Below are positions 1-49,521 of a stretch of 49,521 bases of DNA, in pieces (the stretch's first letter is position 1; each line of letters opens with the position of its first letter). The position numbers and the translations under genes are program-made. The DNA comes from Synechococcales cyanobacterium GL140_1_metabat_312 (GTDB lineage Bacteria; Cyanobacteriota; Cyanobacteriia; Leptolyngbyales; Leptolyngbyaceae), in contig JANXWB010000013.1 of NCBI GenBank assembly GCA_025351345.1, forward strand, positions 1 through 49,521, read 5' to 3'. Under the pieces are notes generated by a model that was given only the letters and a program-made list of their open reading frames with translations, had not been told where the DNA came from and did not search any database.

Positions 1-7
1 GCTCTGA

Positions 8-130
8 AGCTGTTGGCATCAGGGTAAAACGTTTGATGCTGTCAAGATTCTATTTGAGTTAGCAACACATTATCAAATCTTTGATTTTTCTAAACTGCAT
101 CGCCTTGGTAGATTTTCATTAATCAATTAG
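8..130 (+). other. Open frame fragment without start, unrecognised
   Basis: A plus-strand frame is open from just after a TGA at 5-7 to a TAG at 128-130, about 40 codons with no ATG near its beginning. The translation has a plausible amino-acid mix (it contains AVKILFELATHYQIFDF) but matches no family I recognise. It could be the decayed tail of a gene lying left of the window. The rest of 1-248 is AT-rich and shows no gene. Confidence 0.2.
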
Positions 131-248
131 GATTGCTATATGATCAATAAATTACTAAATGGGTTAAGGTCGGAGGTTTCCTTAAAAATTATAAAATTAT
201 TTTGTATTTCATTTTAATTAAACAAGTCTCTAATTAGAAGATTAGTCA

Positions 249-2435
249 TTAAAGTTCAAGAGAGACGGGACGACCGATCGCATAGCCTTGGGCATAATCT
301 ACACCAATGGTCCGCAGTTTTTTTAAGATAGTGTCATCTTCAACAAATTCAGCGATCGTTTTAAGATTCATCGCATGGGCAATATCATTAAAGCCTTTAA
401 CGATCGCTTGAGAAATCGGATCATTACTAATATTTTTTACAAAGCAACCATCAATTTTTAGATAGTCAACGTTCAAATTCATTAAATAAGCAAAAGAACT
501 TAAACCACTGCCAAAATCATCTAAAGCAAATCGACAGCCGATCTGTTTGAGAGTACTTATGAAATATTGAGCATCGTCAAAGTTTACGATCGCAGCCGTT
601 TCCGTAATTTCAAAACAAATATTATGAGATGGAACTTGGTAGAGAGAAAATTGATCGATTAAGAAATTCAGAAACTGGTCATTACTAATGCTAGCACCAG
701 AAATATTGATCGCATAGAATGCATCTGTAGAACCTTGTTGCTGACATATCCCGTGATAATTCGAGAAGAATGTTTTAATAACCCACCGATCGATCTCACT
801 GATCAAACCATAGCGCTCGGCGGCAGGAATGAACTCATTAGGCGCAATTAATTCTTCGTTTTCGTCAAACATTCTGAGTAAAATCTCATGGTGCTCTACG
901 GATATTTGAGAAGTAATTGAAACAATCTTTTGGAAATAGAGACGAAAACTATTAGTTTCCAACGCATGACTGATTTTGGAAATTAATTGTCTCTCACCAC
1001 GTTGTCTAATTAGTTCACTATCATCTTGTCTGTAAACATGAACACAGTTGCGGCCTTTAGCTTTGGCGGCATAACAAGCAGCATCAGCCGCACCCATGAC
1101 CTGCATTAGATCTTGACTGTTTGAGTCAATGGCAACAACGCCAATACTGACACTGATAATAAAGAGTTTGTTATGCCAAATAAATCGAAACTGATGCACT
1201 AGATCTCTAAGCTTTTCTGCAATATGCGCTGCTTCAGCGATCGGGCATTGATAAAGCAAAAGACCAAATTCATCGCCTCCCAAGCGAGCAAGCCGATCAT
1301 TGGCTCGAACTCCTTTTTGTAAAAGGGTCGTGACTTGGCGCAATAGATCATCACCCGCAATATGACCGACAGTATCGTTAACAACTTTGAACTGATCTAA
1401 ATCTAAATAGCAAAGCGTGTGCTGTTGCTCGTCATTTTGAGTAGAAGCGATCGCCTCAAGTAGTAGCTGCTCAAATGCGCGACGATTGATTAAGCCCGTC
1501 AAAGCGTCATGGCTAGCGTCCCACGATAGTTTCTTGGCAAGACTCCGCGACTCAGTGACATCATGAAAGACGAGGACTGCACCGATAATTTGTCCTTGAG
1601 AATTTCTAATTGGGGCGGCTGAGTCCTCAATAGAATGCTCCGTGCCATCACGAGCGATGAGAAGAGTATGATTCGCTAAACCCACAGTTTGCCCCTTTTC
1701 TAGAGCTTTGACGATCGGATTATCTACTGGTTTTCGGGTTGCTTCATTGACGATTATAAAAACTTCAGATAGAGGTAATCCTTCAGCATCCTCCGCTTTC
1801 CAGCCTGTTAAACTCTCAGCAACAGGATTGAAATATTTAATATTACTCTCAGCATCGGTAGTAATGACGGCATCACCAATCGATTTTAAAGTGACTTGAG
1901 CCAGTTCTTTTTCGGCAAAATAGATATCTTTGAGGCGTTGGTTTTCTTCTATCTCTTTAATGAGACTTAAATTTTGATCTTGGAGCGTTTGGCGCAATCT
2001 TCGGATTGTCAAATGGATTTCAATACGAGCTAATACTTCCTCAACTTGAAATGGCTTAGAAATATAATCTACTCCTCCCACAGCAAGTCCTTGCACCTTA
2101 TTTGAAGCGTCATTCAGAGCGCTCAAAAAAATGATCGGAATGTCTTCAGTTTGCTTATTAGATTTTAATTGTTTGCAAACTGCATAGCCATCAAGATCGG
2201 GTAATTTAATATCTAGTAAAATTAGCTCCGTTGCTGGAGATTGGGCAGCTCTAATGGCCATAGCTCCCGTTGTCGCACTCCTCACCTTATAACCCTGTGC
2301 GATTAATGTATCCCTAAGTAGACGGAGGTTGTCAGGCAAATCGTCAACGATTAAAATATTTCCTCGATAGCTATTCATACTAATATTTAGCGGTATTATC
2401 CCTGAATCATAAACTAATAAGTTTAATAAGCCCAT
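249..2435 (-). CDS. Response regulator REC-PAS-GGDEF-EAL, cyclic-di-GMP turnover
   Basis: This is a cytoplasmic signalling protein of 728 residues. It has a receiver domain (about 28-140, phospho-Asp in LILLDIKLPDLDG), a PAS domain (about 175-300), a GGDEF domain (about 305-470, with intact GGDEF in RLGGDEFGLLL) and an EAL domain (about 480-725). The EAL signature reads EIL, but the acidic and Lys positions in FEITE, DDFGSG, LKIDG and AQGYAIGRP are kept. Both cyclase and phosphodiesterase activity are therefore possible, and in this family one is often silent. No membrane segment is seen. An internal Met at 2378, just before the receiver domain, is a likely alternative start; neither start has a clear ribosome binding site. 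It is divergent from the hybrid kinase at 2611, which may act on it, although no phosphotransfer partner can be proved from sequence. Confidence 0.93.
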   Translation of the reverse strand: MGLLNLLVYDSGIIPLNISMNSYRGNILIVDDLPDNLRLLRDTLIAQGYKVRSATTGAMAIRAAQSPATELILLDIKLPDLDGYAVCKQLKSNKQTEDIPIIFLSALNDASNKVQGLAVGGVDYISKPFQVEEVLARIEIHLTIRRLRQTLQDQNLSLIKEIEENQRLKDIYFAEKELAQVTLKSIGDAVITTDAESNIKYFNPVAESLTGWKAEDAEGLPLSEVFIIVNEATRKPVDNPIVKALEKGQTVGLANHTLLIARDGTEHSIEDSAAPIRNSQGQIIGAVLVFHDVTESRSLAKKLSWDASHDALTGLINRRAFEQLLLEAIASTQNDEQQHTLCYLDLDQFKVVNDTVGHIAGDDLLRQVTTLLQKGVRANDRLARLGGDEFGLLLYQCPIAEAAHIAEKLRDLVHQFRFIWHNKLFIISVSIGVVAIDSNSQDLMQVMGAADAACYAAKAKGRNCVHVYRQDDSELIRQRGERQLISKISHALETNSFRLYFQKIVSITSQISVEHHEILLRMFDENEELIAPNEFIPAAERYGLISEIDRWVIKTFFSNYHGICQQQGSTDAFYAINISGASISNDQFLNFLIDQFSLYQVPSHNICFEITETAAIVNFDDAQYFISTLKQIGCRFALDDFGSGLSSFAYLMNLNVDYLKIDGCFVKNISNDPISQAIVKGFNDIAHAMNLKTIAEFVEDDTILKKLRTIGVDYAQGYAIGRPVSLEL

Positions 2436-2610
2436 TATAAAGATATTGATGTTACGGGAGTTAATACTGCCTTTTTGCCTAATCTAAGCTAGTTATCTAC
2501 TAAGGTAGATTTTCCTGGAAATTCCTGAAGTGCGATCGACAATTCTCTCAAAGATTTAGTACTGAATTTTAAGACGGATATCATTATGGAATTAGCCACA
2601 TAATTTATGT

Positions 2611-5600
2611 ATGAATAAACACATTTCCCAAATTGCAGGGCTATTCGTCATAGCGATCGCTTGTCTCGTATTGCTGGGATGGCAATTTGACATAACTCTG
2701 CTCAAAGCGGGTTTTCGTGGCCTAACCGCAACGATGAAAGCCAACACCGCGATCTGTTTTTTATTCGCTGGAATGTCTTTGATATTGTTGCAGTACAACC
2801 CACCAACTCGCACGTATCATCGAATCTCTAAACTATTTGCAGGGGCGATCGCCGTCATCGGGCTACTGACCCTAAGCGAATATCTCTTTAGCTGGGATTT
2901 AAATATTGATGAGTTATTTTTTCGAGATGTTATTTCGTCTGCAACTCCTTACCCAGGAAGAATGGGAATAAACACCGCCTTGAACTTTATCCTGATGGGA
3001 GCAGCACTGGTACTGTTAGGGCAAAATTCAAGACGCAACATTTGGATAGCTCATATTTGCAGTAGTTCTGCCGCTTTGATTTCTCTACTGTCTTTAGTTG
3101 GATACCTATTTGAAGTCGATATTGCAACAAGGTTAGTCATCCTCAAAACAGCTCAGGCATTACACACAAGCCTGACTTTTTTAATTCTCTACATAGGCAT
3201 TTTATCACTCCGTCCCAACAAGGGGTTAATGCAAGTGATGACTAGTTCACTAGTCGGAGGGGCGATGGCGCGGAGGTTACTGCCTTGGGCGATCGTCTTT
3301 CCCATAGCCTTAAACTGGTTCACTTTTCGGGGACGAAAATTAGGCATGTATGATATTCAAATTGAATATATATTGCAGATAACGTTTGAAGTTCTAACCT
3401 TCTCAATCCTCATCTGGGGCACGGCTCGATATCTCAATCACATAGACTTAAGGCGAAAACAAAGCGAGTTATCTCTTAAAAAGATTAATGAAACCTTAGA
3501 AGCCTTAGTCTCTGAACGCATAGAAGCACTACGAAATAGTGAAAAACAGTTCCGCAATGCTTTTGAAAATGCCCCGATCGGAAAGGCGATCGTTGGACTC
3601 AATGGACAATTTATTAAGGTCAATGCTGCTTTATGTGAGATTGTTGGCTACACCCCAGAAGAATTACTAACCTTAACCTTTCACGATATTACTCATCCTG
3701 ACGATTTAGAAATAGATCTTAGCTATGCTCGTCAGTTATTGTCGGGTAAAATTTCTACCTATCAAATTGAAAAACAGTATTTTCATCAGCAAGGATATAT
3801 TGTTTGGGTTCTGCTCAATGGCTCACTAGTACGAGATGAGCAGGGAAATCCACTACAGTTTATTGCTCAGATTCAAGATATTACGGCTCGAAAAGCATCT
3901 CAAAAAGAACTGGAACTTCAGAGCCAGATTATTCATAATATGGCGGGTGGCGTGGCGTTAATTAAAGCCTCAGATCTGATAATCGAATACACCAATCCTA
4001 AATTTGACAGAATGTTTGGTTATGCAGAAGGAGAACTTATAGGTCAGCCTGTTAGTGTGGTTAATTACGTGGATACAGAGGTGACACCAGATGTATCGGT
4101 TATGGATATCGTCGAGCAAATCGATCGCTATGGGGAAGCGAAATACGAAGTCCACAACAAGAAAAAAGATAACACACTCTTTTGGTGTAGCGTCCATACC
4201 TCTAGATTTGAGCATCCTGAATATGGAGGTGTTTACGTTGCCGTTCAGGAAGATGTGACGGAACTAAAACTTGCCGAGCAAGCCTTGCAAACTAGCACGA
4301 ATCGCCTTCACTTTCTCCTAAACTATAGTCCTGTTGTCATTTTTGGTTGTGAACCAGGTGGTGATTATGGCGCAACATTTATCAGCGAAAACGTCAAAGA
4401 TTTATTGGGCTACGAACCGAAAGATTTTTTAGAAGACAGTGAATTTTGGACGAAGCATATCCATCCAGAGGATGTAGGAAGAGTCTTCAAAGGAATAGCC
4501 GAGCCATTTATCAATGATTTTTATTCTCATGAATACCGTCTTCTACGCTCAGATGGCGACTATCGCTGGATGCTGGCTCAACTCAAGCTAATTCGAGATA
4601 GTGCTGGCAGACCAACTGAAATCTTGGGATATTTAATTGATATTAGCGATCGTAAACATACAGAATTACTTCAACGAAAGAAAGAAGAAGCCGAATCCGC
4701 CAACCGAGCTAAAAGCATCTTTCTCTCGAATATGAGCCACGAACTCCGTACTCCCCTCAATTCGATTTTAGGATTCACGCAATTGATGCTCAATGAGAAC
4801 TCTCTGTCTCTATCGTCTCAAGAACGTTTACAGATTATTACTCGTAGCGGGGAGTATTTATTGGATTTAATTAACGATATTTTAAACTTATCTAAAATTG
4901 AGAGCGGACGAATGACGCTTAATAATTCTGAATTTGACTTAATAATACTATTGACTTCTCTTGAAGAAATGTTGCGAGTTAAAGTTGAACCTAAAAAATT
5001 TGATTTGATTTTTGAACTAGATCCCAATCTTCCCCGCTTTATATATGCCGACGAGAAACAATTGTATCAAGTCCTAGTGAATCTCCTCGGGAATGCGATT
5101 AAGTTTACTAATCAAGGCAGCGTTATTTTACGGGCAAGAGCAAAATTAAAAGATAAAACATGTTGTAATTTATATTTCGAGATCAAAGACACAGGAGTAG
5201 GAATTGCTCCAGGAGAAATTGATATGTTATTTAAAGTATTCGTCCAAGCCCAAGCGGGAAATAATTTAAATCAAGGGACTGGGCTTGGGTTAGCTATCAG
5301 TCAAAAAATCATGCAACTCATGAGCAGTCAGATTCAGGTTCAAAGTACTTTAAATCAAGGCAGCACCTTCTCCTTTGAGATTGAAGTGCAGTTACCTCAA
5401 GTCGCTATTTTTACTTCAAAACCTCTCAATCAAAGAGTAATTGGTTTAGCTCCTAATCAACTGACCTACCGTATTCTTGTCGTTGAAGATTTAGTAGAAA
5501 ATCGCCTCTTGTTAGTCGAAACCCTGACTTCGATCGGCTTTGAGGTAAGGGAAGCAACCCATGGAATTGAGGCGATCGCACTGTGGAAAAATTGGTTTCC

Positions 5601-6087
5601 ACACTTGATTTTGATGGATCTACAAATGCCCTTCATGGACGGATACACAGCGACAAAATGCATTAGAGAGGATCCTAAGAGCCAAGAGACAATCATTATT
5701 GCTTTAACAGCAAGTGTCTTTGAGGAAGATCGCGAAAAAGTTCTAAATGTGGGCTGTAATGACTTTATCCGTAAGCCATTTCAGCAAAAAGAACTCTTTG
5801 AAAAAATTGCTAAATATTTAGGAGTAAAATATATTTACCAAACGATCGAAGAATCTTCCAAGAAAACCTCCATTGAAGTACTTTCTGTAGAAGCTTTATC
5901 TGAGATGTCTCCTGAGTGGCTAGAAGAAATGTATCAAGCTGCTTACTATCTTGATACTGATGTAATGAACGAATTAATTACTCAAATCCCTAAATCTAGT
6001 TTAGCTAATGCCTTAACTGATTCTATTAACAACTTTAATTCTGACCAAATAATGGGATTAATTCAATCTTTAAGGCATTTGGCATAA
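2611..6087 (+). CDS. Membrane hybrid sensor histidine kinase with three PAS domains and C-terminal receiver
   Basis: This is a 1158-residue hybrid kinase. The N-terminal third (about 8-280) is mostly hydrophobic, with several membrane helices. Three PAS domains follow (about 310-430, 440-555, 562-690), each ending in a typical DIT/DVT/DIS-x-RK type linker. The HisKA box FLSNMSHELRTPLNS puts the phospho-accepting His at residue 710. The HATPase domain shows LVNLLGNAIKFT, DTGVGI and GTGLGLAIS. The receiver (about 955-1080) has its acceptor Asp at residue 1003 in LILMDLQMPFMDG. A tail of about 70 residues, common in cyanobacterial hybrid kinases, closes the protein. With no ligand-binding fold recognisable, the stimulus is unknown. 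It is transcribed away from the GGDEF-EAL gene and may share a promoter region with it. Confidence 0.95.
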   Translation: MNKHISQIAGLFVIAIACLVLLGWQFDITLLKAGFRGLTATMKANTAICFLFAGMSLILLQYNPPTRTYHRISKLFAGAIAVIGLLTLSEYLFSWDLNIDELFFRDVISSATPYPGRMGINTALNFILMGAALVLLGQNSRRNIWIAHICSSSAALISLLSLVGYLFEVDIATRLVILKTAQALHTSLTFLILYIGILSLRPNKGLMQVMTSSLVGGAMARRLLPWAIVFPIALNWFTFRGRKLGMYDIQIEYILQITFEVLTFSILIWGTARYLNHIDLRRKQSELSLKKINETLEALVSERIEALRNSEKQFRNAFENAPIGKAIVGLNGQFIKVNAALCEIVGYTPEELLTLTFHDITHPDDLEIDLSYARQLLSGKISTYQIEKQYFHQQGYIVWVLLNGSLVRDEQGNPLQFIAQIQDITARKASQKELELQSQIIHNMAGGVALIKASDLIIEYTNPKFDRMFGYAEGELIGQPVSVVNYVDTEVTPDVSVMDIVEQIDRYGEAKYEVHNKKKDNTLFWCSVHTSRFEHPEYGGVYVAVQEDVTELKLAEQALQTSTNRLHFLLNYSPVVIFGCEPGGDYGATFISENVKDLLGYEPKDFLEDSEFWTKHIHPEDVGRVFKGIAEPFINDFYSHEYRLLRSDGDYRWMLAQLKLIRDSAGRPTEILGYLIDISDRKHTELLQRKKEEAESANRAKSIFLSNMSHELRTPLNSILGFTQLMLNENSLSLSSQERLQIITRSGEYLLDLINDILNLSKIESGRMTLNNSEFDLIILLTSLEEMLRVKVEPKKFDLIFELDPNLPRFIYADEKQLYQVLVNLLGNAIKFTNQGSVILRARAKLKDKTCCNLYFEIKDTGVGIAPGEIDMLFKVFVQAQAGNNLNQGTGLGLAISQKIMQLMSSQIQVQSTLNQGSTFSFEIEVQLPQVAIFTSKPLNQRVIGLAPNQLTYRILVVEDLVENRLLLVETLTSIGFEVREATHGIEAIALWKNWFPHLILMDLQMPFMDGYTATKCIREDPKSQETIIIALTASVFEEDREKVLNVGCNDFIRKPFQQKELFEKIAKYLGVKYIYQTIEESSKKTSIEVLSVEALSEMSPEWLEEMYQAAYYLDTDVMNELITQIPKSSLANALTDSINNFNSDQIMGLIQSLRHLA

Positions 6088-6184
6088 CTACAGAATAGGT
6101 GTGAAAATCAGAAGCATAATGAGTTTCTCTCGCATACTTATTATTCTAGGATGATTGTTTATAAGCCCAAACCTTAATCATAAT

Positions 6185-7141
6185 TTAGGTTGATTTATAG
6201 TGTGAACTCTCTAGTTTAGAACCTTCTAGTTTAGATAGCTGATCATCAGTTTGGGAAGGAAGATTTAACTCAATATACTCCTCAATCTCATTAATCATAT
6301 TATTGCAAATACCATCAAGGGGTAAATCATTGATATCATAACCAAAGGGATTCTCTATTTCTATACCAATCTCTTCAATTCCCAACAAAGTAAAACTAAT
6401 CAATGCCACAAAAAAACCAGTTCCCCATCCTAAATCTTTAAGTAAGGGAAAAGGTAATAACAAGCAGTAGATTAAAACTAATTGCCTAAGATGAATTGTA
6501 TATGCAAGCGGCAGGGGAGTTCTTAAAATCCTTTCACAGCCCCCTAAAGAGTCAATAATACCCTTCACATTTCTCTGCAAGAAAGGAACGTGGTTAAAAT
6601 GGAGAAAATTATCACCTCGCTTATACTGGGTTTGGATATAGTCCCCAATCCAAGTCGCAATTTGTAGAGGCGGATTGCGGGATTTCTTCAGGATTAAAAA
6701 CTGTTCACGAGTCACCCTAGCTTCTAACTCTTCACCCACAGCCACAGATCTTAAATGTAATTTACAGGCCACCAAAAAAATTGGTAATAGCCTAATTGCC
6801 TCAACTTTTTGATTACGATCGTCTGGATCACTCTCCTCAATCATCACCGCCATTTGCCAAGCCATATTACGCGTATCATTAACCAGGCTCCCCCACAACT
6901 TCCGACCTTCCCAAAATCGTTCATAGGCAGTATTCGTTCTAAACACTAACAATAAGCCTAATACAATACTAGGAATTATCGTCCCCAAAACTGGCTGAGA
7001 TACCGGAAGCTTAAAATAGTGGAGAATAGACATAAAGAAACCAAATAGCCCTAGACAAAGCACTTGCTTATAAATAGATGAGACTACCGAGCCTTTTAGT
7101 TGTAGAGCTACACCTAAATTACTTTTTTTCTTTCTTTTCAT
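6185..7141 (-). CDS. Bestrophin-like (UPF0187/YneE family) anion channel
   Basis: This 318-residue membrane protein has the features of the bacterial bestrophin-like family: two N-terminal hydrophobic segments (about 25-45 and 50-70), the R-TNTAYERFWEGRKLWGSLVNDTRN block (about 68-92, split here at its first residue), and two later hydrophobic segments. It also has the conserved IENPFGYD motif near residue 265, where FGYDxNDLPLD is typical. Cyanobacterial homologues include thylakoid chloride/bicarbonate channels, but the substrate cannot be told from sequence. It stands at the head of a minus-strand run of anion and osmotic channel genes. The ATG is followed by a Lys/Arg-rich cytoplasmic start, as expected. 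Confidence 0.85.
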   Translation of the reverse strand: MKRKKKSNLGVALQLKGSVVSSIYKQVLCLGLFGFFMSILHYFKLPVSQPVLGTIIPSIVLGLLLVFRTNTAYERFWEGRKLWGSLVNDTRNMAWQMAVMIEESDPDDRNQKVEAIRLLPIFLVACKLHLRSVAVGEELEARVTREQFLILKKSRNPPLQIATWIGDYIQTQYKRGDNFLHFNHVPFLQRNVKGIIDSLGGCERILRTPLPLAYTIHLRQLVLIYCLLLPFPLLKDLGWGTGFFVALISFTLLGIEEIGIEIENPFGYDINDLPLDGICNNMINEIEEYIELNLPSQTDDQLSKLEGSKLESSHYKST

Positions 7142-7451
7142 TTGAGTTAATGATTACCATCTATTTTCATTGAATATGAGCTACAAGCCGATTGATTAAA
7201 AGAAGTAATCATTAGTAGCTGGACTTCTCTAGTCTCTAATCTCGCTACATCTATATCTAGATTTGGTATTTGGAAATAAAAAGCTCATAAATCATAGATG
7301 GAAAAGACTATCACGGTTCTAAGTAAATAAATATTAATGTCATCAATAATACCTGATTGTTACCAGAGATCACTTGAATAATTGTGACAAACCTTAACAG
7401 CTACAGACCATTTTCAACTGGTTCTTATAAGTTTTTGATAGTCTAATTCAT
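7142..7451. other. Intergenic spacer, nothing recognised
   Basis: About 310 AT-rich bases lie between the bestrophin-like gene and the crcB pair. Every frame is broken by frequent stops, and I see no RNA gene, repeat or convincing hairpin. It probably holds the bestrophin promoter on the minus strand. Confidence 0.5.
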
Positions 7452-7853
7452 TCATTTAGGTCTCTCAGCACTAACTCTTGCAGCTAATACTCCAAGTCGA
7501 ATGCCCACCATACCCACGATCGCACTACCCAGAAAATAGAGCAAAAATGTCATGATGTCACCCTTATCCAAGAAGCCCTTAGTTTCTAAACTATAGGTTG
7601 AGAACGTAGTAAAAGCACCACAAAAGCCAGTTGTGGTCATTAGTTTTAATTCAGGCGAAATCGGTCGAATATTTTCATTCGTCAAGGTTAAAACATAGGC
7701 AATCAAAAAGCAGCCAATGACGTTAATCCAAAAAGTGCCATAAAAGCCAAAATCCTGACCGAAAATCACCTTAGCTAATTTAGTCCCATAAAAACGACTC
7801 AAAGCACCAAGAATTGCACCCATTGAAACTACCAGAGAATAGCGAATATTCAT
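7452..7853 (-). CDS. crcB: Fluoride channel CrcB/Fluc, copy 1
   Basis: This is a 133-residue, four-helix membrane protein of the CrcB/Fluc fluoride exporter family. The diagnostic pieces are GALSRFYGTKL near residue 17, the WINVIGCFLIAY helix (pore Asn) near 45, and GFCGAFTTFSTYSLE (about 77-91), which holds the Phe-box and Na+-site region. Fluc channels act as antiparallel dimers in the cytoplasmic membrane and lower internal fluoride. The gene lies 43 bp downstream of a second crcB on the same strand, so the two are probably one transcript. AGGAG sits about 13 nt before the ATG. Two adjacent crcB genes usually encode a heterodimer. Confidence 0.93.
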   Translation of the reverse strand: MNIRYSLVVSMGAILGALSRFYGTKLAKVIFGQDFGFYGTFWINVIGCFLIAYVLTLTNENIRPISPELKLMTTTGFCGAFTTFSTYSLETKGFLDKGDIMTFLLYFLGSAIVGMVGIRLGVLAARVSAERPK

Positions 7854-7896
7854 GAATTTACTTTTCTCCTTAAAACTGATTGAAATTCATCTTAAA

Positions 7897-8286
7897 CTAG
7901 GCAACCACAAGCTTTGCGATCGCTGCACCTAAAATTACCGCCAAAACGCCTAAAATCGCACTTCCTGCCCAATAGAACAACGTTATCCTTTCTTTCTTAG
8001 TACGCCATAGCGTCAAAGTATCAAAACCATAAGTAGAAAATGTGGTGTAGGAACCCAAAAATCCAGTTCTAATTAATAGATCTAACTCCTTGGGATAACC
8101 AGTAATACCCTTAGAAATCGCAAAAAAGAATCCCATCGCCAAACAGCCTGTTAGATTTATGACAAACGTGCCAATTGGGAAAAAGGTTCCAAACTTCTTC
8201 TTACTCCATTCGGTTAAATAGTATCTAGAAAGTGCGCCAGGAACTGCACCCGTAGCGATCGCAGCAATATTGTGGATGTCCGACAT
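7897..8286 (-). CDS. crcB: Fluoride channel CrcB/Fluc, copy 2
   Basis: This is a 129-residue partner of the downstream crcB. It has GALSRYYLTEW near residue 17, FVINLTGCLAMGF near 42 and GFLGSYTTFSTYGFDTL (about 75-91). The fourth helix ends in a Gly/Ala-rich segment. Both copies keep the pore Asn and the TTFSTY signature, so neither looks degenerate. It is the first gene of the two-gene unit. The 275 bp upstream show no convincing crcB-motif fluoride riboswitch, so control may be constitutive or by another route. Confidence 0.92.
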   Translation of the reverse strand: MSDIHNIAAIATGAVPGALSRYYLTEWSKKKFGTFFPIGTFVINLTGCLAMGFFFAISKGITGYPKELDLLIRTGFLGSYTTFSTYGFDTLTLWRTKKERITLFYWAGSAILGVLAVILGAAIAKLVVA

Positions 8287-8562
8287 GATTAATTAGAACG
8301 TGTTATTTTATTAAGCCAATTGAGCCAATCAGGAATAGCAGCTAAGTCAAAATGACTATTAACTAGGGCAACCATCTTGTAAAGTGAATACTTTTAGAAC
8401 ATTTTCAGAATATCTGAATAAGGCAGTTATTGAGCATTAAGTGGTAATGAAAACATTAGCGATCGCAAATCATCTTAATTCGATAATGGCACGGTCTACA
8501 AAAACGGTCTACAAAAGTTGAAAATTGCATTTGCCAGTTTTATATTTTTCAGAATTTACCAT

Positions 8563-10203
8563 TTAGTTAGGATTACGATCGATGCTATTAGTAAAATCTA
8601 AAATAGCCTGTTCCAGTTTTGGAGATAATTGAATTGGTACCGACCCAGAGCGAAAGTTTACATCCTGCTGTGGGAAAGGAATTTCGATTTGATATTGTTG
8701 AAAAACAGCTTCAATCATAAAATACAAATCGCTTTTAATTAACAATTGTCGTTCTGGTGTCGTAATCCAGACCAGTAATTCAAAATCTAGAGCACTATCG
8801 CCAAAGCCTTTGAATAATACCTGCGATGGAGGCGAGGACAAAACTTCGGGATGAGTCTGGACAGCTTCAATCAAAGCAGATCTGACTAAATTAACATCAG
8901 ATCCATAGGCAACACCTATGGGGAGATGCAGCCGAGATATAGGATTAAAATGACTCCAGTTAATCACCTCGTTATCGAGAAAATGCGAGTTGGGGAGAAT
9001 AATAGAAATTCGATCGAGGGTGCGAATTACGGTGCTACGGGCATTAATTTGTTCGACAGTACCCTTATAATCATTCACTTGAACAAAGTCACCCACCTGA
9101 ATCGGTCTCTCAAATAGTAAAATCAATCCACTCCCAAAGTCTTTAGCGATGTTTTGAAACCCAAACCCAATCCCAATTCCCAATGCACTAGCTAGAATGG
9201 TTAAGGAACTTAGATCTAGCCCCCAGACCTGGAGCAGGACGATCGAGCCAATGGCAATCAGGGCATATTTAACCAAAATCGAGATGCTCGCTTCTGCACC
9301 GCGACTCATGCCCATGACTTGTAAAATCCGCGTCCGCAAGATATTGGTCACGACTCCCGATAGGACAATGATGCCGACAAGAAAACCGAGTAGGATTCCT
9401 AAACTCGTAATCGAGTAAGACATCGGTCCCCGCGAAAAAATAGGATTAGTGAGGCTAGAAATCAAGCTGGCGGTAAAATCGTAGCTCCACTGTCGGGTGA
9501 GGGGAAATAGATTGGTTATATAGAGCAACGCGCTCGTCCACATTGCCACTCGCACCAAAAATAGCATTAATTTGAGTGATACATTAATCGATTGAAGTTC
9601 TCCCTCGGTGCCTGTGGCGGGTAGTCGATGCACTCTACGCGTAATTTGCTTCCAGATTTGCCCCAATACCCAGTGCAATGCGATCGCGATGAACATTAGT
9701 CCTACGGCTAGTACAACCATTTGTCTAATTACTTCTGGGCGACGTTCTTGTTGAGCTTGGACGATCGCCGCCTGAAGTTGATTTATCCAGATCGTTGCTT
9801 GCTCGGTGGGCGTTTGAGAGTTGATCGTGTCATTCTGGGTAACGGTAAGCAAATAGCGATCGTTAACAGTAATTGTCGGGACTTCATTACGCAGTTCGAG
9901 TTTGACTTGAGGCAGCTGTTTTGATTCAACGGCAGCTTGGAGTTGGGTATTAATCCAGTCGGTCCGTTCGCTGGCTTTTAGCTGTGTAGAACTAGTGATT
10001 TGAAAAATTTTCCGACTGTCAACGGTTACAGCCGCACGATCTAATGTCCCTTGAGCTAATGTCCCTTGAGCTAATGTCCCTTGTGCAGGTACGAAGATCG
10101 CAGAGAAGAGAATTGATAGGAGTACCAGTATCCCGATCTGGATCGATCGAAATCGAGACAGAAATCGAGATAACTGTAGCTTAGCGCGAGGAAAATTGAG
10201 CAT
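8563..10203 (-). CDS. MscS-family mechanosensitive ion channel with periplasmic N-terminal extension
   Basis: From the ATG at 10203 this is a 546-residue protein; a TTG at 10233 would add ten residues, and neither start has a clear ribosome binding site. A basic start and hydrophobic stretch (about 20-45) look like a signal peptide. A periplasmic region follows, then several membrane helices. The MscS core shows the Gly/Ala-rich pore helix (LASALGIGIGFGFQNIAKDF, about residue 345), the beta-domain (RPIQVGDFVQV, ARSTVIRTLD, IILPNSHFL) and the alpha/beta cytoplasmic cage. It resembles the larger MscS relatives rather than minimal MscS. Its role is to release solutes on hypo-osmotic shock. It is alone on its transcript, within a block of channel genes. 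Confidence 0.9.
   Translation of the reverse strand: MLNFPRAKLQLSRFLSRFRSIQIGILVLLSILFSAIFVPAQGTLAQGTLAQGTLDRAAVTVDSRKIFQITSSTQLKASERTDWINTQLQAAVESKQLPQVKLELRNEVPTITVNDRYLLTVTQNDTINSQTPTEQATIWINQLQAAIVQAQQERRPEVIRQMVVLAVGLMFIAIALHWVLGQIWKQITRRVHRLPATGTEGELQSINVSLKLMLFLVRVAMWTSALLYITNLFPLTRQWSYDFTASLISSLTNPIFSRGPMSYSITSLGILLGFLVGIIVLSGVVTNILRTRILQVMGMSRGAEASISILVKYALIAIGSIVLLQVWGLDLSSLTILASALGIGIGFGFQNIAKDFGSGLILLFERPIQVGDFVQVNDYKGTVEQINARSTVIRTLDRISIILPNSHFLDNEVINWSHFNPISRLHLPIGVAYGSDVNLVRSALIEAVQTHPEVLSSPPSQVLFKGFGDSALDFELLVWITTPERQLLIKSDLYFMIEAVFQQYQIEIPFPQQDVNFRSGSVPIQLSPKLEQAILDFTNSIDRNPN
10041..10085. repeat. Three tandem 15-bp units inside the MscS-like gene
   Basis: The unit CTAATGTCCCTTGAG is present at 10041-10055 and 10056-10070, with a one-base variant at 10071-10085. 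On the coding strand it encodes a repeated AQGTL pentapeptide just after the signal-peptide cleavage region. Because the period is a multiple of three, changes in copy number would keep the frame. Confidence 0.9.
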
Positions 10204-10576
10204 CTTGAGGGTGGCAATGAGGATAGGATTCAATTGTCAGTCGATCTACCCAGACAATTTATCCAAACGATCGGTTTATAAATCATAGACTTACTCGATC
10301 GTTAAGTTAGACAAAGTTTAAAAACTTGGCACGTACAATTCATATCCGATCGATTGTTTCTGTCGAATCTGATTTCTTATTTAGGAGCAATTACGATAGT
10401 CCCATCAAATTATAATTCCCTCAAACTATTATTCAGATTTTTAGGTTCTGGTTGGACAGTTAAAGTTGTTTAACTTCTTTCACAAAGAAAATTTAATGGG
10501 ATCAAACAATCGAACATTAGTTACTTAAAAACTCTCGATCGAGATAATCTCCGTCACGATGATTTTCTATGTTTCC
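10204..10576. other. Intergenic spacer, nothing recognised
   Basis: About 370 bases lie between the MscS-like gene and a small hypothetical gene. All frames are interrupted. Several CGATCG cores occur (for example near 10273, 10297 and 10350), but I see no RNA gene, coding remnant or strong terminator. Confidence 0.45.
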
Positions 10577-10825
10577 TTAACAGTAAAAATTACTTCGATC
10601 CAACCGTACTTCGCCATGATCGGGCACCCACGCCACCCAAACCTCAGGGGATTCCTGACAGAGCAGTAGGGCTTTATCCGCACTATATTCACTGGGAAGC
10701 TCGATCAAATTAACCCACGAGTCACGACTATAGGTAATATGGCAAACAGAATTCTGGTTTAGGGTGGGTAGATTCAGAGCCTCTGACACCAAAGGACGGA
10801 TTCGATCGATCGATTTCGCTAGCAT
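10577..10825 (-). CDS. Small conserved-type hypothetical protein
   Basis: This is a soluble protein of 82 residues without membrane segments. I choose the ATG at 10825 because GGAGG stands about seven bases before it; the earlier in-frame ATG at 10840 has AGGA directly against it, which is poor spacing. The second half has regularly spaced acidic and Trp residues (ESPEVWVAWVPDHGEVRLDR) and ends in NFYC. I do not recognise the family. It stands alone, with spacers of more than 200 bp on both sides, so it has its own promoter. Composition and the good start make a real gene likely. Confidence 0.6.
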   Translation of the reverse strand: MLAKSIDRIRPLVSEALNLPTLNQNSVCHITYSRDSWVNLIELPSEYSADKALLLCQESPEVWVAWVPDHGEVRLDRSNFYC

Positions 10826-11109
10826 AGTCTGCCTCCACATTCCTAAAAGAAATTGCTTGAGCTAACTTATTCTATTAAACAAGTTAGGAAAAAGTTGCAA
10901 AGTTTTTAACTTTCTGTATCCAACGATACTGTTTCTTGATTTAACTGGCTAGTTTTTTTGCATAAGTTTACAACCGCGTCCTCCTGGTATTTTGATGCTG
11001 TTTAAATTTCTGGTTATTTTTCATACACTAGAGGTAACCATCTAGACGGACATATATCAGACGATTACCGTTCTACCCAATGCTTAGTGTAGGGAAATGA
11101 TTGTTAGCA

Positions 11110-11385
11110 TTAAATTACTGGTATGCGAGTCTCTGCACAAAGATCTCTGGCTGCCGTACCTAAAGCAAATGTACACAGGATTGATGCCCAATAAAATAGT
11201 TCTCTTTTAGCGGTATTAATTGAGTGCATTGCTAATGTTTTTTCACTTGTGTACCACAACCCAAAAATTGCAGATAATAGGATACTAAGAACGATCGTAA
11301 TTGTGATTATTTTCACCCCAAGATCATCCGCTAATCGATCGGTCATAACTACACCGACAATACCAGTGCAGTTCTTCGCCACCAA
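11110..11385 (-). pseudogene. Remnant of a COG4705-type membrane protein
   Basis: The 91-residue frame carries segments typical of the multi-helix COG4705 family: TDRLADDLGV, then a hydrophobic stretch, then LWYTSEKTLAMHSI, ELFYWASILCTFALGTAARD and AET. An intact member has about 250 residues with two such repeats. Here the N-terminal half is absent and the frame ends just after the AET motif, where a further helix is expected. The frame starts about 20 bp after the stop of the ClC gene on the same strand. The nearest possible start (ATG or GTG near 11385) falls in mid-domain. I read it as a fragment left by deletion. An active short protein is less likely but possible. Confidence 0.65.
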
Positions 11386-11406
11386 CCGCTAAGAGCGATC
11401 AACGGT

Positions 11407-14010
11407 CTAAGCTCCGCGAACGATGATCACCATCCGATCGCTGTTTTGGGAAATTGCAGCGGGAATATTACCATTGACTGCATGTTGTAAAATCCCAGCC
11501 CGACTAGCGCCCAGGACTATCGCATCACAGTTGTCGTCGTCCGCATAGTTCACGATCGCTGTGGAAATAGAACTAGCGTAAAGAGGCACTTTCCTAATGA
11601 CACTAGGTAAGGATAGACGAAGTAACGCCGCCGCTCGATTGAGTGTAGTGAGATTTGGATGCTGTTCCGCTGGGTTGAAGACTTGACAAAGACTGATGAG
11701 GGGCCGATCGCTCAATGTAGTCAGGGCGGGGAGGAGTGACAGTGCGCGTTGAGCATTCGGACCGCCAGCAAGGGGCACCAACCATCGATCGAATTTAGTC
11801 CGGCCATTACATTTAACCAGGATCGATTCACAAGCAGCTTTTTGAATCACGGCATCAACCACCGGACTAAAAATCCAATCGGGGGTCACTCTAGTACTGC
11901 CTTTCCAGCCCATTAGTGCTAGATCGATCCGCTCCGAGGCGATCGTCTCCAGCACAGTCGCGGCGAGATTATGGGCGACCCGAATTTGGGTGTGAATGGG
12001 AATTTGCCATGCCAATCCCAAACTCTTTGCCTTCTGAAGCAGTCGCTCACCGATCGTAGTTTTAATGCGGACTTCGACAAGAGATTTGTGGGCGGGCACA
12101 ACGATGACGTGCAATACCTCAATCTCATAATCACGACTACGGGCGATCGCGATCGCCATTTCGAGGAGTAATTGGGCCGTGTTGGGATTACTCAACAAGA
12201 CAAGCAATCTGCCTCTACCAATTTCTGGGGCGCGAGTTTGATAGATAATGTGTGAGCCGGGAGCGATCGGGCCAAGCAGATCCGCACGATCGTTGAGATA
12301 GGCCGCTTCGACCCGAATGATATCGCTGCGCGTGATAATCCCAACTAATTTACGTCGATCGACAATGGGTAGACTGCTAAGACTATAGCGATCGAGCAAA
12401 TGGAGAATATGGGCGAGACTATCATAGGGAGTTGCGGTAATCGGCGCAGGAGTCATTAGATCTGCGACTATGGCAAGATCGCCGCCGCGCTGCACCCGAT
12501 TTAAGACATCCCGATCGGATAATATCCCCACTAAACTGGCCTTTGCCATCACGGGGAAGGTATGGTGAGAAGACTCCGAGAAGAGCCTTAATGCCTCTGC
12601 CACCGTCATACTACTGGGAATAGTTTCAACTTGTCGCTGCATCACCTGAGTGGCAGTCAACTCCGTCCAGAGTGGCGTCGATGAAAGTCCATCCTCTAGA
12701 TGAATGCCATTAGCAGCCAGCAACAAATCGTACAGCGATCCAGTTTGCAGTCTATCCGCGACCAGATTTGCCGTGACAACGCCGATCATTAAGGGTAGGA
12801 CCAAATTAAAATCAGAAGTCATTTCAAATACGAGTATCACTGCCGTAATCGGTACCCGCGAAACCGCACAAAAAAACGCTGCCATACCCACATAAGCATA
12901 GGTAATCGGCGAGGCGGTTAATAACAGGTAGTGGGCTGAACTTCCCACCAGATAGCCCAACGCAGATCCTAGTGTCATTGAAGGAATCAGTAGTCCCCCA
13001 GGTGCGCCAGAACCCGCTACAAAGATAATTAAGCCAAACTTGATCGCGAATACCATCGCCACCATTTCCCAGTCGGCGTCCCCACTCAACAACAGATTTC
13101 TCAATCCCGCATTATCTCGAAAGACCAAGGGGAGCATAGCCAAAGCCAGCCCCGACGCTAGCCCCGCTAATCCGACGCGCCAAGGCAATGCCACGGGCAA
13201 AAACCGTCGATACCACGCCAGACTCAGCAACACGCCGCGATTAAATAAAACTCCTAAACTCCCTGCCAAAAGCCCCAAGAGTAAGTACCACGGGATCTCT
13301 GATACTGAAAAGCTATTGTGGATACTGCTACTTAGATGGGATTCAAAATTGAGATTCCAGCTTCGAGACCCCCCAATTCGGGCGACGGCTGAGGCCACAA
13401 AAGAGGCTAAGATGGCCGTGCCTAAGGTAATGCCTGATAGATCTTGGAGCAATTCTTCGACAACAAATAAGACACCTGCGATCGGTGCATTAAAAGCAGC
13501 GGCAACTCCAGCTCCAGCTCCAGCCGCAATCAGTTGGCGACGATGTTCGGGGGAAGTCGGGAACCAATGGCTGAGTTGATTAGCTAAGGCTGCACCGATT
13601 TGCACCGTGGGGCCTTCGCGTCCTAAGGGCATCCCAGCGGCAAGTATCAGTGTGGCACTGACCCACTTCACCACAGCCAATCGCAGCGTCAAGGGCATGG
13701 GGACTCTTGCCAATACTGCTTTCACCTCCGACATCCCACTGCCGCTCGCCCCAGGTGCGACGTATCCAGCCAGCCAGCCCGCTAATAGCCCTGCCACTAA
13801 CCCAATCGTTGGGAGTGATAAATAGGCGGGAACGATGCTAGTGATGTGCTGTCGCCAGCCGCCTAACCAGCCGATACTCTCGCCTAGCGCCATCGCTGCT
13901 AACCCAGAGACTAACCCAATTACACAAGCTTCGATCGCCGCTAGTCGTTTGGGACGCAAGAATATTTGGGCGATCTGATTTTGAAGCATTCTTCCGTTGC
14001 GAGTTATCAT
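11407..14010 (-). CDS. ClC chloride channel/antiporter with two CBS domains and tandem universal-stress domains
   Basis: This is an 867-residue membrane protein. The ClC core (about 20-440) has the selectivity-filter segments in variant form: GSGMSEVK at 90-97 instead of GSGIPEVK, GREGP at 130-134 with gating Glu132, and GAPGGLLIP near 335. The second proton-pathway Glu also appears kept (VVEELLQD near 187), which suggests Cl-/H+ exchange rather than a passive channel. Two CBS domains follow (about 455-575), probably for adenine-nucleotide regulation. The last 280 residues fold as two universal-stress-protein-like units (about 600-735 and 745-867). An internal Met at residue 8 could also be the start. 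It lies in the run of anion and osmotic channel genes and reads into the COG4705 remnant. Confidence 0.93.
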   Translation of the reverse strand: MITRNGRMLQNQIAQIFLRPKRLAAIEACVIGLVSGLAAMALGESIGWLGGWRQHITSIVPAYLSLPTIGLVAGLLAGWLAGYVAPGASGSGMSEVKAVLARVPMPLTLRLAVVKWVSATLILAAGMPLGREGPTVQIGAALANQLSHWFPTSPEHRRQLIAAGAGAGVAAAFNAPIAGVLFVVEELLQDLSGITLGTAILASFVASAVARIGGSRSWNLNFESHLSSSIHNSFSVSEIPWYLLLGLLAGSLGVLFNRGVLLSLAWYRRFLPVALPWRVGLAGLASGLALAMLPLVFRDNAGLRNLLLSGDADWEMVAMVFAIKFGLIIFVAGSGAPGGLLIPSMTLGSALGYLVGSSAHYLLLTASPITYAYVGMAAFFCAVSRVPITAVILVFEMTSDFNLVLPLMIGVVTANLVADRLQTGSLYDLLLAANGIHLEDGLSSTPLWTELTATQVMQRQVETIPSSMTVAEALRLFSESSHHTFPVMAKASLVGILSDRDVLNRVQRGGDLAIVADLMTPAPITATPYDSLAHILHLLDRYSLSSLPIVDRRKLVGIITRSDIIRVEAAYLNDRADLLGPIAPGSHIIYQTRAPEIGRGRLLVLLSNPNTAQLLLEMAIAIARSRDYEIEVLHVIVVPAHKSLVEVRIKTTIGERLLQKAKSLGLAWQIPIHTQIRVAHNLAATVLETIASERIDLALMGWKGSTRVTPDWIFSPVVDAVIQKAACESILVKCNGRTKFDRWLVPLAGGPNAQRALSLLPALTTLSDRPLISLCQVFNPAEQHPNLTTLNRAAALLRLSLPSVIRKVPLYASSISTAIVNYADDDNCDAIVLGASRAGILQHAVNGNIPAAISQNSDRMVIIVRGA

Positions 14011-14157
14011 CTTTCGGGTAAGGGAGTCGATAGGACGATCGAAAAATTAAGCTCTGCTACTGTATCAGCCATAAATCATCAGCCTTACATCATTAGCCCT
14101 AAATCGGCGACGTTCGTGACTTTTGAGCAAGTTTAGAGATCTCTGCGATCGATAGTT

Positions 14158-14645
14158 TAAGCCAATCTGTAGGGAAAAAAGATCTGATCCACCCGATCGG
14201 TTGCGATCGTCATTTCTGAAAGGTTGGTAAGGAAATTTGTAATTAAAATTTAGCGTGATAGCAGCGGCAAAAAGACAAGAACTAGAGAAATGCACCGCGA
14301 GTTTTCGTTCCGTCGAAGTACCAATCTTATCGGTACAAAATACATTCATACTACCAAAGTTTTCGATCGCGGGAAGTCATTTGACAATCACCTGATTTTT
14401 AGCTACTTGTTTCGCGCCAAGTATTTCAAATTCAGTTTGCTTTTCAGTCTGAGCTACTATTACGGTGGCCGTACTCCTGATTACATTAGTGCCTAAATAA
14501 ACCATATTAGTGCGATCGCTAAGCCCGATGTCAGCTGATACTTAAAATCAGACAGTCACCCGGAATACTATCACCTGCCTTTAGCAAAATAATATCACCG
14601 GGAACAACTGCCTCATTAGCAATATCTTGCCGAAGCTCTATCGAG
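14158..14645 (-). pseudogene. Decayed MgtA-like (P-IIIB) P-type ATPase
   Basis: Three pieces of one P-type ATPase appear in the right order. Piece one (14645-14531) is the actuator-domain segment VVPGDIILLKAGDSIPGDC, ended by TGA. Piece two (14520-about 14285) covers the stretch after the TGES loop (NMVYLGTNVIRSTATVIVAQ) and runs into the phosphorylation loop, LPAIENFGSMNVFCTDKIGT. Its phospho-Asp codon is at 14329-14331, and the family DKTGT has become DKIGT. A TGA at 14377-14379 stands where intact relatives have Arg after VIVK. Piece three, shifted by one frame, is FLPLLSR, a TAA at 14250-14252 in place of Gln, then ILITNFLTNLSEMTIATDRV from the sixth-seventh helix region. The TGES motif, nucleotide-binding domain and most helices are deleted. 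No functional protein is possible. Intact relatives transport Mg2+. Confidence 0.85.
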
Positions 14646-15048
14646 TATGGATAAATCGGACTAGTCTGACACCGAGCCAACCTAAGAGTGGGTATACAAT
14701 CAGGGCAATTAAAACATTAAGATCAAAAATATTCGCGCCATCACCCGTAACTGGGCTGACAAATAAAGTGGAAAATGGTGCAACGAACGGTGCCGACAAC
14801 ATTGCAATAAATTGGCTGACCGTATTTCGCGTATTGGCTCCCGATAAGCGTAGCAAAAAGCGCAGTCCAAGCAGAACTTCTAGTGATCCTACTAAAAAAT
14901 AAATACTACTAATGAGCCAGTTGAAGGTCGATCGGCTTTTGCCTGTGGCTAGACGATCTTCTTCCTGCTGAAGTCGAAAGGTTTCTTCTTCAGCCCGAAG
15001 CTCTTGTCGCCGCTCGTTATTTTGCTGCTCGTGAGAATCTGGTTTCAT
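14638..15048 (-). CDS. YggT-family membrane protein
   Basis: This is a 136-residue protein read from the ATG at 15048, which has GGAGA eight bases upstream; a longer frame to 15102 lacks this. A charged, Gln/Glu/Arg-rich cytoplasmic head (about 1-50, probably helical) is followed by two hydrophobic segments (about 55-75 and 108-130). Between them is the family pattern LGLRFLLRLSGANTRN-SQFI and a LSAPFVAPFSTLF block. YggT proteins are integral membrane proteins of uncertain role, linked to osmotic shock and, in cyanobacteria and chloroplasts, to thylakoid organisation. Its 3' end runs directly into the P-type ATPase remnant, with the stop at 14638, so its natural 3' flank has been lost. The C-terminus FIHTR itself looks normal. 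Confidence 0.85.
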   Translation of the reverse strand: MKPDSHEQQNNERRQELRAEEETFRLQQEEDRLATGKSRSTFNWLISSIYFLVGSLEVLLGLRFLLRLSGANTRNTVSQFIAMLSAPFVAPFSTLFVSPVTGDGANIFDLNVLIALIVYPLLGWLGVRLVRFIHTR

Positions 15049-15105
15049 AGGATATCTCCAAATCAATATCATTTGTTCACGATCGTACAATACACCAGAC
15101 AATTT

Positions 15106-15243
15106 TTAAGATAATTGCAATTCTAGCGTTGAAGTTCGACCATTTACCAGATGTACGGATTCTAGATGAAAGTCAACCCCAACGGCCTGGTGGTTAATCC
15201 GGGTAGAAATTGCGTCAACGGGAACACCCTGTCGCAAATGTGG
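15106..15243 (-). other. Protein-like open frame without a start, unrecognised
   Basis: A minus-strand frame is open from just after a TGA at 15244-15246 to a TAA at 15106-15108, about 45 codons. The translation (containing VPVDAISTRINHQAVGVDF and LVNGRTSTLELQLS) alternates polar and hydrophobic residues like the C-terminus of a real beta-rich protein. It has no ATG. I read it as the tail of a lost gene upstream of the YggT gene; the family is not identified. The rest of 15103-15340 shows nothing else firm. Confidence 0.3.
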
Positions 15244-15340
15244 TCAAATAAATCAAACTAATAAAAGTCCTGAATATCCGAACGACCTCTACTACTACAA
15301 AAAAATCAAATAAATAACAGCCTGCTATTAACCATCATAA

Positions 15341-16219
15341 TCAGGAAGTCACCATTGTCCCAATTCCCGCATCAGTAAAAATTTCCAACAACAACGAATG
15401 ATGTACCCGTCCATCAATAATGTGAGCCGCCTTAACTCCTTGAGCGATCGATCGAATGCAGCAAGTAAGTTTAGGAATCATTCCACCATTCACCGTACCG
15501 TCATCAATTAAAGTCCGCGCTTCATTAATCGACAATCGTGGAATCAAACTATCAGGCAATTTAGGATCCACCATTACACCGGGCGTATCAGTCAGCAAAA
15601 TCAACTTTTCCGCACCCATCGCCGCCGCCAACTCCCCTGCCACAGTGTCCGCATTAATATTGTAAGATTGCCCCGTTTCATCCGCTGCTACACTAGACAC
15701 CACTGGAATATGACCCGCCGCACTAAGAGTATCTATAATTCGTGGATTCATTAACGCCACATCTCCAACAAATCCCATCTCTTCTTGGTCTGAAGCTCGC
15801 GCCGTAATCAAATTTGCATCCTTACCACACAGCCCCACCGCCGAACCACCCGCCCGATTAATCAATTCAACAATCTCCTTATTCAATCGCCCAACCAAGA
15901 CCATTTCCACAATATCCATCGTCGGGCCATCAGTTACCCGCAATCCGTTTTTGAATTGAGGTTCAATATTTAATTTTGTCAGCCACACATTGATTTCTGG
16001 ACCGCCGCCATGGACAACGATCGGACGAATGCCCACCGATGCCATAAACACAATATCCCGAATCACTTGATCCTTTAGGGTGCCATCTTTCATTGCCGCC
16101 CCGCCATACTTAACCACAATAGTTCGGCCTGAAAACTCCTGAATGTAGGGCAGAGCTTCACTTAAAATTTTGACACGGACGGATGCATCAGATAGGCAAT
16201 TATCGAGGGAATTAATCAT
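15341..16219 (-). CDS. argB: Acetylglutamate kinase
   Basis: This 292-residue cytoplasmic enzyme phosphorylates N-acetyl-L-glutamate, the second and controlled step of arginine synthesis. It has the amino-acid kinase fold, with [11 protein letters not shown] near residue 36, [13 protein letters not shown] near 68, the [10 protein letters not shown] loop, [17 protein letters not shown] for nucleotide and substrate, and LLTDTPGVM. The N-terminal helix before the core ([18 protein letters not shown]) is the mark of the hexameric, arginine-inhibited type. In cyanobacteria that type is relieved by the PII protein, so PII control is expected by family. It is the last gene of a probable LapA-like-aroK-argB transcript, 78 bp after aroK. 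Confidence 0.97.
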
Positions 16220-16297
16220 AATGATAAATATAAAAATTGTGTGTGTAATCTAGACTACTAGGTTGTGCGATCGGATGGATGGATTTGAATGATATTT

Positions 16298-16891
16298 TTA
16301 TTGGGCATGAAACGGCTGGACTTGATTGAGCTTGAGAATGGTGGCGTTTTCTTCTGCTTTTGCAATTAAAGCCGCATTCAAATCTACTAAGATCCGATCG
16401 CAAATTTCTTCAGGTGTTTCATGACCTGCGATTTTAATATGTAAATCAGCTTGAGAATACAAAGCCGATCGATCGGTAAAAAGAGCATTTAATTTAGACT
16501 CTAAATCACCTTTCAAAAGAGGTCGAGTCGTATCCTTTGCCAAACGTGCGGACAACACTTCAACAGGCACATCTAACCAAATAATAATTCCCGATCGTAA
16601 ATGCCCCCAATTTTCTGGAGTGACGACAATACCACCCCCCGTTGCAATCAATTTTCGGAGGTATGCCGACAATTCACGTAAGACCTGTGTTTCGAGTTGA
16701 CGGAAAGCACTCTCACCTGATTGCTCAAACAATTCCGTAACCGATCGGCCACTAACTTGTTCAATTAGCACATCGGTATCAAAAAATTGATGGCTCAATC
16801 GATCAGCCAAAATTGTACCGATCGTACTTTTTCCCGATCCCATCATGCCGATCAGATATATGTTAGTGCCTTGAAGATTAGGAAGAGACAT
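16298..16891 (-). CDS. aroK: Shikimate kinase
   Basis: This 197-residue enzyme phosphorylates shikimate at C3 in aromatic amino-acid synthesis. It has the Walker A GMMGSGKST (about 16-24), the shikimate-binding DTD near 39, GESAFRQLE near 59, the GGG motif in LIATGGGIVV near 83, and a lid Arg in TTRPLLKG near 120. The C-terminal tail of about 20 residues after the last helix is longer than in E. coli AroK but usual in cyanobacteria. It lies between the LapA-like gene (51 bp upstream) and argB, all on the minus strand. Confidence 0.95.
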   Translation of the reverse strand: MSLPNLQGTNIYLIGMMGSGKSTIGTILADRLSHQFFDTDVLIEQVSGRSVTELFEQSGESAFRQLETQVLRELSAYLRKLIATGGGIVVTPENWGHLRSGIIIWLDVPVEVLSARLAKDTTRPLLKGDLESKLNALFTDRSALYSQADLHIKIAGHETPEEICDRILVDLNAALIAKAEENATILKLNQVQPFHAQ

Positions 16892-16942
16892 GGGAGGTTT
16901 AGAAGAGATTTAAATTAGGTTAACAAATTAATCAATATCGTC

Positions 16943-17362
16943 TTAGTCCAGATCGTCCAGCGATCGCATCGGCGGCGTAATCACCCGAAACTCAGCATCA
17001 ACATCCGGCGCTTTAACCGTCTGAGGTTTTCCACCCCAATCATCACCATCCCATACCTCGCCAGTAGTCGGATTTGCCGCTTGCTGCTTCTCCCCAATCT
17101 CGTCATCCCACGCCTCCGAGACCGCCCCAGCAATTCCAGATTTCGTACTGCGCCCCCGGCTAATAGAAAGCAACACCGAAAAGGTCAAACTCAAACTAAT
17201 CCCAACCCCCAAAGACAGCAATATCCAAAGAGCGAGCGGGAGTTTTGGCAACCCAACACCTAGAAAAACCAAAGCCACCGCAGGCTCTAAGTTTTGCCAC
17301 AGAAAAACGCCGAAGAGGACGGTAAGCAACACAAGAAGAGTGAGAGGAATTGCGATCGGCAT
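16943..17362 (-). CDS. LapA-domain (DUF1049-like) membrane protein
   Basis: This is a 139-residue protein with two N-terminal membrane helices (about 3-22 and 40-65) separated by a short loop with the QNLEPAVALVFLG pattern of LapA-domain proteins. A soluble acidic tail rich in Trp-Asp-Asp pairs follows (VWDGDDWGGK) and ends in SLDDLD. The family is widespread in cyanobacteria and its role is unknown; E. coli LapA assists lipopolysaccharide assembly, which need not transfer. It is divergent from topA and precedes aroK, which it may be cotranscribed with. Confidence 0.75.
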   Translation of the reverse strand: MPIAIPLTLLVLLTVLFGVFLWQNLEPAVALVFLGVGLPKLPLALWILLSLGVGISLSLTFSVLLSISRGRSTKSGIAGAVSEAWDDEIGEKQQAANPTTGEVWDGDDWGGKPQTVKAPDVDAEFRVITPPMRSLDDLD

Positions 17363-17527
17363 TCGGAAAAAGATAGATTGATGAATATGAATTTCCTTAA
17401 TATTGTAGAAGACTCTTGGACTAAGAATTTACATTTAAACAGAACTTATTCAAAAAATAGGTCAGAATTCTAGAATAAATGTACTATAGGACTAACCATT
17501 GTATGTAACCCTTGTACGGCACTCAAA

Positions 17528-19744
17528 ATGTCCAACCTACTCCTGATTGAATCCCCTGGCAAACTTAGAAAGCTGGCTCAGATTTTAGGACAAGGCTGGG
17601 TGATCAAAGCGAGCATGGGACATGTGCGGGAATTGGCAAATGATGGCGAAGACTCCTTAGGATTTGATCTAAATGACGATCGCATTGACTGTCGCTATGA
17701 ACCAAGAGGATCAAGAGGACAGGCCGTATTAGCTGAACTCCGACAAGCCGTCAAACAAGCAGATCAAGTATACATCGCAACAGATCCCGATCGTGAAGGA
17801 GAAACCATTGGCTGGCATTTACAACAAGCTTTAAATCTCAAAAATCCCCATCGTGTCACCTATCGCGAAATCACCGCCCAATCCGTCAAAGCCGCGATCG
17901 CCCATCCCCGCAAATTAGATCAATCATTAATCGCCGCCGGACGTGCGAGAGATTGTTTAGATAAACTAGTGGGTTACAAAGGAAGCAAACACGTAGTCTG
18001 GAAACTCAACAACGGCGCAAAGTCCATGGGTCGAGTTCAAAGTGCAACCTTGCATTTATTATGTTTGAGAGAACGAGAAATATTAGCATTCAAACCCCAA
18101 AACTATTGGAGTATTTGGGTTGAATATCAAGAAGGATTCAAAGCATTCTACCGATCGGCGGGCAAACCCAAAGCCGTTCACGCCAAAGAACACGAAGACG
18201 CACCCGAAGACCCAAAAGCCCCCGAATCTGACAAAGTAACCAGCCAAATCGAAGCCGATCGGATTGTCGCCATTGCCCTCGCTCAAGCCCACGAAGTCTT
18301 CTCCGTCGAAGGCAAAAAGACCCAACAATCACCGCCGCCGCCCTTAATGACCTCCACCTTACAACAGGCCGCAGGACAACGGTTTAAATTCAGTCCTGAC
18401 AAAACAATGAAAGTCGCCCAATCTCTCTACGAAGCGGGACACATTACCTATATGCGAACGGATTCAGTAACCCTAGCAGAATCATTCTGTGAAACAGTTC
18501 GCGAATACCTTCGACAACATGATCCAGAAAACTTACCAACCAAATCAACAACACACAAATCGCGCGCCAATTCCCAAGATGCCCATGAAGCCATTCGCCC
18601 GACGGACATTAATCGATCGCCCGATGAGTTGAACGTAAGTGGTGATGATGCAAAGCTATACAAATTAATTTGGAATCGGGCGATCGCCTCTCTCTGTGCC
18701 CCCGTTGAACTCCAGAAAACCCGCATCATGACCCGCGCCGGAGAAACCCATTGGGAAGCACGGGGCCAAGTTGTGACGTTTCCTGGCTATACAAAATATT
18801 GGAATAATCTGAGTGCTGACAATCAATTACCTTTATTACAACGTGGCCTGACCTTAACCCTGAAAACAGCCCAAGCTGACGCTAAACAAACTCAGCCACC
18901 ACCGCGCTACAGTGAACCTAAATTAGTTCAATTAATGGAACGCAAAGGCATTGGTCGCCCCAGTACCTATGCGCCAACCGTAAAAACATTACGAGAACGG
19001 GAATATGTCGCCTCTCTCAAAGACAAACTACAGCCCACAGCGTTAGGATTAGATTTAGATTCAGCATTAGAGAAATTATTACCCGATTTAATTCAACCTG
19101 ATTTCACAGCAAAAATGGAAGCAGATCTCGATCGGATTGCTGACGGAAATCAAAATTGGGAGCAATACTTAACCCATTGGCATCGAGACTATTTTGAACC
19201 CGCGATCGCTTCTGCCATCAAACAAATTGGCACAACCGTTATTGCAACAACCAATACAACAAAGCGTACTTTCTCATCCACTCCAACATCCGGACAAACC
19301 TATGAACTATCACGGTTCAATTGTCCAAAATGTCAGCAAAAGATGAGTAAAATCCCATCAAAATCAGCCAAACTTAAAGCCAAGCATTTTCTCAAATGTA
19401 TGACCACAGATTGTGATTGCGTAATGTTTTGGAACCCCACCGCAAAGAAATACGAGCTACCCTACGCCAGCCGTCCGATCGATCCGCAAAACTTCACCGA
19501 TCATCCTTGTCCGGTTTGCGGTGCGCTGTTAGAGCGATATGGCTACGTGAAAGAGGGCAAAGAAAAAGTGATGTTACGATGTTCAATCTTGAATAATCGT
19601 CGAGAAAAGTGTAAGGACGTTGCATACTTTGAAACTCAAGATGGCTTTTGGTCCCCAAAGTTTGGGACGATCGGAACTCCGTCAAATCAAATGAAAACCA
19701 AAGGCAAAGAAGTAGTAGAAAAGAAAAAGCGAAAGAATCTGTGA
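17528..19744 (+). CDS. topA: DNA topoisomerase I, type IA
   Basis: This 738-residue enzyme relaxes negative supercoils by single-strand passage. The TOPRIM domain has Glu in LLIESPGKLRKLA and the DxD-type site YIATDPDREGETIGWH. The catalytic Tyr is residue 308 in GHITYMRTDSVTLAES. The DAHEAIRPTD and GRPSTYAPT motifs of type IA enzymes are present. Two C-terminal zinc-ribbon-like units follow, one with CPKC plus CMTTDC and one with CPVC plus RC and KC. An acidic, Glu/Pro-rich insert (about 215-240) lies inside the core. It is divergent from the LapA-like gene. Confidence 0.95.
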   Translation: MSNLLLIESPGKLRKLAQILGQGWVIKASMGHVRELANDGEDSLGFDLNDDRIDCRYEPRGSRGQAVLAELRQAVKQADQVYIATDPDREGETIGWHLQQALNLKNPHRVTYREITAQSVKAAIAHPRKLDQSLIAAGRARDCLDKLVGYKGSKHVVWKLNNGAKSMGRVQSATLHLLCLREREILAFKPQNYWSIWVEYQEGFKAFYRSAGKPKAVHAKEHEDAPEDPKAPESDKVTSQIEADRIVAIALAQAHEVFSVEGKKTQQSPPPPLMTSTLQQAAGQRFKFSPDKTMKVAQSLYEAGHITYMRTDSVTLAESFCETVREYLRQHDPENLPTKSTTHKSRANSQDAHEAIRPTDINRSPDELNVSGDDAKLYKLIWNRAIASLCAPVELQKTRIMTRAGETHWEARGQVVTFPGYTKYWNNLSADNQLPLLQRGLTLTLKTAQADAKQTQPPPRYSEPKLVQLMERKGIGRPSTYAPTVKTLREREYVASLKDKLQPTALGLDLDSALEKLLPDLIQPDFTAKMEADLDRIADGNQNWEQYLTHWHRDYFEPAIASAIKQIGTTVIATTNTTKRTFSSTPTSGQTYELSRFNCPKCQQKMSKIPSKSAKLKAKHFLKCMTTDCDCVMFWNPTAKKYELPYASRPIDPQNFTDHPCPVCGALLERYGYVKEGKEKVMLRCSILNNRREKCKDVAYFETQDGFWSPKFGTIGTPSNQMKTKGKEVVEKKKRKNL

Positions 19745-19747
19745 ATC

Positions 19748-19906
19748 TTGTTTGATAGCCGAGGTCCAGGAGGATGTGAGGGGAAATCGATAATTGAAGA
19801 TACGGTTATTTTAGGGCGAAATGTGATGCGACGTTATCGGATTGAGTTTGATAGGGGCGATCGTTTTTTTGTCTTTCCTAGAAGTTGCTATAATGGAAAT
19901 AATTAA
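19748..19906 (+). other. Gene-end fragment, possibly retropepsin-like
   Basis: Directly after the topA stop, the same frame is open for about 52 codons to a TAA at 19904-19906, with only a TTG as a possible start. It contains EDTVILGRNVMRRYRIEFD, which resembles the C-terminal part of bacterial retropepsin-like (clan AA) proteins (ILGxxxLxxYxIxFD). The catalytic Asp-Thr-Gly half is missing. It is probably the tail of a destroyed gene at the left edge of the accessory patch. The family call is tentative. Confidence 0.3.
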
Positions 19907-19919
19907 TCGAAGATCAACT

Positions 19920-20111
19920 ATGCTTGAAATCCGTCAGCATCACGGATTGGATGATGCAGGATTGCCAATCGCGATTCAGATTCCGCTCCGCTCAGTTTGA
20001 GCGTTTGTTAGAGATGTTACGGGATCCGAATGCGGCGACGTTGTTGCAGGATGATGAGGATTTACGGGATGAGGTGGCGATCGTATTGACAAGCTCAAAG
20101 AACCTCCCGAA
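19920..20111 (+). pseudogene. Frameshifted small antitoxin gene
   Basis: An ATG at 19920 opens MLEIRQHHGLDDAGLPIAI, the usual beginning of a cyanobacterial antitoxin of the RelE/ParE-partner type. The frame ends at TGA 19998-20000. The rest continues one frame over (AQFERLLEMLRDPNAATLL, then DDEDLRDEVA), so a one-base frameshift near 19985-20000 splits the gene. The second half then runs into the toxin fragment. The antitoxin family is inferred from position and pattern only. Confidence 0.5.
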
Positions 20112-20339
20112 ATGCAGGGCAAACCATTAATCGGTGAACTAGATGGCTATTACAGTCTTCGTGCAGTTGGACAAAAATATCGAATCATTTACACGATCGA
20201 GCAAACTCAAGTCACTGTAATGATTGTAGCGTTGGAAATTCGGAAAGATGGCAGTAAACAGGGTGTATATGCTCTTGCCAAAAAGCTATTGAGATTAGGG
20301 CTGCTAGACGAATCAGATGAGAATCGAAATGATGGTTAA
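20073..20339 (+). pseudogene. RelE-type toxin lacking its N-terminus
   Basis: The frame encodes DRIDKLKEPPEMQGKPL, GYYSLRAVGQKYRIIY, EIRKDGSK and YALAKKLLRLGLL, the middle and end of a RelE/ParE-superfamily mRNA-interferase toxin. The first 30 or so residues expected before DRIDKL are absent. Upstream, the sequence switches straight from antitoxin-like coding to toxin-like coding at GGCGATCGT (20076-20084). The only ATG is at 20112, inside the domain, without a ribosome binding site. The residues around YRIIY are kept, so a 75-residue product could be made, but it would lack the first helix. I judge it inactive. Confidence 0.7.
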
Positions 20340-20361
20340 AATCCAGAATTAGAGAATGGAA

Positions 20362-20428
20362 TTTTGGGTATTCGGAAGTGCTAGAAAAAGCGATCGCTAT
20401 TCCTGTGAGTCGTGAGTTATGGGCGATC
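20362..20428 (+). repeat. Left copy of imperfect direct repeat flanking higBA
   Basis: It begins TTTTGGGTAT and contains GAAGTG, then GCGATCGCTATTCCTGTGAG, then TCGT and GGCGATCG. The same order of blocks recurs at 21001-21086, on the other side of the HigBA genes. The last bases overlap the beginning of the higB frame. Confidence 0.5.
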
Positions 20429-20661
20429 GTGTCAAAGAATTTCAGGGCTTTGAAAGACAAGCATACAAACGTCTAGAAATTCTAGAAGCCGCATCTAATA
20501 AAGAATCCTTAATGGCTTTGCAAAGCAACCGTTTTGAAGCACTAGGCGGAGATAGAAAAGGGCAGTACAGCATCTGCATAAATGACAAGTGGCGTATTTA
20601 TTCTGAGTGGACAGAAACAGAAAGTCATCCATTTAACATCGAAATTATCGATTATTATTAA
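20419..20661 (+). pseudogene. higB: HigB-type toxin, probably 5'-truncated
   Basis: An 80-residue frame carries the HigB/plasmid-maintenance-killer pattern: RVKEFQGFERQAYKRLEIL, NRFEALGGDRKGQYSI, INDKWRIYSEW and NIEIIDYY. Intact HigB of this type has about 15 more N-terminal residues that form the first strand. Here the frame begins at MGDRVKE with a stop just upstream and no ribosome binding site. As in the RelE remnant, homology starts at a GGCGATCGT core. The C-terminal catalytic region (WRI near the end) is intact, so residual activity cannot be ruled out. It is followed 15 bp later by a broken higA. Confidence 0.65.
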
Positions 20662-20676
20662 AGGAAAAAAACAACT

Positions 20677-20991
20677 ATGACAAGACCTGCAATTCACCCT
20701 GGCGAAATCTTAGCTGATGAACTGGAAGAACTTGAAATGAGTGCATCAGAACTAGCGCGATCGCTCCATATCCCCACAAATCGGATTACGCAAATTCTCA
20801 AAGGGTAACGAGGTATCACGGCTGACACGGCACTACGTCTAGGACGATGGTTTGGCACTGGTGCAGAACTATGGCTTAATTTGCAAAAAACTTATGAGTT
20901 ACGCCTAGCCGAAGAGTTGGCGGGAGAAGAAATTCAAAAAATGATTCAACCTCGTTCATCTATAAACAATCAGCCGTTAGTTCAAGTTTAG
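20677..20991 (+). pseudogene. higA: HigA-type antitoxin with an in-frame nonsense codon
   Basis: The ATG at 20677 has AAGGA 12 bases upstream and opens TRPAIHPGEILADELEE, the standard HigA start, then a helix-turn-helix (SASELARSLHIPTNRITQI). The frame stops at TAA 20806-20808 (LKG-stop-RGITADTALRLG). Relatives have Asn or Gln there, so a single change such as CAA to TAA explains it. The frame then resumes without shift to TAG 20989-20991, with WFGTGAELWLNLQKTYELR intact. The 43-residue product would lack half of the DNA-binding domain. Confidence 0.8.
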
Positions 20992-21000
20992 ATAGATAAA

Positions 21001-21086
21001 TTTTGGGTATAGGGAATGCGATCGCTGTTTGATTTTTTTGAAGTGGCGATCACTATTTCTATGAGTCGTAATTTTTAGGCCATCGC
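21001..21086 (+). repeat. Right copy of imperfect direct repeat flanking higBA
   Basis: It starts with the same TTTTGGGTAT and GCGATCGCT blocks as the left copy. Then come GAAGTG, GCGATCACTATTTCTATGAG, TCGT and GGCCATCG. The two copies differ by spacing and scattered substitutions. The spacer continues to the ATPase gene at 21208 without any other gene. Confidence 0.5.
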
Positions 21087-21207
21087 TTTGATGCTCTCAG
21101 TTGTAAAATTGGCGCGATCGCTGATTCTGTTGTTTTGTTTGTGGCAGACGCAGACATATTCGGCTAGAATTTACCAAGACGATTAGTATTGGTAAGGAAA
21201 TTCTATT

Positions 21208-22452
21208 TTGTCAAACCCAGATTCCAACACAAATCAGCCTCGCCTATTATCATTCACCCTTGACGGTTGGCCTGTTTTAGGTGGTCGAATTACTGTGTCT
21301 TTACACGATGGTGTTGCAGTATTGGTTGGTCTCAATGGTGCTGGCAAATCTTCTGTTATTGAGGGATTCGAGGCGATTTCTTTGTATGCAATTGGTAAGA
21401 TTAATCGAGTGAGGCAAAATGATGATGACAGTATTCCCAAAATATTAGAACTCGAAGTTTTAACTCCGACTGTTCGTCTGCTTAAGTATAATTATGAACT
21501 CATAACTCTAAGTAGTTCAGTTGAAGAGCTAAATTTTGAGGATTCTCCAGATGATAAATTAGATGAAAGTCAATTTTCTTGTAATGCTTGTTGCCAGTAT
21601 GCTGATGGAGCAAAAGAGTTAGTGTGGACAACCGAATATGGAATGACAACTTTCCATAATTTCCATAATATGGATAGCAGCATAACTAATGTTGTTGGAA
21701 GTACGAACGTAATCCGAAGATCTACCAGCTTAAAAACTTCACGGTTCGAGATCCCAGATGAAATGCAGTGGCTTTATTCTGCCTTAAATGAAGTTCATAT
21801 AATGGGAAAAACATCTGTTCGTAAAACCTCTAGGAGACGACTTTCACAACTAAGGGTATCACGTAAAGGTATAGCTTCTAGTTCGTTTGATCTGGTAGAT
21901 AGTCTGGCTCAAAAAATATTTCGTCGTATGGGAAAGAAAGAAATTAATGAGCTTGAAGCCATTTGTCAGAGAATTGGACTCGGCAGAAATATAACTATAC
22001 AAAAGTTTGTTTTAAGTATAGATACTAAAGAAACATTTGAGGATGAAAGCAATGAATATATTTCCTCAGTATTGCTTGATGGAGTCAATATTGGGTTGCT
22101 TTCTGATGGAACTCTGCGAGTCTTATCGATACTTATGGAATTACTTGTCTCTTCTCCTAGTTCAACAATAATAATTGAAGAGCCTGAAACACAAGTTCAT
22201 CCAGCGATGCTAGCAAAGCTACTCAATGAAATTGAAACTTATACATACGGTCAAAATTTAATTATTTCCACACATTCTCCACAAGTGGTCTCATGGGCTA
22301 GCCCAGAACAAATTAATCTAGTTCATCGCAAGGAAGGGCAAACATTTGTTCATAAGTTAGGTAAAGATGATATCCATAATGTCATTGAATATCTGTCTGA
22401 AGAAGGCGACTTAGGAGAATGGATTTATAGTGGTATTCTTGATGATGAGTAA
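21208..22452 (+). CDS. OLD/AAA-type ATPase of a putative two-gene defence unit
   Basis: This is a 414-residue soluble ATPase of the SMC/ABC-like AAA_15/AAA_21 group. Walker A GLNGAGKSS is at 41-49. The domain is split by an insert of about 200 residues that likely forms the arm. The C-terminal half has the signature-like LLSDGTLRVLSILMELL, Walker B IIIEEPETQVHP (about 318-331) and the H-loop STHSPQV. It lacks its own TOPRIM domain, unlike GajA and OLD. The start is a TTG at 21208 with AAGGA about ten bases before it. It overlaps the next gene by a few bases, so translation is coupled. By analogy to RloA/RloB and other ATPase-plus-nuclease pairs, it probably controls the partner nuclease. The exact substrate is unknown. 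Confidence 0.85.
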   Translation: MSNPDSNTNQPRLLSFTLDGWPVLGGRITVSLHDGVAVLVGLNGAGKSSVIEGFEAISLYAIGKINRVRQNDDDSIPKILELEVLTPTVRLLKYNYELITLSSSVEELNFEDSPDDKLDESQFSCNACCQYADGAKELVWTTEYGMTTFHNFHNMDSSITNVVGSTNVIRRSTSLKTSRFEIPDEMQWLYSALNEVHIMGKTSVRKTSRRRLSQLRVSRKGIASSSFDLVDSLAQKIFRRMGKKEINELEAICQRIGLGRNITIQKFVLSIDTKETFEDESNEYISSVLLDGVNIGLLSDGTLRVLSILMELLVSSPSSTIIIEEPETQVHPAMLAKLLNEIETYTYGQNLIISTHSPQVVSWASPEQINLVHRKEGQTFVHKLGKDDIHNVIEYLSEEGDLGEWIYSGILDDE

Positions 22453-23020
22453 TATTAAGATCGCCTTAATTGCTGAGGACGAAACAGACTGTGCAGCAAT
22501 TCGCAAAATTGTTCATCGTGTCATTGGGGCAGAAGCTGCAACCAAAAAATGGGCTTCTAAGGGTTGTAGTACATTAAGGAAAAAGCTAACAGCACAGCTA
22601 AAAGTCCTCTCCAGCCAAGGTTGTAACATTTTTATTGTCGTTCATGATTTGGATCGTAATCCTCAGAATGGTTCCCTTAACGATGAACCAGCATTGCGTT
22701 CAAAGTTGGAGGTATTGTCGTCTGAAGTTAAAATTCATAATAAACATATTTGTATTCCCATTGAAGAATTAGAAGCTTGGTTCTGGTCAGACCCTGATGT
22801 ACTTGAATATCTTGGAGGAGAAAAAGGTAAAGCACATGTAAATCCTGACCGAATTAAATGCCCAAAAGAAGAGCTAATGAAATTATCTATTGGAAAAAAT
22901 AGAAAGCCTCGCTACAGTACCAACATGAATGTTGAATTAGCAGCTAGGCTAAATCTAGATTTATGTTCTAAACGGTGTTCTTCATTTAGAGATCTAGTCA
23001 ATTTTTTGCGAGCGCTCTAA
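22445..23020 (+). CDS. DUF4276-like TOPRIM-fold protein, partner of the ATPase
   Basis: From the ATG at 22445 this is a 191-residue protein; a GTG at 22430 and an ATG at 22442 are alternatives. The start overlaps the ATPase stop by eight bases. TOPRIM-like features are a Glu after the first strand (IALIAEDETDCAAI, Glu11 or Glu13) and an acidic pair in VVHDLDRN (Asp68 and Asp70). ELEAWFW near residue 107 is the signature that marks DUF4276. These residues could bind metal for nuclease or primase-like chemistry; activity is inferred, not known. The tight coupling to an OLD-like ATPase and the setting next to toxin-antitoxin remnants suggest an anti-phage or anti-plasmid function. Confidence 0.8.
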   Translation: MSNIKIALIAEDETDCAAIRKIVHRVIGAEAATKKWASKGCSTLRKKLTAQLKVLSSQGCNIFIVVHDLDRNPQNGSLNDEPALRSKLEVLSSEVKIHNKHICIPIEELEAWFWSDPDVLEYLGGEKGKAHVNPDRIKCPKEELMKLSIGKNRKPRYSTNMNVELAARLNLDLCSKRCSSFRDLVNFLRAL

Positions 23021-23184
23021 AAATATCGATAATATGTAACCTGAAAGGATTGCGATCGCTGTAAGACTCATCGCGTTGACCTTCTGAATTTTAGTTTCTC
23101 TGTTATGAAGGCTCGGAAACCCGATGGTCAAAGACTAAACCATATAATTGCCTCCACCATTCAATCTTAAATATTAAAATTCAA

Positions 23185-24057
23185 TCACTCTGGTACCAAC
23201 ACCGAAATCGCCTTTGAAATCACCTTAAAATGGGCCGGAGTTTTCGTCTTAATTTCACCATCCGTATTAATCGCTAACGATCGGTTGCAATCAATAAAAA
23301 ACTCTTGTCCCTGTTGGGCATGAACATAAGGATAAAGATGATGACTACCTCGGTACATAGCAGGCAACAAATTTATCCAACGCCAAAAATGATCGATTTC
23401 CAAACTATACAAATCCAATCGATCGTCCGCAATCGAAGCATCATCCGATACCGCCAACCCGCCGCCATAATACACACCATTCCCAACCGTCACTTGAATG
23501 GTTTTAACCCGCTCAACGCGATTACCCGATCGAATCGTTGCCCTAAAAGGCCGACTTTTCCACAATGCCTGAATCGCTGCCACACCATACGCCATCACTC
23601 CCCAGCGCCGTTTAGTTTGCTTCGTCAACCGATTAGTAATCTCCACACTCAACCCAAAGCTCGCCACATTAAAAAAGTAATGACCATTCACCCAACCCAA
23701 ATCAATTCGCTTCATTTCTCGTCCAGCAATCGTCGCACAAGCTAAATCAATATTTGTCGGAATCCCCAACGTACGAGCCAAATCATTCGCCGTCCCCAAG
23801 GGCAAAATTCCCAAGGGAAGCTGGCTATCCACCACCCCCGCGATCGCCGCATTCAACGTCCCATCACCACCACCCACAATCACCAAATCTACCGATCGTT
23901 CATGGGCACGAATAACCTCCGACAATTGCAACGGATTTTCCGTCGGCACCTCCACCAACTCAAACCCCGATCGGCGTAACTGTTGAACTGCCATTTCGAT
24001 AGATTGTGCGCCTCGTCGAGCCTGACGGTTTACTAGAAAAAGGGCGCGTTGCTTCAT
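23185..24057 (-). CDS. YegS/DgkB-type lipid kinase
   Basis: This is a 290-residue protein of the diacylglycerol kinase catalytic family. The N-terminal nucleotide-binding part has FLVNRQARRG and the GGGDGTLNAAI motif (about 62-72), and then LPLGTANDLARTLG. The C-terminal beta-sandwich has NGVYYGGGLAVSDDASIADD, where the DDG-type region binds metal, and INTDGE near the end. Bacterial relatives phosphorylate diacylglycerol or similar lipids at the inner membrane face using ATP. The exact lipid is unknown. It lies 80 bp downstream of the PEP-utilising-like gene on the same strand and converges with the defence unit. Confidence 0.9.
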   Translation of the reverse strand: MKQRALFLVNRQARRGAQSIEMAVQQLRRSGFELVEVPTENPLQLSEVIRAHERSVDLVIVGGGDGTLNAAIAGVVDSQLPLGILPLGTANDLARTLGIPTNIDLACATIAGREMKRIDLGWVNGHYFFNVASFGLSVEITNRLTKQTKRRWGVMAYGVAAIQALWKSRPFRATIRSGNRVERVKTIQVTVGNGVYYGGGLAVSDDASIADDRLDLYSLEIDHFWRWINLLPAMYRGSHHLYPYVHAQQGQEFFIDCNRSLAINTDGEIKTKTPAHFKVISKAISVLVPE

Positions 24058-24137
24058 GACAGTCTCGGGTTGGATAATAAATTTATTATGACGGAGTTAT
24101 AACGGAATCCCAGAATATCCGGCCCAGAACAATATAT

Positions 24138-25976
24138 CTATCGACCCATTTCAATTCGATCGATAGTTTGAGCCGCTTGCATCACCGTATCACGCTCCAC
24201 CATCAACCCCGTCACCCCTGACTCGATCGCCACTTCGGCCCAAGCCTCACTCCAACTCGACAACACTAACCAACAGGGAATATTAAATCGCTGTGTCGTA
24301 CTCACAATTTGCTGAACCGATCGAACCACTGATATCTCCGGCACCTCCATCGAAGTCTGAAATAACTCCGACATCCGGTTTGTGCCAAGGGTCCACTGCG
24401 TCAAATCGCTCAATCCAATCACCACACCCTTCGCCCCCGCCTTAATGTAATCCCCCAACATCATCACCACGGACGGGACCTCGACCATAATCCAAGGCTG
24501 GACCGTCGCATTTAAATTGAGTGCTGCTAAATCTTGTCGCCATTGAACAAATTGAGCTAACGTCTGCACAAACGGCAACACCATCCGAATCGGCGGTAAC
24601 GATCGACCCTGAATCCAAGCAACTTGCTGAAGATCATGCCATGCCGACAACTCCAACGCCGCCCCCGGAACAGCCCCATGCCCCAGGCAGCGATAATACA
24701 GCACAGGCGCATCGTCCCGATGGATCAACGCCTCCATCAACACCGTCAAACGCGATCGGATTAACCGCTTAAATCCCTCCCCATCCATCTTGCCCCGCAG
24801 CCGCTCTAGGGGAAACTCCGGCAATATCAACCATTCCGATCGAACCAACCCCACGCCCTCCGTCCACTCATCACAAAACGCAATCTGAGTCCGATTAACC
24901 AGCAGCGCCGTCTTACGCAACAGCGGCACCTCACATCTTGGAGCCACCGGACCCACCCGACGAGCCAGCCCCCGCAACACCAACGCTTCCCCATCCACAA
25001 TCGTCTGAGTCGCCTTCTCAATCCCCACCACCACCGGAATCCCTAACTCCCGCGCCAAAATTACACCATGATTATTCAACCCCGGCGCTTCCACAATAAT
25101 CGCCTGCACGGAGCGTAAAAACGGCACAGCTTCCGGTAAAAGCGTCTTCACCACCGCGATCGTCGTACTCGACAACGACCTCTCAAACCCCTCCGGAAAC
25201 GTCGGTGGCAACACCCTAGCCATTCCAGAAGCCGAAATTCCCTCGCCCGAATCCCGAGATAAACTAACAGAACTCTTCAAGGCCGTTGGCAACGCTAACA
25301 ACGTCTCACCCACCGCCACCGCCAAAATCCAAAATCGCCGATCGTTATCAAGTCCCCAAGTCAGCGTATAGTCCTCATGCCACAGATCCGGTAGCTCTAA
25401 AACTGCTTGACAAAGCTGGGCCTTCTGGCCTTCTGTCAATACTTGCCCGTCCCGCCAATACCTTTCACAACCATTAGTTTCCATCACATAACATAGCGGC
25501 GGCGATCGAATCCAACGAACCACCTGCCCCATCGCCTGCAATTTCGGTACCGCCTGAATCATCAAAACAACCGATTCAGGAATCAAGCCGTAGGACTGTC
25601 GAAGTTGAGACCACTGAACCGAATTCCATTTTTGTCGAAGTCGCTTCAACGCCTGAATCAAAGCATCTGGAGTTGGATCACACCAAGCTTCCGGCAACAA
25701 CGGATCTAATTCGTGTGCTGAACCCGATCGCCACTCAATAAGCGTCAAACGCAGTTGATCCCCCTCAAAATCAACTTGCGCAAGCCACTCATCCGTCTCC
25801 TCCGCCCAATTTCCAAAGTCCTGTACCAACACTTGAGGCAAAAGCAAACGCCAATCCAGCAAACTATCTAAAGAAAGATTGCCAAACTCTTGCAACGATC
25901 GCACCCGATCGCCCACCCGATCTGACATCGACGGACACATTTCAAGCAACGGAAAAAGCACCGAACCCACACCCAA
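24138..25976 (-). CDS. PEP-utilising enzyme relative without ATP-grasp domain
   Basis: This is a 612-residue protein. Residues about 1-270 match nothing I know. Next comes a phosphohistidine swivel-like domain, whose LNNHGVILARELGIPVVVG stands where PEP synthase has GGxTSHAAIVARELGIPAVVG, so the His is kept while the preceding Thr/Ser are changed. The last 250 residues follow the PEP/pyruvate-binding barrel (GVGLVRSEWLIL, LPFVQTLAQF, MVEVPSVVMML, GVVIGLSDLTQWTLG). The N-terminal ATP-grasp domain of PEP synthase is absent. GLNR-type catalytic segments are altered, so enzyme activity is doubtful. The start is a TTG with AGAGG nine bases upstream; Met at 25940 or 25928 are alternatives. It may be a regulatory or paralogous form. 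Confidence 0.8.
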   Translation of the reverse strand: MGVGSVLFPLLEMCPSMSDRVGDRVRSLQEFGNLSLDSLLDWRLLLPQVLVQDFGNWAEETDEWLAQVDFEGDQLRLTLIEWRSGSAHELDPLLPEAWCDPTPDALIQALKRLRQKWNSVQWSQLRQSYGLIPESVVLMIQAVPKLQAMGQVVRWIRSPPLCYVMETNGCERYWRDGQVLTEGQKAQLCQAVLELPDLWHEDYTLTWGLDNDRRFWILAVAVGETLLALPTALKSSVSLSRDSGEGISASGMARVLPPTFPEGFERSLSSTTIAVVKTLLPEAVPFLRSVQAIIVEAPGLNNHGVILARELGIPVVVGIEKATQTIVDGEALVLRGLARRVGPVAPRCEVPLLRKTALLVNRTQIAFCDEWTEGVGLVRSEWLILPEFPLERLRGKMDGEGFKRLIRSRLTVLMEALIHRDDAPVLYYRCLGHGAVPGAALELSAWHDLQQVAWIQGRSLPPIRMVLPFVQTLAQFVQWRQDLAALNLNATVQPWIMVEVPSVVMMLGDYIKAGAKGVVIGLSDLTQWTLGTNRMSELFQTSMEVPEISVVRSVQQIVSTTQRFNIPCWLVLSSWSEAWAEVAIESGVTGLMVERDTVMQAAQTIDRIEMGR

Positions 25977-26065
25977 AACCCTAACCTCTTAATCCCTATT
26001 GAAAAACCCAAAAAAGGGGGAATGCTTACATCAAGTTGACTTGCTCTATCGATCGCGGCCTTCTT

Positions 26066-26791
26066 ATGCAATCTTTTTTATCCCACATTTCCCAACTTTT
26101 TCTCAAATCATCTTGCCAGAGCTGTCAGCGGCCAACCTCAGAATTCTTTTGTCCATTTTGCCAAGCCCAACTTCAAACTGGAATTCGATCGCCCCTAATT
26201 GATCCTCCCTCACCCCTCCATCCATTTCCGCTATTTGCCTGGGGAACCTATGACACCAACCTGCGTCAGATCATCCAACAGCTAAAATATAAAAATCAAC
26301 CTGCGATCGGCACTTGGTTAGGCACAGAAATGGCCAAATCTTGGATTAACGCCAAGCTCCACCAACAATTTCCTAGGCTGCTCGTCATCCCCATTCCCAT
26401 GCATAAACGCAAGCAACAACAACGCGGCTACAACCAAGCCGAAATCATTGCCCACAGCTTTGCCCGTCAAATTGGCTATCATCATCAACCCAACGCCCTC
26501 ATCCGAATCCGTGAAACCCAACCACAGTTTGAACTCGGCCTTGACGATCGTACCCAAAACCTAGAATCCGCTTTTTCTCTCGCACTAAACTTTAGAACCA
26601 ATCGGCCTATTTTACTGGTAGACGATATTTTTACCACAGGCGCAACCCTTCGTACAGCAATTAAATTGTTAGAAAATCAAAACATCTCGATTTGGGGATC
26701 AGCCGTCACCACCCGAGCAAGTCCCAACACCACATTTGAGGCATCACCCTTAAAAAGAACCACAAAAAATGCCCCAATTTTGAAGAACTAA
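26066..26791 (+). CDS. comF: ComF-family phosphoribosyltransferase-like protein
   Basis: This is a 241-residue protein from the ATG at 26066; a TTG at 26036 gives ten more residues, and neither has a firm ribosome binding site. The N-terminus has two zinc-type CxxC pairs (CQSCQ and CPFC, about 17-37). The rest is the PRTase-like fold, with LKYKNQPAIGTWLG, VIPIPMHKRKQQQRGYNQAE and the PRPP loop LLVDDIFTTGATL near residue 190. In naturally transformable bacteria ComF is needed for uptake or processing of single-stranded DNA. Many cyanobacteria carry one. The tail after the loop (about 25 residues) is variable. It is divergent from the PEP-related gene. Confidence 0.92.
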   Translation: MQSFLSHISQLFLKSSCQSCQRPTSEFFCPFCQAQLQTGIRSPLIDPPSPLHPFPLFAWGTYDTNLRQIIQQLKYKNQPAIGTWLGTEMAKSWINAKLHQQFPRLLVIPIPMHKRKQQQRGYNQAEIIAHSFARQIGYHHQPNALIRIRETQPQFELGLDDRTQNLESAFSLALNFRTNRPILLVDDIFTTGATLRTAIKLLENQNISIWGSAVTTRASPNTTFEASPLKRTTKNAPILKN

Positions 26792-26831
26792 ATTCATCAC
26801 GATCGAGGCAGCTAACGATTAAAACTATCGA

Positions 26832-27188
26832 TTATGAAACAGGTGCTGGAGGCGTTGGCGATCGGATCGCTTGAATAATAGGGGCCGGATCCAACCCCGT
26901 AATCTGCTTAAAATCCTCAGGAGTTAACCGACTAGAGAAGCCCTTTTCGCTCCAATCTTGCAAAATATTATTTGCATGTTCTAAAAATAAAACCCCTCGT
27001 GGCAACGGAACAACCGTCCACACATCCAAAATCGTCTCAGCAAACGACAGCTCAATAATGGGCATAGCATAATGACCAATCATCTCGCCAAGGTAGGCAT
27101 CAAAGGTCTCCCCATCCGTCCCCACCAACTCATAACTCTCGACAATGTAAGCGATACGTTGCCAATTGACCCTTTCTGCAAGCGTCAT
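26832..27188 (-). CDS. Conserved-type cyanobacterial hypothetical protein
   Basis: This is a 118-residue soluble acidic protein starting MTLAERVNWQRIAYIVESYE; an upstream TTG at 27194 adds two residues. It has a mixed helix and strand pattern, IELSFAETILDVWTVVPLPR in the middle, and a tail rich in Pro (SPTPPAPVS). I recognise the general look of a short protein kept in cyanobacteria, but no function or family can be given. It converges on comF with only 40 bp between the stops. Confidence 0.65.
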   Translation of the reverse strand: MTLAERVNWQRIAYIVESYELVGTDGETFDAYLGEMIGHYAMPIIELSFAETILDVWTVVPLPRGVLFLEHANNILQDWSEKGFSSRLTPEDFKQITGLDPAPIIQAIRSPTPPAPVS

Positions 27189-27194
27189 CTCCAA

Positions 27195-27567
27195 ACCCCA
27201 AATGAATGACCAAACTTAAGCTCTATGCTGTATTTTCAGCTTATCCCAGGTTCATAGAAACAAAACAGAAGTTTACTTACAAAAATTTCTGCTAGTGATA
27301 GATTTTGTCGATTATTAACCGGGAATTGCCAAATTTCAGGCTAAATATTTTCACCCTATTATTTTACCGATCGTCTACCCTTGCCCCAGCTCTCATTTCT
27401 GTCCTCATTTCCGCCTACAACCCTGAAACCTTCTAAGCTGAAAAATCTTACGATCGGACTTGTCAAACGTCCGATATACGTCCGATCGTAATTACCCGAA
27501 GTTGCGTAACCATAGGATAATAGACTTGAGTCTGTAGACGAGCAAAACCCTACTTAGTGAATTTACC
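27195..27567. other. Intergenic region upstream of a small membrane protein gene
   Basis: About 370 bp without a coding frame. The right part holds the inverted repeat listed at 27449-27490 and an AT-rich element (TAGGATAAT near 27512) that could be a -10 box for the gene at 27568. The left part shows no RNA gene or coding remnant. Confidence 0.45.
27449..27490. promoter_or_regulatory. Perfect 11-bp inverted repeat with an inner direct repeat, putative operator
   Basis: TACGATCGGAC at 27449-27459 is matched by its exact reverse complement GTCCGATCGTA at 27480-27490, separated by 20 bases. Inside, ACGTCCGAT occurs twice head to tail (27467-27475 and 27478-27486), eleven bases apart. This layout suggests a bound dimer or several half-sites on one face of the helix. 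It lies about 80-120 bp upstream of the ATG at 27568. Part of the symmetry comes from CGATCG, which is common in this genome. Confidence 0.5.
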
Positions 27568-27750
27568 ATGGCATTTTTCCGTCAATATATTGCACCCCTA
27601 ATTGTGGTTTTGATTTTTGGATTGGCATTGATTGCAACCAGTGCGCGGATCTTTATTCCCAATGAAATGGCTGCACCCGCACCCATTGAAGAAATGGCTC
27701 CCATAAGCAATTCCGTCTCCTTCAATTCCCCTAGTGTCTATCCAGGATAA
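27568..27750 (+). CDS. Small single-helix membrane protein
   Basis: This is a 60-residue protein with a short polar start (MAFFRQYIAP), one membrane helix (about 9-28) and a Pro/Ala/Ser-rich tail (NEMAAPAPIEEMAPISNSVS). The tail probably faces the lumen or periplasm. No family is recognised. It lies alone between two long spacers, with an inverted repeat upstream, so it is likely to be separately regulated. Being short, it is less certain than its neighbours, but the helix and start look real. Confidence 0.55.
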   Translation: MAFFRQYIAPLIVVLIFGLALIATSARIFIPNEMAAPAPIEEMAPISNSVSFNSPSVYPG

Positions 27751-27886
27751 AATCTCGCCATCAGCCCACAATAAGAACGACAGTAACCGCGCATCAAATT
27801 CTCTAACTACTGGCTACACGATCATTGTAGTACATGTAGTTTTTTGAGGTAAAATAGCAATCCCAAATCATTTCTAATCGAATCCT

Positions 27887-28936
27887 ATGAGTTACTTCCG
27901 CCCTGCTATTGACGCGATGAAAGGTTATGTTCCCGGTGAACAGCCTAAGCCTGGAACGCCCATCATCAAACTCAACACCAACGAGAACCCCTATCCGCCA
28001 TCGCCGCAAGCTATGGAAGCACTCCGATTGGTAGCTGGGGAATCTCTACGGCGGTACCCGGATCCGTTCGCGCGGGATTTTTGTAATGCCGTAAGTGATG
28101 CGCTGAATGTGCCAGCAGATTGGGTAATTGTGGGTAATGGGAGTGACGATGTATTAAATGTATTGATTCGGTCCTGTGCGGAAGGGCAAACGCGAAAAGT
28201 CGTTTATCCCATGCCGACTTATGTGCTGTATCGAACCCTCTCGGAAATGCAGCCCGCTGAAATTGTGGAAGTGCCCTATGGCTCAAATTTCAAATTGCCG
28301 ATAGATGATCTGGTCGCCGCAAATGGAGCCGTAACATTCATGGCATCGCCCAATAGTCCATCGGGTCACAGTGTGCCTTTAAATGAATTACGTGAATTGG
28401 CACGAAGAGTCTCTGGAGTATTGGCGATCGATGAAGCCTATGCAGATTTTGCTGACTATACGGCGATCGATTTAGTCAAGGAATTTGACAATGTAATTGT
28501 ATTGCGCACCATGTCAAAGGGCTATTCTTTAGCGGGTTTACGATTAGGATTTGGAGTCGCGAATCCGGCACTTCTGGCAGGTTTGTTTAAAGTCAAAGAT
28601 AGTTACAACATTGATGCAGTAGCGATCGCAGTTGGCACGGCTTCAATGCGCGATCAAGCCTATAAAAATGAATGCGCGGAAAAGGTAAAAGAATCCCGAT
28701 CGAAATTAGCAGTTGACCTTAAGAATTTAGGATTTATCCCCATGGAATCCCACGGCAATTTCATCTTAGCAACGGCACCACAAGATGCGGAAGCTTTGTA
28801 TTTAGGATTGAAAGATCGAGGGATTTTGGTGCGATATTTTAAGCAAATCGGGCTTGAGGATAAACTACGAATTAGTGTAGGAACACCGGAACAAAATGAT
28901 TTGTTATTGGAAGCATTAATAAGTTTGATCAAATGA
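27887..28936 (+). CDS. hisC: Histidinol-phosphate aminotransferase
   Basis: This 349-residue PLP enzyme of the class I/II fold swaps the amino group between L-histidinol phosphate and 2-oxoglutarate in histidine synthesis. It has LNTNENPYPPSP near 26, the NGSDDVLN turn near 84, AIDEAYADF near 188 and the PLP-Lys motif SKGYSLAGLRLGFG near 212. The length and the C-terminal domain are standard. The ATG is clear, and TAAAAT at 27850-27855 is a reasonable -10 element. HisC in cyanobacteria may also act on other aromatic or imidazole substrates. It is convergent with the LCP gene. Confidence 0.93.
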   Translation: MSYFRPAIDAMKGYVPGEQPKPGTPIIKLNTNENPYPPSPQAMEALRLVAGESLRRYPDPFARDFCNAVSDALNVPADWVIVGNGSDDVLNVLIRSCAEGQTRKVVYPMPTYVLYRTLSEMQPAEIVEVPYGSNFKLPIDDLVAANGAVTFMASPNSPSGHSVPLNELRELARRVSGVLAIDEAYADFADYTAIDLVKEFDNVIVLRTMSKGYSLAGLRLGFGVANPALLAGLFKVKDSYNIDAVAIAVGTASMRDQAYKNECAEKVKESRSKLAVDLKNLGFIPMESHGNFILATAPQDAEALYLGLKDRGILVRYFKQIGLEDKLRISVGTPEQNDLLLEALISLIK

Positions 28937-28962
28937 GTGTTAGATCTGAGAATCTCGATCGG

Positions 28963-28989
28963 TCCTCCTAGTCCCGTTAATAAGGAGGA
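28963..28989. terminator. Small inverted repeat between convergent genes
   Basis: TCCTCCT at 28963-28969 pairs with AGGAGGA at 28983-28989 around a 13-base loop, between the hisC and LCP stops. No T-run follows on either strand, so it would be a weak or Rho-assisted terminator. It could also be a chance repeat. Confidence 0.35.
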
Positions 28990-29020
28990 TAAATCGTTAC
29001 GACAAGCGAATTACAGTGAG

Positions 29021-30322
29021 TTATAATTTCTGCGGCGCCATATCATTGCCAATTCGGAGCGTAATATCAGACTCTAGTTCTCCAATAGAACTCGACTCTA
29101 CAATACCCATTCCCATAATGTGTTGAATAGATTCCGCCGCTTGATCTTGCCCGCCTTGAACAATGATTTGGGTTTGGGTTTGTTGTTCCGCTCGGTCATC
29201 ACTCACAGATACATTTTCATAGCCCGCCTTAATCAGTTTCGTTGCAATAGTTTGGGCCGCATCAGGATTATTTGAAGCATTTTGAATAACGATTCGCAAT
29301 GGAGCTGTGGTTCCATCCGCTTGCCCCGCACCCACATTAAAATACTCTTTCATAATACGATCGCGGGCATCCGTATCCATAATCCAATAGCTCGCTTTAA
29401 ACTCCATAACCCCACTAAAACGGCCAGGAAGCAACACCATTTTGATTGCTTTGTGATCAAGATCAACACCATAATTAAACAGTGCTAAAATTTCCTCAAA
29501 TGTAAGATTCGTATCAATATAAGGCTGCATTGCCTGAATAATTCCTGGAATACGGGGAATCACTAACGGACTATCAAGCTTTTCGCGTAGCGCTTTTAAG
29601 AGAATCTGTTGACGTTGAACTCGGCCAATATCTCCAAACGCATCATTTCTAAACCGAGCAAATTGTTCCGCCTTATCGCCATCCAATAGCTGTGGCCCTT
29701 GCTTAAGATTGATCGAAAGTTTTTGGGTATTGTCCTGATAAATCATATCCCTCGGTACATTTACCTCAACACCGCCCACTTGATTAATCAATTCCCGAAA
29801 GGCATCCGTGCTAAACCGGACATAACGATCGATCGGCACTCCAGCAAAATTATCAGAAATAACTTTATTCACCAGTGCTGGCCCACCGGATGGGTTTGCT
29901 TGGTTTATTTTTGTCAAACCAAGATTAGGAATCTCAACTTGAGTATCACGGGGAATCGACAGAAGATTCACGCCAGATTGTTTCGGATCAATATGTAGCA
30001 ACAATATAGAATCACTATTGCCGCTAAACATTTCTTCCGTACCTAGCTTTGCACCCGCAACCCGATCGATCCCCATCACCAGCACATTCACCGGACGCTT
30101 AACTTGATATCGAAAACCATTTTTAAATAAATCACCCAACAACCGCTGACCTTCACGAGGGCCAATTCCACTCGGTATCGGCATCGTCACCGCAATAAAC
30201 GATCCGATCGTTGCCGCTAAACCAGTACTCAGCCCTAAAACCGTACCCTTCATTAAAAAAGGACCGAAACGTGACCGAATGTGAACTATCTTTTGAAACA
30301 TTTTCTGAGCGATCGAAGTCAT
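29021..30322 (-). CDS. LytR-CpsA-Psr (LCP) family glycopolymer ligase with C-terminal LytR_C domain
   Basis: This is a 433-residue membrane-anchored protein. A short basic start precedes one membrane helix (about 22-48). The LCP domain (about 95-270) shows VLVMGIDR, GNSDSILLLHIDP, LLSIPRDTQVEIP, TKINQAN, GVEVNVPRDMIY and ARFRNDAFGDIGRVQRQQ, with the Arg/Asp set that binds polyprenyl pyrophosphate. A LytR_C-like domain (about 340-415) closes it. LCP proteins attach wall polymers or capsule chains to the cell wall. In cyanobacteria the acceptor is uncertain. It is divergent from the GDP-mannose gene, which fits a polysaccharide theme. Confidence 0.93.
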   Translation of the reverse strand: MTSIAQKMFQKIVHIRSRFGPFLMKGTVLGLSTGLAATIGSFIAVTMPIPSGIGPREGQRLLGDLFKNGFRYQVKRPVNVLVMGIDRVAGAKLGTEEMFSGNSDSILLLHIDPKQSGVNLLSIPRDTQVEIPNLGLTKINQANPSGGPALVNKVISDNFAGVPIDRYVRFSTDAFRELINQVGGVEVNVPRDMIYQDNTQKLSINLKQGPQLLDGDKAEQFARFRNDAFGDIGRVQRQQILLKALREKLDSPLVIPRIPGIIQAMQPYIDTNLTFEEILALFNYGVDLDHKAIKMVLLPGRFSGVMEFKASYWIMDTDARDRIMKEYFNVGAGQADGTTAPLRIVIQNASNNPDAAQTIATKLIKAGYENVSVSDDRAEQQTQTQIIVQGGQDQAAESIQHIMGMGIVESSSIGELESDITLRIGNDMAPQKL

Positions 30323-30536
30323 AGAGTATGGGTCAGGAAAAGATTAGGTTTCTTCTAAATTTCTTTACAGACTAACAAATTTCCCTCAATGTGGGGGGTG
30401 GAATAACCCAGGAACAGGATATTCTATGTGACCGTACAAGATAGTATCAGCCCTGTCCACAATTACTGAAACTCTGGCAATTATGGACAGGTGCGTCAAC
30501 TCAAAATAACTCTCTCGCAACTTCTCCCCCTTTTCT

Positions 30537-31625
30537 ATGACATCATCCCATTCATCACAGCCACTAGTTTGTATTATTTTAGCCGGAGGAAAAGGCGAGC
30601 GCTTTTGGCCCCTAAGCCGTCTCGATCGTCCGAAACAGTTTCTTAGCCTAGATGGTAGTGGCCTAAGCTTGCTGCAAACCACCGCCGATCGATTGCTAAT
30701 TCCGGCCCAAGGCTGGGAAAACCTCTGGGTCATCACATCCGCTCAATTGGCCCAGGGCGTACGAGAGCAACTACCAGAGTTACCAGCCGCCAATCTCTTA
30801 ATCGAACCCGAAGGACGAGACACCGCTCCAGCAGTAACATGGAGCATTTTGGAAGTGGTGAAACGCTATGGAGAAGAGGTCGTAATGGCATTCTTTCCAG
30901 CAGATCATTGGATTACGGAACCCGAAAAATTTGTTCAGACTCTGGAATCCGCCCATTACGTTGCCCTCAAGTCCGAAACGATCGTCACCCTGGGAATTAC
31001 CCCTACCTTTGCATCCACAGGCTACGGCTACATCGCCCAAGGAAAATTACTCCCCCAAGACGTTCAATCGCCCCACGGAATCCCAGCCTACAAGGTCGAT
31101 CGGTTTACAGAAAAACCCGATCGGGAAACCGCTGAAGCCTTCATCAAAACTGGACTCTATAGCTGGAATGCTGGGATGTTTGTGTTTCAGGGCAAAGTAG
31201 CCCTAGAAGAAATTCGACGCTATGCCCCAGAGATTTTGGAACCCTTAGAAGCCAAAGGAATTGCCGCCTATAGTGAACTTCCTAAAAAGAGTATTGACTA
31301 TGCCCTGATGGAACCGACCCAAAAGGCCACAGTCTTGCCCGTCACCTTTGCTTGGGATGATTTGGGAGATTGGGGTGCGATCGAACGCCTCCTGAAAAGC
31401 GATAAACCCAACGTAGAAGTCGGCAATCATGTGGGTCTCGATACCCAAGGCTCGCTGCTCTATTCCACCCAAGAGGAGGATCTGATTGTGACGATCGGAC
31501 TGGACGATGTAGTGATTGTCCGGGACGGCAAGGTGACATTAATTGTCAAAAAAGATCGCACCCAAGACATCAAACAAGTCCTCAATACGCTACGGGCAAA
31601 TCCTGAATTAGAACATCATCTGTAA
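30537..31625 (+). CDS. manC: Mannose-1-phosphate guanylyltransferase (GDP-mannose pyrophosphorylase)
   Basis: This is a 362-residue cytoplasmic nucleotidyltransferase. The GTP-binding signature LAGGKGERFWPLSR is at about 15-28, and the substrate motif FFPADHWI near 120. The patterns FTEKPDRETA, YSWNAGMFVF and DYALME of the long ManC type follow. It lacks the C-terminal cupin isomerase domain of bifunctional ManC/AlgA, so it is the monofunctional form. It makes GDP-mannose for polysaccharides, fucose donors and glycolipids. It is divergent from the LCP gene. Confidence 0.93.
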   Translation: MTSSHSSQPLVCIILAGGKGERFWPLSRLDRPKQFLSLDGSGLSLLQTTADRLLIPAQGWENLWVITSAQLAQGVREQLPELPAANLLIEPEGRDTAPAVTWSILEVVKRYGEEVVMAFFPADHWITEPEKFVQTLESAHYVALKSETIVTLGITPTFASTGYGYIAQGKLLPQDVQSPHGIPAYKVDRFTEKPDRETAEAFIKTGLYSWNAGMFVFQGKVALEEIRRYAPEILEPLEAKGIAAYSELPKKSIDYALMEPTQKATVLPVTFAWDDLGDWGAIERLLKSDKPNVEVGNHVGLDTQGSLLYSTQEEDLIVTIGLDDVVIVRDGKVTLIVKKDRTQDIKQVLNTLRANPELEHHL

Positions 31626-31678
31626 ATTCAGATCTCCTCTCTAATCCCTATCTACTTTAGACAACAATCGGGCAGGAA

Positions 31679-31734
31679 GTTAACGCAAGCGGGGTTAAAG
31701 TCACCGCAAGCCGCGTTAAAATGTGGCGGTTAAT
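31679..31734 (+). repeat. Short repeats with GTTAA blocks upstream of metG
   Basis: GTTAA occurs four times at 31679, 31694, 31715 and 31729. AACGCAAGCGGGGTTAAAG (31682-31700) and ACCGCAAGCCGCGTTAAAA (31703-31721) are imperfect tandem copies with a 21-base period. ACCGC at 31703 can pair with GCGGT at 31726. It ends about 35 bp before the metG start, so it may hold a promoter or leader element. Confidence 0.5.
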
Positions 31735-31768
31735 CTCTGCTCAATAATGAGCTTGTTTGATCGTCACT

Positions 31769-33415
31769 ATGACTTCCCAATCCTCCGACATTCCAACCCC
31801 CAAGGCACCCTTCGCTATCACAACGCCGTTATTTTACGTCAACGACGTGCCCCACATTGGCAGCGCTTACCCCACGATCGCCACCGACGCTATTGCCCGT
31901 TTTCAGCGAATGCGAGGGGTTGAGGTTCGGTTTATCACGGGGAGCGACGAACATGGCCAAAAGATTCAACGCACAGCAGAGGCCAATAACCGTACACCCC
32001 AAGCCCACTGTGATGAGATTGTCGGTGCGTTTAAGGCACTGTGGGAACGGCTCGACATCAAATACGATCGGTTCATTCGCACCACAGATAAGCGCCATGC
32101 CGCCATTGTCCGCGAATTTTTTCAGCGGGTCTGGGAAAAAGGTGATATTTACCTCAGTCAACAAAAAGGGTACTACTGCGTCTCCTGTGAGGAATTCAAG
32201 GACGAAAAAGACCTGTTAGAAGGCAAGCGCTGCAACATTCACATCACCAAAGAAGTCGAGTGGCGAGATGAAGAAAACTATTTCTTTCGGTTATCAAATT
32301 ACCAAACCGCCCTCGAAGCGCTCTATACCGATCGACCAGACTTTATCCAACCCGAAAGTCGCCGCAATGAAGTCATCAATTTCGTCAAACAGGGGTTACG
32401 CGATTTCTCGATTTCTCGGGTTAATTTTGATTGGGGATTCCCAGTTCCAGAGGATCCCAATCATGTCATTTATGTGTGGTTTGATGCGTTACTCGGATAC
32501 TTGACCGCACTTCTCGATGAAGACGATGAACCCACCTTAGCAAATGCCACCAAACATTGGTATCCCCACCATACTCACATCATTGGAAAGGACATTTTGC
32601 GCTTTCATGCCGTGTATTGGCCCGCGATGTTGATGTCTGCTGGATTATCTTTGCCAGGACGAGTCTTTGGCCATGGATTTTTCTTAGATAATGGTGTGAA
32701 AATGGGGAAAAGTAGCGGGAATGTAATCAATCCGGATTTGTTGCTCGATCGTTACGGAAGTGACGCAATGCGATACTACTTCTTAAAAGAGATTAAGTTT
32801 GGTCAAGATGGATCGTTTGAGGAAACACGATTTGTAAATATTCTTAATGCTGATTTAGCCAATGATTTAGGCAATTTACTAAACCGGACCTTGAAACCTG
32901 CGATTAAAAATGGTGCTGGAGCGGTTCCAAATCTCAGAGGCATAGATATTCCTGACACTAATCCATTGAAAATAATGGGATCGAATTTAGGCGATCGGGT
33001 AACAGCCTCCTACGAAGCCCTCGCATTTCATGATGTCTGTGAAGCAGTACTAGAGCTAGTTCGGCTCGGAAATCGCTACATTGACGAGCAAGCACCTTGG
33101 ACCCTTTATAAACTCGGTAAGACCGATCCGCAGAAGCATAAAGACGCTGAACAAGTCACCTATAGCATTTTAGAATCAGTCCGATTAGCCGCTTATTTAC
33201 TCGCGCCGATCGTCCCCAATATCAGCACCCGAATTTATGAACAGTTAGGATATAGTGTTAACTTCAATGACGCTCCTTTAATAGATATATCGAAGGTATT
33301 CTCTACTCATTCGACATGGGGAATACTAAAACCAATGCAAATCTTAGGAGACGCTCAGCCCGTTTTTCAAAAACTTGAACTTCCGATCGTTGTTGAATCT
33401 GTACTAAATCTGTAG
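31769..33415 (+). CDS. metG: Methionyl-tRNA synthetase
   Basis: This is a 548-residue class I aminoacyl-tRNA synthetase. The HIGH motif reads PHIG in FYVNDVPHIGSAYPTIATD, and KMSKS reads KMGKS in NGVKMGKSSGNVINPD. The connective peptide has one zinc-type CVSC pair followed by CNIHI. WFDALLGYLTAL and the anticodon-binding helix bundle follow. It lacks the C-terminal tRNA-binding (EMAP/OB) extension found in E. coli, as is normal for cyanobacteria. I use the ATG at 31769; an in-frame TTG at 31757 is a weaker start. Confidence 0.96.
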   Translation: MTSQSSDIPTPKAPFAITTPLFYVNDVPHIGSAYPTIATDAIARFQRMRGVEVRFITGSDEHGQKIQRTAEANNRTPQAHCDEIVGAFKALWERLDIKYDRFIRTTDKRHAAIVREFFQRVWEKGDIYLSQQKGYYCVSCEEFKDEKDLLEGKRCNIHITKEVEWRDEENYFFRLSNYQTALEALYTDRPDFIQPESRRNEVINFVKQGLRDFSISRVNFDWGFPVPEDPNHVIYVWFDALLGYLTALLDEDDEPTLANATKHWYPHHTHIIGKDILRFHAVYWPAMLMSAGLSLPGRVFGHGFFLDNGVKMGKSSGNVINPDLLLDRYGSDAMRYYFLKEIKFGQDGSFEETRFVNILNADLANDLGNLLNRTLKPAIKNGAGAVPNLRGIDIPDTNPLKIMGSNLGDRVTASYEALAFHDVCEAVLELVRLGNRYIDEQAPWTLYKLGKTDPQKHKDAEQVTYSILESVRLAAYLLAPIVPNISTRIYEQLGYSVNFNDAPLIDISKVFSTHSTWGILKPMQILGDAQPVFQKLELPIVVESVLNL

Positions 33416-33540
33416 ATTCAGTATCCATAATCAATGAACATTTGTAACAGGCGTATGATGAGTGCTATATGGGGAATTGAATTGTTCCCAAACTGCCCAA
33501 TTCATTAAAACGTCTGCATAATAATAGAGGCATAATTAAA

Positions 33541-34152
33541 GTGTTGAATAATCACAATCTTTCAACTGAGCATGAGGCTGTGTTCTCTCCCGAACATGTG
33601 CTTGAAAACCGGGGCCGAGTGGCTATTTTCATTGATGGTTCCAATCTCTTCTACGCGGCTTTGCAGCTTGGAATTGAAATCGATTACACGAAACTGCTCT
33701 GTCGTTTAACGGGTGGATCTCGTTTGTTGAGAGCATTTTTCTACACCGGGGTCGATCGCACCAATGAAAAGCAGCAGGGGTTTCTGTTGTGGATGCGACG
33801 CAACGGCTATCGGGTCATTTCAAAGGATCTCGTTCAACTTCCCGATGGCTCGAAGAAAGCTAATTTAGATGTCGAGATTGCTGTCGATATGATGTCGCTT
33901 GTAGGCTCCTATGACACAGCAGTGTTAGTCAGTGGGGATGGAGACTTGGCCTACGCCGTTAATGCGGTGAGCTATCGCGGGGTTCGCGTTGAAGTGGTCA
34001 GCCTCCGATCGATGACTAGTGATAGTTTGATTAATGTGGCCGATCGCTACATTGATCTAGACACAATTAAAGAAGACATTCAGAAGACTCAACGTCCCTA
34101 CACCTATCGTCCGCTATCCGCAGCAGGCGTGGCCGTAGTGGAAGAAAACTAG
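33541..34152 (+). CDS. LabA-like NYN-domain protein (PIN-like nuclease fold)
   Basis: This 203-residue soluble protein has the NYN/LabA fold. The acidic residues of the PIN-like site are kept: Asp in VAIFIDGSNLFYAA (about 27-40), Asp in NLDVEIAVDMMSL near 115, and DGD in VLVSGDGDLAYAV near 135. The start is GTG at 33541 with AGAGG about ten bases upstream. In Synechococcus elongatus, LabA affects the amplitude of circadian output. Many NYN proteins cut RNA. Cyanobacteria carry several paralogues, so a clock role is possible but not shown. Confidence 0.88.
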   Translation: MLNNHNLSTEHEAVFSPEHVLENRGRVAIFIDGSNLFYAALQLGIEIDYTKLLCRLTGGSRLLRAFFYTGVDRTNEKQQGFLLWMRRNGYRVISKDLVQLPDGSKKANLDVEIAVDMMSLVGSYDTAVLVSGDGDLAYAVNAVSYRGVRVEVVSLRSMTSDSLINVADRYIDLDTIKEDIQKTQRPYTYRPLSAAGVAVVEEN

Positions 34153-34243
34153 TCTTGGCTAGTGAATTATCAGACAGAGGCTATAAGATTAGGAAGTGCG
34201 AAAATCGCGTAGATAGCATCTCCTAGTTCCATAGCCTTTTTTA

Positions 34244-35473
34244 TTGATATCGCGTTCTAATAATATTTGCACCAATACTAATAATCTGCGGAGTCGAACT
34301 CAGTTGAAACCTTTGGGTCGATCGGGAAAAATCATTGCAGGGATAACATTGCTAGCGGCGATCGCTGGTGGCATTTATTGGATTTTTCAGCCTAAACAAA
34401 ATGGCTTGAAATCCAGTTCAGGCAGCGATGCAGGATTAATTGATCCAAGCTTAAAATTGGATGATTTAGTCCTAGAACAAGCTGGAGATGATGGACAATT
34501 ACTATGGAAACTTAAAGCTAAAAAAGCAACCTATAATCGCGATAAAAAAGAAGGCGAGATTATAGATCTAAGTGGAGAACTCTATCAAGATGGTAAGCCC
34601 GCCTTTAAAATTTCGGCCAAAAAAGGATCAATTCTGGGCGACGGAAAAGTTTTGATGCTGAAGGAAAATATCGTAGCGGTAGCGCTAAAAGATGGCGTGG
34701 AGCTGAAAGGCAACGAGATGGAATGGAAGCCAAAACAAGACTTAATGACCATCAAAAATAAGTTCACCGCCACCCATAAAAAAATTAAACTAGAAGCCAA
34801 AGAAGGTGAATATTTTAGTCGCAAACGTCAAGCGAATTTATCTGGAGCAATTGTCGCAGATGTCAAAGAACCCAAACTTAAACTTCAAACCGAAAAACTA
34901 ACTTGGCTCTTTGAACCCGAAACAATTGAAAGCAATTCACCGATCGCAATTGAACGAACCCCAGAAAAAGGAATTGTCGATCGAGCAAAGGCGGAAAAAG
35001 GCTCCTACAATCTCAAAACCAATGTAGCCAAGTTGGAAACCAACGTCACGATCGCAATGGCCAAACCGAATTTAAACATTACAGGTCAAGAACTCACCTG
35101 GGATACCAAACAGCAAATTGTCATGGCTCCAAAACCTATGACGGCCTTTAGTCCGATAGACCAAGTAACCATTAGTGGCGATCGGGGTGAAGTAAAGCTC
35201 AAGGAACGCATTGCCTATTTGAATCAAAACGTCAAAGGCTCAAGTCAAAAAAATCAATCTAGTATTACCACCGATCGGCTCACTTGGTTTCTAGACAGTC
35301 AAACCTTTGAAGCAGAAGGCAATATTGTTTATCGTCAAGCTAGCCCTGCGGCAAACTTAGTGGGGAAAACAGCTAAGGGGAATCTAAATACTCAAGATAT
35401 AACCATCAGCGGCGGTAATGAATCTGACAATCGCGTCATCATTGACATCGTGCCGAATAATTTAACGCCCTAA
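34244..35473 (+). CDS. lptC: LptC-type periplasmic protein with extra LptA-like repeats
   Basis: This is a 409-residue protein with an N-terminal membrane helix (about 27-47, KIIAGITLLAAIAGGIYWIF) and a long periplasmic beta-jellyroll region. The pattern LVLEQAGDDGQLLWKLKAKKATYNR (split here into its first half) and repeated phrases like LTWDTKQQ, LTWFLDSQ and AKGNLNTQDI match the LptC/LptA (OstA) families, which move lipopolysaccharide across the periplasm. E. coli LptC has only 191 residues, so this is the long cyanobacterial form, with several stacked repeats. The TTG start at 34244 has no clear ribosome binding site. It converges with the ychJ-like gene. Confidence 0.85.
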   Translation: MISRSNNICTNTNNLRSRTQLKPLGRSGKIIAGITLLAAIAGGIYWIFQPKQNGLKSSSGSDAGLIDPSLKLDDLVLEQAGDDGQLLWKLKAKKATYNRDKKEGEIIDLSGELYQDGKPAFKISAKKGSILGDGKVLMLKENIVAVALKDGVELKGNEMEWKPKQDLMTIKNKFTATHKKIKLEAKEGEYFSRKRQANLSGAIVADVKEPKLKLQTEKLTWLFEPETIESNSPIAIERTPEKGIVDRAKAEKGSYNLKTNVAKLETNVTIAMAKPNLNITGQELTWDTKQQIVMAPKPMTAFSPIDQVTISGDRGEVKLKERIAYLNQNVKGSSQKNQSSITTDRLTWFLDSQTFEAEGNIVYRQASPAANLVGKTAKGNLNTQDITISGGNESDNRVIIDIVPNNLTP

Positions 35474-35492
35474 ATTGCTGCTACGTTTTTTT

Positions 35493-35525
35493 ATTTGAAT
35501 TGTATGATTTTTCATTTGAATTGTA
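35493..35525. repeat. Two copies of ATTTGAATTGTA between convergent genes
   Basis: The 12-mer is at 35493-35504 and 35514-35525, with a 21-base period, in the short spacer between the lptC and ychJ-like stops. It is a minor direct repeat of no known role. Confidence 0.6.
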
Positions 35526-35556
35526 CAGGCGGCAAATTATCCCCATCTTGATAAAA

Positions 35557-35940
35557 TCACAGCCCATCTTCTTTGACAAATCGCGATCGTTCATGCAATT
35601 GATAGATCGGATCTGTCAACGCTAACCCTCTATATTGAGCGACAAATTCAACGATGCCGCGCCGATCGTCTGGCCCACCTTTCTGAGTTTTTAACACCGT
35701 CAGCCCCATCCAATGGGTATTTTCAATGGTTTTCAACAACATTTGCCGATCAGTCTTTTTACGTTTTTTAGGATATTGAGTTTGAATCAAATACTCAACA
35801 TCGCCCTTACTGTAGGCACTATATCGCGATCGCATTAGGGCTTCAGCCGTTGGGGCAGAGGCTTTCCCTCGCAAATACATTTCACAGCAATCTATATAAC
35901 GAGATTGGCTTCCACAAGGACAAAACGGCTGTAGCAACAT
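35557..35940 (-). CDS. YchJ/UPF0225-type protein with SEC-C zinc motif
   Basis: This is a 127-residue soluble protein. The N-terminus CPCGSQSRYIDCC is a SEC-C-like zinc motif. Then come the family blocks EALMRSRYSAYSKGDVEYLI (about 38-57), GIVEFVAQYR near 98 and LHERSRFVKEDGL at the end. YchJ proteins usually carry a second SEC-C motif at the C-terminus, which is absent here. They are typically NTF2-like folds of unknown role. It converges with lptC and is divergent from the acyltransferase. Confidence 0.87.
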   Translation of the reverse strand: MLLQPFCPCGSQSRYIDCCEMYLRGKASAPTAEALMRSRYSAYSKGDVEYLIQTQYPKKRKKTDRQMLLKTIENTHWMGLTVLKTQKGGPDDRRGIVEFVAQYRGLALTDPIYQLHERSRFVKEDGL

Positions 35941-36017
35941 AAATCAGCTCTCAACGACAGTCTCTAAACAACTATAATGAGAATGGTACAATTTAAAAAA
36001 TTTTTAGAGTCATTGAT

Positions 36018-36755
36018 TTGTTTGTTGATTTTTTACACTATCCCCCCAAGCCTTTACTCCTCTCACAACAGTTCCTATGGACACTCGGAACGGAACTTTC
36101 TGTAGTGGGCCGGGATCGGATTCCGAACAATTGTGCCACCGTAGTCGTGAGCAATCATCGCAGTATTATGGATGCTGCAATTTTAATGTCAGCCCTTAAT
36201 ACTCCCATTCATTTCGCTTGCCATCACTATATGGGACAAATTCCACTGATGAGCGAAGTAATCAACCAACTCGGTTTTTTGCCCTTAGACAAACCCAAGC
36301 AGCCTCATAATAATTTCTTCAACCGTGCCAGTCATCTCCTCCTCAAGAACAAAACCATAGGAATTTTTCCCGAAGGCGCTCATCCCATGGTGAAAACCAC
36401 CACTCCTAATTCCCTAGATAAATTTCAGCGCGGATTTGCCCATCTAGCCCTACGCACTCCCGTAGAAAATCTAGTCATTCTCCCCGTTGCAATAGCTGTC
36501 CGGAATGAACTGAATACTAGTTTATTTCCCGTGCGTTGGCTACAATTATTTGATCCATCAGAACCATTATTCGATCGGCCAGATTGGCATCCCTTGGTAC
36601 TATATGGTCAAGTTAAAGTAACCATTGGGACGCCTATTTCCCTGAGCTTAGCCCAAAAGCCCGATTATCATGGGCGCAAAGCATTACGATGGATTAGGAA
36701 TCTAACAGAACAATGTCATCAGGACATTCAACAACAACTCCAAGAATCATTCTAA
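36018..36755 (+). CDS. PlsC-like lysophospholipid acyltransferase
   Basis: This is a 245-residue membrane-associated acyltransferase. Block I NHRSIMDA gives the catalytic HX4D pair (His47, Asp52), and block III FPEGAHP is at 117-123. The start is a TTG at 36018; TATAAT at 35973-35978 is a likely -10 box. The family transfers acyl groups from acyl-ACP to a lysophospholipid or another alcohol. The related Synechocystis Slr2103 makes triacylglycerol-like or acyl-plastoquinol products. The gene lies 39 bp before an alpha/beta hydrolase on the same strand, the same two domains as plant phytyl ester synthases, so the true acceptor may be a terpenoid alcohol or diacylglycerol. Confidence 0.87.
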   Translation: MFVDFLHYPPKPLLLSQQFLWTLGTELSVVGRDRIPNNCATVVVSNHRSIMDAAILMSALNTPIHFACHHYMGQIPLMSEVINQLGFLPLDKPKQPHNNFFNRASHLLLKNKTIGIFPEGAHPMVKTTTPNSLDKFQRGFAHLALRTPVENLVILPVAIAVRNELNTSLFPVRWLQLFDPSEPLFDRPDWHPLVLYGQVKVTIGTPISLSLAQKPDYHGRKALRWIRNLTEQCHQDIQQQLQESF

Positions 36756-36794
36756 ACCGATCGTCTAAACTAGCTTATTCAACTCAATCAACTC

Positions 36795-37634
36795 ATGGCA
36801 GCCAATCAATTCATTCACTTTCTACCACCTCAAAATCCCCAACCCAAGTTACCTTTATTTGTCTATTTACCAGGAATGGATGGCACCGGGAAACTCCTCA
36901 GCTCTCAAATCCCTAATTTAGAACGATCGTTTGATATTCGACGATTGTCAATTCCTGTTGATGACTTGAGTAATTGGGATGAAATGGTAGCAAAAATTGC
37001 TGAATTGATTAAGAGTGAATTAGGCACTGAATACCCGAAGCGTAAACTATATCTCTGTGGCGAATCATTTGGCGGATGCCTTGCGTTAAAACTCACGATC
37101 GGATTTCCAGAACTCTGCGATCGTTTAATTCTTGTCAATCCCGCATCGTCTTTTAAACAACAAGCCTGGATACGTTGGGGATTATATCTTACTCCCTTAT
37201 TACCTGCAAGGCTTTATCCATTATCTTGTATGGCATTATTGCCTATACTTGCAACTCTAGAAAGAATAGCCATAAGGGACAGTAATGCCTTGCTTAATGT
37301 CATGCAATCAGTCAAATTCAAAAGTGCAATGTGGCGAGTTTCATTACTCGATCGCTTTGATGTCCAAATTGAGCAACTCCAACAGATTAGTCAACCCACC
37401 TTAATCATTAGTAGTGGCAGCGATCGCCTATTACCTTCTAAAGCCGAAGGAAAACTACTGACTCAATACATTCCCAAATCACAGCTTCATTTAATTCCAG
37501 AGGGCGGACATGCGGTACTGTTAGAACGATCGATTAATCTCCATGAAATTTTACGAACTTGTGCATTTTTACCTTCACATAAAGCTAACCAAAACTCCAG
37601 TGATTTAAGTGATTTAACTGAATATTTGGCTTAG
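36795..37634 (+). CDS. Alpha/beta hydrolase
   Basis: This is a 279-residue soluble hydrolase without a signal peptide. The nucleophile elbow is GESFGG with Ser91, the acid is likely Asp in SGSDRLLP, and the His is in GGHAVLLER, in the right order for the triad. The oxyanion region is LPGMDGTG near residue 26. The opening (FVYLPGMDGTGKLL) resembles the hydrolase half of plant phytyl ester synthase-like proteins. It is probably cotranscribed with the acyltransferase. The substrate is not fixed; an acyl-ester or acyl-transfer role fits the neighbour. Its TAG overlaps the end of a tiny reverse-strand remnant. Confidence 0.85.
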   Translation: MAANQFIHFLPPQNPQPKLPLFVYLPGMDGTGKLLSSQIPNLERSFDIRRLSIPVDDLSNWDEMVAKIAELIKSELGTEYPKRKLYLCGESFGGCLALKLTIGFPELCDRLILVNPASSFKQQAWIRWGLYLTPLLPARLYPLSCMALLPILATLERIAIRDSNALLNVMQSVKFKSAMWRVSLLDRFDVQIEQLQQISQPTLIISSGSDRLLPSKAEGKLLTQYIPKSQLHLIPEGGHAVLLERSINLHEILRTCAFLPSHKANQNSSDLSDLTEYLA

Positions 37635-37684
37635 TAACATCCTAAATCGATCCCAGTGCCATCGGGAACATAGGCATTCCTGTT
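37631..37684 (-). pseudogene. Short remnant similar to the end of the gamma carbonic anhydrase gene
   Basis: The 30 bases at 37640-37669 agree with 38957-38986 at 25 positions by my count. The reverse-strand frame reads VPDGTGIDLGCY-stop, against [11 protein letters not shown]-stop at the end of the gamma carbonic anhydrase gene. Only 18 codons are open. It may be the last trace of a duplicated gene. Chance similarity is possible over such a short length. Confidence 0.3.
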
Positions 37685-37876
37685 TCATAAGAACAGCTTA
37701 AAAATACCACATATTCCTAACCAACCTGATTAAAATCTCCTAAAAGCTAAACGAAATGAAGATATTCAAATGCCTGTAAGGTCCAGTAAGACTTTCACTC
37801 TCTGGCTAAGATATCACATAGGTTCTATGATAAAAACCGACTACAACTACCCATCCTAAGTTCAATAGATTGAAAT

Positions 37877-38758
37877 ATGTCAGACATAACGCGAAAATTT
37901 TTCACTAAACGCATTATCGCAATGCTAGTCTTCTTATTGCTATTTATTGGGGCATTTTCAGGAGCGCTTTACTTTTATCAAAATGACCGCACTCAGCGAT
38001 CGGCAAATTTAATCTTTGGTGATGATAAAATCGCAAATCGTATGGATGTTTTCGTTAATCTTTTGAGTGTTGATCCAATTAAAGGAGAGATGAATATTCG
38101 TTTTTCAGCTAAACCAGAAGGAACATACGACAAAAATGACCGCCTTACAAAAGAGTTAAAGTTTTTTACAGGTATTGAAAGTGGTAAATCTGAAGTTACT
38201 CTTGAGAATAATCGAATTCCCGAAACTGTGACAGGCTCAATCTCGTTAGATGGTCGGGTCAGTGATTATCCCTTTGATATACATAAATCAGACTTTTATC
38301 TCTCCTTTTCAAACCCTAAAGATGAAAAAGAAGAGATTCCGATATCTCTGCATTTTTATGGAGCGATCTCAGGTTATAACGTTGATGTTGATCTTATCCC
38401 CAAAAATGAGTTTGAATCATCTAACAGTTATCTTGGTCTGCGAGTGCAAACGTCGCGATCGGTAATCACTAAATCATTTTCTATCTTCTTAATGCTTGCC
38501 ATGTGGTTGATTGGCTTAGTGGTATTCACGATGTCAATGGTAGTAGTTTGGCAACCGCGTCCTATTGAATTTGGCATGTTTACGCTGATTGCAGGTATGT
38601 TATTTGCCTTGCCCGCAGTACGAAATCTTCAACCTGGCGTACCTCCTCTTGGATGCTTATCTGACTTTTTAGCCTTCTTTTGGGCAGAAGCTTTAGTGGC
38701 TATTTCGATGCCATTTTTATTTTCTACTTGGTTAAATCGCTATAAAAAGCCTAGCTAA
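37877..38758 (+). CDS. DUF4436 membrane protein
   Basis: This is a 293-residue protein. A basic start and one helix (about 12-32) lead to an extracytoplasmic beta-rich domain (about 45-195) with MDVFVNLLSVDPIKGEM and YPFDIHKSDFYL. Three or more C-terminal helices follow, with the typical RNLQPGVPPLGCLSDFLAFF motif near 248-267. These match the DUF4436 family, whose function is unknown. The gene stands alone and is followed by a hairpin at 38808-38844. Confidence 0.85.
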   Translation: MSDITRKFFTKRIIAMLVFLLLFIGAFSGALYFYQNDRTQRSANLIFGDDKIANRMDVFVNLLSVDPIKGEMNIRFSAKPEGTYDKNDRLTKELKFFTGIESGKSEVTLENNRIPETVTGSISLDGRVSDYPFDIHKSDFYLSFSNPKDEKEEIPISLHFYGAISGYNVDVDLIPKNEFESSNSYLGLRVQTSRSVITKSFSIFLMLAMWLIGLVVFTMSMVVVWQPRPIEFGMFTLIAGMLFALPAVRNLQPGVPPLGCLSDFLAFFWAEALVAISMPFLFSTWLNRYKKPS

Positions 38759-38807
38759 GGGAGGGGCAAGAAAATAAAGTATCGCAATATTAGACTTTAT
38801 CAAAAAT

Positions 38808-38844
38808 AACTGAAATCCTTGCTGAGTGAGGGTTTCAGTTTTAT
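38808..38844 (+). terminator. Probable intrinsic terminator of the DUF4436 gene
   Basis: AACTGAAATCC at 38808-38818 pairs with GGTTTCAGTT at 38831-38840, with one bulge, around a loop of about 12 bases. TTAT follows, a weak T-tract. It is 50 bp after the DUF4436 stop. Confidence 0.55.
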
Positions 38845-38947
38845 AGTAATATCGCTTAAACCCCTTACAGTGCAATCTTCTGAAAGAGTTTTTGCCAATC
38901 TTATTTCCAATAAAGTTTAACAAGCTTGAGGCTAATAAAGTTGAAAC

Positions 38948-39481
38948 TCAGTGAAATCCTAAATCCATCCCCGTGCCATTATGAACTTGAGCAAGTTTTT
39001 CATAGTGATGGGCGTGGGCAATTAGTTCTCTAGCCTCAGTATCGCTGACCTGACTAATGACTTTTCCAGGGACACCGACAACGCGAGATCGGGGTGGCAC
39101 ATTTTTAGTCACAACAGTGCCCGCACCGATAATACTGCCCGATCCAACCCGAACGCCATCAAGCACTATAGCGCCCATGCCAATCAAACAACCAGATTCG
39201 ATATGAGCACTGTGGATAACTGCACGGTGGCCGATAGTCACGTCGGATTCCAGGATAGTAGGCTGGCCGAGATCGCCGTGGAGAATTGCCCCATCTTGGA
39301 TATTGCTCCGATCGCCAATAACAATCAATTCCAGATCGCCCCGTAGCACTGCCCCATACCAAACACTTACGCCAACACCAAGCTTAACGTGGCCAATTAT
39401 TGTCGCATTTGGGGCAATGAATGCTGCATTGGATAGATCAGGGGAAGGCCAATAGGTTGGGCCGGAATTAGAGGGAGGCAT
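38948..39481 (-). CDS. Gamma carbonic anhydrase-family protein (left-handed beta-helix)
   Basis: This is a 177-residue hexapeptide-repeat protein. The helix runs from about residue 18 to 150. The three metal His of the gamma class are present: one in GAILHGDLG and two in [11 protein letters not shown]. Family members form trimers with zinc or cobalt between subunits. The glutamates that Cam uses for activity are not obvious, and relatives such as YrdA and PaaY differ in activity, so hydration of CO2 is not certain. It is not fused to RuBisCO-like domains and is not next to carboxysome genes, so it is not CcmM. It is divergent from the TIGR02652 gene. Confidence 0.9.
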
Positions 39482-39639
39482 AGGGATTTAGGGAGTTTGT
39501 GACAAATTGATAGAGGAGAAATACGGCAATAAATATAGATCGCTATAATAGGGGAGCAACTCAGGTATTCTTAGATATTCTACGAGTTTGCCATCCTCCG
39601 GGAACCCGCTTAATATCCTATCTATAAATTTTAGATGAT

Positions 39640-40149
39640 ATGAATAGTTTGCTCTTGCAATATCCCCTTTATGGCGCTGAGATTCCTTGTCCGCATTGCC
39701 GACAAATTATTCCAGCCCTAACTCTGACGGATACCTATCTATGTCCACGTCATGGTGCATTTGAGGCGGATCCCAAAGCGAAGGAACTAGTTCATTTGCA
39801 GTCAGGACGACATTGGCGATTATGGAAGGATGAATGGTATCGCCAACACAATCATCCCGATGGCATTCGATTTGAAATTCATGAGGCGCTCGATCGGCTA
39901 TATACCCAAGGCTATCGGGCCACGAAGGTCATTATTGCAGCGCGCTACCAAGAGTTAGTCAGTACGTACTTAGAACGCAGCACCCCTTGGCGTGAGACTG
40001 TGGATGCTCAAATGCCAAAGCTGTACGGACTTCCGGTTGCATTTAGTGGGGAAACATCAATGGATCCTCGGTGGGATGTTATTAATTTTGATTTAGAAAA
40101 GGAACCCGGTGCCCCCGTACGGTACCCTTATTTTCGACTTTTGGAGTAG
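39640..40149 (+). CDS. TIGR02652-family protein of cyanobacteria
   Basis: This is a 169-residue protein with an N-terminal zinc-type pair CPHC and a CPRHGAFEADP block (about 17-44). The highly conserved LQSGRHWRLWKDEWYRQHNHPDGIR region (split here into its first half) follows. The tail has GEXSMDPRWDVINFDLEKEP. These match the family found almost only in cyanobacteria, of unknown function. It is six bases before the glyoxalase-like gene, so the two are probably cotranscribed. Confidence 0.88.
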   Translation: MNSLLLQYPLYGAEIPCPHCRQIIPALTLTDTYLCPRHGAFEADPKAKELVHLQSGRHWRLWKDEWYRQHNHPDGIRFEIHEALDRLYTQGYRATKVIIAARYQELVSTYLERSTPWRETVDAQMPKLYGLPVAFSGETSMDPRWDVINFDLEKEPGAPVRYPYFRLLE

Positions 40150-40155
40150 GGCCTA

Positions 40156-40578
40156 ATGCTGCATCATGTCTCGATTCGGACAGCAGACATTTTTAAATCG
40201 ATCGCATTCTATGAACAACTTGGGTTTCAGGTGAACGATCGGTTTACGGCAGGTACAACCTTGGCCTGTTGGATGGAAGGCTCAGGGGGGCGATTAGAGT
40301 TAATCCAAATTCCTGAACCTAAACCTGCTGTTGATGCTTTTTTTGATGAGCATTATGTGGGCTATTATCATTTGTCGTTTGATGTGGCGATGATGGGTAT
40401 TGCTGATAGTTTGTCAGATTGGTTAACTCTGTTTCAGGAACGATTGAGCGCGATCGATCAGCGAGCGACCATATTACTAGAACCTCAACAACAGCAGATT
40501 GGCGATCGGTGCTATGAGGTGACATTTTTGGCTGATCCCGATGGGTTGGCAATCGAATTTTTGAGACTGTTGAATTGA
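40156..40578 (+). CDS. VOC (glyoxalase/bleomycin-resistance) family protein
   Basis: This is a 140-residue protein with two beta-alpha-beta-beta-beta modules. Possible metal ligands are His3 or His4 in MLHHVSIRT, Glu in RLELIQ, His in YYHLSFDV and Glu in LAIEFLRLL. It resembles methylmalonyl-CoA epimerase or glyoxalase-like enzymes, but the substrate is not determined. The start is six bases after TIGR02652, suggesting an operon. It converges with the HNH gene, with only four bases between the stops. Confidence 0.85.
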   Translation: MLHHVSIRTADIFKSIAFYEQLGFQVNDRFTAGTTLACWMEGSGGRLELIQIPEPKPAVDAFFDEHYVGYYHLSFDVAMMGIADSLSDWLTLFQERLSAIDQRATILLEPQQQQIGDRCYEVTFLADPDGLAIEFLRLLN

Positions 40579-40582
40579 AAAT

Positions 40583-40996
40583 CTAGTCCAAACCAGATTG
40601 GACCTGCTGCCAAAGTTGGCGATTCAGAACTACCGTCGGGATATTGAATTTTAATAACATCACTGTTGTTCGACCAATCGCACTCAAACCTCGAATGCGT
40701 CCTCGATCGAGTTCAAAATGTTCTGCCCAGACCTGCGATCGGGGATCAAATAACCGGGACACATCTCCCGTTCCTGGATCAAAACTCGTTAAATCGGAAC
40801 CCTTATGACGATTACAAGACAAACAGGATAGGGCTAAATTCTCCATCACTGTTCTCCCACCATGCTTCATCGCAATCACATGATCAATCTCGTGGGTATA
40901 GATCGAAAAATCTTGGTGAAGTGTGCAATATTCACATTTTCCCTGGGATATTTCAATCACCGATCGACGCAACGCTGCACTAACTTCTGATGGCAT
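40583..40996 (-). CDS. HNH endonuclease
   Basis: This is a 137-residue protein. The HNH core has CEYC (about 18-21), HEIDHVIAMKHGG for the catalytic His/Asp, NLALSCLSCNRHKG near 57 for Asn/zinc, then a tail of about 70 residues (DVSRLFDPRSQVWAEHF) typical of a cyanobacterial subgroup. The motif set is complete, so it should cut DNA. No methylase or other partner is nearby. It follows, with five bases between, an unknown 122-residue gene, and the two are one transcript. Confidence 0.9.
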   Translation of the reverse strand: MPSEVSAALRRSVIEISQGKCEYCTLHQDFSIYTHEIDHVIAMKHGGRTVMENLALSCLSCNRHKGSDLTSFDPGTGDVSRLFDPRSQVWAEHFELDRGRIRGLSAIGRTTVMLLKFNIPTVVLNRQLWQQVQSGLD

Positions 40997-41001
40997 AAAA
41001 T

Positions 41002-41370
41002 TTAGTCTGTAATTTTCTGATGCACAACTGAATAAGCCTGAATTTTCAACATTTGCATCAATTGATCCAATTGATCATAACCATCCAATTCAAAAGACTC
41101 ATCTTCACTCAATCCACCCTCACAATTACGATCGAGTAATATCTTTAACCTGGTCTGTGCTTTTTCCGAAACTTTAAAATTCAAAATATCTTGTGGAGTC
41201 GGCTGTGTCATTAAAAAGCTCAACACTTCCTGAGAAGTCGTTTGATCGATGTTTTGTTGAACCGATCGCGATGCAGTAATCCATTGAGTCAACAGCATCG
41301 GTAATTTCGATCGAACCTGCTCTAACTCCGGTAATAATGCATCGGGAATTTCGATCGTTAACTGAGCCAT
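41002..41370 (-). CDS. Hypothetical protein upstream of HNH gene
   Basis: This is a 122-residue acidic, helical protein. Its start, MAQLTIEIPDALLPELEQV, resembles DNA-binding or antitoxin-type ribbon openings, but the rest (VLSFLMTQPTPQDILNFKVS, LDRNCEGGLSEDE) is not diagnostic. By position it may be a small regulator or partner of the HNH protein, with five bases between the two genes. Many cyanobacteria have a similar pair. No function can be given. Confidence 0.7.
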   Translation of the reverse strand: MAQLTIEIPDALLPELEQVRSKLPMLLTQWITASRSVQQNIDQTTSQEVLSFLMTQPTPQDILNFKVSEKAQTRLKILLDRNCEGGLSEDESFELDGYDQLDQLMQMLKIQAYSVVHQKITD

Positions 41371-41372
41371 AA

Positions 41373-41552
41373 TTTATTGACCTATCAGTTTATAAGGCCA
41401 ATTCTACCCGATTTGATAATCTACGATTAGGTCAGCAACAGGTTTGCCTGAAAAATCCATTCGATTGGTACCCGAAAGGTCGAATTCTTGCCACCCAAAA
41501 TACAATCCCCTTCACTCGTGAAGCCGCGATCGCAGAATTCGATCGTCCATGA
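41373..41552 (+). other. Protein-like open frame without a start, unrecognised
   Basis: A plus-strand frame is open from after a TAA (41370-41372) to a TGA (41550-41552), 59 codons, with no Met. It contains RLGQQQVCLKNPFDWYPKGR and TREAAIAEFDRP. The NPFDWYP words recall the DUF255 thioredoxin family, but the rest does not fit. I read it as a possible decayed gene. The frame crosses the upstream region of the hypothetical/HNH pair. Confidence 0.25.
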
Positions 41553-41563
41553 ATATCGATTTA

Positions 41564-41606
41564 AAACAAAAACCGTACCTTCCAATTAAAGAAAAGCACG
41601 GTTTTT
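41564..41606 (-). terminator. Intrinsic terminator of the purA-rplY transcript
   Basis: AAAAACCGT at 41568-41576 pairs with ACGGTTTTT at 41598-41606. On the minus strand this gives a hairpin ending in a T-rich run, 27 bp after the rplY stop. The A/T arms mean that it could also act on the plus strand. Confidence 0.7.
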
Positions 41607-41632
41607 ATTAAAACATATCTAAAAAGATAGCT

Positions 41633-41929
41633 TTAGCCTTTGTTTGCTTTGAAGCTAACGTGATACAAATAGCCCTTCCAAGGATGGGATTGAACTTCTT
41701 GAATTCGTGCGCCTGTGGTGTAGTTCAACTCAGGAACATTCAATTCCACCATGCCGCCTCGGCCCGCATCACGGATCAGCAATTCAACCGTCTTTGCATC
41801 AACCGTCAACTGAACAGATTCCGTTCCATTGTGACCATACATCGTCACAGGAATACGGTTCGCGCGTCGTAGTGCGTTGGGTTTGCTACCTTCAGGACGC
41901 TTAGTCGCTTCGATTGAAAACTTTGCCAT
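41633..41929 (-). CDS. rplY: Ribosomal protein L25, short form
   Basis: This is a 98-residue protein of the L25/TL5 family: KPNALRRANRIPVTMYGHNG (about 16-35) and QEVQSHPWKGYLYHVSF (about 77-93), which bind 5S rRNA in the large subunit. Cyanobacteria have this short form without the C-terminal CTC domain. It lies 85 bp after purA, on the same strand, with a strong hairpin after it. Confidence 0.92.
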   Translation of the reverse strand: MAKFSIEATKRPEGSKPNALRRANRIPVTMYGHNGTESVQLTVDAKTVELLIRDAGRGGMVELNVPELNYTTGARIQEVQSHPWKGYLYHVSFKANKG

Positions 41930-42014
41930 GATGAAACTCTACCTTCGATGTCTTCACTAAATTTTAAACCGCCGTCAAACCCAAACTAAATCATAAGAAA
42001 TTGTCTTCTTAGAT

Positions 42015-43355
<1,341 letters not shown>

Positions 43356-43487
43356 TCAAAAACAATGATAAAGTTTTCAACAGCCTACAATTATCGTCAG
43401 CAAGTGGATCTTGTGTCAAATTAATTTTTGAGATGCCCCTGCTAACGCTTGTCCACCGTTAATCTCTATTATCTTTGCTTGAGACCT

Positions 43488-44399
43488 ATGGATAATTTTC
43501 TTCCGATCGCCTATTTCGAGAAAAATTTTGTACCTTTCAAAGATGCAAATATCTCGATCGCAACCCATGCCTTGCACTACGGAACCGGGGCATTTGGGGG
43601 ATTACGGGGCATTCCAGATCCCGCAAATCCGAACCAGATTTTGCTATTTCGTCTCGATCGTCATGCCGATCGTCTAAGCAAAAGCGCCCGATTATTGAAT
43701 TTTGACCTTCCCGCCGAAAAGATTTTTGCCACCATTACGGAGTTTGTGAAAAAAAATCAGCCTAAAACCTCGTTCTACATCCGGCCATTTGTCTACACCT
43801 CAGGTCTCGGAATCGCACCGCGCTTGCACAACGTCGAGAAGGAATTCTTCGTCTACGGCATTGAACTGGGCGACTATCTTTCCCCCGATGGCGTAAGCTG
43901 CCGCATTAGTTCTTGGTGTCGTCAGGAAGATCGTAGTTTGCCATTACGCGGGAAAATCAGCGGCGCATACATCACTTCGTCCTTAGCGAAAACAGAAGCG
44001 GTGGAGTCGGGCTTTGATGAGGCGATTCTGCTGAACTCTAACGGGAAAGTGAGTGAGGCCTCGGGCATGAACATTTTCATAGTTCGTAATGGAACGATTA
44101 TTACTCCCGGTTTTGAGCAAGATATTTTGGAAGGGATTACCCGAGACAGTATTTTGACGATCGCCCGTGATATGGGTATTCCAGTCATAGAGCGTCCGGT
44201 GGATAAATCAGAACTCTTTATTGCTGATGAGGTGTTTTTGAGCGGCACTGCGGCCAAAATTACGCCCGTGAAGCGGATTGAGATGTACGATTTGAAACCC
44301 GATCGTCCAATTACCGATCGATTGCGCGCCCAAGTGACCGCCATTACGGAGAACCGCGATCCCAAGTACAAGGATTGGGTCTTCACGGTGCCGCTATAG
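43488..44399 (+). CDS. ilvE: Branched-chain amino acid aminotransferase
   Basis: This is a 303-residue class IV PLP enzyme from the ATG at 43488; an upstream TTG at 43449 is in frame but lacks support. The patterns are ISIATHALHYGTGAFGG near 23, the PLP-Lys in GKISGAYITSSLAKTEA (about 160-176), then SEASGMNIFIVRNG and GITRDSILTIARD. It makes valine, leucine and isoleucine from their keto acids. A D-amino-acid transaminase role is less likely given the RXR-type residues at the N-terminus. It is followed by a ClC remnant. Confidence 0.92.
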   Translation: MDNFLPIAYFEKNFVPFKDANISIATHALHYGTGAFGGLRGIPDPANPNQILLFRLDRHADRLSKSARLLNFDLPAEKIFATITEFVKKNQPKTSFYIRPFVYTSGLGIAPRLHNVEKEFFVYGIELGDYLSPDGVSCRISSWCRQEDRSLPLRGKISGAYITSSLAKTEAVESGFDEAILLNSNGKVSEASGMNIFIVRNGTIITPGFEQDILEGITRDSILTIARDMGIPVIERPVDKSELFIADEVFLSGTAAKITPVKRIEMYDLKPDRPITDRLRAQVTAITENRDPKYKDWVFTVPL

Positions 44400-44419
44400 C
44401 TTTTATTTAAATCTGCGAT

Positions 44420-44568
44420 CCCCACCCCGTCTTCTCTCTTTGCCCCAAACAAATCGTCATTCTGGAAGCATCGCTAATTGGCTTGCTATTGGGACTAGCG
44501 GTGGTGGTATTGAAGATGGGGGCTGGCTGAAACTAGCCTGTTATCGCCGATCGTGGATCTCCCCTTAA
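44420..44568 (+). pseudogene. Decayed N-terminus of a second ClC chloride channel gene
   Basis: The frame CPKQIVILEASLIGLLLGLAV then VVLKMGAG ends in TGA near 44527-44529. After a one-base shift it continues GWLKLACYRRSWIS to TAA 44566-44568. It matches the opening of the ClC core, as in the intact gene at 11407-14010 (PKRLAAIEACVIGLVSGLAA and then ESIGWLGGWR). A single lost base in the GGGGGCTGGCTG tract explains the break. The rest of the gene is absent; the next 100 bp hold no coding frame. It is a stub left by deletion. Confidence 0.7.
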
Positions 44569-44695
44569 TTTTGATGCGGAGTTCACTGTAGAAAATAAAC
44601 CATAAAATGTTCAGTAGAGAACTTCGGATAGAAATGGGAATTCTAAGCACGACTGTTCCAAACGTTTGGATCTCCCCCTAGTCACCCTTATTCCC

Positions 44696-46345
44696 ATGCC
44701 AAAAAAATCTCTAAAGAAACTACTTAATAAAAATAGTAAAAGTAAAAATAGTAAAAAAGGCCAATCGAATAAGTCTAAAAAGAATCGGACGATCGCAACA
44801 CCAATCGAAATCATCGAAATTGTACCTCTGACCCTAAAGGAACAACAGCTCGAAAAACGTAAGGCTAACAAAGCAAAACAAGAACTAAGCCAATTCATGA
44901 CCATGGCCGGGGTGATCTCGATCGTAACAGGCGCAATTGGCGCGATATTGGGCGGAGTTAAAGGCGGTGTTGGGGGCTTTGCGGCAACTTTGATTTTACT
45001 AAGTTCGTTTAAATATCCTGAGAAAGCCTTATATGGATTTTTGATCTATTTACCCTTGGGCGGCTCGATTACCTATGCGATCGGGGGTGGAGATAATCCT
45101 GTTTTACAGCTTGCCAAGGATGCATTCTATGTTCCCGCTGTCATTAGCTTATACCAAACTTGCAAAGCTAAAAATTTGCCCTTTGTTTTGCCAGTTAACT
45201 TGAAAACTCCATTGATGTTGCTTCTGGGATATTGCCTTTTAGTCTTGTTCTTTGTGAATGGATTACAGCAATTTGCGACCAAAACTGAAAAACCTTTTCT
45301 CATGGGAATTTTGGGACTAAAAGTTTTCCTCGGGTATGTGCCTTTGATTCCCTGTGCCTATTATTTACTCAAAACGAAACGGGACTTTTATTTTCTAATG
45401 CGAGTTATCACCTCATTAGTGGTTATTTGTTGTAGTCTCGGATTTTTGCAATATATGTTTTTAAAAACAGGTCGATGTGAAGGCACCGTTGGCACTGGTT
45501 CAGCACTCTTCAAAGCGTCCATTGAATCGCGATGTCTAGTGGGCGGATCACTGCTCTATAGTCCCGAACAGGGCGTAATTCGGTTGCCGGGAACCTTTGT
45601 TGCACCTTGGCAGTGGGGTTGGTACTTGATTGCGAGTGCATTTACAAGTTTTGCCACAGCATTCTGCGATCGTAAATGGATTTGGCGAATCATTGGTATG
45701 GTGGCGATGGCACTAAACTTCTTAATGGCGGTCTTATCGGGTCAGCGAATTGCATTAATTATTGTCCCGATCGCGTCGATTATGCTGTTATTTGTCACGG
45801 GCCAAGTCGCAAATTTAAAACGTTTTTTACCTATTGTAATAGTGTTGGGATTTGCAATTGTTGGGGCTATGGCTGCATTTCCAGATATTGTAAAAGAGCG
45901 TATCGATAGTTTCTCGAGCCGTTGGGAAGCGTCTCCTCCCACAGATTTCATTGCAGGTCAATTTGAATTTGTGGGAGATGCTGTAGGAATCTTGGGGCGG
46001 GGACTAGGGCGGGCGACCAATTCAGCACGGGCATTTGGTGAAACTAAACTAATCGAGACCTACTATCCCAAAGTACTTTATGAATTGGGACCGATCGGGG
46101 TGTTGCTTTTGTTGGCCGTTGTGACCACTCTAACGATCGCGACCTTTAAGGCATACCGGAAAGTAAAAGATAACAACCTTCGAGGTTCGGGGGCAGCACT
46201 TTGGGGGTTTGTTCTATTTATTAGCTACAACACCTATTACTATCCATTGGATGTCGATCCGGTGGCCGTATATTACTGGTTTATGGCGGGAGTAATTTTA
46301 AAACTACCGGAATTGGATAAAGAGATGGAAGTGGATCCCCCCTAA
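44696..46345 (+). CDS. hpsL: O-antigen-ligase-like membrane protein, HpsL type
   Basis: This is a 549-residue membrane protein read from the ATG at 44696; a TTG at 44666 is in frame. A Lys/Ser/Asn-rich head (about 1-45), with AAAAATAGTAAAAGT-like low complexity, is followed by a charged stretch (LKEQQLEKRKANKAKQELS) and about ten hydrophobic segments. GQRIALIIVPI near 365 and a large loop between late helices fit the Wzy/O-antigen-ligase family. I think of HpsL of the hormogonium polysaccharide system because of the layout with the next two genes, but the match is from memory only. It would polymerise or ligate an exported glycan. Confidence 0.75.
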   Translation: MPKKSLKKLLNKNSKSKNSKKGQSNKSKKNRTIATPIEIIEIVPLTLKEQQLEKRKANKAKQELSQFMTMAGVISIVTGAIGAILGGVKGGVGGFAATLILLSSFKYPEKALYGFLIYLPLGGSITYAIGGGDNPVLQLAKDAFYVPAVISLYQTCKAKNLPFVLPVNLKTPLMLLLGYCLLVLFFVNGLQQFATKTEKPFLMGILGLKVFLGYVPLIPCAYYLLKTKRDFYFLMRVITSLVVICCSLGFLQYMFLKTGRCEGTVGTGSALFKASIESRCLVGGSLLYSPEQGVIRLPGTFVAPWQWGWYLIASAFTSFATAFCDRKWIWRIIGMVAMALNFLMAVLSGQRIALIIVPIASIMLLFVTGQVANLKRFLPIVIVLGFAIVGAMAAFPDIVKERIDSFSSRWEASPPTDFIAGQFEFVGDAVGILGRGLGRATNSARAFGETKLIETYYPKVLYELGPIGVLLLLAVVTTLTIATFKAYRKVKDNNLRGSGAALWGFVLFISYNTYYYPLDVDPVAVYYWFMAGVILKLPELDKEMEVDPP

Positions 46346-46406
46346 ATTTCTGGGTAAAGATGGATTTTTTCTACATGACAACATACAAATCACATGGTTT
46401 ATTGCT

Positions 46407-47405
46407 ATGGCACGTTTTATTTCAGTCATCATTGCAACCTATGGTCGAGAACAAGCATTAATTGATTCAATCAATGATGTTTTGAATCAAGATTATCCAG
46501 CATTTGAAGTCATTGTTGTAGATCAAACCGCCCATCATCAACCAGAGACCGATCGATTTCTGAATCAAATGGCTCAATGGGGCAAGATTAAACTTTTTAA
46601 ATTAGATTGGGCAAGTTTACCGGGAGCGCGAAATTATGGGGTTCGCCGTGCAAAAGGTGAGATTTTAGTCTTTGTTGATGATGATATAGAATTGCCCACA
46701 GGATATCTAGCGGCTCATGCTGAGAATTACGATCGGCCTGAAGTTGGTGGTGTGGCTGGTCGAGTATTCGATCGGATGAAATTAGCGGACCATTCTAGTG
46801 ATTTAGAAATACAAGATTTACCACCGGAAGCAATGGATCCCGCGATCGCCTGGTACCACATCAATTTAGTCCATACTGTCAAACCCCAACAGGTGTTGAG
46901 TGCAAGGGGCTGTAACATGTCCTATCGTCGCGAGATCTTCTTTGAACAAGGCATTTGGTTTGATGAGCGATATCGGGGGAGTGCAGTGCGAGAAGAATCC
47001 GATTTTGGATTAAGATTTCGTAAAACGCCTTATTTGATTTGGTATGATCCATTGTCCCATTTGGTTCATTTAGGTGAGGAAACGGGTGGCTGTCACGATA
47101 TTACAACGAAATCCTTGGGCTATCAAATGACGTTCTACCATAATCATTTTATTATGGGATTGAAGCATTTAACACCTACTCAATGTTTACGTTTTTATAG
47201 CCAGTTGTTCAATTGTCATGTCTTAGGTCGTCCACCCTGCCATAAATCGGGTTCACCCTTAAAGATTGCATCACGATTTGTCTTCTATATGCTGGGATTT
47301 GGGGATGCAGTATGGTCGCAGGTAAAGGGATTATGGGATAACGGACAATGGTGCAGCGATCGCGATGAACTTTATAGAAAACAGAAAATAACAAATAACA
47401 AATAA
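46407..47405 (+). CDS. hpsN: Glycosyltransferase family 2, HpsN type
   Basis: This is a 332-residue cytoplasmic GT-A enzyme. It has the opening SVIIATYGREQALIDSINDV, the acceptor loop LPGARNYGVRRAKGEILVF with the DDD metal motif (VDDDIELP, about 90-97), then RGCNMSYRREIF and REESDFGLRF, the acidic residues for catalysis. It transfers a sugar from an activated nucleotide to a growing glycan. The gene lies 61 bp after the ligase-like gene and two bases before the GT4 gene, so it is within an operon. The HpsN label is by context. Confidence 0.85.
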   Translation: MARFISVIIATYGREQALIDSINDVLNQDYPAFEVIVVDQTAHHQPETDRFLNQMAQWGKIKLFKLDWASLPGARNYGVRRAKGEILVFVDDDIELPTGYLAAHAENYDRPEVGGVAGRVFDRMKLADHSSDLEIQDLPPEAMDPAIAWYHINLVHTVKPQQVLSARGCNMSYRREIFFEQGIWFDERYRGSAVREESDFGLRFRKTPYLIWYDPLSHLVHLGEETGGCHDITTKSLGYQMTFYHNHFIMGLKHLTPTQCLRFYSQLFNCHVLGRPPCHKSGSPLKIASRFVFYMLGFGDAVWSQVKGLWDNGQWCSDRDELYRKQKITNNK

Positions 47406-47407
47406 TC

Positions 47408-48571
47408 ATGAAAATTCTGGTTGTCAGTCATTCCTATATTATTAAACTCAATTGTGAGAAATTCCGTCTTTTAGCTCAACTTGATCCGAGTTTAGAGGTG
47501 ACGATCGTCGTTCCAAAGCGATGGAGACCGGGCGGAGTGATGCGTGACACCATTGAATCACGGGGTTGGCAGGATAAAAATTTTCGGGTGGTGCCGATCG
47601 CAAACTTTAGTGAAAACAATCAAGGGGCATTATGTTTTGGTTGGGGGTTGGTTGAATTGCTACGATCGTTTAAACCCGACATCATTCAAGTAGAACAAGG
47701 CTCAAAATCACTGGCCTATGCTCAATTAATTACCTTAAATAAATTGCTGAGATTGAACGCAAAAATGCTCTTCTTTACTTGGTGGAATTTGCCCTATAGT
47801 TTGAAATTCCCCTTCTCTTGGTTAGAATACTACAATTTAAATAATACTAATGGTATTGTTGTTGGCAATAGTGCTGGCTATGCAATCTTGCGAGACAAAG
47901 GCTACGATCGTCCAATGAAAGTTATGCCGCAACTTGGAGTAGATGAAACTCTTTTCAAACCACAGGATTCAACAGAAATTAGAATGCGTCTTGGTATTCA
48001 AGACAACGAATTTGTGATTGGATTTGTCGGTCGATTTGTTCCTGAAAAGGGCTTACATACCTTATTGAAAGCGGCAGCAGGACTGGGAAATCGATCGTTT
48101 AAACTTCTACTTCTCGGACGGGGTGAGCTTAAATCTGAATTACTAAAAACTGCACAAGAATTAGGATTAGATAGTCAGTTAATTCAACTGGATAGCGTCA
48201 AACATGATCAAGTTGCACAGTATATTAGCGCCATGAATACATTAGTTTTGCCCTCAGAAACAACGTACCAATTTAAAACACTAACCGCCACAGGTTGGAA
48301 AGAACAATTTGGTCATGTATTAATTGAAGCAATGGCTGCGGCAGTTCCAGTAATAGGGTCCGATTCTGGCGAGATTCCCAATGTGATTGCAGATGCGGGA
48401 TTGGTATTTCCAGAAGGGGACTCGACCGCATTATGCGATCGGCTTTCGCAATTAATTGACGATCAGAGCTTTACTCAGAATTTAGGACGATCGGGCTACC
48501 AACGCTGTATGTCTTGCTATACCAATAAAGCACTTGCTAAAGATCTACTGGCATTTTACCGATCGTTATAA
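47408..48571 (+). CDS. hpsO: Glycosyltransferase family 4 (group 1), HpsO type
   Basis: This is a 387-residue GT-B enzyme. The ATG is two bases after the stop of the GT2 gene. The N-terminal half is the acceptor domain. The donor domain has VIGFVGRFVPEKGLHTLLKA near 202 and the EX7E-type block EAMAAAVPVIGSDSGEIPNVI (about 307-327, split here after its first residues), and ends with GDSTALCDRL. It uses a nucleotide sugar. The tight spacing supports joint work with the GT2 on one polysaccharide. Confidence 0.87.
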   Translation: MKILVVSHSYIIKLNCEKFRLLAQLDPSLEVTIVVPKRWRPGGVMRDTIESRGWQDKNFRVVPIANFSENNQGALCFGWGLVELLRSFKPDIIQVEQGSKSLAYAQLITLNKLLRLNAKMLFFTWWNLPYSLKFPFSWLEYYNLNNTNGIVVGNSAGYAILRDKGYDRPMKVMPQLGVDETLFKPQDSTEIRMRLGIQDNEFVIGFVGRFVPEKGLHTLLKAAAGLGNRSFKLLLLGRGELKSELLKTAQELGLDSQLIQLDSVKHDQVAQYISAMNTLVLPSETTYQFKTLTATGWKEQFGHVLIEAMAAAVPVIGSDSGEIPNVIADAGLVFPEGDSTALCDRLSQLIDDQSFTQNLGRSGYQRCMSCYTNKALAKDLLAFYRSL

Positions 48572-48761
48572 ATCAATTTATGTAGTGAATCGCTGTAAAG
48601 TATAGATAATTAAACTATCTAAGGGTTAAGTCAATTTAGCTCAATTTTGCGTAAAAAACACTTACCTATCTGGTGAAAAAGTATAGAGCTTGGGAACCCT
48701 AGGTCATAAAACTAGATTAAATAAATATTTTTCTACTTGTTCCATCCCTATCTCAGTTCAG

Positions 48762-49521
48762 ATGTATCAAATTACCAAGCATATTCCCTTGGCGATTCGC
48801 CGATCGATTCTTTACAAGTCCATGCTTTGGCTCGGATTGCCCATCTTAGGGCTTTCTGGACTCTCACTAATCATTGGTTATCGTCATGCTGTTGCGACTA
48901 TAAAAACCCAAACCATTACCGAACTTAAAGACTACGTAAATAACCGTAGTAAATACGAAAGTCAGATTTTCCAGCTCGCCCAAAAAAATCATACTCATCT
49001 AAAACCCATTCTCCTAAACGAGATCAAAAAAGCAAGATCGACCAATCCTGATATTGCCTTCAATATCTTAATGAAGCCTTGGTCTGACGGGACTTATCGC
49101 AACTTTGACCAATCTAGACCCCTGAAAGACTTTGACACTTTACAAGATGCAACAGTATTTATCGGTTCAGGAGTTGCGCTAACTCAGGAATTAAAACAAG
49201 AAATTCTAGTATTCCATCAGCTCAACACAATCTATGGACGCGGTTGGCAAACCAGTTTTACGGACCTTTGGATCGCGAGTTCAAGTAATGCTGGTGCTAA
49301 TTATTGGAATGGTACACCTTGGGGACTGCAAAATCTTGCGGATCTGGATATGACCAAGGAAGAATATATAATGATCGCAAATAAAACCAACAATCCTTCT
49401 CGAATTCCTCGCTGGACAGGCATTTACTTTGACCCGTCTCCTAAAAAATGGATGGTCTCCCTCGTTACCCCTATTGATGATGAAAATGGTCGTCATATCG
49501 GCGCGATCGGTCACGACATTA
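48762..49521 (+). CDS. N-terminal part of a membrane sensor protein, cut by the window edge
   Basis: The ATG at 48762 opens a frame that stays open to the last base, 253 codons and one base. A short basic start (MYQITKHIPLAIRR) leads to one membrane helix (about 17-42), then an extracytoplasmic sensor-like region with a coiled start (about 45-80) and a PAS/Cache-like core. No further domain is visible. Cyanobacterial sensor kinases and chemoreceptors begin like this; the rest must be read from outside the window. Confidence 0.75.
   Translation, partial: MYQITKHIPLAIRRSILYKSMLWLGLPILGLSGLSLIIGYRHAVATIKTQTITELKDYVNNRSKYESQIFQLAQKNHTHLKPILLNEIKKARSTNPDIAFNILMKPWSDGTYRNFDQSRPLKDFDTLQDATVFIGSGVALTQELKQEILVFHQLNTIYGRGWQTSFTDLWIASSSNAGANYWNGTPWGLQNLADLDMTKEEYIMIANKTNNPSRIPRWTGIYFDPSPKKWMVSLVTPIDDENGRHIGAIGHDI

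Follow-up and report, generated by a model that had tools for sequence, protein, structure and literature searches.

The window (the whole stretch of DNA analysed, 49,521 nucleotides) holds two overlapping genes between topA and a diacylglycerol-kinase-like (DAGK-like) gene. Gene A (21208..22452) encodes an OLD/SMC-type ABC ATPase of 414 amino acids, and gene D (22445..23020) encodes a DUF4276 TOPRIM-like protein of 191 amino acids. Both genes and their motifs lie on the forward strand. The end of A, with its TAA stop at 22450-22452, overlaps the start of D by 8 bases, ATGAGTAA (22445..22452).

The start codon of gene A is the TTG at 21208, preceded by the ribosome-binding site AAGGA (21194..21198, forward strand). 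Both recur: the TTG stands at the same place in 16 of 24 aligned ATPase genes, and AAGGA precedes the start in 12 of the 24. The protein matched Pfam AAA_21 at 1.1e-20 (75.4 bits, cut-off 27) and also exceeded the cut-off of AAA_15 (34.5 bits). In an alignment of 39 ATPases, the Walker A motif (residues 41-48, 21328..21351) has G41, N43, G44, G46 and K47 in all rows and S48 in 38. The signature-like motif SDGTLR (residues 299-304, 22102..22119) has G301 in 39/39, with S299, D300, T302 and L303 each in 37-38. E325, P326 and E327 of the Walker B region with EEPE (residues 320-327, 22165..22188) are invariant, followed by H331 (38/39) and P332 (39/39). The H-loop region THS (residues 355-357, 22270..22278) has T355 in 37 rows, H356 in 26 (Q in 13) and S357 in 38.

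The structural model of A has a mean pLDDT of 76.2 and is poorly predicted at residues 1-7, 103-120, 153-158, 174-178, 271-280 and 399-414. Using VIA-align, it matched ATPase heads at Z of about 16–19, with SMC first (18.8) and PtuA second (18.2); Rad50 reached 17.6 and AriA 16.6. Foldseek ranked PtuA of retron Ec78 first (E 8.5e-11). The motif set and the head-structure matches therefore identify A as an OLD/SMC-type ABC ATPase.

The start of D is most probably the ATG at 22445. A GTG start at 22430, giving a longer frame, was rejected in favour of the conserved Met at 22445, which, as M6 of the longer frame, belongs to the positions with at least 90% conservation across 26 sequences. D matched Pfam DUF4276 (PF14103) at 5.4e-9 (37.0 bits, curated cut-off 30.2). 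Among 39 aligned D proteins, the first acidic motif (residues 11-15, 22475..22489) has E11 in all rows and D or E at position 15 in 37. D68 of the DxD motif (D68, D70; 22646..22654) is present in 39/39, and position 70 varies (D in 24, Y in 15). All 15 rows with Y are canonical Pfam-type DUF4276 members; L008 and L059, which lie outside the close family, also have D. This DxD/DxY split within DUF4276 raises the question of whether its branches cut alike. The ExE motif (E108, E110; 22766..22774) has E110 in 39/39 and E108 in 38, with D in the other.

The model of D (pLDDT 85.7, pTM 0.84) shows the strand-helix alternation of a TOPRIM. E11 stands at the end of strand 1, D68 and D70 at the end of strand 3, and the ExE motif where the helix that follows strand 4 begins (helix residues 106-114), meaning that the acidic cluster is placed as in TOPRIM enzymes. 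The model aligned with the C-terminal regions of the class 2 OLD proteins of Burkholderia (6nk8; 160 residues, Z 7.6) and Xanthomonas (6njw; 153 residues, Z 7.1). The OLD C-terminal regions (Z 6.9–7.6) were below the top of the match list; Argonaute chains (Z up to 9.1, 112–113 residues), lumazine synthase (Z 8.2, 97 residues) and the hypothetical protein 2p62 (Z 7.9, 165 residues) reached equal or higher scores. A Z of 7.6 for D against OLD falls within the range where common fold arrangements occur, and the structural comparison with TOPRIM OLD regions is suggestive, not conclusive. Foldseek with the D model returned nothing significant (best E 0.049), and the sequence profile of D found no TOPRIM among solved structures, with one chance match (S100-A9 at E 0.2).

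The acids, not the fold score, were taken as decisive. The available text on BpOLD names E400, D455 and D457 as ligands of metal A, and E508 with E404 and T506 for metal B (PMC6755086). The TOPRIM two-metal acid set (E, D/E at +4, DxD, and TxE or ExE at the next helix) is present in D: its acids E11, D15 (+4), D68, D70, E108 and E110 have the order and spacings of the BpOLD ligands named there. Because 6nk8 aligns from residue 391 to residue 2 of the D model, E11 would fall on E400 if the strand is ungapped. D is predicted to have a TOPRIM-like fold, with its acids arranged as in a two-metal site.

An earlier note on this DNA had described two overlapping genes, an ATPase with complete Walker A, Walker B and H-loop motifs, a TTG start with a ribosome-binding site, and TOPRIM-type acidic residues, and had suggested looking for a metal site at Glu11, Asp68 and Asp70. 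The observed features were borne out. The ATP-binding motifs are intact and conserved across the 39 ATPases, and the residue numbers fit a start of D at 22445. It is close to certain that A and D are a split OLD-type ATPase with a TOPRIM-like partner. The grades of likelihood given here and below are our judgement and were not computed.

Pairing, spread and surroundings

A homologue of A was found upstream of D in all 23 close loci (both genes being truncated in L031). Of the 23 closest loci outside the window's own genome, 22 came from cyanobacterial records, which together with its HIP1 sites (see below) marks the window as cyanobacterial. A further sample consisted of the best-scoring 30 PF14103 loci from 386 cyanobacterial genomes, and a homologous ATPase ORF adjoined D in 28 of these best 30 (E < 1e-5). 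L052 has an ATPase remnant, with two opposite-strand ORFs between the remnant and D, and only 97 residues are left of the one in L056. The ATPase partner was also present in eight of eight loci from 198 genomes of a second phylum, to which L030 belongs; seven of the eight DUF4276 matches were above the cut-off and one below. Some genomes recur between the locus sets (L003/L011, L005/L017, L007/L029 and L030/L101). The pairing of A and D is close to universal in the sampled loci. Metabolic neighbours of DUF4276, which would have spoken against the earlier note's reading, are thus not what these loci show; the neighbours are ATPases.

The pair differs from its surroundings in composition. The GC content is 0.37–0.38 in A and D versus 0.46–0.53 in three neighbouring genes. 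HIP1 sites are a cyanobacterial mark; 27 of them occur in the window, with none between those at 21114 and 23052 and so none in A or D. The closest ATPase relative (L014) matches at 90.8% in DNA over the match, and the homology ends at 21095 and 23030. Other relatives share DNA from about 21045 to 23056. These limits give a travelling unit of about 2 kb that includes its own leader. Outside the shared cassette DNA, the flanks of the relatives are unrelated.

D had no match in a same-genus genome (G386, 99% complete), where the DAGK-like protein is 92% identical, the topA end is 94% identical and both flanks reach contig ends. In G388, D is present at 60% identity, on another contig than the DAGK-like gene, and D was not found in G387 (69% complete). 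Low GC, unrelated flanks and the absence from the sister genome make the A-D cassette look horizontally acquired. A match to D itself was found in 8 of the 386 cyanobacterial genomes, and a match to PF14103 in 81.

Upstream of the pair are a HigB-like ORF (20419-20661; 35.4 bits, Pfam cut-off 27), a HigA-like frame (from 20677; labelled HigA by eye) that is interrupted by an in-frame stop and a RelE/ParE-like piece (20112-20339) below the Pfam cut-offs. The toxin-antitoxin remnants reported earlier as neighbours are real. The pair follows these broken genes and two short intergenic elements, one at 20339-20429 with 15 partial matches in G386 and one at 20977-21089 with three. A scan for promoters and terminators stayed at chance level.

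Neighbours of the close loci were scanned with PADLOC and Pfam (130 ORFs from 18 of the 23 loci), after the near-duplicate loci L018, L020, L022, L026 and L028 had been dropped. The matches listed covered 25 of 100 and 25 of 176 families in the two scans, and ten neighbour proteins, one of them from L018, were examined singly, so that defence neighbours are perhaps undercounted. At least 4 of the 18 scanned loci had defence-type neighbours: L011 (GmrSD and a type IIG enzyme), L031 (DrmA), L021 (an SNF2 helicase) and L030 (AbiEi). Among the matches listed, most other neighbours look ordinary. The indication of a defence-island setting is modest.

D had no match among 72,556 plasmid records or among 50,697 phage records and was found on one contig only among viral contigs; a scan of viral contigs with A found none. 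On that contig, from IMG/VR, a 65% identical pair lies behind a transposase gene and directly before a TerS-like ORF, which was called by eye and had no PHROGs match. A large terminase gene stands beside the pair (phrog_38, 5.7e-105). Ten of the 23 ORFs in the adjacent 18.8 kb were scanned. They included an endolysin-like protein, a sigma factor, a homing endonuclease and weaker matches (BstA 9e-6); three were matchless, and no capsid or tail protein was found among the ten. The place of the pair beside the terminase gene fits cargo of a putative phage or phage relic, as for OLD and PARIS.

We consider it quite likely that the pair acts against phage. The toxin-antitoxin remnants beside it, the overlap of A and D, and PemK-type toxins beside relatives (4 of 130 proteins, among the matches listed) would also suit a maintenance module in which A restrains D, a toxic nuclease, in an ATP-dependent way and the two are kept for stability and not for defence. 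We regard such a module as unlikely. According to the available text (PMC9122126), removing either gene of PARIS, the nearest analogue that has been tested, caused no toxicity and left no defence. Moreover, D is on no plasmid record among the 72,556, and the exchange of the middle of A (see the following section) is easier to explain by target recognition.

Archaeal Cran1, an OLD-family enzyme, has a cell-cycle role and conferred no protection, as far as the available portion of the source describes it (PMC12796447). We counted this enzyme against the antiphage explanation. It would fit a pair for nucleic acid maintenance or repair, composed of a Rad50/RecF-like ATPase and a nuclease, with no anti-phage role, and the A model is indeed as near to SMC and Rad50 (Z 18.8 and 17.6) as to PtuA and AriA (18.2 and 16.6). 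The presence of D in only 8 of 386 cyanobacterial genomes, with none in the same-genus G386, is patchy for such a function, and the unrelated flanks and the exchange of the middle of A also speak against it. A maintenance or repair role is hence improbable, and antiphage defence is the reading carried forward.

Apparent exchange of the middle of A

The middle of A (about residues 60-318, 21385..22161, forward strand) stood out as an exchangeable segment in a change-point analysis, in conflicting trees and in the nucleotide identity profile. The estimated breaks are at 21364-21400 and 22159-22164. Across 23 close rows, the mean identity was 75% in the first 60 residues of A, 49% in residues 66-290, and 70% in the C-terminus and D.

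The pattern was seen, with similar breakpoints, in two pairs of relatives. L012 and L014 had nucleotide identities of 90-59-91% along the three parts, with the best breaks at A residues 65 and 318. L027 and L028 had 94-64-95%, with breaks at residues 53 and 319. The likelihood gains of the breaks were 134 (L012/L014) and 146 (L027/L028), and the maxima of 40 shuffles each were 13 and 10; these shuffles test uneven identity, not recombination as such. The two pairs have no row in common, but L012 and L027 have the same kind of middle, and both cases may go back to one event. Between the window and L014, identity is 98% as far as residue 330 of A and 83% from there on.

In the tree of the middle, L012 grouped with L027 (100/100), and the window with L013 and L014 (100/100). 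In the tree of the C-terminus and D, L012 grouped with L014 (100/99), and L025-L028 formed one group (100/100). AU tests rejected the swapped groupings (p = 8e-39, 0.005, 3e-8 and 0.003), the tested groups having been picked after the trees had been inspected. The trees comprised 23 rows; they omitted L031 (truncated), L008 and L030 (distant), L091, L017 and L022 (near L006/L020), and the repeats L001, L003, L005 and L007.

What lies between Walker A and Walker B appears to have been exchanged among relatives, with the ATP-binding ends and the nuclease staying together. The simplest reading of these sequences is that recombination through the conserved ends, at Walker A and Walker B, replaced the part between them. 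That the low identity reflects faster evolution only, and no module exchange, is very unlikely: the 23 rows do vary more in the middle (49% versus 75% and 70%) and the shuffles address uneven identity only, but the two trees conflict with full support, the AU tests reject the swaps, and rates alone would not put the middle of L012 nearest to L027 and its C-terminal part nearest to L014.

Given an exchanged segment, we infer that the middle of A is the sensor, and the natural chimaeras point to it as the phage-reading part. Tentatively, the pair may be a split ATPase/TOPRIM immune system that changes its specificity by exchanging cassettes, the middle being a receptor for a phage cue that recombines among cyanobacteria. 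Such an exchange of sensors would leave the nuclease and the docking surface untouched and could, with the same reserve, be likened to the swaps of target-recognition domains in type I restriction. After a limited literature search, the exchange of the middle of A is what is new here; the pair type itself is already catalogued.

Proposed mechanism and known systems

The likely explanation of the whole is a PARIS-like antiphage pair of a sensor ATPase and a TOPRIM nuclease effector. A would be an ABC-class ATPase serving as sensor and scaffold, and D a two-metal TOPRIM nuclease, active as the effector and kept inactive or delivered by A until needed. A cue from the phage, recognised by the variable middle, would change the ATP state of A, and D would be freed or switched on. 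D would then cut nucleic acid, either tRNA, as AriB does (PMC12409363, available text), or DNA, as OLD does (PMC6755086, available text). The cutting would halt the infection, probably at the expense of the cell. For tRNA or DNA cutting as abortive infection, we see the chances as evenly balanced. The mechanism of an OLD-type sensor with a two-metal TOPRIM effector is thereby proposed for DUF4276/HEC-01, a widespread candidate.

The earlier note had called the pair the best candidate for an undescribed system, which we rejected: the pair type of AAA and DUF4276 is covered by the PADLOC candidate HEC-01, and split OLD ATPase/TOPRIM pairs are already published. What stands of its reading is an OLD-like ATPase tightly coupled to a TOPRIM-like partner; the novelty does not, and the evidence for a defence island is modest. 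The profile search it had suggested for both proteins matched a known candidate.

Four canonical pairs matched HEC-01 strongly for the ATPase and the partner: L033 (1.8e-142 and 2.9e-77), L049 (6.1e-157 and 1.8e-80), L059 (2.5e-170 and 1e-96) and L061 (1.4e-72 and 6.8e-19). The window pair has the same layout of two adjacent genes, with its 8-base overlap, but scores far lower. Its best PADLOC matches were HEC-01A for A (7e-23, with the best stretch at residues 297-394 only) and HEC-01B for D (2.6e-12, residues 6-154 of the longer frame). D is 45–84% identical within its close family and 16–28% identical to the other 17 rows, and it keeps the DxD that is DxY in 15 of 39 rows, all of them canonical. 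As the best matches are HEC-01 but reach only these values, we filed the window pair as a divergent HEC-01-like pair, an outlier. L030 had AriA (1.1e-23) and HEC-01B (4.6e-10) as its best matches. The name HEC is short for Hma-embedded candidate. Antiviral activity was shown for several HECs, HEC-06 among them, and HEC-01 is not mentioned in the available portion of that paper (PMC12988326). In our literature search, HEC-01 was found only as a profile-based candidate, and no paper naming DUF4276 was found.

The available texts describe further members of the OLD ATPase and TOPRIM defence family, namely AbiL and MADS (PMC12409363), OLD-ABC/TOPRIM dyads in BREX-type loci (PMC12839542) and class 4 OLD (PMC10568477; PMC12796447). 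The window pair has weak PADLOC matches to MADS (mad3 for A, 2.3e-16; mad4 for D, 2.1e-7). Membership was rejected: the NCBIfam scores are far from the equivalog cut-offs (57.7 of 420 bits for Mad3, 15.8 of 160 for Mad4), and the nearest intact genes are topA and the DAGK-like gene.

OLD classes 1 and 2 and GajA of Gabija have the two functions predicted for A and D, and the class 2 C-terminal region aligns with D (Z 7.6 and 7.1). In these proteins, however, ATPase and TOPRIM are in one chain, whereas the window has two genes. Gabija membership was rejected by this architecture; moreover, the gene after D is not a helicase gene but the DAGK-like gene on the other strand.

PtuA of Septu and retrons was the top Foldseek match of A. 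Its partner PtuB is an HNH nuclease, and "HNH nuclease" also appears in the titles of structure entries that A matched. No HNH family was found among the PADLOC, NCBIfam and Pfam matches of D. Septu membership was rejected, the partner being DUF4276 and not the HNH protein PtuB.

PARIS is a split OLD ATPase/TOPRIM defence pair, with an AAA_15 or AAA_21 ATPase beside the effector, according to the available text (PMC9122126), and A is such an ATPase. The likeness extends to the two adjacent genes for an OLD-type ATPase and a TOPRIM nuclease (predicted in D), and A matches the AriA profile at 8.8e-21 and AriA structures at Z of about 16. The difference is in the partner. AriB of PARIS is DUF4435, whereas D is DUF4276: the Pfam scan of D gave no DUF4435, only DUF4276 and a sub-cut-off DUF3226, and no AriB was among its 15 PADLOC matches. 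Hence, membership in PARIS was rejected, and the window pair resembles PARIS in its layout and ATPase but carries another effector family.

Location of related pairs

The same ABC-transporter gene, judged by shared ORF starts, lies at most about 6 kb from the ATPase–DUF4276 pairs of loci L014, L025, L026, L027 and L028 in Pseudanabaena-group genomes. The vicinity of this gene is a possible insertion hot spot.

On the IMG/VR contig IMGVR_UViG_3300044900_000004 (2797–6819), the pair was intact and was preceded by a transposase gene. Immediately 3' of the pair came a TerS-like ORF together with a gene for a large terminase. Here, the pair is possibly phage-borne cargo.

Remnants and short intergenic elements

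Toxin-antitoxin genes in decay were found at 20112–20991 of the window, comprising a RelE/ParE-like piece, a HigB-like ORF and a HigA-like frame interrupted by an in-frame stop. Two short intergenic elements had partial matches in a same-genus genome: 15 for the element at 20339–20429 and 3 for that at 20977–21089. The latter was also present in L025–L028, some kb away from the pair.

A natural relic of the pair itself occurred in locus L031 (3–901), where the front of the ATPase gene and the back of the DUF4276 gene were kept and the stretch between them was gone.

Residues 68–70 of DUF4276 proteins

At residues 68–70 (numbered from the ATG at 22445), the aligned DUF4276 proteins carried either DxD (24 of 39, including the window) or DxY (15 of 39). 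DxD and DxY members may differ in catalysis.
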